From Pseudomonadota bacterium (GTDB lineage Bacteria; Myxococcota_A; UBA796; GCA-2862545), in contig SXOB01000006.1 in the NCBI GenBank assembly GCA_005776945.1, forward strand, positions 1-64,000: 64,000 nucleotides of DNA, written 5' to 3'. Every line of letters begins with the position of its first letter. Positions within the stretch are counted from its first letter, which is position 1. Made by a program: the position numbers and the translations under genes. The notes under the pieces were generated by a model. It was not told where the DNA came from. It searched no databases and saw only the letters and a program-made list of their open reading frames with translations. Below, one piece after another: positions 1 to 64,000 of this stretch.

Positions 1-215
1 AGGGCGAAACGCTCGCCGGCGTGCCGGCGAGCGTGATGACCGGCGCCGTCCGTTGCGAGCGCGCGAGGGCGCCCGATCCCGCAAGGAACGGGGTGCAAGG
101 CGAGGAAAGCCGTACCGTGCGTACGGCGACCGAGCCTGGGGTCCCCGTGACGCCGCGGGGCGGGATGCCCCCGCGGGCGCAGCAGGATGGCGTTTTTGCA
201 GCAGCCTGCAAGCAG
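1..215 (+). ncRNA. Candidate structured RNA, HEARO/omega-RNA-like
   Basis: There is no convincing protein here. The stretch is full of perfect inverted repeats: a 12-bp arm pair at 9-20/23-34, a 7-bp stem at 109-115/121-127 with a 5-nt loop, and an 8-bp stem at 153-160/169-176 with an 8-nt loop. Between the stems lie unpaired A-rich segments (GCAAGGAACG, GCGAGGAAAGCC) and a GTGACGCC segment. From memory this order resembles HEARO RNA, the guide-RNA scaffold associated with IsrB/IscB nucleases. No nuclease gene is next to it, and HEARO RNAs are known to occur alone. The family name is recollection, not a search. The 5' end may lie outside the window. It faces the 3' end of the hydrolase gene. 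Confidence 0.4.
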
Positions 216-219
216 CCTG

Positions 220-1251
220 CTAGGACGGCGACAAACGCCAGACATTTCCGATGTGGGGATCGACCCGTCGACGACGTTTCTCTGCGTTCAGGGCGACACC
301 GTCGACCGAGAGTCGGATGTCGTCGAGGACATGCCCATCCAGGTAGTAGCTGTGTTCGACAAGACCCTCGGCGACCTCGGCACAATCGACCTGGCCGACC
401 TTGCTGTGAAGCAGAGCCGGGCGCGCCGAGCCGGCCGAACCCAGTCGGTCGGGATTCCCCTTCGTCACGTCGGAAATGACGAGCGCCTTGTCTCTCCGGT
501 TGTGGTAGACCGTTACCTGACGCGCGATTTGGTGGACGCGGGCCAGGGGTTGCCCCTCTTCGAAGACGTCATCATCGACGTCGGGAGCGCACATCCAGAT
601 CTGATCGAACAAGCGCGGAAGGGCCGTTGCAGGGGTGTGATCGCTGAGGCGCTCGACCGCGCACTGTAGAACATAATTCCCCATGGAATGACACAACAAG
701 TGCAAGTCCTGCCCGCAAGGCACCATTTTCCGCGCCTTGACCTCCCCCAGAAAGTCGCGAAGTTTCAGGAGGGCACGGCCGATGGCGCCGCCCGATGACA
801 ATGCGTCGGCCCGGTCGGACTTGTAGGACATCCAGGGGGTCAGCTGGCCGTCCGAGGGCCATGTGAGAAGCAGCACTGCCACCTGTTGGGTGTTGTCCCG
901 AGCCGAGCTGCCGTTCAACGCAATCTGGAGGCCCACCGCGGTTCCAACGGCCTCCGCCCACGTCACGTTGTAGCCATGGATCATGGTGATCAGGTCCGTG
1001 CTGCTGGACATGAGCTTGTGGAGGTCCCTGAACATGGCCTCCGAGCCCGGCGTGACCAACCCGTCCGGAGTCGGCGTCTCGGGGTAGGCCACGATCTCGT
1101 AGGCGCCTCGGTCCTTCATCGCGGCCGTGGCCAGCTCGGCGAGCGTTCCGCCGCTTCCCCGCCCCGCCGAGCCAAGGTCTGACGCGAGAGCGGATGCGAC
1201 CTCGCTGTCGTCGAGCTCAAGCGTCACTTGGCCGACCCTTAGATTCTCCAT
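220..1251 (-). CDS. Alpha/beta hydrolase, DUF900-like
   Basis: A 343-residue protein without a signal peptide. It shows the two landmarks of the alpha/beta-hydrolase fold in the right order: an oxyanion-side IHGYN at residues 91-95, and a nucleophile elbow CHSMGN with Ser at about 189. These are followed by an Asp-rich strand end (CAPDVDDD, about 221-228) and a late His in EHSYYLDG that could complete a Ser-Asp-His triad. The combination of IHGYN and HSMGN is typical of the DUF900/COG4782 esterase-like group. The substrate is unknown. It is the last gene on its strand before the structured RNA at the window edge, about 100 bp from the exported protein gene upstream. Confidence 0.75.
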   Translation of the reverse strand: MENLRVGQVTLELDDSEVASALASDLGSAGRGSGGTLAELATAAMKDRGAYEIVAYPETPTPDGLVTPGSEAMFRDLHKLMSSSTDLITMIHGYNVTWAEAVGTAVGLQIALNGSSARDNTQQVAVLLLTWPSDGQLTPWMSYKSDRADALSSGGAIGRALLKLRDFLGEVKARKMVPCGQDLHLLCHSMGNYVLQCAVERLSDHTPATALPRLFDQIWMCAPDVDDDVFEEGQPLARVHQIARQVTVYHNRRDKALVISDVTKGNPDRLGSAGSARPALLHSKVGQVDCAEVAEGLVEHSYYLDGHVLDDIRLSVDGVALNAEKRRRRVDPHIGNVWRLSPS

Positions 1252-1354
1252 TCCGTCCTTGCTGAAGTCGGCGCCGTACCCGTCGGACGCTAGCGGTCAG
1301 GACCGCGGTGCCGCCGATTCGTCGCGTAGAACAGTCGAACCTGCACGCGTCACC

Positions 1355-1858
1355 TCAAAGGTAGAAGTGGATTCCAGTGAGGAATGAGGCGCCGCCGATT
1401 CCCACCAAATCGCTTCCCTGCCCGCCGATTTCCATCAAGAACGCCATATTCGGTGAAACAAATCCTTCAAACCCCATGTGGCCACCGCCGCCGGGGAGCA
1501 CGTCGCCCGTCACCGTGTCGATCCAGACGTGGACGCCGCCGCCGCCGTACATGCGGAGCACGCCCATCATGACCGGGGAGCGACCGAACAGCTCGAGGCC
1601 AGGGGCCACTGCGGGATTCACTGACGTGTCCACGACGATCGCGCGAATTCGCGCGCCATAGAATTGGCCGACGCGTGGCCCAAACGGAACATCGACGTGC
1701 ACGTCAGAACCCCACGCGGAGCCCCACATCCCATTGGTGATGCCGATACTTGTGCGACGTGCCGCCGCGTTCACGTCACGGATGTACTCTTCGGTGGGCA
1801 AGGGGCCCAAGATGGGCTCCGGTGGCGCGGCCAGCGCGACCAAAGACACCACATGCAA
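1355..1858 (-). CDS. Small exported protein, possible outer-membrane barrel
   Basis: A 167-residue protein that I do not recognise. The N-terminus has a short hydrophobic stretch ending in LAAPPEP that could be a minimal signal peptide. The body alternates Gly, Val and aromatic residues (for example YGGGGVHVWID) and ends in FLTGIHFYL, which is compatible with a small beta-barrel whose last strand ends near an aromatic residue. It lies 47 bp downstream of flgD on the same strand and may be the tail of the flagellar operon, but nothing in it is flagellar in character. Function unknown. Confidence 0.5.
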   Translation of the reverse strand: MHVVSLVALAAPPEPILGPLPTEEYIRDVNAAARRTSIGITNGMWGSAWGSDVHVDVPFGPRVGQFYGARIRAIVVDTSVNPAVAPGLELFGRSPVMMGVLRMYGGGGVHVWIDTVTGDVLPGGGGHMGFEGFVSPNMAFLMEIGGQGSDLVGIGGASFLTGIHFYL

Positions 1859-1905
1859 CCTCCGTAGGCCGCGACTATCCCGAACGCGTCGGTGTGTCTT
1901 GAAGC

Positions 1906-2574
1906 TCAGGGCGTTTCGACACGCACGATGGCATCGACCCCGACGTCCACTCCGCCCACAGAAGGCCTGGGGACGCCCGTGCTGTAGTCGACACTGTCCA
2001 CGAGTCCGACCATGAGGGCGTCGATGGACACCGTACTGCCGTCACCCGCAAGGCCGGTGAACGAAACGGTGTAGTCGCCCGCCGGCACCCGCTCGCCGTC
2101 CGCGTCTTTGCCGTCCCAAACGACGGTCCCTTCGCCTTCGGCGACGCTTCCCAAATCCACCGTCGCAATGACGGATCCGTCTTCGTCCGTGATGGTGGCC
2201 GTTCCCGACGTCGCAGGCGCCGTGGCGTCGAAATGAAGGGTGAGATCGCCGTCCTCGGGGAGGTGAATCTGGTCGCCCCGGGCGACCACGTTCGTGCCAA
2301 GCAAGCTCGACATGGTGGCGTTGTTCACGCTCGCAACGCCTAGGTACACCATGTCCAGCGAACCCTGGATCGCCACGAGTTGTTCGAGGCTCGAGAACTG
2401 CGCCAATTGGGCAATGAAGTCCTCGTTACTGACGGGGTTGGATGGATCCTGGTTCTGAAGCTGAACCGTCAGCAGTTGCAGAAATGCGTCCTCACCCAGT
2501 TCGCCGTTTCCGGGCTCTGGAGTGGCCGCTGCGGCGCCGGTTTCGACGGTCGGCAACAGTGTCGTGGGGTCCAT
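1906..2574 (-). CDS. flgD: Flagellar hook assembly scaffold FlgD
   Basis: A 222-residue protein. FlgD caps the growing hook and is needed for FlgE polymerisation. The diagnostic N-terminal motif is present (FLQLLTVQLQNQDP followed by NPVSNEDFIAQLAQFSSLEQL, about residues 31-65). The C-terminal half carries the usual Ig/FnIII-like signature VWDGKDADGERVPAGDY. A GGAGG ribosome site sits just upstream of the ATG, 9 bp after the fliK-like stop. flgE, which often follows flgD, is not in the window; the next gene is an unrelated small exported protein. Confidence 0.95.
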   Translation of the reverse strand: MDPTTLLPTVETGAAAATPEPGNGELGEDAFLQLLTVQLQNQDPSNPVSNEDFIAQLAQFSSLEQLVAIQGSLDMVYLGVASVNNATMSSLLGTNVVARGDQIHLPEDGDLTLHFDATAPATSGTATITDEDGSVIATVDLGSVAEGEGTVVWDGKDADGERVPAGDYTVSFTGLAGDGSTVSIDALMVGLVDSVDYSTGVPRPSVGGVDVGVDAIVRVETP

Positions 2575-2583
2575 GGGGCCTCC

Positions 2584-4233
2584 TCAGGCAAGGGTTTCGA
2601 AAAGGACGCCGCGGCGGGCTCTGCGCTCGGCGCTGGAGGGCCGAAGGCCGGAGCGCGTCGACCAGCTTCGAAGCGGCGTCCGCCCCTCGGCGAGGGCCTC
2701 ACGCACGAGGGTCTCCGCAGCCATCAGGTTGGGCGCCCACGACGATGGGGCATGGACCGCGACATCGACGGCGCCGGGCTGCCAGGCGATGTCGACCTTC
2801 ACGCCTTCGTGGGTGACCACCACGGCGCCCTGGTCCGGCAGCGCAGGCACGCCCGTGTCGGCTTCGTCCAACGTGACGCCGGCAGGCTCCAACAAGTTCG
2901 GCGCCAGGGTTCCCACGTCCACGATGGGCGGCAGCGCCACGGCTGGCTCCGTGCGAGCCCACGGTCCCGACACTCCTAGGGAACCAAGCCCGCCGGCATC
3001 CGTAGCTCCGTTCGAAACAGAATCGTCGGCGTCGAGCGAGGCGACGGGAGCTTCGCGCTCTGGTTCCGTTTGCGGGACGGGCACGACTCCAGGTTCGTTG
3101 GATGCCAAGGACGTGGCGTCGGCCTCGGACGCCTCGGGCGACGCCTCGACCTCCGGACCCGCGAGCGGCGCTCCTGGCACGGCCTTGGAGACCCGTGTGT
3201 TGCGCGCAGAGGCGGGTGCCAACGAAGGGCCCGCGATGGGTTCCAAGGTCGCAATCGTTGCGGCGAGTGGTGTCGAAGCGTGATCGCCGACCAGCGTGTC
3301 GAGGACGATGCGGGCGTCCAGTTGCTGCGACCCGTCGTGCTTGGCCTTTGAGACTGCGGGCTCGGGAACAACGCTGGGTTCGAGGCCAAGTGCGGACAGG
3401 TGTTGCGGCGGCGATTGCCGAAGCGGCGGTTCCCGGGACAAGGTTGGCTCTGCGGGTCTGGACATCGCCCCTAGGTCCCCAGGTAGGCTCCAGACGCTTG
3501 GCGGCGCCAACGGGCTTGCCGCGCCTGGAACGGTGGGCTCGTGGGCAGGGGTCGCCGGCACCCCGGGTTTCGCGGGCTCCCCAACGTCGGTCCGTGGCCC
3601 GGCCGCCAACTCCCGGGCCGGATTGGCGAGGGACGGGTGGCCCGCGCCTGTCTCCCGCTCGACGGTGCGTCTCAAGCTCTCCGGCGCCGGCGGCGCGGTC
3701 GGAGAGAGCGTCTGGTGCGTAGGCGCTGCCGACTCCGGAAGAGTCGGCAACCGCGTCAGATTTTCTGCCAGGTTTCGCGTTGTCCGCGATGATGGACCTT
3801 TGGGCGCGCTTGCCTCGTCATGGCCAAGCGCTTCGGACGGAGTCGATTCCATCGAGATCGGACGCACGGCGAGGCTGTGAGGCACCCGGCTGGGCACAGC
3901 AGCCGACTCGATCTGCAGGTCGCCCGCGACCGTCGATGGCACCTTGGGCGGATCGGCCGAGTCCACCGGGGGAAGAGACCAAGCTGCCAGCGGCGCGATT
4001 TCACTGGCCGTCGGCAGCCCCATCGGCTCGGCGACCCTCGCTGCGGGCGAGGTCGCTTCGCCCTGCGCGTCAGCGCCGGCGCGCGGCGTAGGCTTCCGAC
4101 GCGTCAGGGCCCTGTCCACGCGGTCCGAGAACGGCTCGAACGGCGCCGCGCCGACATCAGGTGGGAGGGGTCGCGCGCCGAATGGCATGGTGCCTACCGG
4201 CAGTCCCAGGGAGGCGAGAACCGGCAGGTTCAT
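2584..4233 (-). CDS. fliK: FliK-like hook-length control protein
   Basis: The ATG at 4233 overlaps the TGA of the upstream motE-like gene (ATGA) and gives 549 residues. The open frame extends further upstream but there it only shadows motE and fliJ. Composition is typical of FliK: a long Pro/Ala/Ser/Glu-rich, low-complexity N-terminal two thirds, then a compact C-terminal region (about residues 465-549, with VKVDIAWQPGAVDVAVHAP) that matches in position the substrate-specificity-switch domain. Sequence identity to FliK is weak, so the assignment leans on composition and on its place between motE/fliJ and flgD, the classical fliJ-fliK-flgD order. Confidence 0.75.
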   Translation of the reverse strand: MNLPVLASLGLPVGTMPFGARPLPPDVGAAPFEPFSDRVDRALTRRKPTPRAGADAQGEATSPAARVAEPMGLPTASEIAPLAAWSLPPVDSADPPKVPSTVAGDLQIESAAVPSRVPHSLAVRPISMESTPSEALGHDEASAPKGPSSRTTRNLAENLTRLPTLPESAAPTHQTLSPTAPPAPESLRRTVERETGAGHPSLANPARELAAGPRTDVGEPAKPGVPATPAHEPTVPGAASPLAPPSVWSLPGDLGAMSRPAEPTLSREPPLRQSPPQHLSALGLEPSVVPEPAVSKAKHDGSQQLDARIVLDTLVGDHASTPLAATIATLEPIAGPSLAPASARNTRVSKAVPGAPLAGPEVEASPEASEADATSLASNEPGVVPVPQTEPEREAPVASLDADDSVSNGATDAGGLGSLGVSGPWARTEPAVALPPIVDVGTLAPNLLEPAGVTLDEADTGVPALPDQGAVVVTHEGVKVDIAWQPGAVDVAVHAPSSWAPNLMAAETLVREALAEGRTPLRSWSTRSGLRPSSAERRARRGVLFETLA

Positions 4234-4715
4234 CGGTCGCCCTCGACAAGGGCCGCCGCCCGATCCGGAGGTAGGGCCGCCAACAGGCGGCCTGCCTTCG
4301 TGGGGTTCATCCGGTCGACGAGGTCCTCCGCGAGCGCCGCATCCATTGCGGCCAGCATGGGCGCCATCTCGCGCGGCTTGCCGGCCTCGAGCATGCGGAC
4401 GAGGTCCGTGCGCCGAGCCTCCTCCTGTTCGGAAAGCTGGCCTAGGCGAGCATCCAACTCGGCCCGAAGCGCCGTCAGCTCCGTCAAGCGCGCGTCCAAG
4501 CGGCGTTCGACCTCGGCGAGGTCCTCCGCACGGCCCGACAATGTGGACTCGCGCCGATCCAAGGAGCGCTCGCGATCGTGCAGGCGATCGGCCAGATCCT
4601 CCAGTGCGCGCGCTTCCGTGGGCCGACCGCGCGACCCGCCAGTACCGTAGGCCGTGCCAGCCGCGCCAAGGCCGACCATGACGACGAAAAATGCAGCCCA
4701 CCGGGCGAGTTTCAT
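4230..4715 (-). CDS. motE: MotE-like flagellar chaperone
   Basis: A 161-residue protein. It has one N-terminal membrane segment (about residues 5-23), then a charged coiled coil (about 35-105), then a MgtE-N-like helical domain (MLEAGKPREMAPMLAAMD, NPTKAGRLLAALPPDRAAAL). This is the MotE/FlbB architecture; MotE is a periplasmic chaperone for the stator protein MotB. Its ATG overlaps the fliJ stop (ATGA at 4712-4715), and its own stop overlaps the fliK-like start. The fliJ-motE-fliK order is seen in other flagellated bacteria and supports the call. Confidence 0.8.
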   Translation of the reverse strand: MKLARWAAFFVVMVGLGAAGTAYGTGGSRGRPTEARALEDLADRLHDRERSLDRRESTLSGRAEDLAEVERRLDARLTELTALRAELDARLGQLSEQEEARRTDLVRMLEAGKPREMAPMLAAMDAALAEDLVDRMNPTKAGRLLAALPPDRAAALVEGDR

Positions 4716-5140
4716 TGGACCTCCCTGGGGCGGTTCGAGCGCTGCGATGCATCGTCGAGGGCGCGTTGCACCTTGCGGTCTCGTTCGAGTTCGAGCGCGC
4801 GGGCAGCTTGGTCCGCCACATTGCGCGCGATGTGCCGCGCGCGCATCGTCGCCACCACTGCGGCGCGACGCTCGTCCACGAGGCGCCGCAGGTTCACGAG
4901 GGTCGACTCGTGGGCACGGCGCTCCGTCTCTCCCCGAAGCGCGTGTTGGTAGCAGCGAAGCAAATCGTCGACGTCATCCAACGACGTCATGGCTCGCGCT
5001 TGGGCCATCGCCTTCTCGTGTTCGGCGAGGGTCCGTTGGCCAGCCAGTTCCTGAGACAAGGCCTCCGACATCTGCCGTTGCGCGTCGCGCTCCCGCGACT
5101 CCGCTACCCGTGCCATTCGTTCCAACGTCGTCCGAGGCAA
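4712..5140 (-). CDS. fliJ: Flagellar export chaperone FliJ
   Basis: A coiled-coil, Arg/Glu/Ala-rich protein of 142 residues, the usual FliJ length. FliJ escorts substrates and couples the FliI ATPase to FlhA. I chose TTG at 5140 because GGAGG sits 4 nt upstream (5145-5149); the first in-frame ATG at 5116 is 28 nt away from that site. The protein then begins LPRTTLERMARV. The pattern of heptads with few Pro or Gly fits FliJ, but the family is poorly conserved, so context counts: it lies directly before motE, fliK and flgD. fliH and fliI are not in the window. Confidence 0.75.
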   Translation of the reverse strand: MPRTTLERMARVAESRERDAQRQMSEALSQELAGQRTLAEHEKAMAQARAMTSLDDVDDLLRCYQHALRGETERRAHESTLVNLRRLVDERRAAVVATMRARHIARNVADQAARALELERDRKVQRALDDASQRSNRPREVQ

Positions 5141-5150
5141 GCGTCCTCCC

Positions 5151-6542
5151 TTAATGGGTCCAGGCGATGTGATTGGCAGCGCGGCGCTCCCTGGAGGCCA
5201 GGGCACGCATGGCGGCGAGGTACAGGACCGTGGCGGGTTGGCCACGCTCCATCCCTTCGAGGTGAACGGCGTGCAGCGAGGCCGTAAGCCGAAGGCCCGC
5301 CGGCACGTGGGACGGACGCAATTCCTCGATCGCGACGCGAACGCGTTGTGCGAGGACCTTCGCGCCGCGACCGTCGGTCGGGACCGCGATGGTGAACGAG
5401 TCGGGTCCGACACGGGCGAGGAGGCATCCCTCAGGCAACAACGACGCCAACGAGGCCCCTACGGCCTCCAGCGCACGGTCCCCGGCTTCGAAGCCGAAGC
5501 GACCGTTGATCTCCGTGAATCCGTCGAGGTCAACCGCGAAGATCCATAGGTCGCGCCGCAAACGCAATGCCTCTTCGACGGCGTCGGCCAGTTCGCGCAG
5601 GAAGCGGCGTTGGGTCGGAAGGTGGGTGATGGGGTCCACATCCCAACCCTGCGCCACGGCTTCGCGCAGACGGAACACCTCGCGCTCGAGCGTGGCGGCG
5701 TGGTCGGCGACCTCCTGGCCATCGACGGGAAGTGACTCTCCTCCCAGGCCGATCGGCTCTGGAACCCCGGCGACGCCCACGGATGTGGCGAATCGCCCCC
5801 AAACATCGCGGACGTCGGCGAGAACAAGCCGTACAGCGCGATCGGACCAAGAAAAGGCCATCCCGGTGTTCGCGGCCCATCCCGTGAGTCGATCGGCGGC
5901 GTCGCCTTGCGCGAGCACGGTCGCCAGGTGCTCGGCGTGGTCAAGGAGGTCGGGCAGGCCCTCATCGGGCTCGCCATCGGCGATGGCATCGACGCCGGCA
6001 ATCACGTCATTGGGCAACCCCGTCCTCCGGGCCACCTCTCCGAAAGCCTCGCCGCGTGTCCGGCCAAACACGACCCGCTCGGCCAGACGTCGTTCCTCCC
6101 CGCGCTTCAAGCGAACGTCTCGCAGCCAGGACAGGTAGTAGGGCCGGTCGCGGAACAACTCGATGGTTCCGAGGTGCACGGCCATCGCCGTCGTCGCGGC
6201 GAGGTCTTCGGCAATTCCCAGGCGGCTGGCCGCAACGCGCGAAAACAAGCCCATGGTCAGGACGTCCTGCCAGAGCTTGCGGGCGACAAATCCCGGCAGC
6301 TGTGCGGTTTCGATACGCATCCGGACGATCTGCTGCACGGCCAATTGCGCCGTCACGACCGGACCGATCGCCCCCAAAGACCGCTCGTCATCGAACGCGC
6401 GGTTGCGCATCGACCCCAGATACCGGACCAGAACGGCCCGAAATCCAGGCGTTTGGTCCACCATGTGACTGAGGCGATTGAGCGCGCCGACCTGTCCATC
6501 GCCCGAAGCTTCAACGATGCGACGCAAAGAGACGAGGTCCAT
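5151..6542 (-). CDS. HDOD domain plus degenerate GGDEF regulator
   Basis: A 463-residue protein starting at ATG 6542 behind GGAG; open reading upstream is antisense to flhA. Residues about 10-210 look like an HDOD domain, a helical HD-related signalling fold. A linker follows, then a C-terminal GGDEF-type domain beginning at DPITHLPTQRRFLREL. The signature loop reads RVGPDSF instead of RGGDEF, so the second Gly and the Glu are gone. By family knowledge this predicts loss of diguanylate cyclase activity and a possible binding or scaffold role. It is the first gene of the leftward flagellar operon, 10 bp before fliJ, which suggests control of flagellar assembly or motility. Confidence 0.8.
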   Translation of the reverse strand: MDLVSLRRIVEASGDGQVGALNRLSHMVDQTPGFRAVLVRYLGSMRNRAFDDERSLGAIGPVVTAQLAVQQIVRMRIETAQLPGFVARKLWQDVLTMGLFSRVAASRLGIAEDLAATTAMAVHLGTIELFRDRPYYLSWLRDVRLKRGEERRLAERVVFGRTRGEAFGEVARRTGLPNDVIAGVDAIADGEPDEGLPDLLDHAEHLATVLAQGDAADRLTGWAANTGMAFSWSDRAVRLVLADVRDVWGRFATSVGVAGVPEPIGLGGESLPVDGQEVADHAATLEREVFRLREAVAQGWDVDPITHLPTQRRFLRELADAVEEALRLRRDLWIFAVDLDGFTEINGRFGFEAGDRALEAVGASLASLLPEGCLLARVGPDSFTIAVPTDGRGAKVLAQRVRVAIEELRPSHVPAGLRLTASLHAVHLEGMERGQPATVLYLAAMRALASRERRAANHIAWTH

Positions 6543-6579
6543 GGGGACTCCGCGCCTCCATCGGACCGCCGCTCCCGGA

Positions 6580-6615
6580 GTTGACCTCAACCCGCGAATA
6601 AAAATGACCCTCAAC
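6580..6615. promoter_or_regulatory. Repeats in divergent flagellar promoter region
   Basis: The 102-bp gap between the HDOD/GGDEF gene and flhA contains GTTGACCTCAAC at 6580-6591 (GTTGA/TCAAC arms around CC). A near-copy, TGACCCTCAAC, lies at 6605-6615. The A+T-rich stretch AATAAAAATGA between them stands out in this GC-rich DNA. This could be an operator or overlapping promoters serving both flagellar transcription units. No confident -10/-35 or sigma-54 element could be placed here. Confidence 0.3.
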
Positions 6616-6644
6616 TTTCCGCAGTAGGGCCCGAATGGGGCGCG

Positions 6645-8717
6645 ATGGCCCGCTCGCAGTCCCCTTCCCGCATCGACATCGTCCTCGCCGCTGGCGTTTT
6701 CGCCCTGATCGGCATCATGTTGGTGCCGCTGCCCGGCTGGGTGCTCGACTTGCTGTTGGCCGCAAGCTTCGGCACGAGCTTGCTGCTCTTTCTCGCGGCG
6801 CTGACCGCGCGACGCGCCGTCGAACTCAGTACCTTTCCCACCCTTCTCCTCATCGCCACACTCGTCCGATTGGGCCTGAACGTCGCGAGCACGCGCGTGA
6901 TCCTCCGCGACGGCGCCCACGGGACGCACGCCGCCGGACGGGTCATCGAGGCCTTCGGTCAATTCGTCGTTGGCGGCAATGCGGCGATCGGGATCGTCGT
7001 TTTTGCCATCCTGGTCGTGATCAACTTCGTCGTCATCACGAAGGGTGCCGGGCGCGTCGCGGAAGTGTCCGCCCGCTTCGCGTTGGACGCGATGCCAGGC
7101 AAGCAGATGGCCATCGATGCCGAGCTCAATGCCGGACTCATCGACGAAAAGGTCGCGCGTGCCCGACGTGCAGAGGTCGCGCGCGAGGCCGATTTCTACG
7201 GCGCGATGGCCGGCGCCAGCAAGTTCGTTCGAGGGGATGCCGTCGCTGGCATTCTGATCACGGTCGTCAACCTGGTAGGCGGCGCGTTCATTGGCATGAT
7301 GCAGCACGACATGGCCCTTGGCGATGCGCTGCACACCTTCGCCATCCTCACCATCGGTGACGGCCTCGCAGGCCAAGTGCCCGCCCTCATCGTTTCGACA
7401 GCCGCCGGCCTTCTGGTCACACGCGTCGACGACGCCGACAGCCCCGGCCTTGCGGAGGGCGTGAGAGCCCAGATCGCCGGGACGCCGCACCTGTTGTACC
7501 TTGGCGCCGGCGTCGTAGGCCTGTTCGCGCTCGTTCCAGGCCTGACGATTCCGTTTGCGGCGGTGGCGCTGGCGCTGTTCGGAATGGGTCGCATGGTCGC
7601 GGCCGACCTCGAAAAGCCGACCCCGCTACCCGCCGCCGCCCCGGTTCGGCCAAGTGAGATGGCCCCCGAGGACCTGCTTCCGGTCGATGCGCTCGCCATC
7701 GAGGTGGCTGCAGACCTGCTCTACCTGGTGGACGAGCGACATGGGGCAGAGTTGCTCCAGAGGATTGCCAAGGTTCGTCGGCAATTCGCGACGGATCTGG
7801 GCCTCGTCCTGCCCGCGATTCACGTCCGAGACGACCTCGACCTGCCAACGGGAGGGTATCGAATCGTCCTACGGGGCGAACCCATCGGCAGCGGCCGACT
7901 CCAGGCCCGACAGCACATGGCGCTCGACCCTGGCGGGGCCAAACCCGGACTCGGCGGCGTGCCTGGCCAGGACCCGGTCTTTGGCCTGCCGGCGACCTGG
8001 ATTCCGGCAGCCCTCGTCCAACGCGCCAACGACCTTGGCCACACCGTCGTCGACGTCCCTACGGTCGTCACGACCCACCTCGTCGAACTCATGCACGTTC
8101 ACGGAGCGGAGTTGTTCGACGCCGGCCAGCTCGACGCGGCGCTCGAACGGGTCACCGCCAAGCATCCCAAGCTCGTCGAGGACCTCGTCCCCGAGCCGGT
8201 TCCGCGCTTCACGCTGTTGCGCGTCCTGCGCGGTCTGCTCAAAGAGGACGTGTCCGTCCGCGACCTCGTTGGCATTCTCGAGGCGCTCTCCGAGGTCGCG
8301 GGACGCGCCAAGGACCCCGACCTGCTCGTCGAGCTCGTCCGCCAGCGACTTGCCCGGCCGATCAGTCGCCGATTCGCTGCCCCCGACAACACCCTCCCCG
8401 TGGTCACCTTCTCGCCGGCCATGGAAGACGTTCTCCTCCGAAGCCTGCTCACGAAGGACGGCTCCGCGCCGACGCTCGGCCTGGACCCCCAGACCGCACG
8501 CCACCTGATCATCCGGGCCCGCGAACTGACCGAATCTCACGCTGGCGCGACCCAGGCCGTCTTGTTGTGCCCGCCGCTTGCGCGCGGCGCCGTCCGCAAA
8601 CTCATCGAGCGCGCCTTGCCCCGGTTGCCGGTCCTGAGCGCGGCGGAACTCGTACCGTCCATCCGTTTGACCTCCGTCGGCGTCCTCGACGTGGACAAAG
8701 CGCTCAAGGCGTCCTGA
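6645..8717 (+). CDS. flhA: Flagellar export gate protein FlhA
   Basis: A 690-residue protein of normal FlhA length. The N-terminal half is an inner-membrane domain with about eight hydrophobic segments and the family's signature stretches (ELSTFPTLLLIATLVRLGLNV near residue 65, and DAMPGKQMAIDAELNAGLID in the FHIPEP loop). The C-terminal half is the cytoplasmic ring that docks chaperone-substrate complexes. FlhA is the core of the type III export gate. It starts at ATG 6645, divergent from the HDOD/GGDEF gene. flhB, fliP, fliQ and fliR are not in this window. Confidence 0.97.
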   Translation: MARSQSPSRIDIVLAAGVFALIGIMLVPLPGWVLDLLLAASFGTSLLLFLAALTARRAVELSTFPTLLLIATLVRLGLNVASTRVILRDGAHGTHAAGRVIEAFGQFVVGGNAAIGIVVFAILVVINFVVITKGAGRVAEVSARFALDAMPGKQMAIDAELNAGLIDEKVARARRAEVAREADFYGAMAGASKFVRGDAVAGILITVVNLVGGAFIGMMQHDMALGDALHTFAILTIGDGLAGQVPALIVSTAAGLLVTRVDDADSPGLAEGVRAQIAGTPHLLYLGAGVVGLFALVPGLTIPFAAVALALFGMGRMVAADLEKPTPLPAAAPVRPSEMAPEDLLPVDALAIEVAADLLYLVDERHGAELLQRIAKVRRQFATDLGLVLPAIHVRDDLDLPTGGYRIVLRGEPIGSGRLQARQHMALDPGGAKPGLGGVPGQDPVFGLPATWIPAALVQRANDLGHTVVDVPTVVTTHLVELMHVHGAELFDAGQLDAALERVTAKHPKLVEDLVPEPVPRFTLLRVLRGLLKEDVSVRDLVGILEALSEVAGRAKDPDLLVELVRQRLARPISRRFAAPDNTLPVVTFSPAMEDVLLRSLLTKDGSAPTLGLDPQTARHLIIRARELTESHAGATQAVLLCPPLARGAVRKLIERALPRLPVLSAAELVPSIRLTSVGVLDVDKALKAS

Positions 8718-8768
8718 CCCGCACCGAAAGGGTCCACGTCGGGACAGACCCTAAGCCGAGAGGGACCC

Positions 8769-9560
8769 ATGTTGCCACGCGCTTACAGCACCGCCATCGC
8801 CGCCGGCAGCACGACCCGTCTCGTCGAAGGGCTGACGCGAGACGCGGTTTGTGCACGGTACCAGCGCAAGGTGGTCCTCGTCGCCCGCAAGGTCTTCGAG
8901 CGCCTGAGCGTCGACGCCGCCACCACCCTGGAAGACCTGGCGGCCTGGGGCGCCATCGGCCTGCTGGAGGCCTTCGACCGCTACGACGCCACCCGCGGCA
9001 TCAAGTTCTCCACCTATGCCGAGTACCGAATCCGCGGCGCCATCTTCGACGCCCTTCGAACCCACGACACGTTCAGTCGGCGCCGTCGGCAACTGGCGCG
9101 TCGGGTCGAGCAGGCCACCGACGAGGCCCGCCGCCTCTTGGGACGCCTTCCTGAGCCGCAAGAAGTCGCCGACGCGCTGGAGGTCGACCTCGACACCTAC
9201 TGGTCAGCGGTCGGCCGAACGAGCCCCGTCAGCCTTGTCAGCTTGGAAGACTCGGACACGGAGGGGCGCCCGCTCGCGGAGCTGATTGAGGACGCGTCCT
9301 CGATGCGGCCGGGCGAGGCGATGGCGTCGGACGAAATTCGCGCGGAGTTGGGCGCAGCCATCGACTCGCTGCCAGAGCGCCAGCGCCAGATCGTGCTGAT
9401 GTACTACGCGAGGGACCTCAGCCAGGCTGAAATCGCCGCGGTCTACGGGGTCACCGTTTCCCGTGTCTGCCAGGTCCTGACGGACGCCAGGAACAAGCTC
9501 AAGGCGCGTTTGGCTGCGCAGCTCGGCGTCAGCGACCTTGCTGCATTGGAAGGTCGATGA
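8769..9560 (+). CDS. fliA: FliA/WhiG-type sigma-28 factor, copy 1
   Basis: A 263-residue sigma-70-family protein with regions 2, 3 and 4 only. Region 2 reads DLAAWGAIGLLEAFDRYD and GIKFSTYAEYRIRGAI, region 3 includes GRLPEPQEVADALEV, and region 4 reads LPERQRQIVLMYYARDLSQ with helix-turn-helix residues EIAAVYGVTVSRVCQ. In flagellar systems this factor transcribes late genes. It lies between flhA and flgF and its TGA overlaps the flgF ATG (ATGA at 9557-9560), so it is embedded in a middle or early flagellar operon. A second paralogue lies at 50365. Confidence 0.93.
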   Translation: MLPRAYSTAIAAGSTTRLVEGLTRDAVCARYQRKVVLVARKVFERLSVDAATTLEDLAAWGAIGLLEAFDRYDATRGIKFSTYAEYRIRGAIFDALRTHDTFSRRRRQLARRVEQATDEARRLLGRLPEPQEVADALEVDLDTYWSAVGRTSPVSLVSLEDSDTEGRPLAELIEDASSMRPGEAMASDEIRAELGAAIDSLPERQRQIVLMYYARDLSQAEIAAVYGVTVSRVCQVLTDARNKLKARLAAQLGVSDLAALEGR

Positions 9561-10234
9561 GCCGCGAGCAGTACGCGGCGGTCAGCGGCGCCAGTGCCGC
9601 GTGGCGGCGCATGGACACCGTCGCGCAGAACCTCGCGAACAGTTCGACCGTAGGGTTCCGCGGACAACGCGTCGCGTTCGAATTGACCGACCCCGCCGCC
9701 GGCCTCGTCGATGTCAGCGCGACCGTGGCCGATCGCCGCTCCGGCGCCATTCACAGCACGGGCAATGCGACGGATGTCGCGCTTCGCTCTCCCGGTTGGT
9801 TCGCCGTGGAAGGCGCGTCTGGCGCCATGTTGACACGGGCCGGCGACTTCCAAGTGCGGGCTGACGGTCGGCTCGTCACGGCGGGTGGCGCCTCGGTGCT
9901 GGGTCAGTCGGGCCCCATCGACCTGCCGATCGGCGAGTCGTTCGCGATCGAAGCGGATGGTCGAATCGTGGCTGAGCGCAGCGGCGAAATCGACCGGATT
10001 CGCGTCGTCGACGCGACGGCCGAACCCGCCGGCGGGAACTTGTGGCGCCCGACCGGACCCTTGACCGAGGTGACGCCGGATCTGGTCCAAGGTGCGCTCG
10101 AGGGAAGCAACGTCGATCCCCTTGCGATGATGGTGGAACTCGTCGAAGCAGGCCGCGCGTTCGAAATCTTCCAACAGGCCATCCGGGGCTCCGACGAGCT
10201 CGATGGCCGTCTCCACGAATTCGGAGGCCGCTGA
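9557..10234 (+). CDS. flgF: Flagellar proximal rod protein FlgF
   Basis: A 225-residue protein of the FlgE/F/G rod-hook family. It has the N-terminal heptad motif MDTVAQNLANSSTVGFRGQRVAFE and the C-terminal helix QGALEGSNVDPLAMMVELVEAGRAFEIFQQA. It is placed as FlgF rather than FlgG because the conserved FlgG gene follows immediately. The ATG overlaps the fliA stop. The stop overlaps the flgG ATG by one base (TGATG). Confidence 0.92.
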   Translation: MSREQYAAVSGASAAWRRMDTVAQNLANSSTVGFRGQRVAFELTDPAAGLVDVSATVADRRSGAIHSTGNATDVALRSPGWFAVEGASGAMLTRAGDFQVRADGRLVTAGGASVLGQSGPIDLPIGESFAIEADGRIVAERSGEIDRIRVVDATAEPAGGNLWRPTGPLTEVTPDLVQGALEGSNVDPLAMMVELVEAGRAFEIFQQAIRGSDELDGRLHEFGGR

Positions 10235-10986
10235 TGCGCGCTCTTTACACGGCTGCCACCGGCATGACGGCGCAGCAGACCCGGATCGACACGATCGCCG
10301 ACAACCTCGCAAACGCTGGCACAACGGGCTTCAAAAAGGGCCGCGCCGCGTTCGAAGACGTGTTCTACCAACAGATTGGCGGTGGCGGCACCACCAACGC
10401 GCGTGCCGACCGCGGGTCTGGCGTCCGCCTGGCCGGCCTGCAGAAAGACCACGTCCAAGGCTCGCTCACCGCGACCGGCGACCCCTACCATGTGGCTTTG
10501 GAGGGCCCTGGCTTCCTCGTCTTGGAAGACGCCGGCGGCCGGCCGCTCTACACACGCGACGGCGCCCTACGGCTCGATTCTGACGGCACGCTTGTGAGCA
10601 ACTCTGGCTGGAAGGTCAGAGGTGACGTCCGGATTCCTCTCGAAGCGACGGCCGTGACCATTGGCCCTGACGGAACGATCGAGGCGACGATGGACGGCGA
10701 AGCCGTCGCCATCGGCCAGGTCGAGTTGGCGCGATTCGTCAATCCAGCGGGCCTCCGCGCACGGGGTGGCAACGTCTACGAGACGGCGCCGGGGTCCGGC
10801 GACGCCATTCCCATCGACGCGGGCGAAGGGACGACCGTGCGACAGGGCTTTCTCGAGACGTCGAACGTCGACGCCGCCGAGGAACTCATCGAGCTGATTT
10901 TGGCCCAGCGCGCTTACGAGCTCAACAGCAAGGCCGTCCAGGCAGCCGACGAAACGCTGCAGACGGCGACCCAGTTGCGCCGTTGA
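10234..10986 (+). CDS. flgG: Flagellar distal rod protein FlgG
   Basis: A 250-residue protein beginning MRALYTAATGMTAQQTRIDT, followed by IADNLANAGTTGFKKGRAAFED, the classic FlgG N-terminus. The C-terminus has QGFLETSNVDAAEELIELI and QRAYELNSKAVQAADETLQTA, also diagnostic. It forms the distal rod crossing the periplasm inside the L and P rings. The ATG at 10234 overlaps the flgF TGA, which defines the start despite an open frame upstream. Confidence 0.97.
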   Translation: MRALYTAATGMTAQQTRIDTIADNLANAGTTGFKKGRAAFEDVFYQQIGGGGTTNARADRGSGVRLAGLQKDHVQGSLTATGDPYHVALEGPGFLVLEDAGGRPLYTRDGALRLDSDGTLVSNSGWKVRGDVRIPLEATAVTIGPDGTIEATMDGEAVAIGQVELARFVNPAGLRARGGNVYETAPGSGDAIPIDAGEGTTVRQGFLETSNVDAAEELIELILAQRAYELNSKAVQAADETLQTATQLRR

Positions 10987-11534
10987 CCGCTGAGGCCGCC
11001 CTCGCCGCGTTCGTCGTTGCCCGCTGTGGGGCCGCGGAGGTCGAGGTGCACAACTTGGGTTTCACGCCACCGTCAGGCGCGGTCCGCTTCGATGGGGACC
11101 CTTGCCGAGAGCGGCCTACGCTGCGTGCGTTTCACGAAGAGGGCACCTGGACCGTTCGCCCCCAACTTACGTTGTGGATGAACGGCGCCGTCGCCGAGGC
11201 CGATGCTCCCGCAGGCGGTCGGGTTGCAGCGATTCCGGGGCGCTACCGTCTCGCCGACCGCCTAGGGGAAGCTCTGCCCGTTGGGACTTGGCGGGCCGTC
11301 ACACCCGTGCGCGCGGGTGAACCCGTCGCGACGGGGCGGTTCGAACCCATTCCCCTCATTGCCTCGGGCGCGGAGGTCGACCTCGTCGTCCACCGCGGCT
11401 CGTTGACGATGGTCACCCCGGTCCGCTTGTTGGCGGACGCCGCCGCGGGTGCTCGCGTGCCCGTTCAAGTGTTGGCGACGGACCGCGTCGTCCAAGCCAC
11501 TGCCGTTGCGATGAATCGCGTGGAGCTGCCATGA
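10983..11534 (+). CDS. flgA: P-ring assembly chaperone FlgA
   Basis: A 183-residue protein starting at TTG, which overlaps the flgG stop (TTGA at 10983-10986). The C-terminal part carries the FlgA/SAF-type pattern (TPVRAGEPVATGRFEPIPLI, then a strand-rich segment ending GARVPVQVLATDRVVQATAVA). FlgA assists FlgI polymerisation around the rod in the periplasm. The N-terminal 18 residues are weakly hydrophobic and could act as a signal peptide. Position between flgG and flgH supports the call. Confidence 0.83.
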   Translation: MTAEAALAAFVVARCGAAEVEVHNLGFTPPSGAVRFDGDPCRERPTLRAFHEEGTWTVRPQLTLWMNGAVAEADAPAGGRVAAIPGRYRLADRLGEALPVGTWRAVTPVRAGEPVATGRFEPIPLIASGAEVDLVVHRGSLTMVTPVRLLADAAAGARVPVQVLATDRVVQATAVAMNRVELP

Positions 11535-12199
11535 TCGCGCTTCTGCTCACCCTCTCGTTCGCGGAAGCACGCAAGGCGCCGGCCGACCCGGAACCGCCGT
11601 CGCGTCCCGCGGTCGATGCGACCCCTCCCCTCCCTCCGTCGCCGGGGAGCCTCTTCGACGAGGTGGCTGCACGCCGGGTCATGGGTCTGGACGGAAATGC
11701 GCGACAGGTCGGCGACCTGATCACCGTCAAGATCGTCGAGGACGTCACCACGAACCTTGGCGCCGAGACGAAGAGCAGCCGCAAGTCGAGCCAGACGGCC
11801 GCGCTCAAGGCGCTGCTTGGCATGGAGAAGACGCTCAAGAAGGCGCACACGAATCTCGAGGAGATCGGCATCGACATCGCGTCGGCGAGCGAATTCGAAG
11901 GGTCTGGCGGGACGAGCCGGGAAGCGAACGTCGAAGCAACGCTCACGTGTGAGGTCCTCCAGGTCATGCCTGGCGGCAACCTCCACATCTGGGGGTGGAA
12001 GCAGGTCCGCGTGAATCGGGAGACGCAGTACGTGGTGCTCGAAGGCTATGCGCGGCCGCGCGACGTCCGAATGGACAACACCATCGATTCCGAGTTGCTC
12101 GCCCAAGCCAAAGTCGAAATCACCGGCTCAGGCATCATCAGCGACAACCAAGGGCCCGGCTGGGGCTCCCGCCTCATCAACGCCATCTGGCCGTTCTGA
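11531..12199 (+). CDS. flgH: L-ring protein FlgH, lacking lipobox cysteine
   Basis: A 222-residue protein with the FlgH core: RQVGDLITVKIVEDVTTNLGAET near residue 58, and a conserved C-terminus covering GNLHIWGWKQVRVNRE, QYVVLEGYARPRDV and NTIDSELLAQAKVEITGSG. FlgH is normally an outer-membrane lipoprotein. Here the N-terminus, MIALLLTLSFAEARKAP, has a hydrophobic core but no Cys, and no upstream in-frame start adds one. ATGA overlap with flgA fixes the start. flgI does not follow; the next gene is convergent. Confidence 0.92.
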   Translation: MIALLLTLSFAEARKAPADPEPPSRPAVDATPPLPPSPGSLFDEVAARRVMGLDGNARQVGDLITVKIVEDVTTNLGAETKSSRKSSQTAALKALLGMEKTLKKAHTNLEEIGIDIASASEFEGSGGTSREANVEATLTCEVLQVMPGGNLHIWGWKQVRVNRETQYVVLEGYARPRDVRMDNTIDSELLAQAKVEITGSGIISDNQGPGWGSRLINAIWPF

Positions 12200-12211
12200 C
12201 GCCGGCTCGTC

Positions 12212-13744
12212 TCAGTCCGTCGAGCGGATGGCGACCACGGCCGTGCCCGCCACAATGAGGTCATCGAGCCACGCGATGGCCGCGGGTTCGACCTTCTCCA
12301 GCCGGTTTCCGGCCGTGCTGCGAAGCAACCAGGTCGTGCATCGGTCGTGGGCGGTCGTCACCCGGATGCCGTCGGACTCCACTTCGACAATGGCCTGACG
12401 CCGGCCGGCCATCGCACGGTCGAGCGTGAAACCCCCAGCACGAGCGCGCTGCGCGCGCGGCCCAGGGCACCACCGGATGTTGTCCTGGCCGCGACGGTCG
12501 AGGAAAGGCAGGCCAGGCGCCGCGGGTTCACGGCCCAACTCGGCGCGGCCCATCGGCGGCAGCGGCAAGCGGAGCTTGGTGTCGGCCAACAAGAGGCCGG
12601 CGTAGCCCTGGTCGGGGATGACGAAGCGCAGGTCCCCGCTCGGTGTACCGATCGTCGCACCGTCCCGCATCTGGACCTGGTCGCCCGGCGGAATGGCTCG
12701 CCCATTGACCGAGACGTTGGGCGCCAGCGACTGCAACACGACGCCCGTGGGGCTCACATCGACCCGGAGCACGGCCGCATCCGACCTGTTCGCCCACTTG
12801 CCATCGCGTTCGAGGTCGTAGCTGTAGCCGGCGACGACGTCGGCCATCGGCAGACTCGGAAGCGCCAAGCCCGCCAAGACGAGCGAGGCCACGACGTCGA
12901 GTTGAGTTTCGATGACGATGGTGTCGCTGCCCGACGTGCGATTGCTCGTCCGAAAGACCTCACGCACCGCGATTTCAATGGCGTCCGGCGTCCCTACGAC
13001 GACCCCTCGGCCCTCACCGAGCCAGGCAGCCCGGTCACCGCCGCTGATGTTGTACGTGACGAGCCAGATCTTCCCTGGGTCGATGCGGGGCAGTGCGTCG
13101 ATGGCAGCCATCAGCGCGGGCGAGCCTGGCGCGTAGCCCTCGAGCAAGACCACCGGATCGGGCGGCAACATGGGAATGCTGCCCCCGCGCTTGAAGCGGA
13201 CGAGCGTCTGCTTCTTGATCGCGTCTTCGACGACCTTCGGCAGCCAAGCACGGTCCGGCGGCACCGCGCGGTACAGTTCTTTGTCGCCCTGGATGCCCTT
13301 GAGCGTGAAACGTCCGACGCTCTCCCAGGGAATTTCCGACGCGTTCATGCACACGCGCGTGCCCGGCCCGAACCAGATTTCGCCGGCGGGCGTTTTCGAA
13401 AGGATGCGGCTGGCCAGGTTGACCGCCTCGCCAAAGGCGTCGCCCTCGATCTCTTCTACGTCGCCGGTCGTCATCGCGAGCCGGATCTTGATCCCGGCTG
13501 CACCTGCGGCGAGGCGCTGAACATCGAGGGCCGCGCGCAGCGCGTCGGTCGCGGACGGGAACAGGCAGAGAAAGGAATCGCCGAGGTTCTTGACGATACG
13601 ACCACCGAACTTCTCAACGACCGGCGTCACGAGGGCCGCATGGTCCTGGAGAATCTTGCGCAGACCCTCCCGATCCGTTTGCGCGACGCGCTGCGTGTAG
13701 GCCTCGAGGTCGGTGAAGACCACGGTGCGGGTGACGGTCGACAA
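12212..13744 (-). CDS. Class III adenylate/guanylate cyclase with FHA-like domain
   Basis: A 510-residue protein. Residues about 5-165 form a class III nucleotide cyclase domain: VVFTDLEAYT with a metal Asp, KNLGDSFLCLF with the second Asp, and the helix GDAFGEAVNLASRI with the conserved Asn and Arg. The catalytic residues therefore look intact. The C-terminal region (about 330-400, VVLQSLAPNVSVNGRAIPPG and DGATIGTPSGDL) resembles an FHA domain, a phosphothreonine reader. The middle is unassigned. It converges on flgH with only 12 bp between them and diverges from pdxJ. Confidence 0.8.
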   Translation of the reverse strand: MSTVTRTVVFTDLEAYTQRVAQTDREGLRKILQDHAALVTPVVEKFGGRIVKNLGDSFLCLFPSATDALRAALDVQRLAAGAAGIKIRLAMTTGDVEEIEGDAFGEAVNLASRILSKTPAGEIWFGPGTRVCMNASEIPWESVGRFTLKGIQGDKELYRAVPPDRAWLPKVVEDAIKKQTLVRFKRGGSIPMLPPDPVVLLEGYAPGSPALMAAIDALPRIDPGKIWLVTYNISGGDRAAWLGEGRGVVVGTPDAIEIAVREVFRTSNRTSGSDTIVIETQLDVVASLVLAGLALPSLPMADVVAGYSYDLERDGKWANRSDAAVLRVDVSPTGVVLQSLAPNVSVNGRAIPPGDQVQMRDGATIGTPSGDLRFVIPDQGYAGLLLADTKLRLPLPPMGRAELGREPAAPGLPFLDRRGQDNIRWCPGPRAQRARAGGFTLDRAMAGRRQAIVEVESDGIRVTTAHDRCTTWLLRSTAGNRLEKVEPAAIAWLDDLIVAGTAVVAIRSTD

Positions 13745-13808
13745 CCTGACTCCAGCGGCGCCGACTTATGCCAGCCGGGGGGGGGCGTCGACAAGGATAG
13801 GCGGGCGC

Positions 13809-14567
13809 ATGGCTGCTCGGCTCTCCGTCAACCTCAACAAGGTTGCCCTCCTTCGCAACAGCCGCGGCCGCGGCGTACCCGACCTCTTGGCCGCGGCCGA
13901 TCGAACCCTGCGCGCGGGCGCCCACGGCATCACGCTTCATCCTCGGCTGGACCAGCGCCACGTCCGGTTCACCGACGTCCCGGACATGGCGCGGTTTCTC
14001 GCCAGGACCTGGCCGGGGGTCGAACTCAACGTCGAGTGCGAGGACCACCCGGACCTGATGGAACTCGTTCTCGCCGTGGCGCCAGCTCAGGTCACGCTTG
14101 TGCCGGTGACGCCAGGCGAAGTCACCTCCGACCACGGCTGGGACTTGCCACGTCAGGGGGCCCGGCTGGCCAGGTCCGTCCGTCTGCTCCGCGACGCCGG
14201 CCTGCGCGTGAGCGCATTCGCCGATCCACGAGCCGATGTCATGGGCCGATTCGCGGACGCAGGTGTTCACCGGGTTGAGTTGTACACGGGTCCTTACGCC
14301 TGGGCCGAAGGTGCGGCCGACGTCGCGAACGAGTTGCGTGCCCTCCGCGACGCCGCCGCTGCTGCCGTCTCGGCCGGCCTCGGCGTCAACGCTGGCCACG
14401 ACCTCGATGCGGCCAACGTCGTCGCCCTCCGAGACCTCCCCGGCCTCGTCGAATTGAGCATCGGACACGCCTTGGCCGTTCGAGCGTGGGACGTCGGCTA
14501 CACCGTTGCAATCCGCGAGTTGCTCGACGGGATGGGCGTCAGTCCAGCGCCAACACCGCGGTCTTGA
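13809..14567 (+). CDS. pdxJ: Pyridoxine 5'-phosphate synthase PdxJ
   Basis: A 252-residue TIM-barrel enzyme that condenses 1-deoxyxylulose 5-phosphate with 3-amino-2-oxopropyl phosphate in vitamin B6 synthesis. Hallmarks are LSVNLNKVALLRNSRG at the N-terminus, GAHGITLHPRLDQRHV, LNVECEDHPDLMELVL, the VTSDHGWDL loop, and GLGVNAGHDLDAANV near the C-terminus. ATG 13809 matches the family's N-terminus; the frame is open further upstream but there it overlaps the divergent cyclase start. The last 29 bp overlap, tail to tail, the end of the RlmI-like gene. Confidence 0.96.
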   Translation: MAARLSVNLNKVALLRNSRGRGVPDLLAAADRTLRAGAHGITLHPRLDQRHVRFTDVPDMARFLARTWPGVELNVECEDHPDLMELVLAVAPAQVTLVPVTPGEVTSDHGWDLPRQGARLARSVRLLRDAGLRVSAFADPRADVMGRFADAGVHRVELYTGPYAWAEGAADVANELRALRDAAAAAVSAGLGVNAGHDLDAANVVALRDLPGLVELSIGHALAVRAWDVGYTVAIRELLDGMGVSPAPTPRS

Positions 14568-15705
14568 GGTAGCGGCCCTCGGGGAACGTCAGGCGAGCCG
14601 GGACGTCCCCGGATTGCCCGCCGACCATCACGGTCGACCCCGTCCGCCCGGCGCGCGCCACCCCGTCGGCCAACATCCCGTGCCACGGGTGTGGCGAAAG
14701 CTCGCCCTGATTCGACACGGCGACGATCCAGGCCCCCGGACGCGCCACCCGAGCTGCCGCGGCCGTCAAACGCGGCCAGTCGCGCTGGGCGGACCAGACG
14801 CCGACGTCCGACCGTGAAAAGCTCGGAGGATCGAGCACGATCACGTCGAATCCCTCGCCCGAGCGTCGAAGCGCGTCCAGGGTGCGGAAGACGTCAGCGT
14901 CGATGAAGGTGGACCCGTCCTCCGGCAAACCGTTGCGCGCCAGGTTCGCCCGCGCGCGGGTCAAACTCGCGCGCGAAAGGTCGACCGTGACCGTCCCCGA
15001 AGCCCCGCCAGCAAGAGCCGCGACGGTGAACGCGCCCGTGAACGCAAACGTGTTCAACACACGGCGCCCAGCCCACCGGGGCGCAAGCCACGCGCGAAGG
15101 TCGCGAAGGTCCGTGTAGAGGCCGACGTCGGGCGCATCGAGCGGGCGAATGCCGAATCGCAGACCGTGTTCGCGGACCTCGACCTCTTCGGCCACGTCCC
15201 CCCACAAGACCGTCGCACCCTCGACCTTTCGACCCGTGTCGCGCGGGTCTGGCCGAACGCCCTGGACGATGCCGACGACGCCGTCTGCCGCGAGCAGATC
15301 GCACAGGTGTGGCACAACGGCGGCCACGGACGGCGTGTCCAAGACGATGGACGCGACGTCGCCCCACCGGTCGACGCGGACCCCTGGGCAGGCGTCCCCT
15401 TCCCCGTGAATCAGCCGGTAGGCGTTCGTGTCCGGTCCAACGACGGCACGACGGAGGGCTTGGGCCGCGGCCAAACGCCCCGCCACGAGGTCGGCGTCCA
15501 CCGGCCCACGGTCGTCGCGCCAGCGGCGCACGGCGATCCAACCGTCGTCCCCGAACCCAACGCCAAGGTCCTCCCCTCCCCGAGACGCGAGGGCGACCAG
15601 TTCGCCCGGTCGCGGCTTGGGGCCCGGAATCTCAGCCGGGTACACCCAGGGGAAGCCCTTCCGAAGCCAGCGTTCGGAGTGCCCGTCGACCGCGATGGTC
15701 CTCAA
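14539..15705 (-). CDS. Class I rRNA methyltransferase, RlmI-like
   Basis: A 388-residue protein starting at TTG 15705, which overlaps the tcdA stop (TTGA). An N-terminal PUA-type region (TIAVDGHSERWLRKGFPWVY) is followed by the RlmI/RlmK arrangement: DVGLYTDLRDLRAWL, the SAM-binding motif VLNTFAFTGAFTVAALAGGA, and the catalytic-site motif VIVLDPPSFSRSDVG. This family makes 5-methylcytosine in 23S rRNA; the exact target is not known here. Convergent with pdxJ, with a 29-bp overlap. Confidence 0.85.
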   Translation of the reverse strand: MRTIAVDGHSERWLRKGFPWVYPAEIPGPKPRPGELVALASRGGEDLGVGFGDDGWIAVRRWRDDRGPVDADLVAGRLAAAQALRRAVVGPDTNAYRLIHGEGDACPGVRVDRWGDVASIVLDTPSVAAVVPHLCDLLAADGVVGIVQGVRPDPRDTGRKVEGATVLWGDVAEEVEVREHGLRFGIRPLDAPDVGLYTDLRDLRAWLAPRWAGRRVLNTFAFTGAFTVAALAGGASGTVTVDLSRASLTRARANLARNGLPEDGSTFIDADVFRTLDALRRSGEGFDVIVLDPPSFSRSDVGVWSAQRDWPRLTAAAARVARPGAWIVAVSNQGELSPHPWHGMLADGVARAGRTGSTVMVGGQSGDVPARLTFPEGRYLKTAVLALD

Positions 15706-16538
15706 GATGGGGCCGCCGCGCGCCGCGAGGGTGCCATGCGCCTTGGTTTGGGCTCTGGCCGCCCGATGGGGCGCCCGAGCACGGAGTTCACGACGTAGCC
15801 GGCCATCACCATCCCGAAGACGCCAGGGACGAAGCTCACCGAGCCCTGGACCTGAAAGCGCTTCTCGCAGCTGTGCTTTGTGTTTTCGTCTTTCCCAGGA
15901 CAGATGCACCGAAAGGACGCCTTGGCGTCCGGGTCCAAATCGTTTGGCAACTCGTCCGTCCAAACGACGGGAATGTCCAGCGGCACGCCTCGGGCGCGGA
16001 GTTGCTCGCGGACGATTCGCGCGAACGGGTCCCCTGCCGTGGCCGAAAGCGGATCGACCCGGACACGAAGTGGATCCAGGCGGCCTCCCGCTCCCATCGC
16101 CGACACGATCGGCCTCTCAGCGCGCCGCGCAGTCTCCAATAAATGGAGTTTAGCCGTCATGTTATCGATGCAGTCGAGAATCCACGTGAAGGGCCGATCC
16201 AGGATCGTCTCCGACGTCGACGCCTCGTAAAACCAGGGCAGCGCTCGCACGTCGCATTTGGGATGGATGGCCGAGATGCGCGCCGCCATCAACTCGACTT
16301 TGGCGTCGCCGACCGTCTTTCGTGTCGCGTGGACCTGACGATTCACATTCGTGACGCAGACCTTGTCGAACTCGACGAGCGTGAGGTGGCCGACACCGCA
16401 GCGCGCGAGCGACTCCGCAGCCTGCGCTCCGACGCCGCCAAGGCCGACCACACAAAAGTGGGCGGCGGCCAAGGCGTCGAAGCCGTCCGCACCGACAAGG
16501 AGCTCGGTGCGGTGAAAGGGGTGCATCGGGCGCACCAT
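15702..16538 (-). CDS. tcdA: tRNA threonylcarbamoyladenosine dehydratase TcdA
   Basis: A 278-residue E1-like adenylating protein. It has the nucleotide-binding FCVVGLGGVGAQAAESLARCG (about residues 28-48), the SRGVGH-type RCGVGHLTLVEFDKVCVTNVNRQ region, and a Cys-containing C-terminal part with CICPGKDENTKHSCEKR. TcdA cyclises t6A37 on tRNA to ct6A. RFQVQGSVSFVPGVFGMVMA matches the family C-terminus. A second Met at residue 5 (MHPFHRTELLVG) is an equally plausible start. It is coupled downstream to the RlmI-like methyltransferase, so two RNA-modification genes are adjacent. Confidence 0.93.
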   Translation of the reverse strand: MVRPMHPFHRTELLVGADGFDALAAAHFCVVGLGGVGAQAAESLARCGVGHLTLVEFDKVCVTNVNRQVHATRKTVGDAKVELMAARISAIHPKCDVRALPWFYEASTSETILDRPFTWILDCIDNMTAKLHLLETARRAERPIVSAMGAGGRLDPLRVRVDPLSATAGDPFARIVREQLRARGVPLDIPVVWTDELPNDLDPDAKASFRCICPGKDENTKHSCEKRFQVQGSVSFVPGVFGMVMAGYVVNSVLGRPIGRPEPKPRRMAPSRRAAAPS

Positions 16539-16582
16539 GGTGCCTCCGCCCGGCGACTAAGCGCCCGATGCCTGAACGGGCA

Positions 16583-17407
16583 TCATGCCCCCTCGTCGAG
16601 CACGGTTGCGGCTCGCCCTTCCAGGTCGAAACGCGCCCCCGCGCTCAGAACATGAACCCGCGCCCCTACGAGCTGGATGGGCCTCCCCGGCTCCGCATAC
16701 GCCGCGGTGCTCGCATCCAATTGTCCAAGGTCGACCACGGTCACCGCCCCGGCTCCCGCAACCTCGACGACGTTGTCTGGACCCAGGATCGCTGCGGTAT
16801 CTTCGTCGATCCCGAGGCCGACCGGGAAGGGATTCAGCGACAGCGCGGCCAACAGTCGCCCCAACCGATCGCGTTGGCGAAAATGCTGGTCGACGATGAC
16901 GCGATTCGTCAGACCCAATCCCGCCGCCAGGCTCACCTGGCCGGCGAGCGGCGTGGCACCCTCCGCGCCAAAGGCGATCATGTGCTCGCTGACGAATGCG
17001 GCCCCTGCAGAGGTGCCGGCGACGTGAACGCCAGCGGCGTTCAGGCGACGGATTCGGGTGGCGACGGCGGTGCCGCCGAGGATCGTGCTCAGCCGAAGCT
17101 GGTTGCCACCGGTGAGGAACACCCCTGTGACGCCTTCCAACGCGGCTTCCCAATCCTCCCGTTCGACGTCGCGCCGGTCGCGCACCTGGACGATCGGGGC
17201 GGTGCGAGCACCAAGGTCGCGGAACAGCGCCGAATAGCGCTCCCCGGTGTCCGCCAAACGGCTCGCCGTGGGGACGATCGCCACGCGGGCGTCGCCTGGG
17301 CCGCAGAGATTGAGAAAGCGCTTGAGGAGCCGACGGTCCCCCTCCTTGTCCTCGGCGCCGCCGATGGCGACGATCGCACCGCGATGATTCTGGGTCGGAC
17401 TCGGCAT
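16583..17407 (-). CDS. cphB: Cyanophycinase, peptidase family S51
   Basis: A 274-residue protein with the S51 fold. It shows GAIVAIGGAEDKEGD at the N-terminus, VFLTGGNQLRL (about residue 95), the catalytic serine motif HVAGTSAGAAFVSEHM (about 127-142), and GLGLTNRVIVDQHFRQRDRLGRL, which is characteristic of cyanophycinase. It would cleave the Asp-Arg storage polymer cyanophycin to beta-Asp-Arg dipeptides. It lies 10 bp downstream of the VWA gene and 44 bp before tcdA. No cyanophycin synthetase is in the window. Confidence 0.92.
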   Translation of the reverse strand: MPSPTQNHRGAIVAIGGAEDKEGDRRLLKRFLNLCGPGDARVAIVPTASRLADTGERYSALFRDLGARTAPIVQVRDRRDVEREDWEAALEGVTGVFLTGGNQLRLSTILGGTAVATRIRRLNAAGVHVAGTSAGAAFVSEHMIAFGAEGATPLAGQVSLAAGLGLTNRVIVDQHFRQRDRLGRLLAALSLNPFPVGLGIDEDTAAILGPDNVVEVAGAGAVTVVDLGQLDASTAAYAEPGRPIQLVGARVHVLSAGARFDLEGRAATVLDEGA

Positions 17408-17416
17408 CGCGCGGCG

Positions 17417-18541
17417 CTAACAGGCCGTGCGACCGTGGCGTAGACGGCGCAGGCGGGTCCCGACGGGGCGCCGGGCGCCACGCAACAACTCGCCGACCGT
17501 TCCCGCCAAATCAGCGGCGTCCGTGTTCCCGGCCGCCCAGCCCGCGTCGACAAGGGCCTGGATGACGCCCTGGTCCATCGACGCATCGCCGACCGCAGTG
17601 CCGACACACATCGTGCCTCTTGCACGGAGGTCCGCAGCCTTCCGAAGGGCAGAAGCACGCCCTGGACCGATGTCGAAATCGCTGATGACGACGACAAGGG
17701 TGCGGTCCGGCACCTCGACCAGGTTGTCGATGGCCTCCAGCGCGCGACCAAGATCGGTTCCACCGCCCAATTGCGCGGAAAACAGAACATCGACCGGGTC
17801 CGCGGCCCACTCGGACACGTCGACGACACGATCGTCCCAAAGGAGGAGCCGGACGTCGAGCGCAGGCACCCGGCACATCACCGACGCCAAGATGGCGCCC
17901 TCGACAAGCGCATCTGCCATACTGGCCGACTGATCCAATGCGACGATCACCCGGTGCCGGACGCCGCGCGCCGGTCGGAAACGGAGGTCCGCCGCCATGA
18001 GGCGACGCCCGTCCCAAAAGCGCAGCGACCGGGCCACCGTCGAGCGGAGGTCGATGGCGTGCGAGGACCCGTTGCGTGCCTGCTTGCCAGAAGCGGGGCG
18101 CCAGGCAAGCCGCTGCGTGAGTCGATCTTCGAGATCCTGTCGCAGGCTGGCCACGGCCCGCTCCACCAGCCGGCGTACTTCCCCGAGGACGGCGGGGGGT
18201 AACAGGGGCCGAAGGCGCAAGAGCGCCCTCGCGAGGTCCCATGTCGGCGTTGCTCGCCTCAGAACGTCGGGGTCCGAAGCCACTTCGAGCAACCCGTGCC
18301 GCTCCAGCGCGTCGCGCTCCAGCGCGAGTTGGGCGGCACTGGGAAACACATCGCGCACGAGCGCCAGCCAGGCCGGCACGCTGAGGTCCGCACGACCTTC
18401 TGGCCCGGTCGACGCCCCGGGCCGTGACCGTTCATAGAGCCATGCCAAGGCCGCATCGACCCGTTGGGTATCGCCGTCGAAGCCGTCCGCATCGGGTCCG
18501 CCGAGGACCAGCCTCCAGCGGGCATCTGCGTCGTTCGTCAC
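17417..18541 (-). CDS. VWA-domain protein of the MoxR/VWA-associated type
   Basis: A 374-residue protein starting at GTG 18541, which overlaps the decarboxylase stop (GTGA). The N-terminal half is helical and Arg-rich (WLALVRDVFPSAAQLALERD, LLRLRPLLPPAVLGEVRRLV). The C-terminal half is a von Willebrand A domain with an intact MIDAS (VIVALDQSASMADALV), plus DVLFSAQLGGGTDLGRALEAI and VVVISDFDIG. This arrangement closely recalls the VWA subunit found beside MoxR-type AAA ATPase, DUF5682, DUF5691 and SWIM genes in predicted conflict-type clusters. None of those partners is here, so the role is uncertain. Confidence 0.75.
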   Translation of the reverse strand: MTNDADARWRLVLGGPDADGFDGDTQRVDAALAWLYERSRPGASTGPEGRADLSVPAWLALVRDVFPSAAQLALERDALERHGLLEVASDPDVLRRATPTWDLARALLRLRPLLPPAVLGEVRRLVERAVASLRQDLEDRLTQRLAWRPASGKQARNGSSHAIDLRSTVARSLRFWDGRRLMAADLRFRPARGVRHRVIVALDQSASMADALVEGAILASVMCRVPALDVRLLLWDDRVVDVSEWAADPVDVLFSAQLGGGTDLGRALEAIDNLVEVPDRTLVVVISDFDIGPGRASALRKAADLRARGTMCVGTAVGDASMDQGVIQALVDAGWAAGNTDAADLAGTVGELLRGARRPVGTRLRRLRHGRTAC

Positions 18542-19776
18542 GACCAGAACGCCACGATGTCCTCGGGCCGCTCGCCCCGCCGCAGGAGGTTCCACCGGCC
18601 CCCTTGGTGGCCCCAGACCGGTGGCATCCCGCGCGAACAATGCCGGGACCATAGCCCCATGGCGTAGGCGCCAACGTCGCGGACAACGACGAGGTCCCCC
18701 TCCTCTACCCGAGGAAGGGGCATGGAAACGCCCAAGCGATCGCCTGAAAAGCACAACGGGCCGACGACGGTCGTTGGGCGCAGCGAACCCTCCTTCAAGG
18801 CACCCTGTTCGTCGAGAACGACGATTTCGTGGAACCACAGGTCGGGGCGCAGCGCGCGCCTCGGGAGAAGGTCCGCGCCGACGTGAAGGATGACCGCCGG
18901 TTCTCCGCCGACCTCTTTGATGCCAGCCACGCGCGACAACGCGAAGCCTGCTCCCGCGTGAATCCAGCGCCCAGGCTCCAGCCGGAGGGCCCAACCACGC
19001 GCATCGATTCCGAGGCACCGAATCGCGTCCGACCACGCGTCCAGGGCAAAGGGCGCATCGCCCGGCCGGTAGACCACAGGAAAGCCACCCCCAAGATCCA
19101 GGGAGGAAAGTCGGCCCCCGGCCCTTTCAATCGCGTCGCCAAGGGCCACCGCCGCTTCGGCGGCGTCGAGCAGCGAACGCATCGGCATCCCCTGGCTTCC
19201 CACATGCACATGGAGCGACTTGAGAAACGCGTGACGCCGGTACGCTTCGATGACGGAAGCGCGATGACGGCTCAGGTCGATGCCAAATTGGCTCGACGGC
19301 CCGGTCGTCGTGGTGTCCGGGATGGCACCGGGGGCCACGCCGGGATCGATGCGAAGCCCGACAAGGGCACGGCTCGTGTCGAGCTTCGACATCGCTTCCA
19401 ACTCGCCGAAGCGGTCGGCGTGAACGACGTGCCCTGCGGCCAGGGCGTCGACGAGTTCGGCGTGGGTTTTCGCCGGCCCATCGACGACGATCCTACCGGC
19501 CGAACAGCCCGCAGCGCGAGCAAGCGCCACTTCCTCGTGGCTGGCGCATTCGAGGCCCGTGCCACGATCAACGCAGTGGCGGAGCAACCCGACCAGGGGG
19601 TTCGCTTTGACGGCCACCGCGATGTCTGCGCCCGGCGCCGCCGTCGCGAGGCGCGTCAGCCTAGCGTCGACGGAATCGAGGTCGTGAACCAAGACGGCCC
19701 GCTCGACGGGGTCGACGGTCAGGACCCCAACAGCGAGTCTGGCCAAGGCCTCTCGATCGAGGCGCCCTTCGTCCAT
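18538..19776 (-). CDS. PLP-dependent decarboxylase, LysA/ornithine family
   Basis: A 412-residue alanine-racemase-fold enzyme. It has the PLP lysine motif AVAVKANPLVGLL (about residue 54), the HVHVGSQGMP strand, a glycine-rich phosphate loop LDLGGGFPVVY, and the second-subunit loop GPLCFSGDRLG in place of the usual GPxCESGD (Glu replaced by Phe). DVGAYAMGLWSRHCSRGMPP matches the family C-terminus. It could decarboxylate diaminopimelate, ornithine, arginine or a related carboxyl; the altered specificity loop prevents a firm choice. It heads the operon with the VWA protein and cyanophycinase and diverges from the fibre gene. Confidence 0.8.
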   Translation of the reverse strand: MDEGRLDREALARLAVGVLTVDPVERAVLVHDLDSVDARLTRLATAAPGADIAVAVKANPLVGLLRHCVDRGTGLECASHEEVALARAAGCSAGRIVVDGPAKTHAELVDALAAGHVVHADRFGELEAMSKLDTSRALVGLRIDPGVAPGAIPDTTTTGPSSQFGIDLSRHRASVIEAYRRHAFLKSLHVHVGSQGMPMRSLLDAAEAAVALGDAIERAGGRLSSLDLGGGFPVVYRPGDAPFALDAWSDAIRCLGIDARGWALRLEPGRWIHAGAGFALSRVAGIKEVGGEPAVILHVGADLLPRRALRPDLWFHEIVVLDEQGALKEGSLRPTTVVGPLCFSGDRLGVSMPLPRVEEGDLVVVRDVGAYAMGLWSRHCSRGMPPVWGHQGGRWNLLRRGERPEDIVAFWS

Positions 19777-19842
19777 GACGTCCGTCTAACGGCGGGCGCA
19801 GCGCGTACCGTGCCGCAAGTTAAACACGCCGCGAGGTGACGC

Positions 19843-21984
19843 ATGCGTTGGATCCCTATGGCCATTCTCTCGGCGGCTTGTGCCATCGAGCCTGCCGAGG
19901 GTTTCGGGACGCTGGAATACCGACTTTCTGAGGTCGAGGGCCGCGTGGACGACGTCGAGGGCGAGATCACCGGCGAGGGCTGCGAATGCGAGCCCGTCGA
20001 CGTGGACGCACTCAAGGCGGAAATCCTGGCAGAAGTCCTCGCGCAGGTCGGAACGGGTGGCGGTACGGACCCTCGCGTCGGCGCGATCGAACTGTTCCTC
20101 GGCGATCATCTGGGCGTCGATACGCTCGATTTGCTGCTGGCCGAGCGCGACGATCAGCTGGCTTCCCTCGATGTCCGAGTCGCGGAAGCCGAGCGCTTCC
20201 TGTCGCCCCACCTCGACGGCGCGGCCACGTTCGACAGCATTCTCGATGGCGTCACCGGCATCGACCCCGGCTACTGGGCCACAGTCGCCGACCTCACGGC
20301 GCTCGACGGCCGCGTTGGCGACATCGAAGCCGACTACACGGTGGCCTCAGACCTCGGTCCCTACGCCACGGACGCCGACCTGCTGGCGCTCGACAGCGTC
20401 TACGTCGACGTCTCCACCTACGCCGGCGACGCCGCCTCGCTTGACGGACGGGTCTCGTTCCTCGAATCGGATCACGTGAGTCTGGCCGACCTCGCCCCGC
20501 TCGCGACGACGGCCGCTGTCGATGCGGCCATCACCGGTTTGGCTGCGACCTACGCCACCGTCGCTGACGTCTCCGCGCTCAGCGGGATCTACGCCGCCGT
20601 CGGCGAGGTCACAGCCATCGACGCCCGCGTCGATGCGCTCGAAGTCACGGCGCTCGACGCCGCGGACCTGGTGCCCTACGCGACTACGGCCTCGTTGACT
20701 GCGGCCATCGACGGATTGGCCAGCGTCTACGAGACGATTGCCGCCCATGACGCCGACGTTCTTTTCGTCTCGGGTATCGACCTGACCGGGTACGCGAGCG
20801 CGATCGAACTGGACGCGCTTGAGGCCGACGTCGATGCCCGCGTCGGTGCCATCGAGTCCGACTACGCCACCGCGGGCGACCTCGCCGCCTATGCGACCGT
20901 CACGACGACGAATGCGCTCGACGCCCGACTCGACGTCATCGAGCCCGCCTATTTGGATGCCGCAGACCTCGCGCCGTACGCGCTCACCAGCACCGTCAAC
21001 GGCATCAACACACGCCTGATCATCGTCGAGGGCACCTACCTCGACGCCTCCGACCTCGCGCCGTACGCGACGACGTCTACCGTCAACGGCATCAACACTC
21101 GGCTGACCACCGTCGAGGGCGCCTACCTGGACGCCGCCGACCTCTCTACGTACGCCACCCTGACGGTCACGAACGCGCTTGACAGCCGGTTGGACGTCAT
21201 CGAGCCCGCCTACTTGGACGCCGCGGACCTCGCGCCGTACGCGACGACGGCCTTCGTCTCAAGCCAAATCTCTGGCCTTTCGGCCGTCTATGAGACGAAG
21301 ACTGCGCACCAGAACGACGTTGATACGATCGTGGGCCTCATCACCACCGACTACGTCAGCGTGATCGACCTGGGGACCACGCTCGACGCCTATGCGACGC
21401 TCGGCGACCTTGGCGGCTACGCCACCGTCACAGATCTGCTGGATTACGCCGAGTTGACCGATCTGGCCGACTATGCGCTGCTCGCGGACCTGGACCCCTA
21501 CGTCACGGTCGTCGATCTCGCCGCCTACGCGACCACCGCGTCCGTGAGCGACGCCCTGGCCAACTACGAGACCATCAGCGCTCACGCCATCGACACCAAC
21601 GCCCTGGACAACCGTGTCGATGACCTGGAAGCCGCCGCGCTTACGCCAGCCGAAGAGGTCTTGCTGACCGACCTGTCGGGCGTCGTGCAGCGGATCGGCA
21701 GTGACGTGATGTTCGAAGGGGTCAACCTCCACATCCGCAACGGCGCTGGCGACACGATCGTCGGCGACGGGACCGGGAACCTCATCCTTGGGTACAACCT
21801 GGACACGGCGGACACCCGGTCGGGCAGCCACAACCTCGTCATCGGCGACGGCCACACGTACATCGGTTCGGCCGGCATCGTCACCGGCTCCGACAGCAAC
21901 CTGCTCCATGACTACGGCAGCGTGATCGGCGGCGACGGCGATTCCACAACTGTGCCCTACGACGTCGTTCTGGGCGCACCGTGA
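19843..21984 (+). CDS. Repetitive fibre-like surface protein with head-type C-terminus
   Basis: A 713-residue protein. LSAAC at residues 9-13 could be a weak lipobox. Residues about 55-600 are low-complexity Asp/Ala/Leu/Tyr-rich repeats. In the best-kept part (about residues 365-455) the period is exactly 29 residues with the pattern YLDAADLAPYATT, then RLTTVEG, suggesting a trimeric coiled-coil or beta-rich stalk. The C-terminal about 95 residues (VNLHIRNGAG, GNLILGYN, GSHNLVIGDGHTY, GIVTGSDSN) match the left-handed beta-roll type head seen in many environmental bacterial surface proteins. GTGA overlap links it to the next gene. Likely a secreted or anchored fibre. Confidence 0.6.
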   Translation: MRWIPMAILSAACAIEPAEGFGTLEYRLSEVEGRVDDVEGEITGEGCECEPVDVDALKAEILAEVLAQVGTGGGTDPRVGAIELFLGDHLGVDTLDLLLAERDDQLASLDVRVAEAERFLSPHLDGAATFDSILDGVTGIDPGYWATVADLTALDGRVGDIEADYTVASDLGPYATDADLLALDSVYVDVSTYAGDAASLDGRVSFLESDHVSLADLAPLATTAAVDAAITGLAATYATVADVSALSGIYAAVGEVTAIDARVDALEVTALDAADLVPYATTASLTAAIDGLASVYETIAAHDADVLFVSGIDLTGYASAIELDALEADVDARVGAIESDYATAGDLAAYATVTTTNALDARLDVIEPAYLDAADLAPYALTSTVNGINTRLIIVEGTYLDASDLAPYATTSTVNGINTRLTTVEGAYLDAADLSTYATLTVTNALDSRLDVIEPAYLDAADLAPYATTAFVSSQISGLSAVYETKTAHQNDVDTIVGLITTDYVSVIDLGTTLDAYATLGDLGGYATVTDLLDYAELTDLADYALLADLDPYVTVVDLAAYATTASVSDALANYETISAHAIDTNALDNRVDDLEAAALTPAEEVLLTDLSGVVQRIGSDVMFEGVNLHIRNGAGDTIVGDGTGNLILGYNLDTADTRSGSHNLVIGDGHTYIGSAGIVTGSDSNLLHDYGSVIGGDGDSTTVPYDVVLGAP
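20860..21262 (+). repeat. Tandem 87-bp coding repeats
   Basis: Within the fibre-like gene, successive units encode 29 residues each, beginning near YLDA(A/S)DL and ending just before the next such motif. At least four consecutive units keep the period. The DNA copies are similar but not identical, so they are an older expansion under protein-level constraint. Confidence 0.7.
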
Positions 21985-22883
21985 TTCTCGCCTTTGCCCT
22001 CCTCCACGAAGCCAGCGCCGCCGATGCGTGCGGCGCGCGCGACGCGGCTGCGGAAGCCGCGCAAGTCGAGGCGGTGCTTGCCGCTCCGATCCCGACCTTC
22101 CTGGCCGGAGTCACCGGCCTCGCGAAGCTGCGGGAGACGTTGCGCTGCCAAAGCTGGTACTTCGTAGAACACGCCCAACGGTCCGCCACGACGGTCGAGG
22201 CCGCGCGATTGCATCAGGTTGCAGGCATCGTCGCCTTCGTGGACAGCACCGACAAGGCGACGCCAGGACCGGGCGCAGCGCATTTCTGCGTCGCCCAGGC
22301 GATTGACCCCGACCTCGTGCTCGAGGGACTCCTGCCCTACCACCCCATGGAAGGCTGGTGGTACGCCGAGTGCGCGGCCGCTGAGCCGCATCCGCTTGGG
22401 GGGCTGGCCCACGTCGACGGCCGAGAATCGCAGGTCGTGCCAGGCGCCACCGCCCTTCGCCCGTACCTGTTGCAATCTCAGCGCACGAACGGGAAATGGG
22501 CAGCGTCGGTGCTCGTCCCCTTGGGCGACGCGGTCCCTGACGTGCCGCTGCGGCCATTGCCCGTCGTGGTCGATCTTGGCGCCGTTGGATCCACCGTCGA
22601 GACCGTTGCCGAAGTCACGCCTGAGGCTCGAAGCAAGAACGGCGGGGGCACCGTCCTCTCCTGGGCCCTGACGGGTGCCGGTGCTGGGCTTGCGACCACG
22701 GGCGGCGTCTTCATCTACCAGGCGACCGTGGTGAGTCCGGCACAAAACAGCCCGTTGATGGACCAGGCAGCCTGGGACGCCTACCGCGAAGGCCAGTTGG
22801 AGCCCCACCGCGACCTTGGCGCGGTGCTGCTCGGGGCCGGCGTGGCCGCATTGGGCGCGGGCCTCGTCACCTTCGCGTTCTAG
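21981..22883 (+). CDS. Exported protein with C-terminal membrane segments
   Basis: A 300-residue protein starting at GTG 21981, which overlaps the fibre gene stop (GTGA). It has an N-terminal signal-like stretch (MILAFALLHEASAADA), several Cys residues in the first 120 residues that could form disulfides, and two hydrophobic Gly/Ala-rich segments near the C-terminus (about 223-245 and 280-300). I do not recognise a family. Tight coupling with the fibre protein suggests a partner role in its export, anchoring or assembly; this is inference only. It converges on rel with 17 bp between them. Confidence 0.6.
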   Translation: MILAFALLHEASAADACGARDAAAEAAQVEAVLAAPIPTFLAGVTGLAKLRETLRCQSWYFVEHAQRSATTVEAARLHQVAGIVAFVDSTDKATPGPGAAHFCVAQAIDPDLVLEGLLPYHPMEGWWYAECAAAEPHPLGGLAHVDGRESQVVPGATALRPYLLQSQRTNGKWAASVLVPLGDAVPDVPLRPLPVVVDLGAVGSTVETVAEVTPEARSKNGGGTVLSWALTGAGAGLATTGGVFIYQATVVSPAQNSPLMDQAAWDAYREGQLEPHRDLGAVLLGAGVAALGAGLVTFAF

Positions 22884-22900
22884 CCAGCGCCGGGTTGAAT

Positions 22901-25042
22901 CTAGCCACCGACACGCTGCACGACCTCCACCCCTTGGATTCGCTTCAGAGCGTCGTCGAGTCGCGCCAGCTCCGTGGCATCGCGAACCGCAACGCGCAGG
23001 CGAATCACCGCATGCGGGCCACGAGTGTCGTCCGTGTTCAGATGCTCAATGTCAAGCCCGTGCGCTTCGACGGCCCCGGTGATCGCAGCCAACAGCCCCT
23101 TGCGGTTGTCGCCCGTGACACGGAGGTCGACGCTCTGGCGCGACGCACCGCCCTCCTCTACCCAAACGACCTCCAGCAGGCGGTCCGCCTCCGCCTGTTG
23201 CAGTTGAGCACAACCCGCGCGATGCACCGTGATGCCTGTGTGCAGCGTGACGTAGCCTACGACGGCTTCTCCGGGGACGGGCTGACAACAGCGCGCGAAA
23301 CGAACGGCGATGTCGTCGTTGCGCGAAATGCGAACGGGGCTCGACGAGCGCGGCTTGGGCCGAAGCCGACCCACAAATCGTGCAAAGGCCGACTCGGGTG
23401 CGGGCGCCGACTCGGGCACAATCGCCCGAGCGACGATGCTTGGCGGAGTATGGCCCGTCGCCACCTCGAGGAGCAACGCCTCGAGGTCCTTTTGGCGATG
23501 GTCGGCCAAATAGGCGGCGATGCGCTCTTCCTGGTGGGCGCGCTCGAGCGACCATCCGAGTCGGCGCAACTCGGCTTCGAGCATGTCTCGGCCGATGCGC
23601 TGCAGCGCCTCGGATTCCTGGTCCCGCAAGAACTTGCGGATCTTGGCCCGGGCCCGCTCGGTCCGAGCCACTGCCTCCCAATCCCGGCTCGGTCGCTGTT
23701 CCCGGTCTGTGACGACCTCGCACACGTCGCCGGTGTGCAGCTCGTGGCGGATACTGACGTACCGGCCGTTGACCCGAGCGCCTTGGCACCGGTGACCCAA
23801 TTCGGTGTGGATGGCGTAGGCGTAGTCCAGCACGGTAGCGCCGATGGGCAGCCGGCGCAGGTCGCCCTTTGGCGTCTCCACGATGACGTCGTCACCGCCT
23901 CCCAACTCGGCCCGAACGAGCTCGCGAAATTCGCCTGCGTCGCTGGCGCCCTGAGCGGCCTCGATCAGCTCTCTGAGGCGTGAGACTCGCCCGATTTCTT
24001 CGACCGAAACAGCGAGGCGGCCTTCCTTGTAGCGCCAATGCGCCGCGATGCCCGCCTCGGCGAGCCGGTCCATTTCCTGGCTTCGGATCTGAATCTCGAC
24101 GCGGCGCCCTTCGGGTCCGACGATCGTGGTGTGAATGGACTGGTAGCCGTTGGGCTTGGGGTGCCCGATGTAGTCCTTGAGCCGGCCCTCGACCGCGCTG
24201 TAGGCGCCGTGAACCCGGGCCAAGGCCAGGTAGCAAGCGTCCCGGTCCGCCACGATGACGCGGAACGCGAGCAAGTCCGGCAGCCGTTCAATGGACTGCC
24301 CCTTGGCGGCCATCTTTCGCACAATCCCCGCGACGTGTTTGGCCCGGCCGATCACTTCGCAGGGGATTCCGTCCGCGGCCATCGTCTCCCGCAACGCGTC
24401 AGTGGTGCGCTCGATGTAGGCCGCGCGGTCAGGTTGGGTCGCGTCCAGCCATGTCCGCACCTCGGCGGTGGCCTCCGGCTCGAGCACCGCAATGCAATGG
24501 TCCTCGAGCTCCGCTCGCCATTGACCAAGGCCCAGTCGATTGGCAAACGGCACGAAGACGTCCATCGTCTCCCGCGCGATCTCGATTTGTTTGTCGCGCC
24601 GATGCCCGTCGAGCGTCGACATGTTGTGCAGCCGGTCGGCGAGCTTCACGAGCAGCACGCGCGGATCGCGGCTCATTGCAAGCATCAACTTCCGAAAATT
24701 CTCAGCGCTGGCGACCTCTTTGCTGCGGAACTGCAGCTTCCCGATCTTGGTCACGCCAGTGACGAGACTGGTGATCACGGGCCCGACCGCAGCCACCATG
24801 TCCTGAGGCGGCATCGGATGGTCTTCCAACGCGTCGTGCAGCAGACCCGTGGCAATGGTCTCCAGGTCCATCCGAATGTCGGCGAGCATGGCGGCCACCG
24901 CCAACGGGTGCTCGATGTAGTCGCCCCCCGTCTTGCGAACCTGGCCCTTGTGTGCCTGGGCCGCCAATGCGTAGGCGGATGTAAGCACCCGGACGTCCGC
25001 GTCCGGCGCGTAGCTCCGAACCCGGTCGATGATGTCCTGCAA
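22901..25042 (-). CDS. rel: Bifunctional (p)ppGpp synthetase/hydrolase Rel/SpoT
   Basis: A 713-residue RSH protein. The N-terminal HD hydrolase is intact (LLHDALEDHP, about 67-76, and KLADRLHNMSTL, about 136). The synthetase domain has LLAFRVIVADRDACYLAL, HPKPNGYQSIHTTI and VEIQIRSQEMDRLAEAGIAA. It continues into a TGS domain (about 385-450) and a C-terminal ACT domain (about 640-713). The intact HD motif argues for a bifunctional long RSH. It is the last gene of yicC-gmk-rel; rpoZ, often between gmk and spoT, is absent from the 91-bp gap. Confidence 0.95.
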   Translation of the reverse strand: MQDIIDRVRSYAPDADVRVLTSAYALAAQAHKGQVRKTGGDYIEHPLAVAAMLADIRMDLETIATGLLHDALEDHPMPPQDMVAAVGPVITSLVTGVTKIGKLQFRSKEVASAENFRKLMLAMSRDPRVLLVKLADRLHNMSTLDGHRRDKQIEIARETMDVFVPFANRLGLGQWRAELEDHCIAVLEPEATAEVRTWLDATQPDRAAYIERTTDALRETMAADGIPCEVIGRAKHVAGIVRKMAAKGQSIERLPDLLAFRVIVADRDACYLALARVHGAYSAVEGRLKDYIGHPKPNGYQSIHTTIVGPEGRRVEIQIRSQEMDRLAEAGIAAHWRYKEGRLAVSVEEIGRVSRLRELIEAAQGASDAGEFRELVRAELGGGDDVIVETPKGDLRRLPIGATVLDYAYAIHTELGHRCQGARVNGRYVSIRHELHTGDVCEVVTDREQRPSRDWEAVARTERARAKIRKFLRDQESEALQRIGRDMLEAELRRLGWSLERAHQEERIAAYLADHRQKDLEALLLEVATGHTPPSIVARAIVPESAPAPESAFARFVGRLRPKPRSSSPVRISRNDDIAVRFARCCQPVPGEAVVGYVTLHTGITVHRAGCAQLQQAEADRLLEVVWVEEGGASRQSVDLRVTGDNRKGLLAAITGAVEAHGLDIEHLNTDDTRGPHAVIRLRVAVRDATELARLDDALKRIQGVEVVQRVGG

Positions 25043-25133
25043 GCGGGTCAGAGGTCGTCTCCTGGCCGTGTTCTACCTCACGGATGGCACACCGCGGGCG
25101 GCGATTTCGAGGGTCTGTTGCCGTGTCAACCCT

Positions 25134-25778
25134 TCAGCTGCTGTCCGCCATCCGAGCGACCCGGTCTGCAGTCACCGCCTGCCTGCCCCTCCGATGCAAC
25201 TCGGCGAGCACGATGCCAAGCAGAACGGCCTGCGCGGTCTCGAGGTGGTCGTTGACGAGCAAGTACTCGAATTCAGGTGCTCCTTTGAGCTGTTCTTGGG
25301 CCATCTTCATCCGCCTGTCGATGACGTCTGCCGATTCCGTGCCTCGCGCCTCAAGTCTGCGGCGCAGGTCTTGCGGCGACGGCGGACACACGAAAATCGT
25401 GACGGCCTCGGCCAGCGAGGATTTGACCTGCCGCGCGCCCTGGACGTCGATGTCGAGCAAGACGCTCTGGCCTCGCTCCAACGCCGACAACACGGACTCG
25501 CGCGGCGTGCCATAGCGATGGTGGTAGACGTCGGCGTGTTCGAGGAGCGCGTTGTCGGCCACCAGCCGATCAAACGTCGTGTCATCTACAAAACGGTAGT
25601 GGTGGCCATCCACCTCGTGGGCCCTTGGCGCGCGCGTCGTCGCCGATACGCCAAAGACCAAGTCGACGCCGGACGCCATGATGTGGGCCACGAGCGTCGA
25701 CTTGCCGGTCCCCGATGGACCTGTGAGAACAAACAACGCGCCCCGGTCCGGGCGCGAAAGGCGAAGCAGGCGGTTCAT
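25134..25778 (-). CDS. gmk: Guanylate kinase
   Basis: A 214-residue protein phosphorylating GMP to GDP. The P-loop reads FVLTGPSGTGKSTLVAHIM (about residues 16-34). GMP-site residues appear in VSATTRAPRAHEVDGHHYRFV and in LLEHADVYHHRYGTP, and LLDIDVQGARQV follows. ATG 25778 overlaps the yicC stop (ATGA). Location between yicC and rel is common across proteobacteria and ties guanine nucleotide supply to (p)ppGpp metabolism. Confidence 0.97.
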   Translation of the reverse strand: MNRLLRLSRPDRGALFVLTGPSGTGKSTLVAHIMASGVDLVFGVSATTRAPRAHEVDGHHYRFVDDTTFDRLVADNALLEHADVYHHRYGTPRESVLSALERGQSVLLDIDVQGARQVKSSLAEAVTIFVCPPSPQDLRRRLEARGTESADVIDRRMKMAQEQLKGAPEFEYLLVNDHLETAQAVLLGIVLAELHRRGRQAVTADRVARMADSS

Positions 25779-26629
25779 AGGACGTTGGCCGCTTGTTCGC
25801 GCAGCCGTTCGAGCTGCGTCTTGAGCTCGACGACCGCGGAAGACAGAACGACATCAACGGATTTGTTGCCCAACGTCGTCACTTCTCGGCCCACTTCCAC
25901 CGCCAGGAACTCCACCCGTCGCCCAACGGCGCCTCCATTCGTCAGCGTTTTCCGCAGATGGCCAAGATGAACGGACAAACGGTCCAATTCTTCGGTGACA
26001 TCCGCCTTATCCGCCAGCAGCGCTGCTTCAATCTGGCGGCGGGCCGGGTCCAATTCGACGCCGACGTCGGCCAACCGTTGGGCCAAGCGCAACCCGACCC
26101 GCTGGCGCTGACCGACCGCCGCGCCACGCGCTTGGACAACCCCGGCGTCCAGCTCGTCGAGCACCGCGCCAAGCGCGCCAGCGAGGCCCTCTCCTTCCCT
26201 CAGGCGCATGTCTTCGACCGCCGATACGGCGCTGGAGACGGCTTCGTCGAGCAAATCCACCTCACCGTCCCCGACGGCCACGTCGTCGGCGCGAAGGACC
26301 CCGGGCAATTGGATGAGGGCGTCGAGGGTGAGCGCCTTGCCCGTCTCGGCTTCCAGCGCGCCCAATTCCCCTGCAAACTGCCGAAGGCGGGCCCCGTCGA
26401 GTTGGACGGGGGCTGCGGGCCCTTGACGTCGCACCACAACCTCCCAACGGCCGCGCACGGCGATGGGCTCCACTCGCGCGATCACCCGCCGTTCCCAAGC
26501 GGCCCATGCGGAGGGCAGCCGCACGGCGACGTCGAGGAACCTATGGTTCACAGCGCGGATTTCGGCCGTTGCCCACACGCCGTCCTGCGACGCCGTGCCG
26601 CGCCCGAAACCGGTCATCGACCGAAGCAT
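25775..26629 (-). CDS. yicC: YicC/YloC family endoribonuclease
   Basis: A 284-residue protein opening with MLRSMTGFGRG, the family hallmark, followed by EIRAVNHRFLDVAVRLP. The conserved C-terminal part includes DRLSVHLGHLRKTLTNGGAVGRR, EFLAVEVGREVTTLGNKS and AVVELKTQLERLREQAANVL. Members have been shown to be endoribonucleases acting on small RNA or mRNA. It stands 21 bp downstream of the second glycosyltransferase gene and is coupled to gmk. Confidence 0.95.
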   Translation of the reverse strand: MLRSMTGFGRGTASQDGVWATAEIRAVNHRFLDVAVRLPSAWAAWERRVIARVEPIAVRGRWEVVVRRQGPAAPVQLDGARLRQFAGELGALEAETGKALTLDALIQLPGVLRADDVAVGDGEVDLLDEAVSSAVSAVEDMRLREGEGLAGALGAVLDELDAGVVQARGAAVGQRQRVGLRLAQRLADVGVELDPARRQIEAALLADKADVTEELDRLSVHLGHLRKTLTNGGAVGRRVEFLAVEVGREVTTLGNKSVDVVLSSAVVELKTQLERLREQAANVL

Positions 26630-26650
26630 CTGCCGGTATATCTCGGGGCC

Positions 26651-27715
26651 TCAGCCCCGGGACCACGCTGCAAGCAGCGCGTCCACCTGCCCCTCAATCG
26701 TTCGGCCCTGGGCAATGATCCGGCGTCGGGCGGCAGCACCGCGCCGAGCGCGCACTTGGGGCGAGACCGACGCCTCGGCCAGGGCGTCACGCAAGGCGCC
26801 AAGGTCCCCAGGTGGCACACACCAGCCTACGACTTCGTCGACGACCTCAGGAACGCCCGCGACGGCCGTCGCCACGATGGGGAGTCCAGCCGCCATGGCC
26901 TCCAGGATGGCCACCGGCAGCCCTTCGTCATCGCCGTCTTCCGCTACGCGCGATGCCAGCGCGAACACTCCGGCTGTCCGCAACCACCCTGGCACTTGCG
27001 ACGGTTGGCAGGCGCCGACAAACGGTGGCCGAAGCACGCCGTCCGCCGGGGAACCCACGATGGTGAGGTCGAGCCGCAAGTCCGCGCAGGCGGCAATGAG
27101 GTCGTCCAGGCCCTTCTTTGGGACGTCGCGCGCGACACACATGACTTGGAATCCGTCCTCATGTCCCGGGTCGGCCTGCGGGACGTCGACGTCGACACCA
27201 CAGGGGACGACGTAGGGATCCCCGCCCCACCGGCTCTGGACTCGTGACCGCCAAGCCTCGCACACGACCACGAAAGGGCTCGCGCCCTGGACCAGCGACG
27301 CTACGCTTGGCCTCGGACGTGCAAGGTCGACGGCGTGACCGGTGACGGACCATGGCACGCCCAGGGCTTCCGCCACAGAGCGTGCACACTCGGCCGCCTC
27401 TCCCGCGAAGTGGGCGTGAACGCGTTGAACGCCCCAACGTCGCGCTCGGTCCGTCACCCAGTCCGCTTCGACCGCTCGCCGGGTGGATTGTACAGCCCCA
27501 AGCGCGGCATGGGCCGGTTCGCTCCTGCGCCACCGCACCCACCAAGGGGCGCGCCAGACCGGAACTGGCGGGACCTCGGCGAGCGCGCTGTCGGCTCTCG
27601 TGCCAAGCGACCAAACCGCGACGGTATGTCCGCGCCGAGTGAGTTCCGCAACCTCGCGGGCCACGAAGGTCTCCGTGAGGGCGGGCCAATACCGTAGGAC
27701 GTAGAGCACCTTCAC
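26651..27715 (-). CDS. Glycosyltransferase, GT4 family
   Basis: A 354-residue GT-B enzyme starting at GTG 27715, which overlaps the preceding glycosyltransferase stop (GTGA). The N-terminus reads VKVLYVLRYWPALTETFVAR, the acceptor-side pattern for colanic-acid-type GT4 enzymes. The C-terminal donor domain has VMCVARDVPKKGLDDLI, then DEGLPVAILEAMAAGLPIVA and AGVPEVVDE, with the EX7E-type glutamates. The sugar and acceptor are unknown; the pair with its neighbour suggests a surface polysaccharide or glycolipid step. Confidence 0.88.
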   Translation of the reverse strand: MKVLYVLRYWPALTETFVAREVAELTRRGHTVAVWSLGTRADSALAEVPPVPVWRAPWWVRWRRSEPAHAALGAVQSTRRAVEADWVTDRARRWGVQRVHAHFAGEAAECARSVAEALGVPWSVTGHAVDLARPRPSVASLVQGASPFVVVCEAWRSRVQSRWGGDPYVVPCGVDVDVPQADPGHEDGFQVMCVARDVPKKGLDDLIAACADLRLDLTIVGSPADGVLRPPFVGACQPSQVPGWLRTAGVFALASRVAEDGDDEGLPVAILEAMAAGLPIVATAVAGVPEVVDEVVGWCVPPGDLGALRDALAEASVSPQVRARRGAAARRRIIAQGRTIEGQVDALLAAWSRG

Positions 27716-28722
27716 GGTGCGACCTCGGCGAGGAAGCGGATGATCTCGTCCGCGCGGTCGTCCCACGTCCGCACGGCCACGGGCGCCAGGCGAGGCCGCG
27801 AACGTGCCTCCTCCACGGCCCGAAGAAAGTCGGCGACGTCACCAGGTCGGTAGGCCACAAACTGACCGGGCGCGAGGCGGTGTAGGCTCGGCAAATCCGC
27901 ACCGACAATGGGGACGCCCGTGGCCAGGTAGTCCCACAATTTGAGGGGCGCGGCCAATTCCCGACCATAGGGGCCGTCCGCCAACGGCAACGCGAGCACC
28001 GCACAGGCCGCCAGGACGTCCGGCACCTTGGCGTGTGGGATTGGACCCAAGCCGACGACGCCAGGCCACGACAGGGCCTCGGTCCCCGGCCCCATGAGAA
28101 TCAAACCATCGGGCAAGTGGGGAGCCGCTCGACGTAGCAGGTCCACGTCCTTTTCCAAACGCATGTTGCCCACCCACCCGACGCCCGACCCCGTCAACCC
28201 GGGGTCACGCAACCGCGCCGCCGATGTGGCGTTGGGCGACACCTGCATCGCTGGCAGCCGAGAACCTACCCAATGGACCAAGCGGTCCGCAGTCCCCTGT
28301 GCGTTCGTCACGACGCCGAGCGCGCCCGCCAGCACCCGTCGCATCCGGGAGAGCTCCGCGCCGGGGTTTGGCTCGGTGTCCGCCGGCACCTCGTGCGCCT
28401 CGAACACCAGGGGAACGCGAGGGGCGACGCGCAGGAGTTCGTCCGCAAGCCGCCAATCGCGGCACCAGAAGCCGCCGCCTCGGAGCGCATGGCGCATCGC
28501 CAAGGCCCGGAAGACCACCGCGGCCAGCGTTCGACCGGTAGGGAGCCTCCAGCCCGCAGGGCCGACGTCGGCGGGTGCCGCCGCCCCGGCGGCAAGGGGT
28601 CGCCACGGAACCACGATGGGCAGGCCGCGGCGCGCAAGGGCCCCCGACGACGCGAACTGCTGGATGTCCTGGGCCCGGACCGACGGCGCCTCCGGGCGAC
28701 CCAGGTGAAACCAGCGCTTCAA
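27712..28722 (-). CDS. Glycosyltransferase, GT-B fold
   Basis: About 336 residues from TTG 28722 (MKRWFHLGRPEAP). A CTG at 28731 overlapping the metallophosphatase stop (CTGA) would add three residues. The N-terminal half has FEAHEVPADTEP and RRVLAGALGVVTNAQGTADRL. The C-terminal half has VGWVGNMRLEKDVDLL, GPGTEALSWPGVVGLGPI and LPLADGPYGRELAAPLKLWDY, the usual GT4/GT1 donor-binding pattern. Coupled at its 3' end to a second glycosyltransferase, so the two probably act on one glycan. Confidence 0.8.
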   Translation of the reverse strand: MKRWFHLGRPEAPSVRAQDIQQFASSGALARRGLPIVVPWRPLAAGAAAPADVGPAGWRLPTGRTLAAVVFRALAMRHALRGGGFWCRDWRLADELLRVAPRVPLVFEAHEVPADTEPNPGAELSRMRRVLAGALGVVTNAQGTADRLVHWVGSRLPAMQVSPNATSAARLRDPGLTGSGVGWVGNMRLEKDVDLLRRAAPHLPDGLILMGPGTEALSWPGVVGLGPIPHAKVPDVLAACAVLALPLADGPYGRELAAPLKLWDYLATGVPIVGADLPSLHRLAPGQFVAYRPGDVADFLRAVEEARSRPRLAPVAVRTWDDRADEIIRFLAEVAP

Positions 28723-28727
28723 CGAGC

Positions 28728-30689
28728 TCAGAAGGCCACGAGCTCGAGATCGAAGCGAGTCGAGGCGCCGTCCACCGAGCCGCGATGGACCTCGACGGCG
28801 ATGGTGTTCGGGCCGGCCGTCAGCACGGTGGGGTCGATAAACGTCTCGAGCCAGGGATCGGCCCAGCCCACGGGCAAGACGGCCGCGGCCAACGCGTCGG
28901 GAGGGGCATCCGGCGCAAGACCCTGACGCCACACTTCAGTCCCGTTGACGTAGACCGCGCCGGCATCCTCGCGAACAACGCGGAGCAGTGCTGCGTCGAT
29001 GGCCGAAAGATCGCCTACGGTGAAGTCGTGACGGTACCAGGTCGTTGGGAACTTGTTGTCCACCGTCCCGGCGTAGCCGATCTCGGTGGTCAGGCCGTCG
29101 ACGCCGTAGCCAAGGGGGGACGGGCCCGTCTCCCACGCCGCGTCGTCGAACGTCGCCGCCTTCCAGTCCGAAGCTGGAGCGACGCCGGTATCGAGCCAAT
29201 TCCAGGCCGCCCCGCTGGCGACCAAGCGAGACGCGTTGACGACGAAGAGGCTTGCGTCCAGCCACATGTCCTCGTCGCCAACGGCCGCCTGATGCACCTC
29301 GACGGCCAACACGTTGGTTCCCTCGACGAGCTTGTCGATCGGAATGTCCCAAGCGTTGTACGCCAAGGCTGCCACGTCATCGAGTGCGGTCGTCGCCAGC
29401 GACGTTTCGTCGAAGCCGAAGGCGGAAATGTTGCTGCGCACCACCTCTTCGCCGTTGAGGTAGACGACGGCGCCGTCGTCCCGCGCCAATCCGAGTACCG
29501 CGGAACTCACCCAGCTCAGATCGGCGACCTCGAACGACTTGCGGAAGTAGGTCGTGACGCTGCCGTCGACGGGCGCGGTCAGCGCAGTGCCCTCGATGCC
29601 AAGGCCCCATCCCAAGGGCGCGTGGCCCTCCTTCCAAGTCGTGTCGACGAAGGTCGGCAAATTCCAGCCCACCGGCGCGTCGGTGCCGGGCGTCAGGTAG
29701 CGCCATTCGGACGCCATCCGAACCACGGGCTGGTTCGCACTGGGGGCCAAGGTCGGATGCAGCCGCATCGTGTCGATCACGATGCCTCCGACGGACCAGG
29801 TCGTGAGGGTCATGTGCGTCGAGCTGAAGTCGACGAGCGTAGCGCCGTAGTCTTTGACCCAGGCCATCTGTGACTGCGCGAGACGGGGCTTCATCGTCCG
29901 GAGGCTGGCGCCCCCAAGGCCCTGGATGACATACGGCACTTCGTCGGCCAAGAGGCGCTCGTACTGGTGGTCGTGGCCTGCAAGTACGAGGTCCGCCCCC
30001 CATCCCCCGTACGGCCACTGGGCACTGAAGGTGCTGCCATGGGAGCCACTGCTGAACGGCGGGTGGTGCATGAACACGACCGCCCACGGCGTGTCGATGT
30101 CCGCCATCTCGTCGCGAATCCAGATCGCCTGCTCGGACAGCGAGTCGATGCCGTCGGGCTCCTTGGCATCACTGTCCGTACAAACGAACGTCGCGGGGCC
30201 AAACTCCTGGAGGTAGTACCGCTCGTTGTTCGGCAGGTCGAAGTAGCTGTACCAGGCCGCCAGATCGTCGCCGGCGTACCAGTCGTGGTTCCCGAGGCAG
30301 GCAAGGAAGCGATTTTCTGCTGGCCCCGTTCCGTACGCCCCCTGGTAGCCGCCAATCCAGGCCGAATAGTACTGGCCGATGTTGACGTCGATCGTATCGA
30401 TCGACCCGCTCGGGTAGTTGTTGTCGCCCGCCGTCAGAATGAGGTCGGGCTTCCACGAGGCGACGAGCGCCGCGACGTTCGCTTCGTTCACGCCAGACTG
30501 GCCGTAGTCGCCGATGACCGCAAAGCGCAGGGGCGCCTCGGCCAAGGGTGTGCCGGGCGGTGTGCCGACCACATCCGCGGACGGCGGAACGCCAGGCGTC
30601 TCCGTCACGGGTGGCTCAGGGGTCGACCCACCCGCCGTCCCGGCCGTGCCCGTCGCGCCAGGCTGACATGCAAGCCACAGCCAAACCAT
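28728..30689 (-). CDS. Metallophosphatase lipoprotein with two jelly-roll modules
   Basis: A 653-residue protein. LACQPG at residues 6-11 gives a very short lipoprotein signal. After a Pro/Thr-rich linker, the calcineurin-like phosphoesterase domain (about 55-310) has all metal-binding blocks: AVIGDYG, LTAGDNNY, LGNHDW, MHHPPF and LAGHDHQYER. Two galactose-binding-like modules follow (about 325-490 and 490-653), each with the WYR/TYFRKSF, AVVYLNGEEV and NVLAVEVHQ pattern. It probably acts at the cell surface on phosphoesters; the substrate is unknown. Confidence 0.88.
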   Translation of the reverse strand: MVWLWLACQPGATGTAGTAGGSTPEPPVTETPGVPPSADVVGTPPGTPLAEAPLRFAVIGDYGQSGVNEANVAALVASWKPDLILTAGDNNYPSGSIDTIDVNIGQYYSAWIGGYQGAYGTGPAENRFLACLGNHDWYAGDDLAAWYSYFDLPNNERYYLQEFGPATFVCTDSDAKEPDGIDSLSEQAIWIRDEMADIDTPWAVVFMHHPPFSSGSHGSTFSAQWPYGGWGADLVLAGHDHQYERLLADEVPYVIQGLGGASLRTMKPRLAQSQMAWVKDYGATLVDFSSTHMTLTTWSVGGIVIDTMRLHPTLAPSANQPVVRMASEWRYLTPGTDAPVGWNLPTFVDTTWKEGHAPLGWGLGIEGTALTAPVDGSVTTYFRKSFEVADLSWVSSAVLGLARDDGAVVYLNGEEVVRSNISAFGFDETSLATTALDDVAALAYNAWDIPIDKLVEGTNVLAVEVHQAAVGDEDMWLDASLFVVNASRLVASGAAWNWLDTGVAPASDWKAATFDDAAWETGPSPLGYGVDGLTTEIGYAGTVDNKFPTTWYRHDFTVGDLSAIDAALLRVVREDAGAVYVNGTEVWRQGLAPDAPPDALAAAVLPVGWADPWLETFIDPTVLTAGPNTIAVEVHRGSVDGASTRFDLELVAF

Positions 30690-30811
30690 TTTCGCCTCGC
30701 GGCGGCGCTCTATCCGTCACAGGGCAAGAGCGCCGTCACTGACGGCTTCGGAGCGCCCGGAAGCAAAAGCCCCCTCGGGCCCCTTCGCGTACGCCCCGCG
30801 CCGCCTCGCCC

Positions 30812-32272
30812 CTACTCCGAGGGCGTCGGGGACACGCTGACCAGCGCAAACCAGAGGTTCTGCTTCGGGTCGGCCGTGTTCGATTGCGCACGGATGTGGA
30901 TGTAGAGGTCCTCATTCGAGCTCAGCTTGAAGTCGATGAGTTCGGGGTCTTCTCCGTTCTCTGTGCTGTTCGTGAGCGTGGTGATCGTACCGCTGATGGA
31001 GCCTTCGACCTCGATTTCCGCATCGAGGAACGAACCCGCTTCCAAGGCGTGGATCTGAACGCTGAGGTAAGCCCCGTCGACGTCGCCCACCACATCGTTG
31101 TCGATGAGGAGCACGTCGGCCGCGTCGCCGCTGGCCAAGTCGCCAATCGTGCGACCAAACCAGTAGTCGGTGAGGCTCGTGGACTCTTCCATTTCCATTT
31201 GCGTGGCCGTTCCCACGGCGTTGTTGGGCTCAATCTCAACGCCGGCGACGTCAGCGATGTAGCCAGTGTTCAGGGCGATGTAGGCGCTATTCGCGCTGTC
31301 GGCAGCGAGGTTGCGCACGCCCATGACGTACTTCGTCGACGCGTTGACCGGGTACGTGATGCCCGCGTCGTACAAGAACGGGTAGTCGGGCTCGACCTCC
31401 GCGGACGCGCCGCTGGTCTGCGCGAGCACCTCTCCGGCGTCCGAGTAGAGCGTCATCTCGATGTCCAGGTCGCCCTGGGCGTGCGGCCACAACGACCACT
31501 GCCAAACCGCGCCTTGGCTGTCGTCGGCCGTCTCGAACGCCCAATAATCCTCGTCGCCGTCGGCCACGCGACCCATCATCTCGATCGCAAGGTCCAAGGC
31601 GTACAAGGACTGCCAGTACGGCTGGTAGTCGTTCGTCGTCACGTCGTCGTCTGGATCGACGCTGTCGTAGGCCTCGATGGCATCCTCAACGCTGTCGTTG
31701 GGCGTGGCTTCCAGCTCCGGAACGATCGCGGCGTAGAGTTCGTAGGTGAAATCCGGCCCGCCGAGCGGGTCGAGCCCCTCCCAGTCCGACCATTCGAGCA
31801 CTTCCACGTAGATGGGCCCGTTCCAGGTCTGCTGAACCCAGATCGCCGAGTCCGTTTCCCAGAAGCGGTACGGCATGTCGTCATTCTCGGCGACCATGTT
31901 GCCCGCTTCGTCGTAAACGCGGAGCACGCTGTCGAGGATGACCTGCTGCCCGTTGAGTTGCCAGGACGAGGTGTAGAACTGCCAAACCGTGCCGGGAACC
32001 CCACCCGAACCCGCAGCGCCGTCCAACACGTAGAAGTCGCGGTCTCCAGCCGGGAAGATCGTCTCCTCCGCGACGACCGTAGCGTCGAGGTAGTAGTTCG
32101 AGACGGACACGGCCTGCGCCGTGTCGAGGGAGTTGCCAACGGCGTCGGCGACCGAGCTGCCCGTTTCGCAGCCGGTACAATCCGGGACAGGAAGATTGGC
32201 TCCCGGAGTCGTCGGCCCGTCGTCGTTGCTGCCCCCACAACCCAACGCCAAAACGGCAACCACTGAACGCAT
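30812..32272 (-). CDS. Acidic lipoprotein with pre-peptidase-type domains
   Basis: A 486-residue protein. LALGCGGSNDDG gives a clear lipobox with Cys 12 and a following Asp pair. The rest is very acidic, Asp/Glu/Tyr/Trp-rich, with repeated segments such as DFYVLDG, DYWAFETADDSQGAVWQW and EIEPNNAVGTATQM that resemble PPC (bacterial pre-peptidase C-terminal) beta-sandwich modules. No catalytic motif is visible. Likely exposed on the outer membrane. A 122-bp gap separates it from the metallophosphatase gene downstream. Confidence 0.7.
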   Translation of the reverse strand: MRSVVAVLALGCGGSNDDGPTTPGANLPVPDCTGCETGSSVADAVGNSLDTAQAVSVSNYYLDATVVAEETIFPAGDRDFYVLDGAAGSGGVPGTVWQFYTSSWQLNGQQVILDSVLRVYDEAGNMVAENDDMPYRFWETDSAIWVQQTWNGPIYVEVLEWSDWEGLDPLGGPDFTYELYAAIVPELEATPNDSVEDAIEAYDSVDPDDDVTTNDYQPYWQSLYALDLAIEMMGRVADGDEDYWAFETADDSQGAVWQWSLWPHAQGDLDIEMTLYSDAGEVLAQTSGASAEVEPDYPFLYDAGITYPVNASTKYVMGVRNLAADSANSAYIALNTGYIADVAGVEIEPNNAVGTATQMEMEESTSLTDYWFGRTIGDLASGDAADVLLIDNDVVGDVDGAYLSVQIHALEAGSFLDAEIEVEGSISGTITTLTNSTENGEDPELIDFKLSSNEDLYIHIRAQSNTADPKQNLWFALVSVSPTPSE

Positions 32273-32325
32273 CTTCCACCTCGCGGCCGCGGCCTAACCC
32301 GGGGTGTCGCGCCGTCCCGCAGCGT

Positions 32326-33129
32326 TCACCCGGTGACCCACTGAAGCCGATGGTACAGCGGCGTCGGGCTGCCTTCGTGTTTGCGGTTGACGGGCCCGTC
32401 GATCACTGGGACGTAGAGGGTACGCCGCGTACTCGCATCGCCGAACACCGTGGCCTCCGCCACACGGTGCCACAGACGGCCATCGTGGAGCGTCAGGTCG
32501 CCCGCCTGCGCCTCCACGACGACCTCGTTGGCGTCGGGCCGATGGTCCACGAAGTAGCACTTGCCAAACGCCATCGATGCGAATCCCTGCCGATGGCTGC
32601 CCGGCAGGATGCGAAGGGCCCCCTTCGCGATCGGCGAATCATCCAGGTAGAACCCTACGTTGATCATCGGGCCCGGCAGCCGGAGGTAAAAGAGATCGCG
32701 GAGTCCGTCCGTGTGCCAACCAAGGGCCTTGTAGCGGCTTCCCAACTCATTGCGGTAGTGGTTGACGACCACTCCATCCTTCTCGTCTTCGGCGACGCGA
32801 AAGTCCTCCCCCATCAGCCGGCGGACAGGCTCGAACCGACCACTGCGAACGAACTCCTGGAAGGCTGGCGAGAACAGGCTCGTGAACGCGAAGCGCTGAA
32901 CGAATCGCCGCCCGTCCCCTCGTTGTCCGATCTTGAGGGGGATGCCGTGAACGGTGCGACGGCCCTCGGCCAGCCACCGCTCGCCCAAGTCGTCCAACGC
33001 GGCACGCAGTCGCGCGACCTCTTCAGGGGACGCGAAGCCTGTGAAGCGCACCGCGCCTACGTCGTTCCACGCCTCCACCATCTCTTTCGACAGCGACCCC
33101 GTCCACGGGGCCGTCGGAACTTGGATCAC
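32326..33129 (-). CDS. Phytanoyl-CoA dioxygenase-like 2OG/Fe(II) oxygenase
   Basis: A 267-residue protein starting at GTG 33129, which overlaps the beta-helix gene stop (GTGA). The 2-His-1-carboxylate facial triad is visible: the HxD in ALGWHTDGLRDLF (about residue 150) and a distal His in DLTLHDGRLWHRVAEA (about 225), followed by the 2-oxoglutarate Arg in TRRTLYVPVID. GSHRQGF is also typical. It hydroxylates an unknown substrate. Coupling to an exported beta-helix protein is odd for a cytosolic enzyme. Confidence 0.85.
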   Translation of the reverse strand: MIQVPTAPWTGSLSKEMVEAWNDVGAVRFTGFASPEEVARLRAALDDLGERWLAEGRRTVHGIPLKIGQRGDGRRFVQRFAFTSLFSPAFQEFVRSGRFEPVRRLMGEDFRVAEDEKDGVVVNHYRNELGSRYKALGWHTDGLRDLFYLRLPGPMINVGFYLDDSPIAKGALRILPGSHRQGFASMAFGKCYFVDHRPDANEVVVEAQAGDLTLHDGRLWHRVAEATVFGDASTRRTLYVPVIDGPVNRKHEGSPTPLYHRLQWVTG

Positions 33130-35672
33130 GCGCGACGCCGCCTCAGGAAAGCGAGCGCGAGCACGCCGAGGCCGATTGGAGCGCCGCCACCGCCGTTGCA
33201 GCCACATCCTCCGCCGAACATGGCCGCCGCGGCGGCCGCGCCGTCGCAATCCTGATCGAGATTGTCGCCAACGAGGTCATCCGCCTCCGGATGGACATCG
33301 CCACGGTCGTCGTTGCAATCTGTTCCGCCGAACTGGTCGCTGTCAAAGGCGTCGAGGTCGGCGTCAAAGTCGCTGGCGCCGTCACAGTTCTGGTCCCTGC
33401 CGTCGTACCAGGTCTCGAGCGCGCCTGGAAACACGTCGGGATTGGCGTCGTCGCAGTCGCCGTCCGTATCCGCGAGCCCGTCTTCCTCTTCGCAGATGCG
33501 CACCGCGGTGCCAACCCCGAAACCGTCACCGTCGACGTCGGTCCACCGGGTCAGGGCGTCCAGGGCCTCTGGATCCGTAAGCAAGCCGTCGCAGTCGGAG
33601 TCGATGTCATCACAAACCTCGTCGGCGCCTGGGTGGATGGACGCATCGGCATCGTCGCAGTCCCCATCCACGGGCGCAGCACCCTCGACCTCTTCACAAG
33701 AGACCACCCGCACCGGGCCGTAGCCGTAGCCGTCCCCATCGCTGTCATCGGTCCACGCTGGCGCGTCGATGGCGTCCTCATCGACAACACCGTCGCAGTC
33801 TTCATCCTCGCCGTTGCACAACTCGTCGGCACCTGGGAACACCGTTGGGTCCAGATCGTCGCAATCCAGATCGGTCGGGACGCCATCGCCGTCCTGATCT
33901 GGCAACCAAGCGTCGACCCCACCGTAGGGCCCGATGTCTTGGGCCGAGCCATCCAACTCCGCCGGGACGGTCGGACCCGCATCGATCAGCGGGCTGCTCG
34001 GCTGCAAGTGCAGATCGCGCCCGCAATCCGACCCGGCCAGTAGTGAAACGAACAGCGGATCGACGGCCAAATCCGTGCCACCCGGCGAAACGCCGTCGAG
34101 TCCGTTGTTCCAGAAGTCCACGAAGGACGTTGCGAGCACGCCCTCGTTTTGGACTGCCGAGCCCTCATGGTAGGCAATGATCGACGTGTCTATGGCCACG
34201 TCTACGGCTTGCGAGACGATCGCCCCGCTTGAATCGCCCAATCCACCGTTGTCGACAAAGGCCGCGTGACTGATCCGCACGGGGCCGGAGCCTTGGAACC
34301 AAGCCCCGGACCCATAGGTCGCGGCATTGCCGCCGACGATGAGATTGCTCACATCGGCGAGATCGCGAGCCGACACGTAGAGGCCGCCCCCGATGACGCC
34401 GAGGTTGTCGCACACCTTGATGCGGCGGCCGATGACGGTCCCCGAGTTGATCACTGCCAGGGCCGCACCCGAACCGAACGTCTCGTTGCCCTCAACAAGG
34501 ACGTCGGTCAACGTCAGGTCATCGACCTCGTTCGCATAGAATGCCCCGTAAAAATTGGCCTCGTTGCCGGCGACGGTGACGCGGTCGAGGATCAGCTTGG
34601 CGCCGTCGTTCTTGGTGCCGTTCCATGCGAAGGCGCCGGCCGTGTCGCCAGCTGAATTGTCGAGGAAGGTCGTGTCGACGATGGATCCGTCGACGCCCGT
34701 GGTCTCCTTCGGCCACACCGCCCCACCGTGGAGGCCGGCACTGTTGGCCTCGAACCAGGCGCCGTCGATGTCAAAAAACGACATTTGTGCGGTCTGGATC
34801 GCGCCGCCATCGATGGCCGCGTGGTTGTCGACGTAGCTGCCGCCGGTGACCGCAAGCATCGACTGCGTCAGGGACAGAGCACCGCCCGACCCTACGATGG
34901 CCTGATTGTCCTCGAAGTCGACGCGCTGGAGGTCAAGGCTGCTGAAGTGCGCGGCATACACGCCGCCACCGGCATTCGCGTCGCCGCCCGTGAACGAGGT
35001 GTCGATCAGCGAGATCTCCGCCAAATAGGCGTAGATTCCCCCGCCGTCTCCGCCCAACGCGAAGTTGCCCTCGAACACCGTTCCGTCGAAACTCGCGTCG
35101 CAGTCGTCGAGCGCGAGCCCGCCGCCGTACTGCGAGCCATTGTCCGCGAATCGCCCGCCGGTGACCGTGACCGTGCCCGAGCCATGGCACTTGACGCCAC
35201 CGCCGTAGTCGGTCGCGAAATTGCCGATCACGTCGACGTCCTGAAGGATCAGGTCGGCGACGTAGCCGACGGTCACCCCGGCGCCGACGCCCGAGACACC
35301 ATTGCGAATGACGCCGCCGATGATCTCCAAGCGCGCGCCGGGCTGGATCAGGACGTTGGGTCCGGCAGAGACGTCGCCACCGATCGTCAGATCCTTCAGC
35401 GTGACGCTGACCGAGTTCGCGACCTCGATGACGTAGTCGTCCTCGTCGACCCCAACGAGCACGGCCTCTGCCGGGGCATCGTCGTTGATCAACGTGATCG
35501 AAGCGTCGATGTTGAACGCGCCAGTCCACGTTCCCGCGCCGATGTGGACGACGTCTCCAGAGACGGCATCCGTCAGGGCGACGCTCAGTTCCGTATGTGT
35601 ACACCCGACGTCGCAAACCGTCAGGTCATCGGCAACCGCCACACCCGACGCGAGGACCCACCACATGCGCAT
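33126..35672 (-). CDS. Secreted beta-helix protein with MopE-like repeats and C-terminal sorting tail
   Basis: An 848-residue protein. A signal-like N-terminus (MRMWWVLASGVAVADD) leads into a right-handed parallel beta-helix (about residues 25-570, many short repeats of the type GGGVYAAHFSSLDLQRVDF). Four Asp-rich putative metal-binding repeats follow (about 590-800, pattern DxDGDGxxxxxDCDDxDxxxxPGAxExCxGxDxDCDG), as in MopE-type proteins. The tail is Gly/Cys-rich, then hydrophobic, then RRRRA (FGGGCGCNGGGG, LGVLALAFLRRRRA), resembling the MYXO-CTERM sorting signal. Probably surface-exposed and calcium-binding. Confidence 0.88.
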   Translation of the reverse strand: MRMWWVLASGVAVADDLTVCDVGCTHTELSVALTDAVSGDVVHIGAGTWTGAFNIDASITLINDDAPAEAVLVGVDEDDYVIEVANSVSVTLKDLTIGGDVSAGPNVLIQPGARLEIIGGVIRNGVSGVGAGVTVGYVADLILQDVDVIGNFATDYGGGVKCHGSGTVTVTGGRFADNGSQYGGGLALDDCDASFDGTVFEGNFALGGDGGGIYAYLAEISLIDTSFTGGDANAGGGVYAAHFSSLDLQRVDFEDNQAIVGSGGALSLTQSMLAVTGGSYVDNHAAIDGGAIQTAQMSFFDIDGAWFEANSAGLHGGAVWPKETTGVDGSIVDTTFLDNSAGDTAGAFAWNGTKNDGAKLILDRVTVAGNEANFYGAFYANEVDDLTLTDVLVEGNETFGSGAALAVINSGTVIGRRIKVCDNLGVIGGGLYVSARDLADVSNLIVGGNAATYGSGAWFQGSGPVRISHAAFVDNGGLGDSSGAIVSQAVDVAIDTSIIAYHEGSAVQNEGVLATSFVDFWNNGLDGVSPGGTDLAVDPLFVSLLAGSDCGRDLHLQPSSPLIDAGPTVPAELDGSAQDIGPYGGVDAWLPDQDGDGVPTDLDCDDLDPTVFPGADELCNGEDEDCDGVVDEDAIDAPAWTDDSDGDGYGYGPVRVVSCEEVEGAAPVDGDCDDADASIHPGADEVCDDIDSDCDGLLTDPEALDALTRWTDVDGDGFGVGTAVRICEEEDGLADTDGDCDDANPDVFPGALETWYDGRDQNCDGASDFDADLDAFDSDQFGGTDCNDDRGDVHPEADDLVGDNLDQDCDGAAAAAAMFGGGCGCNGGGGAPIGLGVLALAFLRRRRA

Positions 35673-35739
35673 CCCTCACGCCCATTGTAGTGCGTCGCGG
35701 GCGAAGCGCGACAGGGTTGCGCCCTCCGCGGAGCGCGAC

Positions 35740-36603
35740 ATGGTCGTCCATCATCGTTGGGACCTCGATCGTTCCTACTTGGAGACCGACATTCACTCGT
35801 GGACCGGCCTCGTCCGCGCCGCGTTCGAACCCCCGTCGCACAAGGTCGCCGTCCCCGGCGCCACAGCTTTGGTCCGGGGCGCCCTTCGTACCCCTGATAG
35901 CCGTCTGACCGTCATCAGCGGCAGCCCGCGACAGATGGCGCAGGCCATTCGTGCTCGCTTCGCGCTCGACGGCGTCTCCATTCACCGCCTTGCCCTGAAA
36001 GACAATCTCGCCAACCTCGCGCGCCGCCGATGGTCGGCTCTCCGCGATCAAGCGGGACACAAGCTGCCCACCCTCCTCGAGGCACTTGCCGACGGCCCCG
36101 ACGGGGATGAATTCTGGTTCGGCGACGACGCCGAGGTGGACGCAGCCGTCTACGCGATCGCGGCCGCTGCTCGCCGCGGGGAGGTTTCCCCGGAATGGGT
36201 GGAACGAACGCTGACTGCAGCGGGCGCCTACCCCGACGAAGCCGCGCGAGGTCGCGCCGCAGCCGAGCGTCTGGACGCCTGCGAACGCGCGATCGTCGCC
36301 TTCATCCTTCTCGACCGTGCAACCCCGGACGACGCGTTCGCAGGCCTGTCGCCCGCGCGTCCCGTCCTTTCGTGGATCGAAGCCGCGGACGCGATGTTTC
36401 GCGCAGATCACCTTTCACGAGACGACCTCGTCGAGGTCATTCGGCAAGTTCGGAACCGCCGAGGGGACGCGGCGGCGGAGTCGTCGCTTCGCCGTGCAGA
36501 GGAGGCGGTGGGACGATCGCTGCCTCCGTTCGACCCCGAGCGAGCGGCGCATGTTCTTACAAGGGGCCTCCTCGGACGTGCGCGTACACGACGCGCTCGT
36601 TAG
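35740..36603 (+). CDS. App1-like HAD-type phosphatase
   Basis: A 287-residue protein starting at ATG 35740 with GGAG 8 nt upstream; the frame is open further upstream but there it crosses the divergent beta-helix start. The motif order resembles the DUF2183/App1 phosphatidate-phosphatase domain: an Asp-x-Asp start (RWDLDRSYLET), a Thr/Ser motif (LTVISGSPRQMAQAI), the lysine segment (LKDNLANLARRRW), and an acidic motif (DEFWFGDDAEVDAAVY). The catalytic DxDxT is altered to DLDRSY, so activity is less certain. Substrate unknown. Confidence 0.6.
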   Translation: MVVHHRWDLDRSYLETDIHSWTGLVRAAFEPPSHKVAVPGATALVRGALRTPDSRLTVISGSPRQMAQAIRARFALDGVSIHRLALKDNLANLARRRWSALRDQAGHKLPTLLEALADGPDGDEFWFGDDAEVDAAVYAIAAAARRGEVSPEWVERTLTAAGAYPDEAARGRAAAERLDACERAIVAFILLDRATPDDAFAGLSPARPVLSWIEAADAMFRADHLSRDDLVEVIRQVRNRRGDAAAESSLRRAEEAVGRSLPPFDPERAAHVLTRGLLGRARTRRAR

Positions 36604-36630
36604 CGTCGGAGGGCGTGTCGGAGATGGGTG

Positions 36631-36644
36631 GGCCCCTAGGGGCC
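36631..36644. repeat. Perfect 14-bp palindrome
   Basis: GGCCCCTAGGGGCC lies about 30 bp past the App1-like stop and about 115 bp before the RRM start site. It could be a protein-binding site or the tip of a terminator. No T-tract follows it. Confidence 0.35.
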
Positions 36645-36745
36645 AAAGCAAGCCTGGAAACGGATTCAAGTGAGCAGGCGGGCCCCGAAGCGCCACGCCA
36701 AGTGCACCCCTGACGCGCGATCGTCTCAGAGAACCGCCGGGAGTG

Positions 36746-36754
36746 TGCTACGAT
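36746..36754 (+). promoter_or_regulatory. Possible extended -10 promoter for the RRM gene
   Basis: TGC followed by TACGAT (36746-36754) fits an extended -10 element. No convincing -35 is present, which is tolerated for extended -10 promoters. Transcription would start near 36761 and leave a leader of about 29 nt with AAGGAG just before the ATG. Confidence 0.35.
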
Positions 36755-36789
36755 CGGGGCACGCACGGCGATGCCGATGTGAAGGAGCC

Positions 36790-37707
36790 ATGAGCAACAA
36801 GCTGTTCGTAGGTGGGCTGAGTTGGGACACGTCTGACGACTCGCTCCGCAACGCGTTCCAATCGTTTGGAAACGTTCGCGAGGCGCGCGTCATCCTTGAC
36901 CGGGAGACCGGGCGTTCACGAGGCTTTGGGTTCGTCACCCTGGGCTCACCCGCCGAGGCCGAAAAGGCCGTCGAAGCGATGAACGGCTCGTTCCTGGACG
37001 GGCGTGCGATTCGCGTCAATGTCGCCGAGGAGCGCCCAGGCGGCCCTCGGCCGGGTGGTCCGGGCGGCGGTCCGGGCGGCGGAGGCCGGCGCGATTTCGC
37101 TCCCCGACCCGAGGTGCATACACGCGGTCGGCCCGGTCCTCGGCAGGACGGAGACGACGGAGGCTTCCGCGGCCCGCCCCGAGAGGGTGGATACGGCGGC
37201 CCGCCTCGAGAGGGCGGCTTCCGTAGCGGCCCCGGCGGCGGCGGCGGTCCGGGCGGCTTCCGTGGCGGTCCGGGCGGACCCGGTGGCGGCCCTGGCGGTT
37301 TCCGTGGCGGACCCGGTGGCGGTCCTGGCGGCTTTCGCGGAGGACCTGGAGGGCCCGGCGGCGGGCCCGGCGGCTTCCGCGGAGGACCTGGCGGCGGGCC
37401 CGGCGGCTTCCGGGGCGGCCCCGGCGGTGCGGGCGGCCCAGGTGGCTTCCGCGGGCGGCCCGGCAACTTCGAAGCGCCCCCCACCGACGATCGCGACGAT
37501 CGGCGCAAGAACTGGGGCGACAAACGCCGCAAGCCGACTTCGAGCGAGGACGACCCGGCGATCGGCGCCGTCGACCGCAACCGCGAAAAGCGTTTGAGCG
37601 GCAAGTCGTGGCGCGACTACGCCTCGGAGGCCGACGACGACGAGGGAGGGCGCCCGATGGACTTCGGTGTCGAGGCCAACGACGGTCAGGCCGAAACGGA
37701 AGAGTAG
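36790..37707 (+). CDS. RRM RNA-binding protein with long Gly/Arg-rich tail
   Basis: A 305-residue protein. Residues 1-82 form one RNA recognition motif with RNP2 (KLFVGGLSW) and RNP1 (SRGFGFVTL) intact. Residues about 85-240 are a Gly/Pro/Arg/Phe repeat (units like GGPGGFRGGP) that recalls eukaryotic RGG-type proteins and can favour condensation. The last 65 residues are charged. Single-RRM proteins with short Gly-rich tails occur in cyanobacteria and delta-proteobacteria and are often cold-related; this tail is unusually long. AAGGAG ribosome site at 36782-36787. A strong hairpin follows the stop. Confidence 0.9.
   Translation: MSNKLFVGGLSWDTSDDSLRNAFQSFGNVREARVILDRETGRSRGFGFVTLGSPAEAEKAVEAMNGSFLDGRAIRVNVAEERPGGPRPGGPGGGPGGGGRRDFAPRPEVHTRGRPGPRQDGDDGGFRGPPREGGYGGPPREGGFRSGPGGGGGPGGFRGGPGGPGGGPGGFRGGPGGGPGGFRGGPGGPGGGPGGFRGGPGGGPGGFRGGPGGAGGPGGFRGRPGNFEAPPTDDRDDRRKNWGDKRRKPTSSEDDPAIGAVDRNREKRLSGKSWRDYASEADDDEGGRPMDFGVEANDGQAETEE
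37200..37465 (+). repeat. Degenerate Gly-rich coding repeat
   Basis: This stretch of the RRM gene consists of imperfect GGCGGCCCNGGCGGNTTCCGTGG-type units encoding GGPGGFRG. Units differ at synonymous positions, and the spacing between FRG motifs is uneven (about 5 to 14 residues). Confidence 0.75.
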
Positions 37708-37716
37708 CTCAGGCGT

Positions 37717-37747
37717 GCCGCCGTCCTCCTACGTGGGAGGTGGCGGC
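37717..37747 (+). terminator. Strong hairpin after the RRM gene
   Basis: A 13-bp stem (two G-T pairs) closes a 5-nt TACGT loop, 10 bp past the stop codon of the RRM gene. No run of T follows, so it may be a non-canonical terminator, an RNA-stabilising 3' hairpin, or an element the RRM protein itself recognises. Confidence 0.5.
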
Positions 37748-37819
37748 GCGACCTCACAGATGTCCGTAGCGGCACGTCGCCCCCCACATTAGCGCCCGCG
37801 CCTTTTGTGGAGGATCCCA

Positions 37820-38431
37820 ATGAGCGATGCGCCGAAGTCCCAGAACATCGTCTGGCACGGAGCCGAAGTCACACAAGCCCAGCGCGAAGCCCTGATCGGT
37901 CAAAAGGGGGCCGTTGTTTGGCTCACCGGCCTTTCCGGCTCGGGCAAGTCCACGGTTTGTCGCCGCGTCGAGCAGAAGCTGCTCGAGCGCAAGAAGTTCG
38001 TGTATGTCCTCGACGGCGACAACATCCGCATGGGCCTCAACAAGGACCTCGGCTTCTCGCCCGACGACCGCAAGGAGAACATCCGGCGCATCGGATGCGT
38101 CGCCCAGCTGTTTGCCGACGCGGGCGCCATCGTCCTCACGGCGTTCATCTCGCCGTACCGCGCTGACCGCGACACCGCGCGCGCTCTGCTGGCCCCGGGC
38201 CGCTTCTGCGAGGCCTTCGTCTCGACGAGCCTTGAAGCCTGCGAAGCTCGCGACCCCAAGGGCCTCTACGTGAAGGCACGCGCCGGCAAGATCCCGGAAT
38301 TCACGGGCATCTCGGCCCCTTACGAGGCGCCCGAGAGCGCGGAACTCGTCGTCCAGACCGAAGGCAAGACCGTCGACGAGAGCGCCGACCAGGTCATCGC
38401 CTGGCTCGAGACGAACGGCTTCTTCGCCTGA
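37820..38431 (+). CDS. cysC: Adenylylsulfate kinase CysC
   Basis: A 203-residue protein making PAPS from APS in sulfate activation. It has the P-loop [18 protein letters not shown] (about 35-52), the APS-binding [26 protein letters not shown], the [12 protein letters not shown] block, and the C-terminal [23 protein letters not shown] 37820 follows a TGGAGGA ribosome site. No sulfate adenylyltransferase lies nearby, so it may serve sulfation chemistry or work with a distant partner. Confidence 0.96.
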
Positions 38432-38457
38432 GTGACGCGCCGCAGGCTGCGTTCGCG

Positions 38458-39126
38458 TTGGGTCGCGCACTGAGGGCGCTCCAGCGGGGAGACGCAGCCT
38501 CCGCCCTCGTCGATCTGAAAACGGCCCTCGGCGACCCTGGGTTCGCCGAGGCCGCCGATCTGGCCGACGTCCGGGCGCGCGCCATGGTGTGGTACGCCGA
38601 CGCTTTGCACCGCTGCGGGCGCGCCGCCGAGGCGTCCGAGGCCGTGGCCAGCGCCGTCCTGGCGGCACGTGCAGTCGGCGCAAGCGACGTAGAACTGGCG
38701 GAAGTAGACGCCCTCAGGGTGAGGATCGACCACGCGCTGGAGACAGCTACACGGCAGCCCATTCGAACGCGCCAGGCGACCGCCGCAGTCGACCGGCCGG
38801 TTCAGTGGTACGCAGACCACTTACGGGACTCGGACCAACGCGCCGGCGGACTCTTGGAAAAGGCCTCCGCCCATGCCGACCGCGGCGACGTGGAGGGGGC
38901 CGCAGAGTCCATTGAGGCCGCGCTCGGGGCCAGCGCGTCGCCGCGAACGACCGTCATCGCGGCCCTCCTCATGGCCCGCTTGGACCCGACCCGTGCCACC
39001 GAGCACATCGAACGCGCCTACCGTGAAGCCGACGCGTCGAACGACACCGGGTTGATCGGGGCCGTCGCTAAGGCGGGAGAAGCCGCCGGCGTGGCGGTTG
39101 GACGCTGGCCAGCGGGCGGTCACTGA
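38458..39126 (+). CDS. Helical-repeat (TPR-like) protein
   Basis: About 222 residues from TTG 38458. An alternative CTG at 38428, overlapping the cysC TGA (CTGA), would add SDAPQAAFA and would match the overlap habit of this genome. The sequence is Ala-rich and almost entirely helical, with TPR-like pairs (ADVRARAMVWYADALHRCGR, VEGAAESIEAALGAS, RATEHIERAYREADAS). Soluble, no signal peptide. It probably mediates protein interactions; the partner is unknown. It lies between cysC and a large membrane protein. Confidence 0.6.
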   Translation: MGRALRALQRGDAASALVDLKTALGDPGFAEAADLADVRARAMVWYADALHRCGRAAEASEAVASAVLAARAVGASDVELAEVDALRVRIDHALETATRQPIRTRQATAAVDRPVQWYADHLRDSDQRAGGLLEKASAHADRGDVEGAAESIEAALGASASPRTTVIAALLMARLDPTRATEHIERAYREADASNDTGLIGAVAKAGEAAGVAVGRWPAGGH

Positions 39127-39214
39127 GAAACCGCTTTCTTCGACGTCGCCGCGCATTAACTTGGCCGCCGGGGAGCATCGGACGCGGCGTCGATGCGCAC
39201 GAAACGAGGGAATC

Positions 39215-41134
39215 ATGACGGAAATCGGCACGGAGGCCGGCATCGACCTTGAGTTGATGCTCGAGACGGCCAAACGGAAGCTGCAGGACTTCGAGGACGG
39301 CGTGGACCGCCAGCGCCTGTTGGACCGGCTGAGGGAAGCCTCACCTGCGCACCCGGTGTTGCTCGCGCGGTCCCTCTTCGGTCTCGTGGCGCTTGGCTTC
39401 GTCATGTCGGCCGGAGCGTCCCTCCTGCTGCCGTTGCTCGGGCGCGATGTCGCGCGCCGCATGGCTCAGATCGAAAACGTCATTCCGTTTGCGATCGGCG
39501 ACGGCCTGAAGATTCCCACAGTGTTGTTGCTCCTCGGCCTCTGCATGATCGTGGCCTGGGTGTTCACGACCTTTGCCGCCTACAGCATCGGAGGCTCGAC
39601 CCCACTGATGGCCTGGGAGCTGCGCCAACATCAGAAGCTTGTGAACGAGGTCACCCGCCTTCAGACCCAACGGGCCGTCATGGCACGGGTGTCTCGTTCG
39701 GCACGCGGACGCACGCCTGTCCCTCCCAACGCTCGGGAAGCCACCGTCCTTCCTGCCGTCGACCTCGCTCGCGCTCGACCCAATCGATCGTTGGTAGGAG
39801 CGGCGAACTACGGAAGCGGCGCACTGTCTCGGGCCTCGTCCGTCCCCGCCTCAGACCTCCGACCGACGACCGCCCCGTCCACCATGCATCCGGCACTTGG
39901 AAGCCCTCCGGCACCGAAACCTACAGCGTTGGCTGGCCTGAGCGTCCAGGCCGCATCCGCCGCGCCTCCCGCCCGCCCCGCCGCGCCCTGGGGGCCGTCG
40001 GCGCCCACGCCGGTTCTGCCACCGTCTTGGGCCGCAGTTCCTGCCGCCACGCCGGAAATCGCAGCCGCGCCTTGGCGTTCCGCAACTGCGCCCGAGGCAT
40101 CCGCCAGGCCGGCATGGGCCACGCCACCCGCCGAAGCCTCACCGTCGGCAATGGCTCGGCCCGGTCCCGTCCCCGCTTGGCAAACCGGCACGCCCAGCCT
40201 CGGTTCCTCCGCCTTGTCGAGAGGTCGCGTCGGCAACCCGGGGCCGCTCGGCGGCGTTCTTGGTGCACGCACAGGCCACGTCCCCGTTTCTGCAACGGGT
40301 CCCGGCGGTCGCCCGACGTATGCGCGAACCCCCGGGCCCCGGTCCGAGGCGCCAAGGGAGGTCGCCCCCGAAGCGCGCCCGGCACCGCCGCCGCCCGCTC
40401 CGGCGCCCGCTCCGGCCCCCTCCCTGGGTGCCCGTCCACAACCCGTTCCGCTCGGCGTTCAGACCCGCGCTGGAACGCCACTTGGGCAGGGCCTGAAGAC
40501 CGGTCGGGCGTTGAGTGCTGTGGCCGGAAGCCTCAACAGCGGGCGCCGCGTGGCTCCGACCGCAGTCGCGATTGAGGAGGACGAGGAAGACGTCAACGAC
40601 CTGCCGACGGCGCTGCGCGTCTCCATTCTGTCGATGCGTCGCGCAAGCGAACCGGCAGCGTCCGTCCCTGACATCCAAGACGGCGGCGGGTACATCAGCG
40701 GTCGCGAAGCGCCTGCGACGGCGCGCGTGGATCGTCGCATCCCGGATTGGGGCGCCATCGACGAACCTTGGCTCGAGCAAGCCCTCCAGCGCGCCGAGCA
40801 CCTCGCGCTCGCGCTTCCGACGCCCCTACGACTCGACTTCTCGCGCGAGCCCAACCTACCGTTCACCCTCGTACTGCAGGGAGCGGGGCCTGCTCAGGCC
40901 GTCCGCGCCATGATCCAGTTCGTAGAGTTCTTGGCCGCCATTCCGACGCCGCAGCGCGCGCGCATCGAGTTGGGATCGGGGTCCGACGCCTTGGGCCGCA
41001 ACGTGGGTAAGGCGCTTGCGCCCTACTTCCACGACGGCGTCGAGGTCGAACACAGCACCGGGTCCGTCGACCTGCGATTCCGCGAAGCCGATGCCGGTTG
41101 GACGGCCTTCCCAGTGCTGCCCGTTCGCGCCTGA
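39215..41134 (+). CDS. Large membrane protein with Pro/Ala-rich linker, unknown function
   Basis: A 639-residue protein from ATG 39215. Residues 1-50 are a charged helix. Two transmembrane segments follow (about 51-75 and 95-120). Then comes a linker of about 350 residues dominated by Pro, Ala, Ser, Gly and Arg (about 160-490), and a compact C-terminal domain (about 510-639; PLRLDFSREPNLPFTLVLQG, RARIELGSGSDALGRNVG, HSTGSVDLRFREAD). The topology suggests both ends are cytosolic, with a flexible tether presenting the C-terminal domain. I do not recognise a family. Confidence 0.7.
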   Translation: MTEIGTEAGIDLELMLETAKRKLQDFEDGVDRQRLLDRLREASPAHPVLLARSLFGLVALGFVMSAGASLLLPLLGRDVARRMAQIENVIPFAIGDGLKIPTVLLLLGLCMIVAWVFTTFAAYSIGGSTPLMAWELRQHQKLVNEVTRLQTQRAVMARVSRSARGRTPVPPNAREATVLPAVDLARARPNRSLVGAANYGSGALSRASSVPASDLRPTTAPSTMHPALGSPPAPKPTALAGLSVQAASAAPPARPAAPWGPSAPTPVLPPSWAAVPAATPEIAAAPWRSATAPEASARPAWATPPAEASPSAMARPGPVPAWQTGTPSLGSSALSRGRVGNPGPLGGVLGARTGHVPVSATGPGGRPTYARTPGPRSEAPREVAPEARPAPPPPAPAPAPAPSLGARPQPVPLGVQTRAGTPLGQGLKTGRALSAVAGSLNSGRRVAPTAVAIEEDEEDVNDLPTALRVSILSMRRASEPAASVPDIQDGGGYISGREAPATARVDRRIPDWGAIDEPWLEQALQRAEHLALALPTPLRLDFSREPNLPFTLVLQGAGPAQAVRAMIQFVEFLAAIPTPQRARIELGSGSDALGRNVGKALAPYFHDGVEVEHSTGSVDLRFREADAGWTAFPVLPVRA

Positions 41135-41170
41135 TCCTGCGCGTTATGCGCCGCCCTCCGCGGGGAGCCG

Positions 41171-43375
41171 ATGGCGGTCAATCGGGCGGAAGTCGTCGAA
41201 GACGCCTTCAAACGGCACGTTGCGCGGCTTGCCGACCTGCCGCGTCGACCTCTGCCGCTGGACACGACCCTCGACAAGCCAACGGCCTGGGCCGCCTACG
41301 ACGCTCAGGTGACGTCACGCATCCTCGACCTCGTCGCGCGCGAGATCAAGGTCACCGGCGACAGCTTTTACACCATTGGCTCGGCGGGACATGAGGGCAA
41401 CGCCGTCTTGGGCCTGGTGACGACCCCGCGCGACCTTGCCTTTCTCCACTACCGTTCGGGCGCGTTCTTTTGCGCGCGCGCTGCCTCCACGCCGGGCCCC
41501 GAAGGCGCGTTCGACGTCCTCCTCGGCCTCGTCGCCAGCTCCGACGAGCCGATCGCGGGCGGACGACACAAGGTGTTCGGGAGCGTGCCGCTCGGCGTGC
41601 CTCCTCAGACGTCCACCATCGCGAGTCAGCTCCCAAAGGCCGTAGGGTACGCCATGGCCATCGATCGGCTCGCGCACCTCGAGGGTCGCACCGACGATCG
41701 CATTGCCATCGTCAGCTTCGGCGACGCCAGCGTCAACCATGCAACCGCCCAGACCGCCTTCAACGCTGCCGGCTGGGCGACTTGGCAGAACGTACCGGTG
41801 CCCTGCCTGTTCGTATGCGAAGACAACGGCATCGGTATCAGCGTCCGCACACCCAAGGACTGGACGCAGGCGACGCTCTTCTCGCGACCCGGGCTTGCCG
41901 GCTTCGACGCCGACGGCCTCGATCTCGTCGACGCCTACGACCGGGCGCGCGAAGCCGTCGATTGGGTCCGTACCCACCGTCGTCCCGCCATCCTGCGTCT
42001 GCGCACGGTGCGCCTGCTTGGGCACGCCGGGTCCGACGTGGAACAGACCTACCGGGACCTCGCCGAAATCGAAGCGGCCGAGGCGCTGGACCCTTTGAAA
42101 TCGAGCGCGGAGATTCTCTTCGGCGCCGGTTGGGCGACACCCAAAGAACTGCTCGACCACTGGGCTCGAGAGCGTGCGCGAATCGGGGCTTTGGCCAAGG
42201 AGGCCATCCGCCGACCCAAGATCACGACGCGCGCGGAGGTCGTCGCCCCGCTGTTCCGTCACGACGCCGCCGTTGTGGCCGCGTCCATCCCCGTCGGTAA
42301 GCCCGACGCACGCAGCCGCGCATTCGGCGGCCAGTTTCCCGAACAGGACGCGCGTCCCCGGCACATGGCCGTCCAGATCAACCGCGCGCTCGCGGACATC
42401 CTCGCGGCAGACGACCGCAGCATGTTGTTCGGGGAGGACGTGGCCCGGAAGGGCGGCGTGTACCACGTCACCGCGGACCTCATGTCGCGTTTTGGCGTCG
42501 GCCGGGTCTTCAACACCCTGTTGGACGAGACGACCATTCTCGGCCTGGCCATTGGCGCGTCGATGGCGGGCTGGCTGCCGATCGCCGAAATTCAGTACCT
42601 GGCCTACTTGATCAACGCGGTCGACCAACTCCGCGGCGAAGCGGGAAGCCTCCAGTACTTCAGCAACGGTGGCTTCCACAACGGCATGGTCGTCCGCATC
42701 GCGGGTCTGGCGTACCAGAAGGGCTTTGGCGGCCACTTCCACAACGACAATGGCATCTCCGCGTTGCGTGAAGTGCCAGGCATCCTCATCGCCACGCCTG
42801 CGCGCGGCGACGACGCGGCCAAGTTGCTGCGCACCTTGGCCTCGTGTGCGCGCACTCAGGGTCGCGTGACGGCCTTCCTCGAACCGATCGCGCTGTACAT
42901 GACCAAAGACCTTCATCGCGACGGCGATGGCGGCATGCTGAGCGCGTACCCGCCTCCTTCGGAGTCGATTCCCGTCGGCGAAGTGGGCGCATCGGGCTCG
43001 CCATCGGCTGGAGCCCTCGTCCTGGCGTCCTACGCCAACGGTACGCTGATGTGTTGGCGTGTCGCCGAGCGTCTCCGGGCCGACGGCCACGCGGTGCGCG
43101 TCATCGACCTCCGCTGGCTCAACCCTTTGCCTCACGAAGGGCTGCGGCTGGAAAGCGACGGGGCGACGGCCGTGCTCGTCGTCGACGAGTGTCGTGCTTC
43201 CAGTGGCGTAGCGGACTCGCTCATCGCCCAACTCGTGCTCGACCGACCTTCGCTGCGCGTGGGTCGCGTCGTGGCGCCCGACACCTACATTCCGCTCGGT
43301 GCGGCCGCGAACCTCGTACTCGTCCAAGAAGACGAGATCGAAACCGCCGCGCGCGGGCTTTTGGGCGCGCAATGA
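41171..43375 (+). CDS. Fused E1 alpha-beta 2-oxoacid dehydrogenase
   Basis: A 734-residue protein joining both E1 subunits. The alpha half (about 1-365) has GSAGHEGNAVLGL and the thiamine-diphosphate motif GDASVNHATAQTAFNAAG through CEDNG. The beta half (about 395-734) has MLFGEDVARKGGVYHVTADL, NTLLDETTILGLAIGASMAG and HFHNDNGISALREVPGI. It matches branched-chain or acetoin-type E1 more than the PDH homodimer type. Such fusions occur in Bacteroidota and Myxococcota. No E2 or E3 gene is nearby. ATGA overlap couples it to a FabD-like acyltransferase. Confidence 0.92.
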   Translation: MAVNRAEVVEDAFKRHVARLADLPRRPLPLDTTLDKPTAWAAYDAQVTSRILDLVAREIKVTGDSFYTIGSAGHEGNAVLGLVTTPRDLAFLHYRSGAFFCARAASTPGPEGAFDVLLGLVASSDEPIAGGRHKVFGSVPLGVPPQTSTIASQLPKAVGYAMAIDRLAHLEGRTDDRIAIVSFGDASVNHATAQTAFNAAGWATWQNVPVPCLFVCEDNGIGISVRTPKDWTQATLFSRPGLAGFDADGLDLVDAYDRAREAVDWVRTHRRPAILRLRTVRLLGHAGSDVEQTYRDLAEIEAAEALDPLKSSAEILFGAGWATPKELLDHWARERARIGALAKEAIRRPKITTRAEVVAPLFRHDAAVVAASIPVGKPDARSRAFGGQFPEQDARPRHMAVQINRALADILAADDRSMLFGEDVARKGGVYHVTADLMSRFGVGRVFNTLLDETTILGLAIGASMAGWLPIAEIQYLAYLINAVDQLRGEAGSLQYFSNGGFHNGMVVRIAGLAYQKGFGGHFHNDNGISALREVPGILIATPARGDDAAKLLRTLASCARTQGRVTAFLEPIALYMTKDLHRDGDGGMLSAYPPPSESIPVGEVGASGSPSAGALVLASYANGTLMCWRVAERLRADGHAVRVIDLRWLNPLPHEGLRLESDGATAVLVVDECRASSGVADSLIAQLVLDRPSLRVGRVVAPDTYIPLGAAANLVLVQEDEIETAARGLLGAQ

Positions 43376-44412
43376 AACGGCGCGCACTCGTCGTTTGCCC
43401 CGGTCGGGGGTCTCTGGACCGGTCGTCGCTCGGCCAGTTCGACCGTCGCTCGGCTCCCGCTCAGGCCGTCTTGGATGCTGCGGATGCCCTCCGACGTTCA
43501 TTGAATCGGCCGACGATGCGGGAGTTGGACGCGGGACCATGGTCGACCGCGCGGCACATCGCGGGCGAACACGCCTCTCTATTGACGGCCGTCCATGGCC
43601 TGGCCGACCTCGCCGAGCTCAACCGCGATCGATTCGAGGTCGTGGGCGTCACCGGCAATTCGATGGGGTTCTACACCGCCCTCGTGGCTGCCGGCGCGCT
43701 CGACCTCGTCGACGGGCTCACCCTCGTCGAGACCATGGGTGCGTACCAAGCCGACAACGTGATCGGCGGCCAGATCTTGTACCCAGTGACGAATCCGGAT
43801 TGGCAGCCGGATGACGCTGCGCGTTTGGCCGTCGACGCCGCGATGGCTCGGGCGGTTGCCGCCGGCCACGCGGCGGCGTTGAGCATCGACCTTGTCGGCT
43901 ATGTCGTCATCGGGGCGGACGAGGCCGGATGCCGGGCGCTGATGGCGTCCTTGCCCCCCGTCGAACGCGGCGGGCGCACCTTCCCGACGCTCTTGCCACT
44001 GCACAGCGCATTTCACACGCCGTTGTTGCAATCGGCGTCGGACCGGGCGCGGGACGACCTTGCGCATCTAGGGTGGCGCGACCCGGTCGTTGACCTGGTC
44101 GACGGGCGAGGTCACGTCCACCGGCCCCACTCGACCGCCCCCGACGCGCTGGCCGCCTACACGTTGGGGCACCAAGTCGTCGCGCCGTACAATCTGACTG
44201 TCGCCTTGCGCACCGCGCTGCAGCATTGCGCACCCGACGTCGTCGTGGCGCTCGGTCCAGGCAACAGCCTCGGTGGCCCCATCGCACGGGCGCTCGTCAC
44301 CGCGGGCTGGCGGGGCCTCCGCACCCGCGACGACTTCGATCGCGCCCAGGCCTCTGACGAGCCGGCCCTGCTCGCCTTCGGCGTGTCGCTCCAGCGTCCG
44401 CTGCTCCAGTGA
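43372..44412 (+). CDS. FabD-like acyltransferase
   Basis: A 346-residue protein from ATG 43372, overlapping the E1 stop (ATGA). It shows the malonyl-CoA:ACP transacylase layout: nucleophile elbow VVGVTGNSMGFYTALVAAGA (Ser about 103; the usual GHSxG is GNSMG here), catalytic His in LHSAFHTPLL, and the end motif VVALGPGNSLGGPIAR. The change from GHS to GNS and the lack of fab neighbours make the donor and acceptor uncertain. Coupling to a 2-oxoacid dehydrogenase E1 suggests handling of acyl groups from branched oxoacids. Confidence 0.75.
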   Translation: MKRRALVVCPGRGSLDRSSLGQFDRRSAPAQAVLDAADALRRSLNRPTMRELDAGPWSTARHIAGEHASLLTAVHGLADLAELNRDRFEVVGVTGNSMGFYTALVAAGALDLVDGLTLVETMGAYQADNVIGGQILYPVTNPDWQPDDAARLAVDAAMARAVAAGHAAALSIDLVGYVVIGADEAGCRALMASLPPVERGGRTFPTLLPLHSAFHTPLLQSASDRARDDLAHLGWRDPVVDLVDGRGHVHRPHSTAPDALAAYTLGHQVVAPYNLTVALRTALQHCAPDVVVALGPGNSLGGPIARALVTAGWRGLRTRDDFDRAQASDEPALLAFGVSLQRPLLQ

Positions 44413-44915
44413 GTGCGGGACCTGCCCTGAGCCGATGGCTCGGCCTCAAGGATGTGGTCCGCGCCGGCTGGGCTCGCGCGGGACACCCCGAACCCGAGTC
44501 CGTCGCCGACCATAGCTGGGGCGTGGCCCTACTTGCGCTTCAGCTTGCGCCCCCGGGCCTCGATCTCGGCAAACTGCTGGCCTACGCGATCGTCCACGAC
44601 CTGGCCGAAGTGCTCGTCGGCGATTTGACGCCAACGGACGGCGTACCGCCGGTGGAGAAACGGCGGCGGGAACAAGCGGCGATCGAGAAGCTCTCCGGGG
44701 AGCTTCCCGGCCTTGGAGCCTTCGCACAGGCGTATTTGGACGACGACGGGCCAGAGCGGCGCTTCGTTCACGAGTTGGACCGGCTGGAAATGGCGATCCA
44801 GGCCGCGCGCACCGCCCACCTCATTGACCCGGCACCGTTCCTCCGCAGCGCGAGAGCGTCCATCCGGACGCCGGCCCTCGTTGCGATCCTCGACGACCTT
44901 GCCCCGGAGGCCTGA
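44409..44915 (+). CDS. HD-domain hydrolase, YfbR/HDDC2-like
   Basis: A 168-residue protein from GTG 44409, overlapping the acyltransferase stop (GTGA). The HD-fold metal ligands are visible: SVADHSWGVALLAL (first His), AYAIVHDLAEVLVGDLTP (the HD pair with E and D as in 5'-deoxynucleotidases), and a late Asp in FVHELDRLEMAIQA. This pattern matches the YfbR/HDDC2 group acting on deoxynucleoside monophosphates. A TGATG junction links it to the HIT gene. Confidence 0.82.
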   Translation: MSAGPALSRWLGLKDVVRAGWARAGHPEPESVADHSWGVALLALQLAPPGLDLGKLLAYAIVHDLAEVLVGDLTPTDGVPPVEKRRREQAAIEKLSGELPGLGAFAQAYLDDDGPERRFVHELDRLEMAIQAARTAHLIDPAPFLRSARASIRTPALVAILDDLAPEA

Positions 44916-45250
44916 TGACCCTGTTCGAACGCATTGCCGCGGGCACGATCCCAGCGAAGATCGTGTACCGGGACGAGGCGGTCATCGCCTTTCACGACAT
45001 CGCGCCCGTTGCGCCGGTTCACGTTCTGGTGGTTCCCCTCCGGCCTGTAGCGGGCCTGGCCGACGCCACCGTCGACGATGTGGCGCTTTTGGGGCAGCTC
45101 ATGTTTGCCGCATCCGAGGTGGCGCGAATGCTCGGTCTCACCAACGGCTACCGCGTCGTGATCAACCAAGGGAAGGACGGCGGCCAAAGCGTCGACCACC
45201 TGCACCTTCACGTCATGGGGGGGCGACCGCTCGGCTGGCCCCCGGGCTGA
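44915..45250 (+). CDS. HIT family nucleotide-binding hydrolase
   Basis: A 111-residue HINT-type protein with LFERIAAGTIPAKIVYRDE at the N-terminus, the LVVPLRPVAGLADA strand, and the HIT triad DHLHLHVMGGRPLGWPPG at the C-terminus. It hydrolyses nucleoside phosphoramidates or similar adenylated compounds. CCGGAGG ribosome site overlaps the end of the HD gene. Convergent with the cutA gene, whose stop is immediately adjacent. Confidence 0.94.
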   Translation: MTLFERIAAGTIPAKIVYRDEAVIAFHDIAPVAPVHVLVVPLRPVAGLADATVDDVALLGQLMFAASEVARMLGLTNGYRVVINQGKDGGQSVDHLHLHVMGGRPLGWPPG

Positions 45251-45559
45251 TCAGCCCTTCGCCACCCAATCCAGCACGCTGGCGGGCGTCGCCGATTCGT
45301 CGACGGCAAGAACCACGAATGCAGGCAACTCGTAAGGATGTAGCGCCAAGGCTCGATCTCGCAGCGCGTCTACGCGATCGGCGGCGCATTTGAGGACCAT
45401 CAGGACTTCCTCGTCGACGGCCACCTCCCCCTTCCATCGGTAGGTGGACGTCCCGACGGCGGGCACGTGCACGCAGGCCGCGAGGCCCTCCTCGACCAAC
45501 GAACGCGCAAGGCGAGGCGCGTGTTCTGCGGGCGTGGCGAGCAGGACGACCCGCATCAC
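45251..45559 (-). CDS. cutA: Divalent-cation tolerance protein CutA
   Basis: About 102 residues. Starts at GTG 45559 (GTGA overlap with the upstream stop), GTG 45562 and ATG 45556 are all in frame and cannot be separated. CutA1 hallmarks are VVLLATPAEHAPRLARSLVE, GLAACVHVPAVGTSTYRWKGEV, and the C-terminal HPYELPAFVVLAV block. It is a small trimeric protein whose physiological role is still debated. Last gene of a leftward unit. Confidence 0.93.
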   Translation of the reverse strand: MMRVVLLATPAEHAPRLARSLVEEGLAACVHVPAVGTSTYRWKGEVAVDEEVLMVLKCAADRVDALRDRALALHPYELPAFVVLAVDESATPASVLDWVAKG

Positions 45560-46020
45560 CACCGAACCGCGATGGGGAAAACGAGGACGCCGTCGCGGAC
45601 CTTGCTACCGGCGACGATGAAGGTCTTGTTCCGGGGCAGGCTGACCGTCGTGTCAAATTGCTTCTCGGCACCGGCCATGAGCATCACGCGCACCCGGGCC
45701 GCCGTGGCTGTCCGTTCAAGCAGCTGAACCTTGAGCTTCCGGTTGCCCTCCACTGTGAAGGTCTGCTCGACGCCTTGCACCAACTGGTCCTGGTGAGCCG
45801 CCAACAGCTTGAGGCCCGAGTAGCGGGCGCCCAACTGGCGCGCGACGTCGGCGACGGCCGGGTCAATGACGCCCGACTGGTTGGCGTGGATCACGCGCAG
45901 GTCGATCGCGACCTTCACGGCCGCGGGGCGTTCGGCCGCCGCTGGGGGAGCTGCCGAGGCCGACATCGAACCCACGGTTGCCAAAGCGAGACCCAAAGCC
46001 ACCATCAGCATGCGTGTCAC
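45556..46020 (-). CDS. Exported protein of unknown function
   Basis: A 154-residue protein from GTG 46020, overlapping the anti-sigma gene stop (GTGA). It has a good signal peptide (MLMVALGLALATVGSMSASAAPP, cleavage probably after SAS-A). The mature part is a beta-rich domain with KVAIDLRVIHANQSGVIDP, LKVQLLERTATAARVRVMLM and a C-terminal DGVLVFPIAVRW. No family is recognised. As part of the ECF sigma/anti-sigma unit it may be an envelope-stress target or sensor; this is inference. Confidence 0.6.
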   Translation of the reverse strand: MTRMLMVALGLALATVGSMSASAAPPAAAERPAAVKVAIDLRVIHANQSGVIDPAVADVARQLGARYSGLKLLAAHQDQLVQGVEQTFTVEGNRKLKVQLLERTATAARVRVMLMAGAEKQFDTTVSLPRNKTFIVAGSKVRDGVLVFPIAVRW

Positions 46021-46715
46021 AGCGCCACCTCCCGTTCTTCCACCCAAAGGATGAGGGCACCGCCCTCACCCTGGTCCTGCCACACATCGACCGAATCGGC
46101 CCAGGCGAGGTCCTCGACGACGACCTCCGACGACAGGGCAAAATCCGCCGCCACACTCGGTCCCGCGCCCTGAGGCCAAAGTCCGACCAAGACCAACGCC
46201 GCAGCGGCCGCCAACCCGAACCATGCCAGGCTGCGGTTGGCCGGCACCGCGACAGGCGCCACTGTTTCCGCTGGCGCCGCAAGCGTCGCCATGACGGGCT
46301 GGACAAGGTCGGCGTTGAGGCCCAGGCCACCGACTTGCGAAGGGGCCGCGCCCAAGGCGGCCATCACCCCGTCCGACAACGACGCGTCGCGGCCGAGGTT
46401 CCCGACGCTCGTCGGCGAAGCACCCAAAAGGGCCATGACGCCATCCGCCAACGACGCGTCGCGGCCAAGGTCCAACGCCTGCGAGGGCGCCGAACCAAGG
46501 GCGGCCATGACGCGGTCCGCCAGGTTCGCGTCGCGGCCAAGCTCGGCCAATGGCAACGTCGATTCGGCGAGCAGAATGGCAGCGTCGCCAGCGGGGTCGA
46601 CGCCACCAAAGTCGTCGCCCTCCCAGCCGGCCTCCCGCAAGCGCGCGCGGAGGTCGGCGGACACGGGCTCTCCAGCCTGCACCCGCTCCAGTTCCGCGAC
46701 GATCAGCGCTCGCAT
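46017..46715 (-). CDS. Probable anti-sigma factor with internal repeats
   Basis: A 232-residue protein directly after an ECF sigma gene on the same strand, the usual position for an anti-sigma factor. Residues 1-45 are a small helical domain that lacks an obvious HxxxCxxC zinc motif. Residues about 55-155 hold four imperfect copies of a 24-25-residue unit (LGRDASLADGVMALLGASPT type). One transmembrane segment follows (about 160-178), then a periplasmic tail. The repeats are not a feature I know in anti-sigma factors. Confidence 0.65.
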   Translation of the reverse strand: MRALIVAELERVQAGEPVSADLRARLREAGWEGDDFGGVDPAGDAAILLAESTLPLAELGRDANLADRVMAALGSAPSQALDLGRDASLADGVMALLGASPTSVGNLGRDASLSDGVMAALGAAPSQVGGLGLNADLVQPVMATLAAPAETVAPVAVPANRSLAWFGLAAAAALVLVGLWPQGAGPSVAADFALSSEVVVEDLAWADSVDVWQDQGEGGALILWVEEREVAL

Positions 46716-46752
46716 GGGGTCACCTGGAATGAAAGACGCCCGTGATTCCGTT

Positions 46753-47364
46753 TCATTCGACGGGACCGAAGCCGACGGACTCCAAGGCCTTCTGCAGCTT
46801 CTTGCGCGCGTAAAACAGGCGGGACATCACCGTTCCTTCGGGGACGCCCATCACCTCGGCGATGTCGCGGTAGCTCAATCCGTCGACCTCTCGAAGGAGG
46901 ACCACCTCGCGCTGATCTTCGGGAAGCGTCTCGAGGGCAGCGAGAATCTGACCGTGAAGCTCCTTGCGGTCGACGATCCGGCCGGGGCCGTCCTCGTGAT
47001 GCGCGGTCGCGATCTCCCCCATGTCGTCTCGCACGGCGACGGCCTCGTCGAAGCTGCTGACCGCGCCGCTGCGCTTTCTACGCCTGACGTGGTCGATCGC
47101 GAGGTTCATCGCAATACGGTAGAGCCAAGTATAAAATCCAGCTTCGAGGCGGAATGTCGACAGGCTACGGTAGGCCTTGACGAAGGCCTCCTGAGCGACG
47201 TCGCGCGCGTCCTCGCGGTTGCGCAACATGCCCAACACCATGCCGTAGACCCGCTCTTCGTACTTCTCAACCAGGCCGCGAAAAGCGAGCATGTCCCCCG
47301 CCAAGACCGCGCGAACCATCTCCGCATCCTCGGCGCGGCTCGCTTCCCTGTCCTCTGGTCGCAT
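46753..47364 (-). CDS. ECF sigma factor, RpoE-like
   Basis: A 203-residue two-domain sigma factor. Region 2 spans about 20-95 (FRGLVEKYEERVYGMVLGML, NREDARDVAQEAFVKAYRSL, FYTWLYRIAMNLAIDHVRRR). Region 4 spans about 140-195 (LPEDQREVVLLREVDGLSYR, DIAEVMGVPEGTVMSRLFYA). Related to RpoE/SigW of envelope stress. The probable anti-sigma gene lies 37 bp downstream. The 77-bp gap to the divergent acyl-CoA dehydrogenase gene should hold its autoregulated promoter, but I could not define it. Confidence 0.93.
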   Translation of the reverse strand: MRPEDREASRAEDAEMVRAVLAGDMLAFRGLVEKYEERVYGMVLGMLRNREDARDVAQEAFVKAYRSLSTFRLEAGFYTWLYRIAMNLAIDHVRRRKRSGAVSSFDEAVAVRDDMGEIATAHHEDGPGRIVDRKELHGQILAALETLPEDQREVVLLREVDGLSYRDIAEVMGVPEGTVMSRLFYARKKLQKALESVGFGPVE

Positions 47365-47441
47365 CTCGTCTCCCGCACGGCCAACTAGCCCGCCCCACGC
47401 GGCACCGACGCCACGTTAGGTGGCGGCCGCCAAGGTGGGAC

Positions 47442-48590
47442 GTGAGCTACGATCTGATCTTCACGCCGTCCGAAGAACACCGCGCGCTGCGCGAGCTGAT
47501 CGCCGACTTCACGCGCCGGGAGGTCGAACCTCAGGCGGCTCGCCATGACGCGCTGGGAACGCTGAACGTCCCCCTCTTCCGACAACTCGGCGATCTTGGC
47601 CTTCTCGGGATCACGCTTGGCGCGGAGGACGGGGGCGCCGGAATGGACGCCGTGGCCGCCGTCATCGTCCACCATGAACTCTCGAAGTCGGATCCCGGCT
47701 TCACGCTGGCCTACTTGGCCCACGCGATGTTGTTCGTGAACAACTTCGGCCACTGCGCGAACGCAGAACAGAAGGCCTACTACCTGCCAAAAGCGCTCAG
47801 CGGCGAGTGGATCGGTGGGATGGGCATGACAGAGCCCGGTGCGGGCACCGACGTGTTGGCGATGACGACAACCGCCGTTCGCGAAGGTTCGGATTGGCGC
47901 CTCGACGGCACGAAGACGTACATCACGAACGGTTGCGAGGGGATGGTCTTCCTCGTCTACGCGAAGGTGAACGGGCGGGTCACCGCCTTCGTCGTCGACC
48001 GGGACTGCCCCGGATTCACCACGAGCCAGCACATCGACAAGCTCGGGATGCGCGGCTCGACGATGTCGGAACTGATCTTCGACGGTGCCAAGGTGCCCGG
48101 ACGCAACCTCCTCGGCGAGACCGGCGGCGGCCTCGTACACATGATGCGCAACCTGGAGATCGAGCGCTTGACGCTGGCCGCCATGAGCCTCGGCATCGCG
48201 GAGCGCTGCGTCGAAATCATGGTCCGCTACGGAGCCGAACGCCGGACCTTCGGCGTCCCCATCCACCGTCATGGCCAGATTCAGCGCTACATCGCCGAGT
48301 CCTACGCGATGACCGAGGCTGCCCGTTGCCTCATCTACAACGTGGCCAGAGACGTGGGCCCCGATCAGCGGAACCGGCTCGGTTCAGACGCCGCCAAGTT
48401 GTTCGCGGCACCGGTTGGCAAACTCGTCGCCGACCACGCCATGCAGGTCCTAGGCGGCGCCGGCTACTGCAAAGAGTACCCGGTGGAGCGCCTGTGGCGC
48501 GACGCCAAACTGCTCGAAATCGGCGGGGGGACCTTGGAGGCACACCACAAGAACCTCACGAAGGATCTCACGCGGTCTTTGGACGCGTGA
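47442..48590 (+). CDS. Acyl-CoA dehydrogenase
   Basis: A 382-residue flavoenzyme from GTG 47442. It has the FAD/substrate signature IGGMGMTEPGAGTDVLAMTTTA (about 125-146), LDGTKTYITNGCEGMVFLVY, KLGMRGSTMSELIFDGAKVP, and the C-terminal MQVLGGAGYCKEYPVERLWRDAK. Chain-length preference cannot be read; the overall sequence resembles short/branched-chain members. Stop overlaps the hemD-like GTG start (GTGA). Confidence 0.93.
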   Translation: MSYDLIFTPSEEHRALRELIADFTRREVEPQAARHDALGTLNVPLFRQLGDLGLLGITLGAEDGGAGMDAVAAVIVHHELSKSDPGFTLAYLAHAMLFVNNFGHCANAEQKAYYLPKALSGEWIGGMGMTEPGAGTDVLAMTTTAVREGSDWRLDGTKTYITNGCEGMVFLVYAKVNGRVTAFVVDRDCPGFTTSQHIDKLGMRGSTMSELIFDGAKVPGRNLLGETGGGLVHMMRNLEIERLTLAAMSLGIAERCVEIMVRYGAERRTFGVPIHRHGQIQRYIAESYAMTEAARCLIYNVARDVGPDQRNRLGSDAAKLFAAPVGKLVADHAMQVLGGAGYCKEYPVERLWRDAKLLEIGGGTLEAHHKNLTKDLTRSLDA

Positions 48591-49309
48591 CGACAGGGCC
48601 CCGCGTCCTCGTGACGCGAAGCCAAGACGGCGGCGAATTCTCTCAGATGCTGGCCCAGGCCGGGATGACGCCAGTCGAAGTTCCGCTGCTGCAGGTCACC
48701 TACCACCTCGACGGGCTGTTGGCGCTGGAGGCTGATCCGGACGTCATCGTGGTCCCCAGCGGGCACGGCGCCGATGTCCTTGCTGCCGCCTGGCCTCGCC
48801 GTGGCCGCGAACTGCCCCATCATGCTGTGGGTTCAACGACACAGGCTCGCTTGGTCCGCGGCGTTCGAACCGTCGCTGGGACATTCGACACTGCCCATCA
48901 GCTCGTCGCTGGCTGGGCTGTCCCCGCCGGCCAACGCGTCCTCCTTGTCCGGTCTGACGTCGCCGGCGACGCACTCGCCGTGGCCCTGCGCCAACGCGGC
49001 GCCGTCGTGACCGATGTGGTGGCCTACACGAATCGACTCCCCGACGGCGTCGATTCGACACTCCGGCGGCAGTTGCCCGTCGCGGCCACCGCGTTGTTGT
49101 CTGCCTCCGCCGCGCGCCGGCTCGCCGCGATCCTGCCGGCGTCTTCGCACGCGCAACTGGGTCTGATCGCGGCCATTGGACCGAGCACGGCGGCTGCGGC
49201 GCGCGAAGCGGGGCTGCCGTTGGCGCTCGTCGCTCACCCCCCGCGCGCCCTTCCGCTCGTCCGCGCATTGGCCATGGCGCTCGACGTCCAGCCTACAATG
49301 GACCCCTGA
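48587..49309 (+). CDS. hemD: Uroporphyrinogen-III synthase HemD-like
   Basis: A 240-residue protein with the HemD two-lobe pattern: RVLVTRSQDGGEFSQMLAQA at the N-terminus, DPDVIVVPSGHGADVLAAAW, AVGSTTQARL at the interlobe strand, GQRVLLVRSDVAGDALAVAL, AATALLSASAARRLAAIL and LIAAIGPSTAAAAREAGLPL. HemD closes and inverts ring D in tetrapyrrole synthesis. Sequence conservation in HemD is low but the order of blocks is convincing. GTG 48587 overlaps the preceding stop. Confidence 0.8.
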   Translation: MTTGPRVLVTRSQDGGEFSQMLAQAGMTPVEVPLLQVTYHLDGLLALEADPDVIVVPSGHGADVLAAAWPRRGRELPHHAVGSTTQARLVRGVRTVAGTFDTAHQLVAGWAVPAGQRVLLVRSDVAGDALAVALRQRGAVVTDVVAYTNRLPDGVDSTLRRQLPVAATALLSASAARRLAAILPASSHAQLGLIAAIGPSTAAAAREAGLPLALVAHPPRALPLVRALAMALDVQPTMDP

Positions 49310-49357
49310 ATGAGCCGATGAGCCAACCATGGCCGGTCGTCCGGTCGTGGGGGGACC

Positions 49358-50221
49358 ATGGGCTACGCACGAGAACACGTGCTGCAGGCGTTGCGAGACG
49401 CCGCAAGCAGCGATGCGGTCGAACTTCACTTCAAGGTCCCCAATCGCCCCTTGGTGCGGGTCACGGGTGGCGCCCTCGTTCCCACGTCGGGCCCCCCGCT
49501 CACTCCGTCCGACACGTCGGAGATCGCGCAGACGCTCATGCGCCTCGCCGGGGTGGAAATCCCGCTGGCCGGCGCACAGGACATCGACATTGGCCTCGGC
49601 CTGAGCGGTATCGGCCGCTTTCGCATCGCGATCTACCGCCAACGCGGCAGCGTGGCCGTCGTCGTCCGCAGTGTGGCGACGTCCATCCCTACCCTGGCCT
49701 CGCTGGGGGCCACGGCGCTCGATCCCCTCGTAGGACGCCCCGGCTTGCTCTTGGCGTGCGGGCCAATGCGGACCAACTTCCTCGCCGCGTGCGCCTCGGC
49801 GTACAACGCAAGGGAGCGCGGCCACGTCTCCATCATCGAGGGCCAACTCGGTTTCCTCCATCGCGATGGGATGGCGGCGATCGCCCAACGGGAAGTCGGC
49901 GTGGACGTGGCGACCCACGCGGCTGGCATCCGTGGCGCGATGCGCGTCGGATCCGACCTGATCCTCATCGACGAAATCCCCGATGCGGCCGCGGCCGACG
50001 CCCTTCTCGAGGCTGCCGAACGCGGATTCAGTACCGTGGCTGGCGTCGCGGCACCCACCGCCGACGAAGCCGCCTGGTGGCTCCTTCGGACGATTCCTGG
50101 AGAAAGCCGACCCGATGCGGAACGACGACTCACATCGGTTTTGACTGGAGTCGTCGCAATTGGGCCCGATGGAAGCCCCCATCATGTTCCGGGCACAGGG
50201 CTCCTCCCAGCCACGGCGTAG
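49358..50221 (+). CDS. PilT-like pseudo-ATPase
   Basis: A 287-residue protein aligning along its length with PilT/PilU retraction ATPases but with the catalytic motifs broken. Kept parts are DIDIGLGLSGIGRFRIAIYR (PilT N-domain), AIAQREVGVDVATHAAGIRG, and GSDLILIDEIPDA in the Walker B position with its Glu. Lost parts: Walker A reads GPMRTNFL with no GK[S/T], the Asp box reads IIEGQLGF instead of IEDPIEF, and the His box TLHT reads VAAPT. ATP hydrolysis is therefore unlikely. It is also shorter than PilT (about 350). It lies between hemD and a sigma-54-controlled FliA paralogue. Confidence 0.8.
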   Translation: MGYAREHVLQALRDAASSDAVELHFKVPNRPLVRVTGGALVPTSGPPLTPSDTSEIAQTLMRLAGVEIPLAGAQDIDIGLGLSGIGRFRIAIYRQRGSVAVVVRSVATSIPTLASLGATALDPLVGRPGLLLACGPMRTNFLAACASAYNARERGHVSIIEGQLGFLHRDGMAAIAQREVGVDVATHAAGIRGAMRVGSDLILIDEIPDAAAADALLEAAERGFSTVAGVAAPTADEAAWWLLRTIPGESRPDAERRLTSVLTGVVAIGPDGSPHHVPGTGLLPATA

Positions 50222-50290
50222 CGTATCTGAAACGATACCGGCGTATCCGAATTGACGCGCATGGATGGCCAGGTCGAGGGGGGACAAGAC

Positions 50291-50313
50291 AGTGAAACCT
50301 TCACTTTCAGTGA
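50291..50313. promoter_or_regulatory. Overlapping inverted repeats, possible activator site
   Basis: AGTGAA-ACC-TTCACT (50291-50305) is a perfect 6-bp-arm palindrome. It overlaps a second, TCACT-TTC-AGTGA (50301-50313). Both lie just upstream of the sigma-54 promoter. They could bind the enhancer-binding activator or a repressor, although they are closer to the promoter than many enhancer sites. Confidence 0.45.
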
Positions 50314-50322
50314 GTCGCGGCG

Positions 50323-50338
50323 TGGCACGACGATTGCA
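50323..50338 (+). promoter_or_regulatory. Consensus sigma-54 (RpoN) promoter
   Basis: TGGCACGACGATTGCA is a full match to the -24/-12 consensus TGGCACG-N4-TTGC[A/T], with GG at 50324-50325 and GC at 50336-50337. The start of transcription should be near 50349. The FliA-type sigma gene begins 27 nt past the element with AAAGGAG (50354-50360) in front of the ATG. The whole gap between genes is 143 bp. Confidence 0.85.
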
Positions 50339-50364
50339 TCGTAGGTGGGGAGAAAGGAGCGTGC

Positions 50365-51081
50365 ATGTTTGCCACCGCCGCCGCACCGGAATCCCAGGCC
50401 ACCGTCCTTGCGCACTACCCGATGGTTCGAGCCATCGCGTACCGGATCCACAGTCGCCTGCCTCGGTCGGTGGACGTGAACGATTTGGTGAGCGTGGGTG
50501 TGATTGGGCTGATGGAGGCGATCGAACGGTACGACGCGAACCGCTCGGTTCCGTTCGAGACCTACGCTCGCCATCGGGTCCACGGGGCCATTGTGGACGC
50601 GCTCCGTGCGGCGGACTGGGTTCCCCGCTCGGTTCGTCGCAAGGCGGACCGCATCGCCTGGACCCGCAAACAACTGCACGAGGACCTTGGCCGGGAGCCC
50701 ACGGCGGCGGAGATGGCAGCGAGCCTGGACGTGTCGACCGACGAATTCCAGACCCTGATGGACGCGTCGGAGATCCGCTCGCTCCTTTCGCTGGACGCCC
50801 CAGTGGCGACGGACAACTCGACGCCCCTCGTCGAGGTCGTACCGGACGACGCGGAGGACACCTTGGCCCGCTGGCAGCACGCCGAAGCGCGGGCAGCCAT
50901 TTTGGCGGCGGTCGACCAACTTCCCGAGCGCGAGCGTACGGCGATTGCGCTCTACTACCTGCACGAAATGAGCTTGAAGGATGTGGGCCGCGTGCTCGGT
51001 GTCACGGAGTCGCGGGCATGTCAGATCGCGGGATCGGCCGTAAAGCGCCTCCGGATGCGCCTGCGCGACCTGCTGACCTGA
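50365..51081 (+). CDS. FliA/WhiG-type sigma-28 factor, copy 2
   Basis: A 238-residue sigma factor of the FliA group. Region 2 reads VNDLVSVGVIGLMEAIERYD and VPFETYARHRVHGAIVDALR followed by ADWVPRSVRRKA. Region 3 reads LGREPTAAEMAASLDVSTDE. Region 4 reads LPERERTAIALYYLHEMSLK and DVGRVLGVTESRACQIAGSA. It is closer to canonical FliA than copy 1 (8769) in the DxVPRSVR segment. The sigma-54 promoter just upstream suggests a class-II position in a flagellar hierarchy, making this the better candidate for the late-gene flagellar sigma. Confidence 0.93.
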   Translation: MFATAAAPESQATVLAHYPMVRAIAYRIHSRLPRSVDVNDLVSVGVIGLMEAIERYDANRSVPFETYARHRVHGAIVDALRAADWVPRSVRRKADRIAWTRKQLHEDLGREPTAAEMAASLDVSTDEFQTLMDASEIRSLLSLDAPVATDNSTPLVEVVPDDAEDTLARWQHAEARAAILAAVDQLPERERTAIALYYLHEMSLKDVGRVLGVTESRACQIAGSAVKRLRMRLRDLLT

Positions 51082-51100
51082 TCCCTGCTGACCTGATCCC
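51071..51100 (+). repeat. Perfect 15-bp tandem duplication over a stop codon
   Basis: TGCTGACCTGATCCC occurs twice in direct succession, and the first five bases of a third copy follow with one change. The first copy contains the TGA stop of the second FliA gene. It looks like a recent slippage event. The rest of the 51101-51224 gap holds no gene I can support. Confidence 0.8.
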
Positions 51101-51224
51101 TGCCGACGCCGACCTCAGCTTGCTTGTGCTCGCGCTGATCCACGGCGGCCCGCGCCAACGGCGAAGGCCCGCGTGACGCGCCCATGACGGTGCCGGGCTA
51201 CCTTGGGCCGGCCCCGAGGTACTT

Positions 51225-52775
51225 GTGTCCACCGCCATCCAGCCGGCCGGTGCCGGCGACGTCCTGGGCGCTGTGCGCGCCGTGCGCACGACCATTCACG
51301 TCCTGCGACTCCCCGCGGGCCATTGCGCCGTCTCTGCCCACCGGCCCGACGATGCGTCTCTGGTCGCCACGATTCCCGCCACGTGGCCTGAGCACTTGGG
51401 TGGACCCGATTTCACCTCGGCCCACGGTTGCCGATTCCCTTACATCGTCGGCGAAATGGCGAACGGCATCGCGACGGCCCGAATGGTCGTCGAGGCGGGT
51501 CGAGCCGGATTCCTCGGCTTCTTCGGCGCCGCCGGATTGTCGCTGCCCTCCATCGAGGCTGGCCTCGACCAGATCGAGCGCGACCTGGGTCCCACGGGCC
51601 TGCCCTGGGGCATCAATCTCATCCACTCGCCCAATGAGCCCGACCACGAAGCGGCGACTGTCGACCTGTACCTCCGGCGCCGCGTCCGCCGGGTCAGCGC
51701 GAGCGCCTACATGGGTCTCACGCCCTCGATCGTCCGCTACGCTTTTTCCGGCGCGCGTCGGGATGCGAGTGGCGCCATCGTGCGCCCCAACAGCGTTTTC
51801 GCGAAGGTCAGCCGCCCGGAGGTCGCCGGTCGATTCCTAGCGCCGCCTCCCCGCGAAATGCTCCAAGGCCTCGTGTCTCGCGGCGATCTGACGGAAGACG
51901 AGGCCCGCTTGGCCGCGGCACTCCCCGTGGCCGAGGACCTCACCGTCGAGGCCGATTCGGGTGGGCACACCGACAACCGACCGCTGGTCGCGATGTTCCC
52001 CTTGCTCGCTGCCCTGCGCGACCGCGCCGTGGCCGCGACAGGCCGTCCCATACGCATTGGTGCCGCGGGAGGCCTTGGCACACCGACCTCCGTCGCCGCC
52101 GCCTTCCAATTGGGCGCAAGCTACGTCATGACGGGCTCCGTCAACCAAGCGGCGGTCGAATCCGGCCTGAGCGAAGTCGGACGCCAGATGTTGGCTCGCG
52201 CTGGAATCGCAGACGTCGTCATGGCGCCCGCGGCCGACATGTTCGAGTTGGGCGTCAAGGTCCAAGTCCTGCGCCGCGGCACGATGTTCGGCGTTCGCGC
52301 TCACCTGTTGTACGACGCCTATGTCTCCCATCCGTCGATCCAGGCCCTGCCCGGCCCCCTCCGCGAGCGGTTGGAACGCGAGGTGTTTCGCCGGCCCCTC
52401 TCGGAAATCGTCGAGGAGACGCGTGCCTTCTGGGCTCGCCGCGACCCCCGCGAAAATGCCAAGGCGGCCACGGACCCCAAACACGAGATGGCACTTGCCT
52501 TCCGCTGGTACCTTGGCCTGAGCAGCCGTTGGGCGATTGCCGGGGACGCGGACCGCGCCATGGACTACCAAATTTGGGCGGGCCCCGCACAAGGCGCCTT
52601 CAACGATTGGGTCGCCGGAAGCTTCCTCGAGGCACCCGAGGCCCGCACGGTGGCGCAGATTGGGCGCAACCTGCTCGAGGGCGCGGCCCAAATCGTCCGC
52701 TGCCAACAGCTGAGGCTCGCCGGCGTCGCCGTACCCCCAGCGGCGTGGCAGATCGCCCCTCGACCGCTCGGATAG
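51225..52775 (+). CDS. pfaD: PfaD-family enoyl reductase-like protein
   Basis: A 516-residue protein of the PfaD / 2-nitropropane-dioxygenase-like FMN TIM-barrel family. It has GEMANGIATARMVVEAGRAG, FLGFFGAAGLSLPSIEAGLD, ALPVAEDLTVEADSGGHTDN, IRIGAAGGLGTPTSVAAAF, YVMTGSVNQAAVESGLS, and the long C-terminal extension with DPKHEMALAFRWYLGLSSRW that separates PfaD from plain nitronate monooxygenases. In PUFA and trans-AT polyketide pathways PfaD acts as a trans enoyl reductase. No PUFA or polyketide synthase is in the window. Confidence 0.88.
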   Translation: MSTAIQPAGAGDVLGAVRAVRTTIHVLRLPAGHCAVSAHRPDDASLVATIPATWPEHLGGPDFTSAHGCRFPYIVGEMANGIATARMVVEAGRAGFLGFFGAAGLSLPSIEAGLDQIERDLGPTGLPWGINLIHSPNEPDHEAATVDLYLRRRVRRVSASAYMGLTPSIVRYAFSGARRDASGAIVRPNSVFAKVSRPEVAGRFLAPPPREMLQGLVSRGDLTEDEARLAAALPVAEDLTVEADSGGHTDNRPLVAMFPLLAALRDRAVAATGRPIRIGAAGGLGTPTSVAAAFQLGASYVMTGSVNQAAVESGLSEVGRQMLARAGIADVVMAPAADMFELGVKVQVLRRGTMFGVRAHLLYDAYVSHPSIQALPGPLRERLEREVFRRPLSEIVEETRAFWARRDPRENAKAATDPKHEMALAFRWYLGLSSRWAIAGDADRAMDYQIWAGPAQGAFNDWVAGSFLEAPEARTVAQIGRNLLEGAAQIVRCQQLRLAGVAVPPAAWQIAPRPLG

Positions 52776-52784
52776 GCGCCCTCC

Positions 52785-53249
52785 GTGGGGGTTGCCTTCA
52801 AAGTCGTTCGAAGCTCTGACGTCCCCTGGTCCGACGCGATCGACCGAGGGCCATTTCAGGGGCGACGCAAGGCCCTGGGTGGCGAGCGCCTCACAGCAGG
52901 ATTGTGGGAGTTGCCCCAGGGCAAACGCTCGTTCCCGTTGCACATGCACCACGTCACCGAGGAGGCGATGTGGGTCGTCTCCGGCACTTGCCATGTGCGG
53001 ACGCCAAACGGCGAAACCCAACTTCACGCCGGGGACTACGTCAGCTTCCCCGCGGGTGGCCCTGCCCACCAACTTGTGAACCACTCAGACGCGCCTTGCA
53101 TCTACGTTGGCCTTTCCGCTACGCAGGGACCCGACATCGTCGAGTACCCGGACTCCGGAAAGGTGGCAGCCAGCGTCGGCGTTGCCGGCGGCGGCCGCAA
53201 GCGATGGATTTTCCGAGATCAGGTCGATTACTTCGACGGCGAAGGCTGA
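52785..53249 (+). CDS. Cupin-domain protein
   Basis: A 154-residue single-cupin protein from GTG 52785. Cupin motif 1 with metal ligands reads FPLHMHHVTEEAMWVVSGTC (about 50-70), and motif 2 reads GDYVSFPAGGPAHQLVNHSD (about 85-105). No catalytic partner residues allow a specific call; it may be an isomerase, dioxygenase or binding protein. It follows pfaD by 9 bp and ends 1 bp before a convergent gene. Confidence 0.85.
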   Translation: MGVAFKVVRSSDVPWSDAIDRGPFQGRRKALGGERLTAGLWELPQGKRSFPLHMHHVTEEAMWVVSGTCHVRTPNGETQLHAGDYVSFPAGGPAHQLVNHSDAPCIYVGLSATQGPDIVEYPDSGKVAASVGVAGGGRKRWIFRDQVDYFDGEG

Positions 53250-53250
53250 G

Positions 53251-53880
53251 TCACCGGCTCGCCAGCCGGTCCCGCAACTCATCGATCGCGTCTTCCGGGA
53301 GCACTTCCGCCAATTTCTCGTCGGTGGCGTCCTGGATCTCCGCCCACGTACGATTGCCAGCCCCCTCGGCGACGTCACCTGCGCGCACCCGTTCGATGAG
53401 GTCGAGGGTTTCCGCCGCCTCGTCCTGCAACAAGATCTCGACGTCGTCGGCGGCGTCGGCGCCAAGCCGCCCTTCCTCGACGAGGTCGTCGAGGATGCCT
53501 GCCGTTCGCTGGAAGCTCGCTTCGAGGGCCGGCTCATAGAGGACATCGAATACCCGACGGGTGCGGCCGGGACGGCTTGCCGGGTCCGCACCGCCATCGT
53601 CGCCGACGAACACGTCCGCTGCGTCCTGGGGGGCATTCAGAGCGCCAACCCACTCGCCGGCGGCAGGCTCGGCCACGGACTCGGCGGCCCGCTCGGCTAC
53701 GGCATTCCGCACGGCCCGGTCAGAGCCCGGCGAAGCCGATGACACGGCCAACGGAGCCGACGATTCCGGCGCGCGCGACCCCATCGACGCCACGCCGAGC
53801 GCCAGAGCCACAGACGCCGCACCAATGACCCACGCTTTCCGCAAACCTGGCCTCAGGGCGGGTCGCCTAACGTTGCCCAC
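53251..53880 (-). CDS. Membrane-anchored or exported Glu/Asp-rich protein
   Basis: A 209-residue protein from GTG 53880. It has an N-terminal hydrophobic helix (about 16-33) that could anchor the protein or be a signal peptide, an Ala/Ser/Pro-rich linker, and a helical acidic C-terminal half (GILDDLVEEGRLGADAADDV, EILLQDEAAETLDLIERV). No family is recognised. The position just downstream of accC may reflect the same transcript. The pattern is reminiscent of small sensor or scaffold proteins; no function is assigned. Confidence 0.55.
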   Translation of the reverse strand: MGNVRRPALRPGLRKAWVIGAASVALALGVASMGSRAPESSAPLAVSSASPGSDRAVRNAVAERAAESVAEPAAGEWVGALNAPQDAADVFVGDDGGADPASRPGRTRRVFDVLYEPALEASFQRTAGILDDLVEEGRLGADAADDVEILLQDEAAETLDLIERVRAGDVAEGAGNRTWAEIQDATDEKLAEVLPEDAIDELRDRLASR

Positions 53881-53922
53881 CGCCGGCCGGTCCAGTGGGG
53901 CGCTCGGTGACGAACCCTGTCG

Positions 53923-55275
53923 TCAGACCCGGCTGGCCAGCCACTCGTCGACGAAGCGGGTGTAATGCCTGCCCTCTTGGAACTCTGGCGTGCACAACAG
54001 CTCGCGTTGGAGGGGCAGCGTCGTCTTGATGCCCTCGACGACGAACTCGTCGATGGCATGCAACACGCGTCGGATGGCGTGCTCGCGGTCGCGTCCGCGA
54101 ACGATGAGCTTCGCCGCCAAGCTGTCGTAGAATGGCTGAACGATCGCGTGCTCATGCACCGCGCTGTCGATGCGAACGCCCGGTCCGCCGGGCTCATGGT
54201 AGCCCGTGATGAGGCCTGGAGACGGCAGAAAGGTACGTGGATCCTCGGCATTGACCCGGATCTCAATGGCGTGGCCCTGGGCGACAATCGCCGATTGCTC
54301 GATGGAGAGATCCTCGCCTGCGGCCAACCGAATCTGCTCTTGGATGAGGTCGACGCCGTAGACCTCCTCCGTGGCCGGGTGTTCGACCTGGATTCGGGGG
54401 TTCACTTCGAGGAAGTAGAACCCTTCGCCCTCTACCAGGAACTCACAGGTCGCGACCGTACGGTAGCCGACGCTGCGGATCAGCGAAGACGCGGCCTCTT
54501 CGATGCGGCTGCGAAGGCTGTCGCTGAGGAAGGGCGCAGGCGCCTCCTCGATGATCTTCTGGTGACGGCGCTGCATCGAGCAATCGCGCGTGCCGACGTG
54601 GATGCCACCGCCGCGCCCATCGCCCGCCACTTGCACCTCAACGTGCCTCGGCTTGCGCAGGTACTTCTCGATGAAGACGTCTTTGCTGCCGAAGGCGGCC
54701 AAGCTCTCCGCTTGGGCGACGTCGAAGACGCGTAGCAGCGCCTCCTCGTCTTCCACCACGCGCATGCCCTTGCCGCCGCCACCACCCGCCGCCTTCAAGA
54801 TGACCGGGTACCCGGTCGCGTCGGCGACGCGCATGGCGTCCTCAACGGAGTCGATGGCGCCAGTCGAGCCGCCGAGTAGGGGCAGACCGGCCGTCCGCGC
54901 CGCTTCCTTGGCCGAGAGTTTGTCACCAAAGGTGTGCAGGTGCTCGACGCTGGGGCCCACAAAGGTGATGCCCATGCGCCCTACTTTCTCAGCAAAGCGA
55001 GCGTTTTCGGCCAAGAATCCGTACCCAGGATGGATCGCGTCCGCACCCGTGATTTGAGCGGCGCTGAGCACGGCTGGCATGTTGAGGTAGCTGCCGACGG
55101 CTGGAGCCGGTCCCACGCACACGGCTTCGTCGGCGAAGCGAACGTGCAACGCGTTGCGGTCAGCCTGGCTGAAAATCGCGACCGTAGGGATGTCGAGTTC
55201 CTTGCACGCGCGAATGATGCGCAGCGCGATCTCACCCCGGTTCGCAATCAGCAGTTTCTTGAACGGTCGCCGCAT
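53923..55275 (-). CDS. accC: Acetyl-CoA carboxylase biotin carboxylase subunit
   Basis: A 450-residue ATP-grasp enzyme that carboxylates biotin on AccB. It opens KKLLIANRGEIALRIIRACK, has the GYPVILKAAGGGGGKGMRVV loop (about 154-173), the CSMQRRHQKIIEEAPAPFL segment, and VEGEGFYFLEVNPRIQVEHP with the catalytic and metal residues. The length is standard. It begins 3 bp after accB. The aroQ-accB-accC order is common in many phyla. Confidence 0.97.
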   Translation of the reverse strand: MRRPFKKLLIANRGEIALRIIRACKELDIPTVAIFSQADRNALHVRFADEAVCVGPAPAVGSYLNMPAVLSAAQITGADAIHPGYGFLAENARFAEKVGRMGITFVGPSVEHLHTFGDKLSAKEAARTAGLPLLGGSTGAIDSVEDAMRVADATGYPVILKAAGGGGGKGMRVVEDEEALLRVFDVAQAESLAAFGSKDVFIEKYLRKPRHVEVQVAGDGRGGGIHVGTRDCSMQRRHQKIIEEAPAPFLSDSLRSRIEEAASSLIRSVGYRTVATCEFLVEGEGFYFLEVNPRIQVEHPATEEVYGVDLIQEQIRLAAGEDLSIEQSAIVAQGHAIEIRVNAEDPRTFLPSPGLITGYHEPGGPGVRIDSAVHEHAIVQPFYDSLAAKLIVRGRDREHAIRRVLHAIDEFVVEGIKTTLPLQRELLCTPEFQEGRHYTRFVDEWLASRV

Positions 55276-55278
55276 CCG

Positions 55279-55707
55279 TCAGCCGCGGCGGATCTTGAAC
55301 AGCGGCTGGCCAAACTCGACGGCGTGGCCGTTCTCGACTAGGATTTCGGCGACGACCCCCGCCACGTCGCTCTCGATCTCGTTCATCAGCTTCATCGCTT
55401 CGACGATGCAGATCGTCTTTCCGGCCTCGACGCGGTCGCCGACGTCGCAGAACGAGGCCTGGCCCGGCTTTGGAGACCGGTAGAACGTGCCGACCATCGG
55501 CGACCGGACGATGTGAAGGCCGTCGGAGGCTGCGGCAGCCGGGGCGGCCGCGACGGGTGCAGCCATCTGCGGAATCGCCATCGTCGGCGCGGCCGCAGCG
55601 GCCCCGACCCGCAATTCCACACTCCAATCCCCCTCGGAGTACGCGAACTCCCGTACGTCGTACTTACCGAGAAGCGTGAGGAGTTTTTCGATGCGTTCCA
55701 GGTCCAT
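55279..55707 (-). CDS. accB: Biotin carboxyl carrier protein of acetyl-CoA carboxylase
   Basis: A 142-residue protein. The N-terminal helix [20 protein letters not shown] is followed by an Ala/Pro-rich mobile linker (about 33-60) and a biotinyl domain (about 64-142) with [20 protein letters not shown] and the biotin lysine in [16 protein letters not shown]. It shuttles carboxybiotin between AccC and the carboxyltransferase subunits, which are not in this window. Confidence 0.97.
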
Positions 55708-55728
55708 CCGACCTCCGGAGCCCGCCGA

Positions 55729-56169
55729 CTAGCCCGCCCGGCGGTGGGCAACCAGCCCGCGTAGCGCGGCCTCGTAGCCCGCTGCACCAAGCCCTGAGAC
55801 GCCGCCAATGGCGACGTCGGCGAGCAGACTCGCCCGTCGAAAGGGCTCCCGAGCGAAGATGTTCGTGAGGTGGACCTCGACGAACGGCAACGGACGGCTG
55901 AGCAACGCGTCCCGAATCCCGACGCTCGTATGGGTGAAGGCGCCTGCGTTGACGACGGCTCCGGCGAAGCCGTCGTCGGACGCCGCATGGATCGCTTCGA
56001 TCAACTCCCCTTCCCTGGCGCTCACCACCACGCGCAGCTTCGCTCCGACAGAGGCCGCGACCTCTTCGAGTTGGGCGTGGATGTCGGCGAGGCCCACCCG
56101 GCCGTAGCGTTCGACCTCTCTGCGACCCAGCCGGTCCAGATTGGGCCCCTGCAACACGAGGACGTTCAA
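55729..56169 (-). CDS. aroQ: Type II 3-dehydroquinate dehydratase
   Basis: About 146 residues from TTG 56169, which overlaps the upstream stop (TTGA) and gives the expected N-terminus NVLVLQGPNLDRLGRREV. An ATG at 56184 would overlap the upstream gene by 19 bp and add five residues. Catalytic features of the dodecameric type II enzyme are present: Tyr in ERYGRVGLADIH, AVVNAGAFTHTSVGIRDAL, and VEVHLTNIFAREPFRRASLL. It works in the same pathway as the fused aroK-aroB upstream in this operon. Confidence 0.95.
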   Translation of the reverse strand: MNVLVLQGPNLDRLGRREVERYGRVGLADIHAQLEEVAASVGAKLRVVVSAREGELIEAIHAASDDGFAGAVVNAGAFTHTSVGIRDALLSRPLPFVEVHLTNIFAREPFRRASLLADVAIGGVSGLGAAGYEAALRGLVAHRRAG

Positions 56170-56960
56170 TGCCTGGACGGCCATGAGACCGGCGTATGAC
56201 CGCGGCGCGGGCCACCGGGGTCGGTTTCCATGTCGTCGGGCCGCAACGCATGGCGGGGCAGCGCTGGATCTACGGTTCCTCCGCCGGGCATCGCGAGATC
56301 CAACATCGGCATGAGCGGGGCGAGGGCGGGGGGGAGATCCGCGGGATCCGTGAGATCTTCGCTCAGGTCCCGGGGCCAGGCGTCCGTCGAACGCTCAGCC
56401 GCTCGGATGCGCGCGATCAAGGCGGGTTGATCGGGATGATGACGCGAAAGCCGGCGCAGGAGCCGGAGTGCCCTGTCTACTTGGCCGGCTGCCAACAGCG
56501 CGTCGGCTCGAAACACCGTGTCGAACGGGTCAGCGCCTCGCAGAGCGGGGACGGGCGACGCGTCGTTGGCGCGGAAGAGGACTTCGTTTGCAACGACGTC
56601 GTCGCCGCGCTCCGCAAGAATGCGCTCCGCCGCTTGGACAGCGAGCGCCGATTCCCCAGTCCGCTCCAGCGCCAACATCTCGACGCGAGCCAAGCGGGCG
56701 TCGCCACCAGGGCCCCCCATTTCCGTCAATGCCGCCAGCGCCCCTGCTGGGTCGCCGGCCTCCAAGTAGGCGCGGGCACGAAGGGGCCACCAGACCGGGC
56801 CTGTCGCACCGGCCGCAGCGGCGGCGAGGAGTATGTCGCGCGCCGCCGCCCAACGGTACCGACGAAGGTACTCCTCCGCGACCGTAGCCGCCGCATCGTC
56901 GGCGGGATCGTCCGCCAACATCTCCAACAACAAGTCGAGTTCGGGGTCGGTCAGCGCCAC
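56166..56960 (-). CDS. TPR-like helical-repeat protein
   Basis: A 264-residue protein made mostly of Ala-rich helix pairs with TPR-like spacing (VAEEYLRRYRWAAARDILLA, PLRARAYLEAGDPAGALAAL, FRADALLAAGQVDRALRLLR). No signal peptide or membrane segment. The last 60 residues are Pro/Asp-rich and probably disordered. It sits between a lipoprotein gene and aroQ in the aro/acc operon. No specific function can be assigned. Confidence 0.7.
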   Translation of the reverse strand: MALTDPELDLLLEMLADDPADDAAATVAEEYLRRYRWAAARDILLAAAAAGATGPVWWPLRARAYLEAGDPAGALAALTEMGGPGGDARLARVEMLALERTGESALAVQAAERILAERGDDVVANEVLFRANDASPVPALRGADPFDTVFRADALLAAGQVDRALRLLRRLSRHHPDQPALIARIRAAERSTDAWPRDLSEDLTDPADLPPALAPLMPMLDLAMPGGGTVDPALPRHALRPDDMETDPGGPRRGHTPVSWPSRH

Positions 56961-56962
56961 GG

Positions 56963-57493
56963 TCAGCGCGGTACGACGTGAAGCTCGGCGACGCTGCCTT
57001 CCACACCGACTTCGAACACGGCGGCGGCAGGCTCACCCGATTCCATCGGAAACGCGTCGATGGCGAGCGTGAACCGGGCGAGCCCATCGGCGTCGCTATG
57101 CACCGAACGCCCTTCGGCGCCGTCAAACGCGCGGTTGTGGTTCCAGAGGTCGGAGCCGTCTAGGCGCTCGACCCAGCGGTCGCCGTAGGCATCCCAGACA
57201 AAGGGGCAATCCACGCACGAAGCCACGTCGACGGCGACGTAGGCTACGTCGGACTCCACTTCCGCCATGCCTGCTGCCACGCCAATCTCGACGACCACGT
57301 GTTCGAGCGGGTCGCCGCTTTCGCCGTCGTAGACCAGCACATCGACCGGCACGAGTGCCGTCAATCCGTCGCCCGCCCCATCAAAGGCCGGGTCCCAAGG
57401 GACGTCGATCTCGGCCTCCATCCACAGCGCGACCTCGGGCTCTGCTTCACAGGCCGAAAGGGCAAGCGCGATGGGGAAGAGGCGGAGTTTCAT
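56963..57493 (-). CDS. Small lipoprotein of unknown function
   Basis: A 176-residue protein from ATG 57493, overlapping the aroK-aroB stop (ATGA). LALSACEAEP gives a clear lipobox (Cys about 15). The mature part is acidic and beta-rich with paired Cys (VASCVDCPFVWDAYGD) and a segment (GRSVHSDADGLARFTLAIDA) resembling Ig-like or carboxypeptidase-regulatory folds. Unrecognised. It lies between two shikimate-pathway genes without obvious reason. Confidence 0.65.
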   Translation of the reverse strand: MKLRLFPIALALSACEAEPEVALWMEAEIDVPWDPAFDGAGDGLTALVPVDVLVYDGESGDPLEHVVVEIGVAAGMAEVESDVAYVAVDVASCVDCPFVWDAYGDRWVERLDGSDLWNHNRAFDGAEGRSVHSDADGLARFTLAIDAFPMESGEPAAAVFEVGVEGSVAELHVVPR

Positions 57494-59010
57494 GGAATGC
57501 AGGTCACCAGCATATCTCGGTCCGCGGACGTCAGCGTGACGGGCTCCCATCGGCCCAACGACACTGGGATTGGCAGCACCAAGGTATCGGCGCCTCGCTT
57601 CTTGTCTCTCTCGATCGCAGTTCGCACAGCTGCGGGCCGCAATCGAGGAGGCGCGGACCGGCCAAGCCAAGGCCCGACCCAGGCGGCCACCTGGTCGGCC
57701 CACGCGCGGGTCACGACGCCACGGACGGCGGCGAACCGCACCTCCGCGACAAGGCCCCACCCCACGGCTTCGGCGTGCGGCAATCGGTAGCCGCTGGCCA
57801 CTTCAAGGGCGTGGCCAACGGTGTGTCCCGCGTTGAGGGCGATTCGCTCGCCGCGATCGCGTTCGTCGCGGGCGACAATCGCGAGCTTCGCAGCCGCAGC
57901 ACGGGCCACGAGGCGCACGTCGGTGTGTGCCATCTTCGGGTCCGCCGACGCCATCAGGCCCACGATTTCGGGGTCGCCAACGAGGCCCACCTTGAGCGCT
58001 TCGATGAGGCCCGTACGCCTCGCGCGGGCCGGCGTCGTCGCCCACCATTCGGCCGCAGCGTACGAGAGCCGCGGCGCGTGAAAGGTCCCGACTCGGTTCT
58101 TGCCGAGACGATCGATCGCGACCTTCCCGCCGAGGCTCGCGTCGACGGCGCCGACGACGGTGGTCGCAAGGGCCGCCCACGGTAGGCCTCGCAGTGTCAG
58201 TGCAGCGGCCAGGCCCACGGCGTCGGTTGTGGCCCCGCCACCGAAGGCCACCACGGCATCGTCGCGAGTGACCCCGCGCCCCAAGAGATCATCGATCATG
58301 GCCATGACGGCCGGCCACCGTTTCGCGCGCTCCCCTCGGGGGATGGGGCCCAACCATGACGCCCCCACCCCGGCGGCAGTGGGATGAAAGCGAAGCGCCA
58401 TCGGGTCGCCGAACCCATAGGCCGTACCGGCAAACCTCGCGGCAAAGGCTTCGGCAAGCCAGCGCGCGTCGGGCGCAACGAGCGCGTCGCCCGCACCGGT
58501 GCCCAACGCGTGCCGGACCCGGTACGGCGGCCGTTGAACGGCGGCAACGACGTCCGCCACCACGTCGACCAAGGGACGATCCGCGTCGACGTGGACGTCT
58601 GCATCGGCGTACGCGGCTCGTCGGGTGGCCCACAAAGCGCCCGCGTCACCCGCCAGCGGACGCTCGTCGCCGTTCATCCGGCCGACGCACGTCGCCAGCG
58701 AGGCGCGCAACACGATGCCCAACGCTTGCTCCGCAATTGCGTCGCGGTTGGGCTTCTGCGCCCAGCACCCGCCGCCCGTCGCGATCACGGGTGCGCCGGG
58801 ATCGCCAAGAACGGTCGCAAGCGTCGCGGCCTCCCGCTCGCGAAACAGCCCTTCACCGTCCCGCTCAAACTGCTCGCGGATCGGCCCCCAACGCAGACGC
58901 AGGGCTTCGTCCAAGTCCACGAAGGGCCGCCCGAGCGCGTTCGCCACGGCACGACCGACCGTCCCTTTACCGACGCCCATGAAGCCGCCAATGGCCACCG
59001 CGCGCGTCAA
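57490..59010 (-). CDS. aroKB: Fused shikimate kinase / 3-dehydroquinate synthase
   Basis: About 506 residues from TTG 59010; TTG 59022 is also possible and no strong ribosome site decides. Residues 1-165 form shikimate kinase: P-loop IGGFMGVGKGTVGRA, FVDLDEALRLRWG, VIATGGGCWA. Residues about 175-506 form 3-dehydroquinate synthase: VVAFGGGATTDAVGLAAALT, VDASLGGKVAIDRLGKNRVG, GLIEALKVGLVGDPE and LNAGHTVGHALEVASGYRLP. The fusion supplies two shikimate-pathway steps and heads the operon with aroQ. Confidence 0.93.
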   Translation of the reverse strand: MTRAVAIGGFMGVGKGTVGRAVANALGRPFVDLDEALRLRWGPIREQFERDGEGLFREREAATLATVLGDPGAPVIATGGGCWAQKPNRDAIAEQALGIVLRASLATCVGRMNGDERPLAGDAGALWATRRAAYADADVHVDADRPLVDVVADVVAAVQRPPYRVRHALGTGAGDALVAPDARWLAEAFAARFAGTAYGFGDPMALRFHPTAAGVGASWLGPIPRGERAKRWPAVMAMIDDLLGRGVTRDDAVVAFGGGATTDAVGLAAALTLRGLPWAALATTVVGAVDASLGGKVAIDRLGKNRVGTFHAPRLSYAAAEWWATTPARARRTGLIEALKVGLVGDPEIVGLMASADPKMAHTDVRLVARAAAAKLAIVARDERDRGERIALNAGHTVGHALEVASGYRLPHAEAVGWGLVAEVRFAAVRGVVTRAWADQVAAWVGPWLGRSAPPRLRPAAVRTAIERDKKRGADTLVLPIPVSLGRWEPVTLTSADRDMLVTCIP

Positions 59011-59080
59011 CCGCTCACCCAAACTGCAAGATTGGGTGTAGCATGGGGACGCCACCACCCCCCCACCCGCCAAGGCAGGC

Positions 59081-59509
59081 ATGTCCCGGCTCAAGACTCT
59101 CGACGAGAACGTCCGCACCTGGCTCGAGGCCACCGGTCTGGCCCTCGATCCCGCGGACGACGGCCTCTACCTGCTCAAATATGGATCCACGGTCGTCTTG
59201 TTGACGTTGTTCGAGCGCGCCGACGCTACCTTCGTTCGTTTCGTCTCCGTCGTCCTCAAGGACTTTGAGCCGAGCATGGAGTTGCTCCAACGCATCCTGA
59301 GACTCAACACCGAAGTGCTGTTCGGGCAGTTCCTCCTGTTTGAGGACGACACGCTTTGCTTCTCTGCGACCCTCCACGGCGACCATCTCCACCCCGACAC
59401 GTTTGCGTCGACCCTTCGCTACGTGGCCAAGGTGTCCGACGATTGGGACGACGAGCTCCAACGCCTTGGCGGCGGCATGCGCGCCTCCGAGATTTTGGCT
59501 TCCGGCTAG
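59081..59509 (+). CDS. YbjN-like / chaperone-fold protein
   Basis: A 142-residue acidic protein with an alpha-beta-beta-beta pattern (VRTWLEATGLALDPADDGLY, TFVRFVSVVLKDFEPSMELL, LNTEVLFGQFLLFEDDTLCF, STLRYVAKVSDDWDDELQR). This resembles the YbjN / type III secretion chaperone-like fold. No catalytic motif. Divergent from aroK-aroB across about 70 bp. The role may be regulatory or chaperone-like; evidence is fold-level only. Confidence 0.6.
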   Translation: MSRLKTLDENVRTWLEATGLALDPADDGLYLLKYGSTVVLLTLFERADATFVRFVSVVLKDFEPSMELLQRILRLNTEVLFGQFLLFEDDTLCFSATLHGDHLHPDTFASTLRYVAKVSDDWDDELQRLGGGMRASEILASG

Positions 59510-59606
59510 CAGGCGGCGGCGCGCCTCCGTCGGGCGTCAGGCCGACGTCACCGCACGCCGATGATGATTTGACACACGGGGGATGTGAGAGCGTCACATT
59601 GGTCCC

Positions 59607-60650
59607 ATGACTTTGTTTGCCCTCTTGGTCACAACACTGGCTTCGGCCGACCCCGATTCGCTCCAGGCCTGCTGCGACGCGCGCGGCGTGGCGCCCGGCC
59701 GTTGCCCAGACACGTTGACGGTCGTCGGCGCCGGCTCCCAAGTGTCCGGCGTGCTCACTTCAGGTGTTTGGATTGCCAGCTGCCGGGACGGCGCACGCTT
59801 CGATGCCACCGGCCGTCGCATCAGCGCTTCCCCCCCCACGACGGATCAGATCCTCTCGACGGTCGCACCGGAAGCGCTGTCCTGCTTCGAGCAACACTGC
59901 GCGTGGTCGCCTGCCGTTTGCCTGGCGACCGGGGAAGATGGACGCTCGCGCGCCGTGCGCTGCGCCGATGGCGGCCTGCCGGTGGCCTCCGACTGGCATC
60001 ACGCGGCATCGGCGCCTGTGGCCACCCTGCCTCAATTGTCCGCGACGTCGCCCGTGGTCGGAGTCGCGCCGACGGCCCCCCGCCCACTGCCGCCCGCTCC
60101 TCCGACCGGGCCGGCCTCAGTCTCCCGACCGACCGCAGTTGCGCCTGCGCCCGCCGTGGTCCATGCGCCGGTCGCGCCTCGCGCGCCGGCCGCCGTGGCC
60201 CCGGTCGCAGTTCTTGCAGCTGCGAAGCCGGACTTGTCGCATTTCGACCTTCCGGCGACCCCGCCCGAACCCTGCATTCCCAATCCGAATCTCCGCACCG
60301 GTAGCCTAGACCAGACCTATGCCGGCGACGACCTGCTCATGGCGGGAGACATTGAGGGAGCGGCGGAGAAGTACCGCGCTGCCGTGCTCATTCTGGCCTG
60401 CAACCCCTTTGCTTGGTCCGGCCTGGGCGAGACCCTGGCTCGGGCAGGCGAAGACCAAGCCGCCATCAAGGCCTACCGCATCGCCACCCGCCTCATGCCG
60501 CGCCACCATTTCGCCTGGGCACGACTGGCCAATCTCGCCGAGGCCTCCGGGGACCCGTCCGCCGCGCGGGCCGCTTGGACCCAGGCTTTGGACGCGAACC
60601 CAGGTTTCACGCCCGCCGCCGATGCGTTGACCCGTCTCGGCGGCCTCTGA
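59607..60650 (+). CDS. Exported TPR protein with Cys-rich N-terminus
   Basis: A 347-residue protein with a short signal peptide (MTLFALLVTTLASA). Residues about 15-130 contain eight Cys, suggesting disulfide-bonded folding in the periplasm. A Pro/Ala linker follows (about 130-215). The C-terminal 120 residues form TPR units (YAGDDLLMAGDIEGAAEKYR, WSGLGETLARAGEDQAAIKA, WARLANLAEASGDPSAARAA). It probably scaffolds an envelope complex. Substrate or partner unknown. Confidence 0.7.
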   Translation: MTLFALLVTTLASADPDSLQACCDARGVAPGRCPDTLTVVGAGSQVSGVLTSGVWIASCRDGARFDATGRRISASPPTTDQILSTVAPEALSCFEQHCAWSPAVCLATGEDGRSRAVRCADGGLPVASDWHHAASAPVATLPQLSATSPVVGVAPTAPRPLPPAPPTGPASVSRPTAVAPAPAVVHAPVAPRAPAAVAPVAVLAAAKPDLSHFDLPATPPEPCIPNPNLRTGSLDQTYAGDDLLMAGDIEGAAEKYRAAVLILACNPFAWSGLGETLARAGEDQAAIKAYRIATRLMPRHHFAWARLANLAEASGDPSAARAAWTQALDANPGFTPAADALTRLGGL

Positions 60651-60679
60651 TTGACACTGAGGATCGCGACCGCTAGCCT
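60651..60679 (+). promoter_or_regulatory. Sigma-70-type promoter
   Basis: A perfect TTGACA (60651-60656), a 17-bp spacer and TAGCCT (60674-60679) lie directly after the TPR gene stop. Transcription would begin near 60686, 20 bp before the next ATG. Confidence 0.5.
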
Positions 60680-60705
60680 CGCGCCAGCTTCAGGGCGGAG
60701 GCCAC

Positions 60706-61659
60706 ATGGCGCGGAACACGTTTCACCTTCCGGCGGGCGTCCAGATCGAGTGGGGTGCCGAAGGTCTCCTTGTTCGGGCGCCCGGGGACCTCGTCATCGA
60801 GAATGATCTCGGTCGTGGCCTGGCTGAGGCCTCTGCCGGCGGCGACCTCACGATCCGACTGCCAGAAATCAAAGCCGTCCTCCGCTGCAAGGGTTCGCTG
60901 ACACTTTCCGGCACCGTGGACCTGCCCCGAATCGAGGCCGACGAGGTCACGATCGAGGGACCTGAAGTCCGCACCAAGGCGATCGTCGCCAAGCGACGCA
61001 TCACGATTCGCAGCGCACGCATCACATCGGATGTGGTGTGCGCCCCCGAAGTGATCCTGTCCCCCGACACGACCGGCCGCATCACGATGATCGACTGCGA
61101 CAACGCCCACGGCGCGCGCGGGATCAAAGGCGCATTCAGCCCGTCCGACTATGCTGAAATGATCGGCGACCCCGACGAGTACCTGGCGAGCCGCGGTGTG
61201 GGCCGTCGACAAGGGCGCGCCTCGCCCCCGACACCTGCGCCCGTCGCCGACGTCCCGCCCGATCCGGGCGCCACGGTTCCCGGGGCGGCCCCCCGCGTCG
61301 TCGCGCCTCCGACCCCGGCTCCGGCGCCCATCCGAAGCGACCTGGAGGATGACGGGTCCGACCCCGTGTCGCTCTCGGTCGACGCCATCGAGCCGGTCGC
61401 CGAGTCGGCGAACCTCGATACCCGCCTCGACGACGCCATGCGCAAGATCGTTAAGGCCTACGAGGGCGAACTTCCTGCGCCGGTCGAGCCGCTTCGTTCG
61501 CTCGTCGACGCCAGGAACTACGCCGGCATCCGCGACACGATCGGGAGCGTTTGGGACCAGTTGCTCGCGTGGCACCAGAAGAAGGGCGTTCGCCCCCATC
61601 ACCAGGTGACCCACGCCTTCAATCTCATCCACGGCGCCGTTCAGGACCGGGGCGCTTGA
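60706..61659 (+). CDS. Beta-repeat protein with helical C-terminus, bactofilin-like N-part
   Basis: A 317-residue cytosolic protein. The N-terminal 140 residues run as short regular strands with hydrophobic alternation (LVRAPGDLVIENDLGR, GSLTLSGTVDLPRIEADEVT, AKRRITIRSARITSDVVCAP), a pattern like a bactofilin beta-solenoid. A Pro-rich linker follows (about 165-210) and a helical C-terminal domain (about 235-317). Length and linker differ from typical bactofilins, so polymer formation is only a hypothesis. Confidence 0.55.
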   Translation: MARNTFHLPAGVQIEWGAEGLLVRAPGDLVIENDLGRGLAEASAGGDLTIRLPEIKAVLRCKGSLTLSGTVDLPRIEADEVTIEGPEVRTKAIVAKRRITIRSARITSDVVCAPEVILSPDTTGRITMIDCDNAHGARGIKGAFSPSDYAEMIGDPDEYLASRGVGRRQGRASPPTPAPVADVPPDPGATVPGAAPRVVAPPTPAPAPIRSDLEDDGSDPVSLSVDAIEPVAESANLDTRLDDAMRKIVKAYEGELPAPVEPLRSLVDARNYAGIRDTIGSVWDQLLAWHQKKGVRPHHQVTHAFNLIHGAVQDRGA

Positions 61660-61737
61660 CGGTTCGGGCAGTTCGGCGCGTGACACCATCCTGACCGGGT
61701 GCCCGGTTCGATGCGTTAGCTGCCCGCCCACGGGGCG

Positions 61738-63126
61738 ATGATGTTCCTTCTTGCGCTCACGCTGGGCTGCAACCGGTACGAGATGTTCCGACTGGGCGGG
61801 TACCAGCAGGAGACATTCTCCAACCGGGCCGACATCCTGTTCGTCATCGACAACTCGACCTCGATGGTCGAGGAGGCGACTTCGTTGGCGGAGAACTTCG
61901 ATGCGTTCATCGAAGATCTCGCGGCCGGCAACGCCGAGCACCCCCAGGAAGACCTCGGCGACGCCGTCGTCGACTACCTCGCCCAACACAGCGAGGGCGG
62001 TTTCGTCGACTTCCAGCTCGCCGTGACCACGACGAACGTCGAAGGCACTTGGGGTGCGTTGGCTGGCAAGCCGTCGTCGAAGGTCATCACGCGCCAGTCC
62101 GAAGACGTCGCCGGCGAATTCAAGGAGGCCCTGCTTTGTGAGGCCGCCTGTTTCCAAGACGTTGGGTCCATCCCGTCTGACCCCAGCTACTCCTGCGGCG
62201 ACCCGCTTGAAGAGGTCAGCCGTCAGTACTTGGACTGCACCTGCGGGACCATGGAATGGCTCGGCAACTGCACCACTTCCACAGAAGGGCCGATCACCAC
62301 AGAAGAGCCGACCACCACAGAAGAGCCGACCACCACAGAAGAGCCGACCACCACAGAAGAGCCGACCACCCCAGAAGAGCCGATCGAGGCCGTGTTGATC
62401 GCAGAAGAGCCGATCGAGGCCGTGTTCATGGCCATGTGCCGCGCGGTCGAGAATCCGCCGACCGCCTGTTTTGACGACGTCGTCGTCCCCGACGAGAGCT
62501 TCCCCGCCCTATTCACGCAGGACGACGTCCTCTCCAACGAGGGCCTGATTCGGGACAAGGGAACGTTCATCCCCGTGATCATTTCCGACGAAGGCGACGA
62601 CTCGCGCCGCCAACCGTCGCAGGACGCCGTCCCCGACGTCTACCTTGACCTGTTCCGCGCGTTCGACCGACGCATGTCCTGGGTCGTCATCGGCCCCGCG
62701 CTCGATGACAACTACGAAGCCGAATGCCCCGGACCCACCGACTGGGGGAGCATTCGCTTCGACGTGATGACCTACGACACGAACGGCTTGCGCCTCGACA
62801 TCACGGACCCGAATTGCGAAGTGCAGGACTTCGCGGCAGTCCTCAACGAGTTGGGCGCGTTGCTGGCGAACCTCTCGACCGTGTTCCCGCTGCAGGCCGT
62901 CCCCATCACGGACACGATCCGCGTTGAGGTCGACGAGAAGACGATTCACCAGGCCGAGATCGAAGGCGCCAACGAATACGGGTTGGACGCCTACAGCGAT
63001 GGCTGGAGCTACCGCGCTGAAGACAACAGCGTGGTCTTCCACGGCGAGGCCATCCCTTCCTACGCAGCCGAAGTGCACATCTTCTACCTGCCGCTTGACG
63101 GTATTCCCCGCGAACTCCCCTTCTGA
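61738..63126 (+). CDS. VWA-domain lipoprotein with EPTTTE repeat insert
   Basis: A 462-residue protein. LALTLGCNR gives a lipobox (Cys 11). A von Willebrand A domain follows with its MIDAS in ILFVIDNSTSMVEEATSL. It is interrupted at about residues 183-230 by a tandem EPTTTE repeat insert flanked by Cys residues (LDCTCGTMEW before, MCRAVENPP after). The VWA fold resumes with GTFIPVIISDEGDD and SWVVIGPAL. Probably surface-exposed and adhesive or sensory. Genes for an outer-membrane barrel and another exported protein follow. Confidence 0.85.
   Translation: MMFLLALTLGCNRYEMFRLGGYQQETFSNRADILFVIDNSTSMVEEATSLAENFDAFIEDLAAGNAEHPQEDLGDAVVDYLAQHSEGGFVDFQLAVTTTNVEGTWGALAGKPSSKVITRQSEDVAGEFKEALLCEAACFQDVGSIPSDPSYSCGDPLEEVSRQYLDCTCGTMEWLGNCTTSTEGPITTEEPTTTEEPTTTEEPTTTEEPTTPEEPIEAVLIAEEPIEAVFMAMCRAVENPPTACFDDVVVPDESFPALFTQDDVLSNEGLIRDKGTFIPVIISDEGDDSRRQPSQDAVPDVYLDLFRAFDRRMSWVVIGPALDDNYEAECPGPTDWGSIRFDVMTYDTNGLRLDITDPNCEVQDFAAVLNELGALLANLSTVFPLQAVPITDTIRVEVDEKTIHQAEIEGANEYGLDAYSDGWSYRAEDNSVVFHGEAIPSYAAEVHIFYLPLDGIPRELPF
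62284..62426 (+). repeat. 18-bp tandem array plus 23-bp duplication
   Basis: Five direct 18-bp units (GAAGAGCCGACCACCACA) run from 62284 to 62373. The three central copies are identical; the first and last carry substitutions. Immediately after, a 23-bp segment (GAAGAGCCGATCGAGGCCGT plus GTT) occurs at 62374-62396 and again at 62404-62426. All keep the reading frame of the VWA lipoprotein. Near-identity points to recent expansion and likely length variation between strains. Confidence 0.9.
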
Positions 63127-63140
63127 TCGGAGTCCCCCCG

Positions 63141-63803
63141 ATGCTTTCGGCTTGGCTCATCACGACGCTAGCGCTCGCACAGGAGGCGCTGGACGTCGGC
63201 GTCATCCGCGAATCTGACATGGCGGTCGTACAGAAGAATCTGTACCCCAAAGCCGGTCGCACCGAAGTGTCCATCCAAGCGGGCGTGATGCCGTTTGACG
63301 CGTGGCTGACGACGCCGAACCTCCAACTCGGCTTCGACTACCACACATCGGAGACGATCGCGCTCTCCGCCGCATTTGGCGGTGGCTACGGATTCAAGAC
63401 CGCGCCCTACCGCGAGCTCGAATCGCCGGCCTTCGGCGCCGCCCCCTACGCCTTCCGCTACCTTGGATCTGCGCTCGTTGGCGCGGAATGGTCGCCAGTC
63501 TACGCCAAGATGGCCTGGAACGGCGCAAAGGTCGTCCACTTCGACATCTTCGGCACGGCGCGCGGCGGCGTCTCCGTGGAATCCAGCGTCATTCCGGCTG
63601 GCGGCCTCGCCATCGCCCCGACGTTGTCCCCCGGCCTCGGCATGCGGTTCTTCGTCGGCGAGAAGCTCGCGATTCGGGCTGAGTTCCGAGATGACCTGCT
63701 GCTCGAATACCGGTCCATCACCGAGTCATTCGCGCTGAAGCAGAACGCCAACGTGTCGCTCGGCGTCTCGATCCTTTCGCCCGTGAAGCGGGAGCGCAAG
63801 TGA
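63141..63803 (+). CDS. Outer-membrane beta-barrel protein, myxobacterial type
   Basis: A 220-residue protein with a signal peptide (MLSAWLITTLALAQEALD, cleavage probably after LAQ or ALA). The body is built of amphipathic strands (TEVSIQAGVMPFDAWLTTP, NLQLGFDYHTSETIALSAAF, LAIRAEFRDDLLLEYRS). It matches from memory the outer-membrane beta-barrel family widespread in Myxococcales, often near gliding or TPR genes. The stop overlaps the next gene's GTG. Confidence 0.8.
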   Translation: MLSAWLITTLALAQEALDVGVIRESDMAVVQKNLYPKAGRTEVSIQAGVMPFDAWLTTPNLQLGFDYHTSETIALSAAFGGGYGFKTAPYRELESPAFGAAPYAFRYLGSALVGAEWSPVYAKMAWNGAKVVHFDIFGTARGGVSVESSVIPAGGLAIAPTLSPGLGMRFFVGEKLAIRAEFRDDLLLEYRSITESFALKQNANVSLGVSILSPVKRERK

Positions 63804-64000
63804 TCGGCTTGTGGCTCGCGCTTGCGTTGCACGCTGCGGCCATGGAGCCGCCTGCGGACCCGTTTGCGCCCGTCACGACCGCGCTCGCGTCGGGCAAGCG
63901 CGGCGAAGCCGGCGAGTTGCTCGTTGGGCTCGTGAACGACCCTGCAGCGGTCGCTGTCCACGGGCAGGCTTGGCGAGCGATGGCCGGCGTCCTGACCGAC
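63800..64000 (+). CDS. Start of an exported, helical-repeat-like protein (partial)
   Basis: GTG 63800 overlaps the barrel gene stop (GTGA), and the frame stays open to the window end (67 codons). The N-terminus MIGLWLALALHAAAMEPPAD is a likely signal peptide. The following residues (VTTALASGKRGEAGELLVGL, VAVHGQAWRAMAGVLTD) look like Ala-rich helical repeats, as in TPR proteins. The product is truncated by the window edge. Confidence 0.6.
   Translation, partial: MIGLWLALALHAAAMEPPADPFAPVTTALASGKRGEAGELLVGLVNDPAAVAVHGQAWRAMAGVLTD

Follow-up and report, generated by a model that had tools for sequence, protein, structure and literature searches.

If one genome encodes two flagellar sigma factors of the FliA type, which of them comes first, and what drives it? 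The window (by which we mean the whole 64-kb stretch of DNA analysed here) contains two such genes, which we call fliA1 and fliA2 (table 1). The gene at 50365, fliA2, had been taken for a FliA-type sigma factor in the initial annotation, and its profile scores agree: 230 bits with NF005413 (FliA; cut-off 201) and 228 bits with TIGR02479 (cut-off 189.6). FliA1, at 190.6 bits, only just passes the cut-off of TIGR02479 and, at 173.8 bits, falls below that of NF005413. In a tree built from the FliA-type genes of 58 genomes of the same order, the two paralogues form separate groups (split 100/100) and are, as judged from this tree, old and separate lineages. The gene order flhA-fliA1-flgF-flgG is kept in most relatives having FliA1.

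Table 1. Positions of the fliA1 and fliA2 genes and their predicted control elements in the window.
Feature	Position	Strand	Description and basis
GGDEF-HDOD protein gene	5151..6542	-	463 aa, divergent from flhA; PF00990, PF08668
Sigma-28-type promoter, divergent	6560..6584	-	TCAACTCC-N12-CCGAT, serving the GGDEF-HDOD gene
Sigma-28-type promoter before flhA	6611..6635	+	TCAACTTT-N12-CCGAA
flhA	6645..8717	+	Export gate, opening the fliA1 operon; TIGR01398 746 bits, PF00771
fliA1	8769..9560	+	Divergent FliA/WhiG paralogue, 263 aa, between flhA and flgF; own clade 100/100
flgF, flgG, flgA, flgH	9557..12199	+	Remainder of the fliA1 operon
Candidate enhancer	50222..50239	+	CGTATC-TGAAAC-GATACC, for a sigma-54 activator; centre ~118 bp before the predicted start; conservation
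Second, partial copy of candidate enhancer	50241..50251	+	GCGTATCCGAA; direct repeat, 20 bp (~two helical turns) past the first
Overlapping palindromes	50291..50313	.	AGTGAA-acc-TTCACT-ttc-AGTGA; present, not conserved
Sigma-54 promoter	50323..50338	+	TGGCACG-N4-TTGCA (spacer ACGA); exact consensus, conserved
Ribosome-binding site	50353..50359	+	AAAGGAG, before the fliA2 ATG; read from sequence
fliA2	50365..51081	+	Canonical sigma-28 (FliA), 238 aa; NCBIfam, Pfam Sigma70 r2, r3, r4

What drives fliA2? Sigma-54 promoters carry a GG at -24 and a GC at -12, and transcription starts about 11–12 nt past the -12 GC. The full, correctly placed -24/-12 match reported ahead of the gene stands: the consensus is exact, the site lies 26 nt from the ATG and, with its -12 GC at 50336–50337, it predicts a start near 50348 and a leader of about 16 nt. 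This is the sole zero-mismatch match to TGGCACN5TTGCW in the window, where some 0.04 would be expected from base composition (an estimate); with up to two mismatches the pattern is found 20 times against 21.0 expected, which is chance level. Across the genome a strict form of the pattern gave 7 matches against 1 in the reversed control, and a looser form 14 against 48. With an excess for the first and none for the second, the genome-wide scan for TGGCAC-type sites that had been suggested is weak evidence when taken by itself, and we dropped such counts as proof of a sigma-54 promoter.

We regard the site before fliA2 as real because it is conserved. Calling a site at a score of at least 0.88 on a simple consensus score, we found one upstream of 29 of the 70 FliA2-side genes, where dinucleotide shuffles would give 0.25, and upstream of none of the 31 FliA1 genes (best score 0.81). 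The earlier proposal that one FliA is under RpoN while the other lies inside the flhA-flgF operon is supported by this difference. In the same-genus orthologue (L018) the site reads TGGCACGGTTTGTGCT and lies 48 nt ahead of the matched start. Counted by genomes, the site precedes a FliA2 gene in 10/12 of family f1, 5/6 of f4, 3/4 of f6, 1/2 of f3, 1/2 of f5 and 1/16 of f2, that is, in 20 of 26 genomes outside f2. In f2 the predicted site is lost almost entirely; two FliA2-side genes of that family (L149 and L152, in G038 and G021) have a sigma-28-type element and no sigma-54 site, and it is possible that a sigma-28 loop has replaced RpoN control there. We conclude that control of FliA2 by RpoN and an activator, as predicted here, is very well supported by conservation.

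Other putative sigma-54 sites were seen along the way. One genome (G042) has five FliA2-side sigma genes (L041, L127, L129, L131 and L164), with a site before all five. In the window's genome a Flp-type pilin gene, recognised by eye, has an exact site immediately ahead of it (L016, G000:C91:147944), and RpoN probably serves Flp pili too. A sigma-54-like site, TGGCACGCCACCTGCA, precedes a rubrerythrin-like gene, also identified by eye (L096, G000:C91:1919, and L077); adjoining it is a divergent sigma-54 activator gene (C91:755-1246).

Where might the activator of fliA2 bind? Sites for sigma-54 activators typically lie about 100 bp upstream. A palindrome, CGTATC-N6-GATACG, situated some 60–120 bp upstream, is common to the sigma-54-type FliA2 promoters. 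At a match of at least 9/12 it is present in 23 of these 29, against 2.0 expected from shuffles, as well as in 2 of the 41 FliA2 promoters that lack the sigma-54 site and in 1 of the 31 FliA1 promoters; the count is partly circular, the motif having been derived from the same promoter set. An independent view is given by scanning the 58 genomes in full: of 13 strict copies, five stand 88–123 bp before the sigma-54 site of a FliA2 gene. In the window's genome (3.88 Mb in 92 contigs, 90.5% complete) the core GTATC-N6-GATAC occurs once, at 50223–50238. This conserved palindrome is very probably the enhancer at which a sigma-54 activator would act. The genome has one copy of rpoN and ten genes with strong matches to PF00158, the candidate activators; five of the ten were checked with Pfam, four of these having receiver domains, and no single candidate among the ten stood out as the regulator of fliA2. 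The conserved candidate enhancer provides a direct handle for finding the activator. The overlapping palindromes noted directly upstream of the sigma-54 site do exist, as AGTGAA-acc-TTCACT (50291–50305) and TCACT-ttc-AGTGA (50301–50313), but the same-genus orthologue does not have them. They were therefore left out of the conserved control region and ruled out as the activator site.

The gene directly upstream of fliA2 (49358–50221) is a degenerate relative of PilT-like ATPases (TIGR01420, E 2e-35, far under the cut-off; no Pfam match), and one like it precedes FliA2 in G001 and G012 as well. Co-transcription with this gene was rejected as the main explanation for fliA2 expression because the control region between the two is conserved. 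Downstream of fliA2 is a gene (51225–52775) resembling PfaD/trans-acting enoyl reductase (PF21607, PF03060), which may point to neighbouring genes for making a polyunsaturated fatty acid or a polyketide. In G012 and G005 (L050 and L051), FliA2 lies downstream of fliI and of an EAL-HDOD protein, which ties it to flagellar and cyclic-di-GMP genes.

If RpoN acts on fliA2, what acts on the flagellar operons themselves? A sigma-28-type promoter has a TAAA-like -35 element, a fixed spacer and a CCGATA-like -10 element. The flagellar operons of the window's genome were located by pattern and family searches, with flgB, fliE and fliH identified by position and by eye, and TCAA-N16-CCGA(T/A) lies ahead of seven or more of them. 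The pattern TCAANTN14CCGAW has 20 matches in this genome, against 5 in the reversed control. Some stand just ahead of flgE, fliN, flhA, flgI, motA and the divergent GGDEF-HDOD gene, and also precede the groups flgB-flgC-fliE-fliF-fliG-fliH-fliI and flgM-flgN-flgK-flgL-fliC-fliD-fliS. The other matches at gene starts belong to a weak PilZ protein and to three proteins without an assigned role; about eight of the 20 are intragenic and apparently due to chance. The two flagellin genes have weaker matches only, with a 17-nt spacer, and no such site was found before flgD, which may be internal to an operon. Across the 58 genomes, 22 of the 84 distinct readable matches to a stricter pattern precede recognisable flagellar genes, among them flgD, flgI, fliF, fliN, flhA and fliA1.

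The element before flhA has been kept: in the window, as in 14 of 18 relatives, TCAA-N16-CCGA stands 34–85 nt ahead of FlhA, one of these relatives (L173) having a TTAA form read by eye. It was not found before flhA in four genomes of family f4, where sigma-54-type FliA2 genes are nevertheless present. We also looked within 600 nt of flhA for a sigma-54 promoter that might serve its operon with fliA1; there was none in any of the 18 genomes with enough sequence (best score 0.85), and the idea was dropped. In the window's genome no sigma-54 site was detected within 300 nt of flgB, flgE, fliN, flgI, motA or flgM either (best 0.80). For the activation of rod and hook genes by RpoN that known cascades show, no site is seen at these operons, which have sigma-28-type promoters instead. 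A serial route from RpoN through FliA2 to the operons therefore fits better than one in which RpoN acts on the structural genes beside FliA.

How does this compare with the cascades already described? In Vibrio cholerae, FlrA and RpoN activate fliA, RpoN also transcribes the MS-ring, export and hook genes, and FliA acts late (PMC3930126). The predicted action of RpoN and an activator at fliA2 resembles that arrangement; the early and middle operons do not, since RpoN promoters of the Vibrio type are not seen at flhA in the 18 genomes or at the six other operons named above. In Geobacter sulfurreducens the top-scoring RpoN site precedes the operon flhA-flhF-parA-fliA-flgG-flgA, RpoN control of fliA is predicted, and RpoN drives early structural operons too (PMC2725144). 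There, as here, a fliA lies within an operon running from flhA to flgG-flgA, but in our genome the operon with fliA1 has a sigma-28-type promoter and it is the separate fliA2 that RpoN would drive. Might FliA2 nevertheless serve late genes only, with the early operons transcribed by sigma-70 or through some other regulator and with the TCAA-N16-CCGA elements secondary? A fliA under RpoN has precedents, one established in Vibrio (PMC3930126) and one predicted for Geobacter (PMC2725144), and FlgM is present, as late-gene timing predicts. Yet the clearest sigma-28-type sites precede early and middle operons (flhA, flgB, fliN, flgE and flgI), and that of flhA recurs in 14 of the 18 relatives; we consider a late-only role unlikely.

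Which of the two paralogues, then, reads these promoters? Residues R74, D81, R91 and R94 of E. coli FliA, which we take to be promoter contacts, are kept in both. FliA2 also keeps the motif DWVPRSVRR of E. coli FliA. In the FliA1 clade this is replaced by a DTF(S/T)RRRR-like stretch, in which W-V-P-R-S-V is missing, and E218 of the -35 helix is changed; the two paralogues differ clade-wide at 88–93 and 218. From these sequences FliA2 appears the better candidate for canonical promoters; FliA1, sharing the four contact residues, may read them too. We infer that the sites are functional and that those of the TCAA/CCGA type are read by FliA2 and not by FliA1 alone.

These differences at 88–93 and 218 could also mean that the two factors have separate outputs, FliA1 reading the flagellar TCAA-N16-CCGA promoters and autoregulating its own operon while the RpoN-driven FliA2 serves another programme. 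FliA1 does lie inside a flagellar operon with a sigma-28-type promoter, and fliA2 in the window has no flagellar gene adjoining. On the other hand, FliA2 genes stand beside fliI, flgE or flgD in five relatives (G005, G012, G013, G008 and G043), the canonical FliA motif is found in FliA2, and FliA1 alone cannot account for the start of its own operon; a division of this kind seems to us quite improbable. The remaining alternative, that the sigma-54 match arose by chance and that transcription of fliA2 comes from elsewhere, for instance together with the PilT-like gene, draws on the chance-level count of two-mismatch matches in the window and the lack of excess in the looser genome scan, and is for practical purposes refuted by the conservation of the site at 29 of the 70 FliA2-side genes and by the palindrome common to their upstream regions.

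The cascade that we favour, from RpoN through FliA2 to the flagellar operons, would run as follows. A sigma-54 activator would bind CGTATC-N6-GATACG about 118 bp upstream of the predicted start and, with RpoN, activate transcription of fliA2 from TGGCACG-N4-TTGCA. FliA2 would in turn direct transcription from the TCAA-N16-CCGA promoters of the flagellar operons, early ones included; its proposed targets are flhA-fliA1-flgFGAH, flgBC-fliEFGHI, fliN, flgE, flgI, motAB and flgM-flgNKL. FliA1, whose gene shares an operon with flhA, is produced alongside the export gate and would probably prolong or widen flagellar transcription at a second tier, a role that we infer. What rests on sequence and conservation is the sigma-54 site, its association with FliA2 as opposed to FliA1, the upstream palindrome and the presence of sigma-28-type sites before early operons. 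For this genome and its family, the step from FliA2 to the TCAA-N16-CCGA operons is likely; for families f2 and f4 the case is weaker. The whole chain, from activator and RpoN through FliA2 to early and late operons including fliA1, is probably correct here. It is not order-wide, since f4 lacks the element before flhA and the sigma-54 site before FliA2 is found in 1 of the 16 f2 genomes. The suggestion that the two sigma-28 factors occupy different tiers survives in part: FliA2, unlike FliA1, is linked to RpoN, and the tree splits the pair fully, but their roles have changed, the RpoN-driven gene being the canonical FliA and the flhA-embedded gene the divergent paralogue. More tentatively, at somewhat less than an even chance, RpoN may control a single flagellar gene, fliA2, whose product would be the master regulator that turns on early, middle and late operons alike, with FliA1, co-produced with FlhA, as the next tier.

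Two further systems offer partial precedents. The FliA of Bdellovibrio bacteriovorus, whose promoter TTAAG-N16-CCGATA is close to TCAA-N16-CCGA, is a proposed regulator of most genes of the attack phase (PMC3627812) and gives a precedent for a FliA regulon reaching far beyond late genes; RpoN control of that FliA and a second FliA paralogue are not described in the parts of that report consulted. Plesiomonas, according to the portion of the account consulted, has two FliAs (FliA/FliAL) with polar and lateral flagella (PMC11242183); two paralogues per cell are found here too, but with one flagellar gene set in the stretches examined. RpoN control of fliA (Vibrio, Geobacter) and a broad FliA regulon (Bdellovibrio) are thus already known. 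In the open literature we found no description of two FliAs, one of them RpoN-driven, with early operons under sigma-28, and a restriction of RpoN to a single FliA of the pair, with predicted sigma-28 promoters at early operons, looks new.

What would such an arrangement mean for flagellar assembly? In textbook cascades sigma-28 comes last, being released once the hook is complete. Should the cascade in this lineage begin with FliA2, and should its early operons depend on sigma-28, it would run in a different order from the models in PMC3930126. Two sigma-28 factors could then solve a conflict, that of an FlgM-inhibited sigma factor making the export gate that removes FlgM, and these bacteria would provide a natural case for asking why two sigma-28 factors persist.
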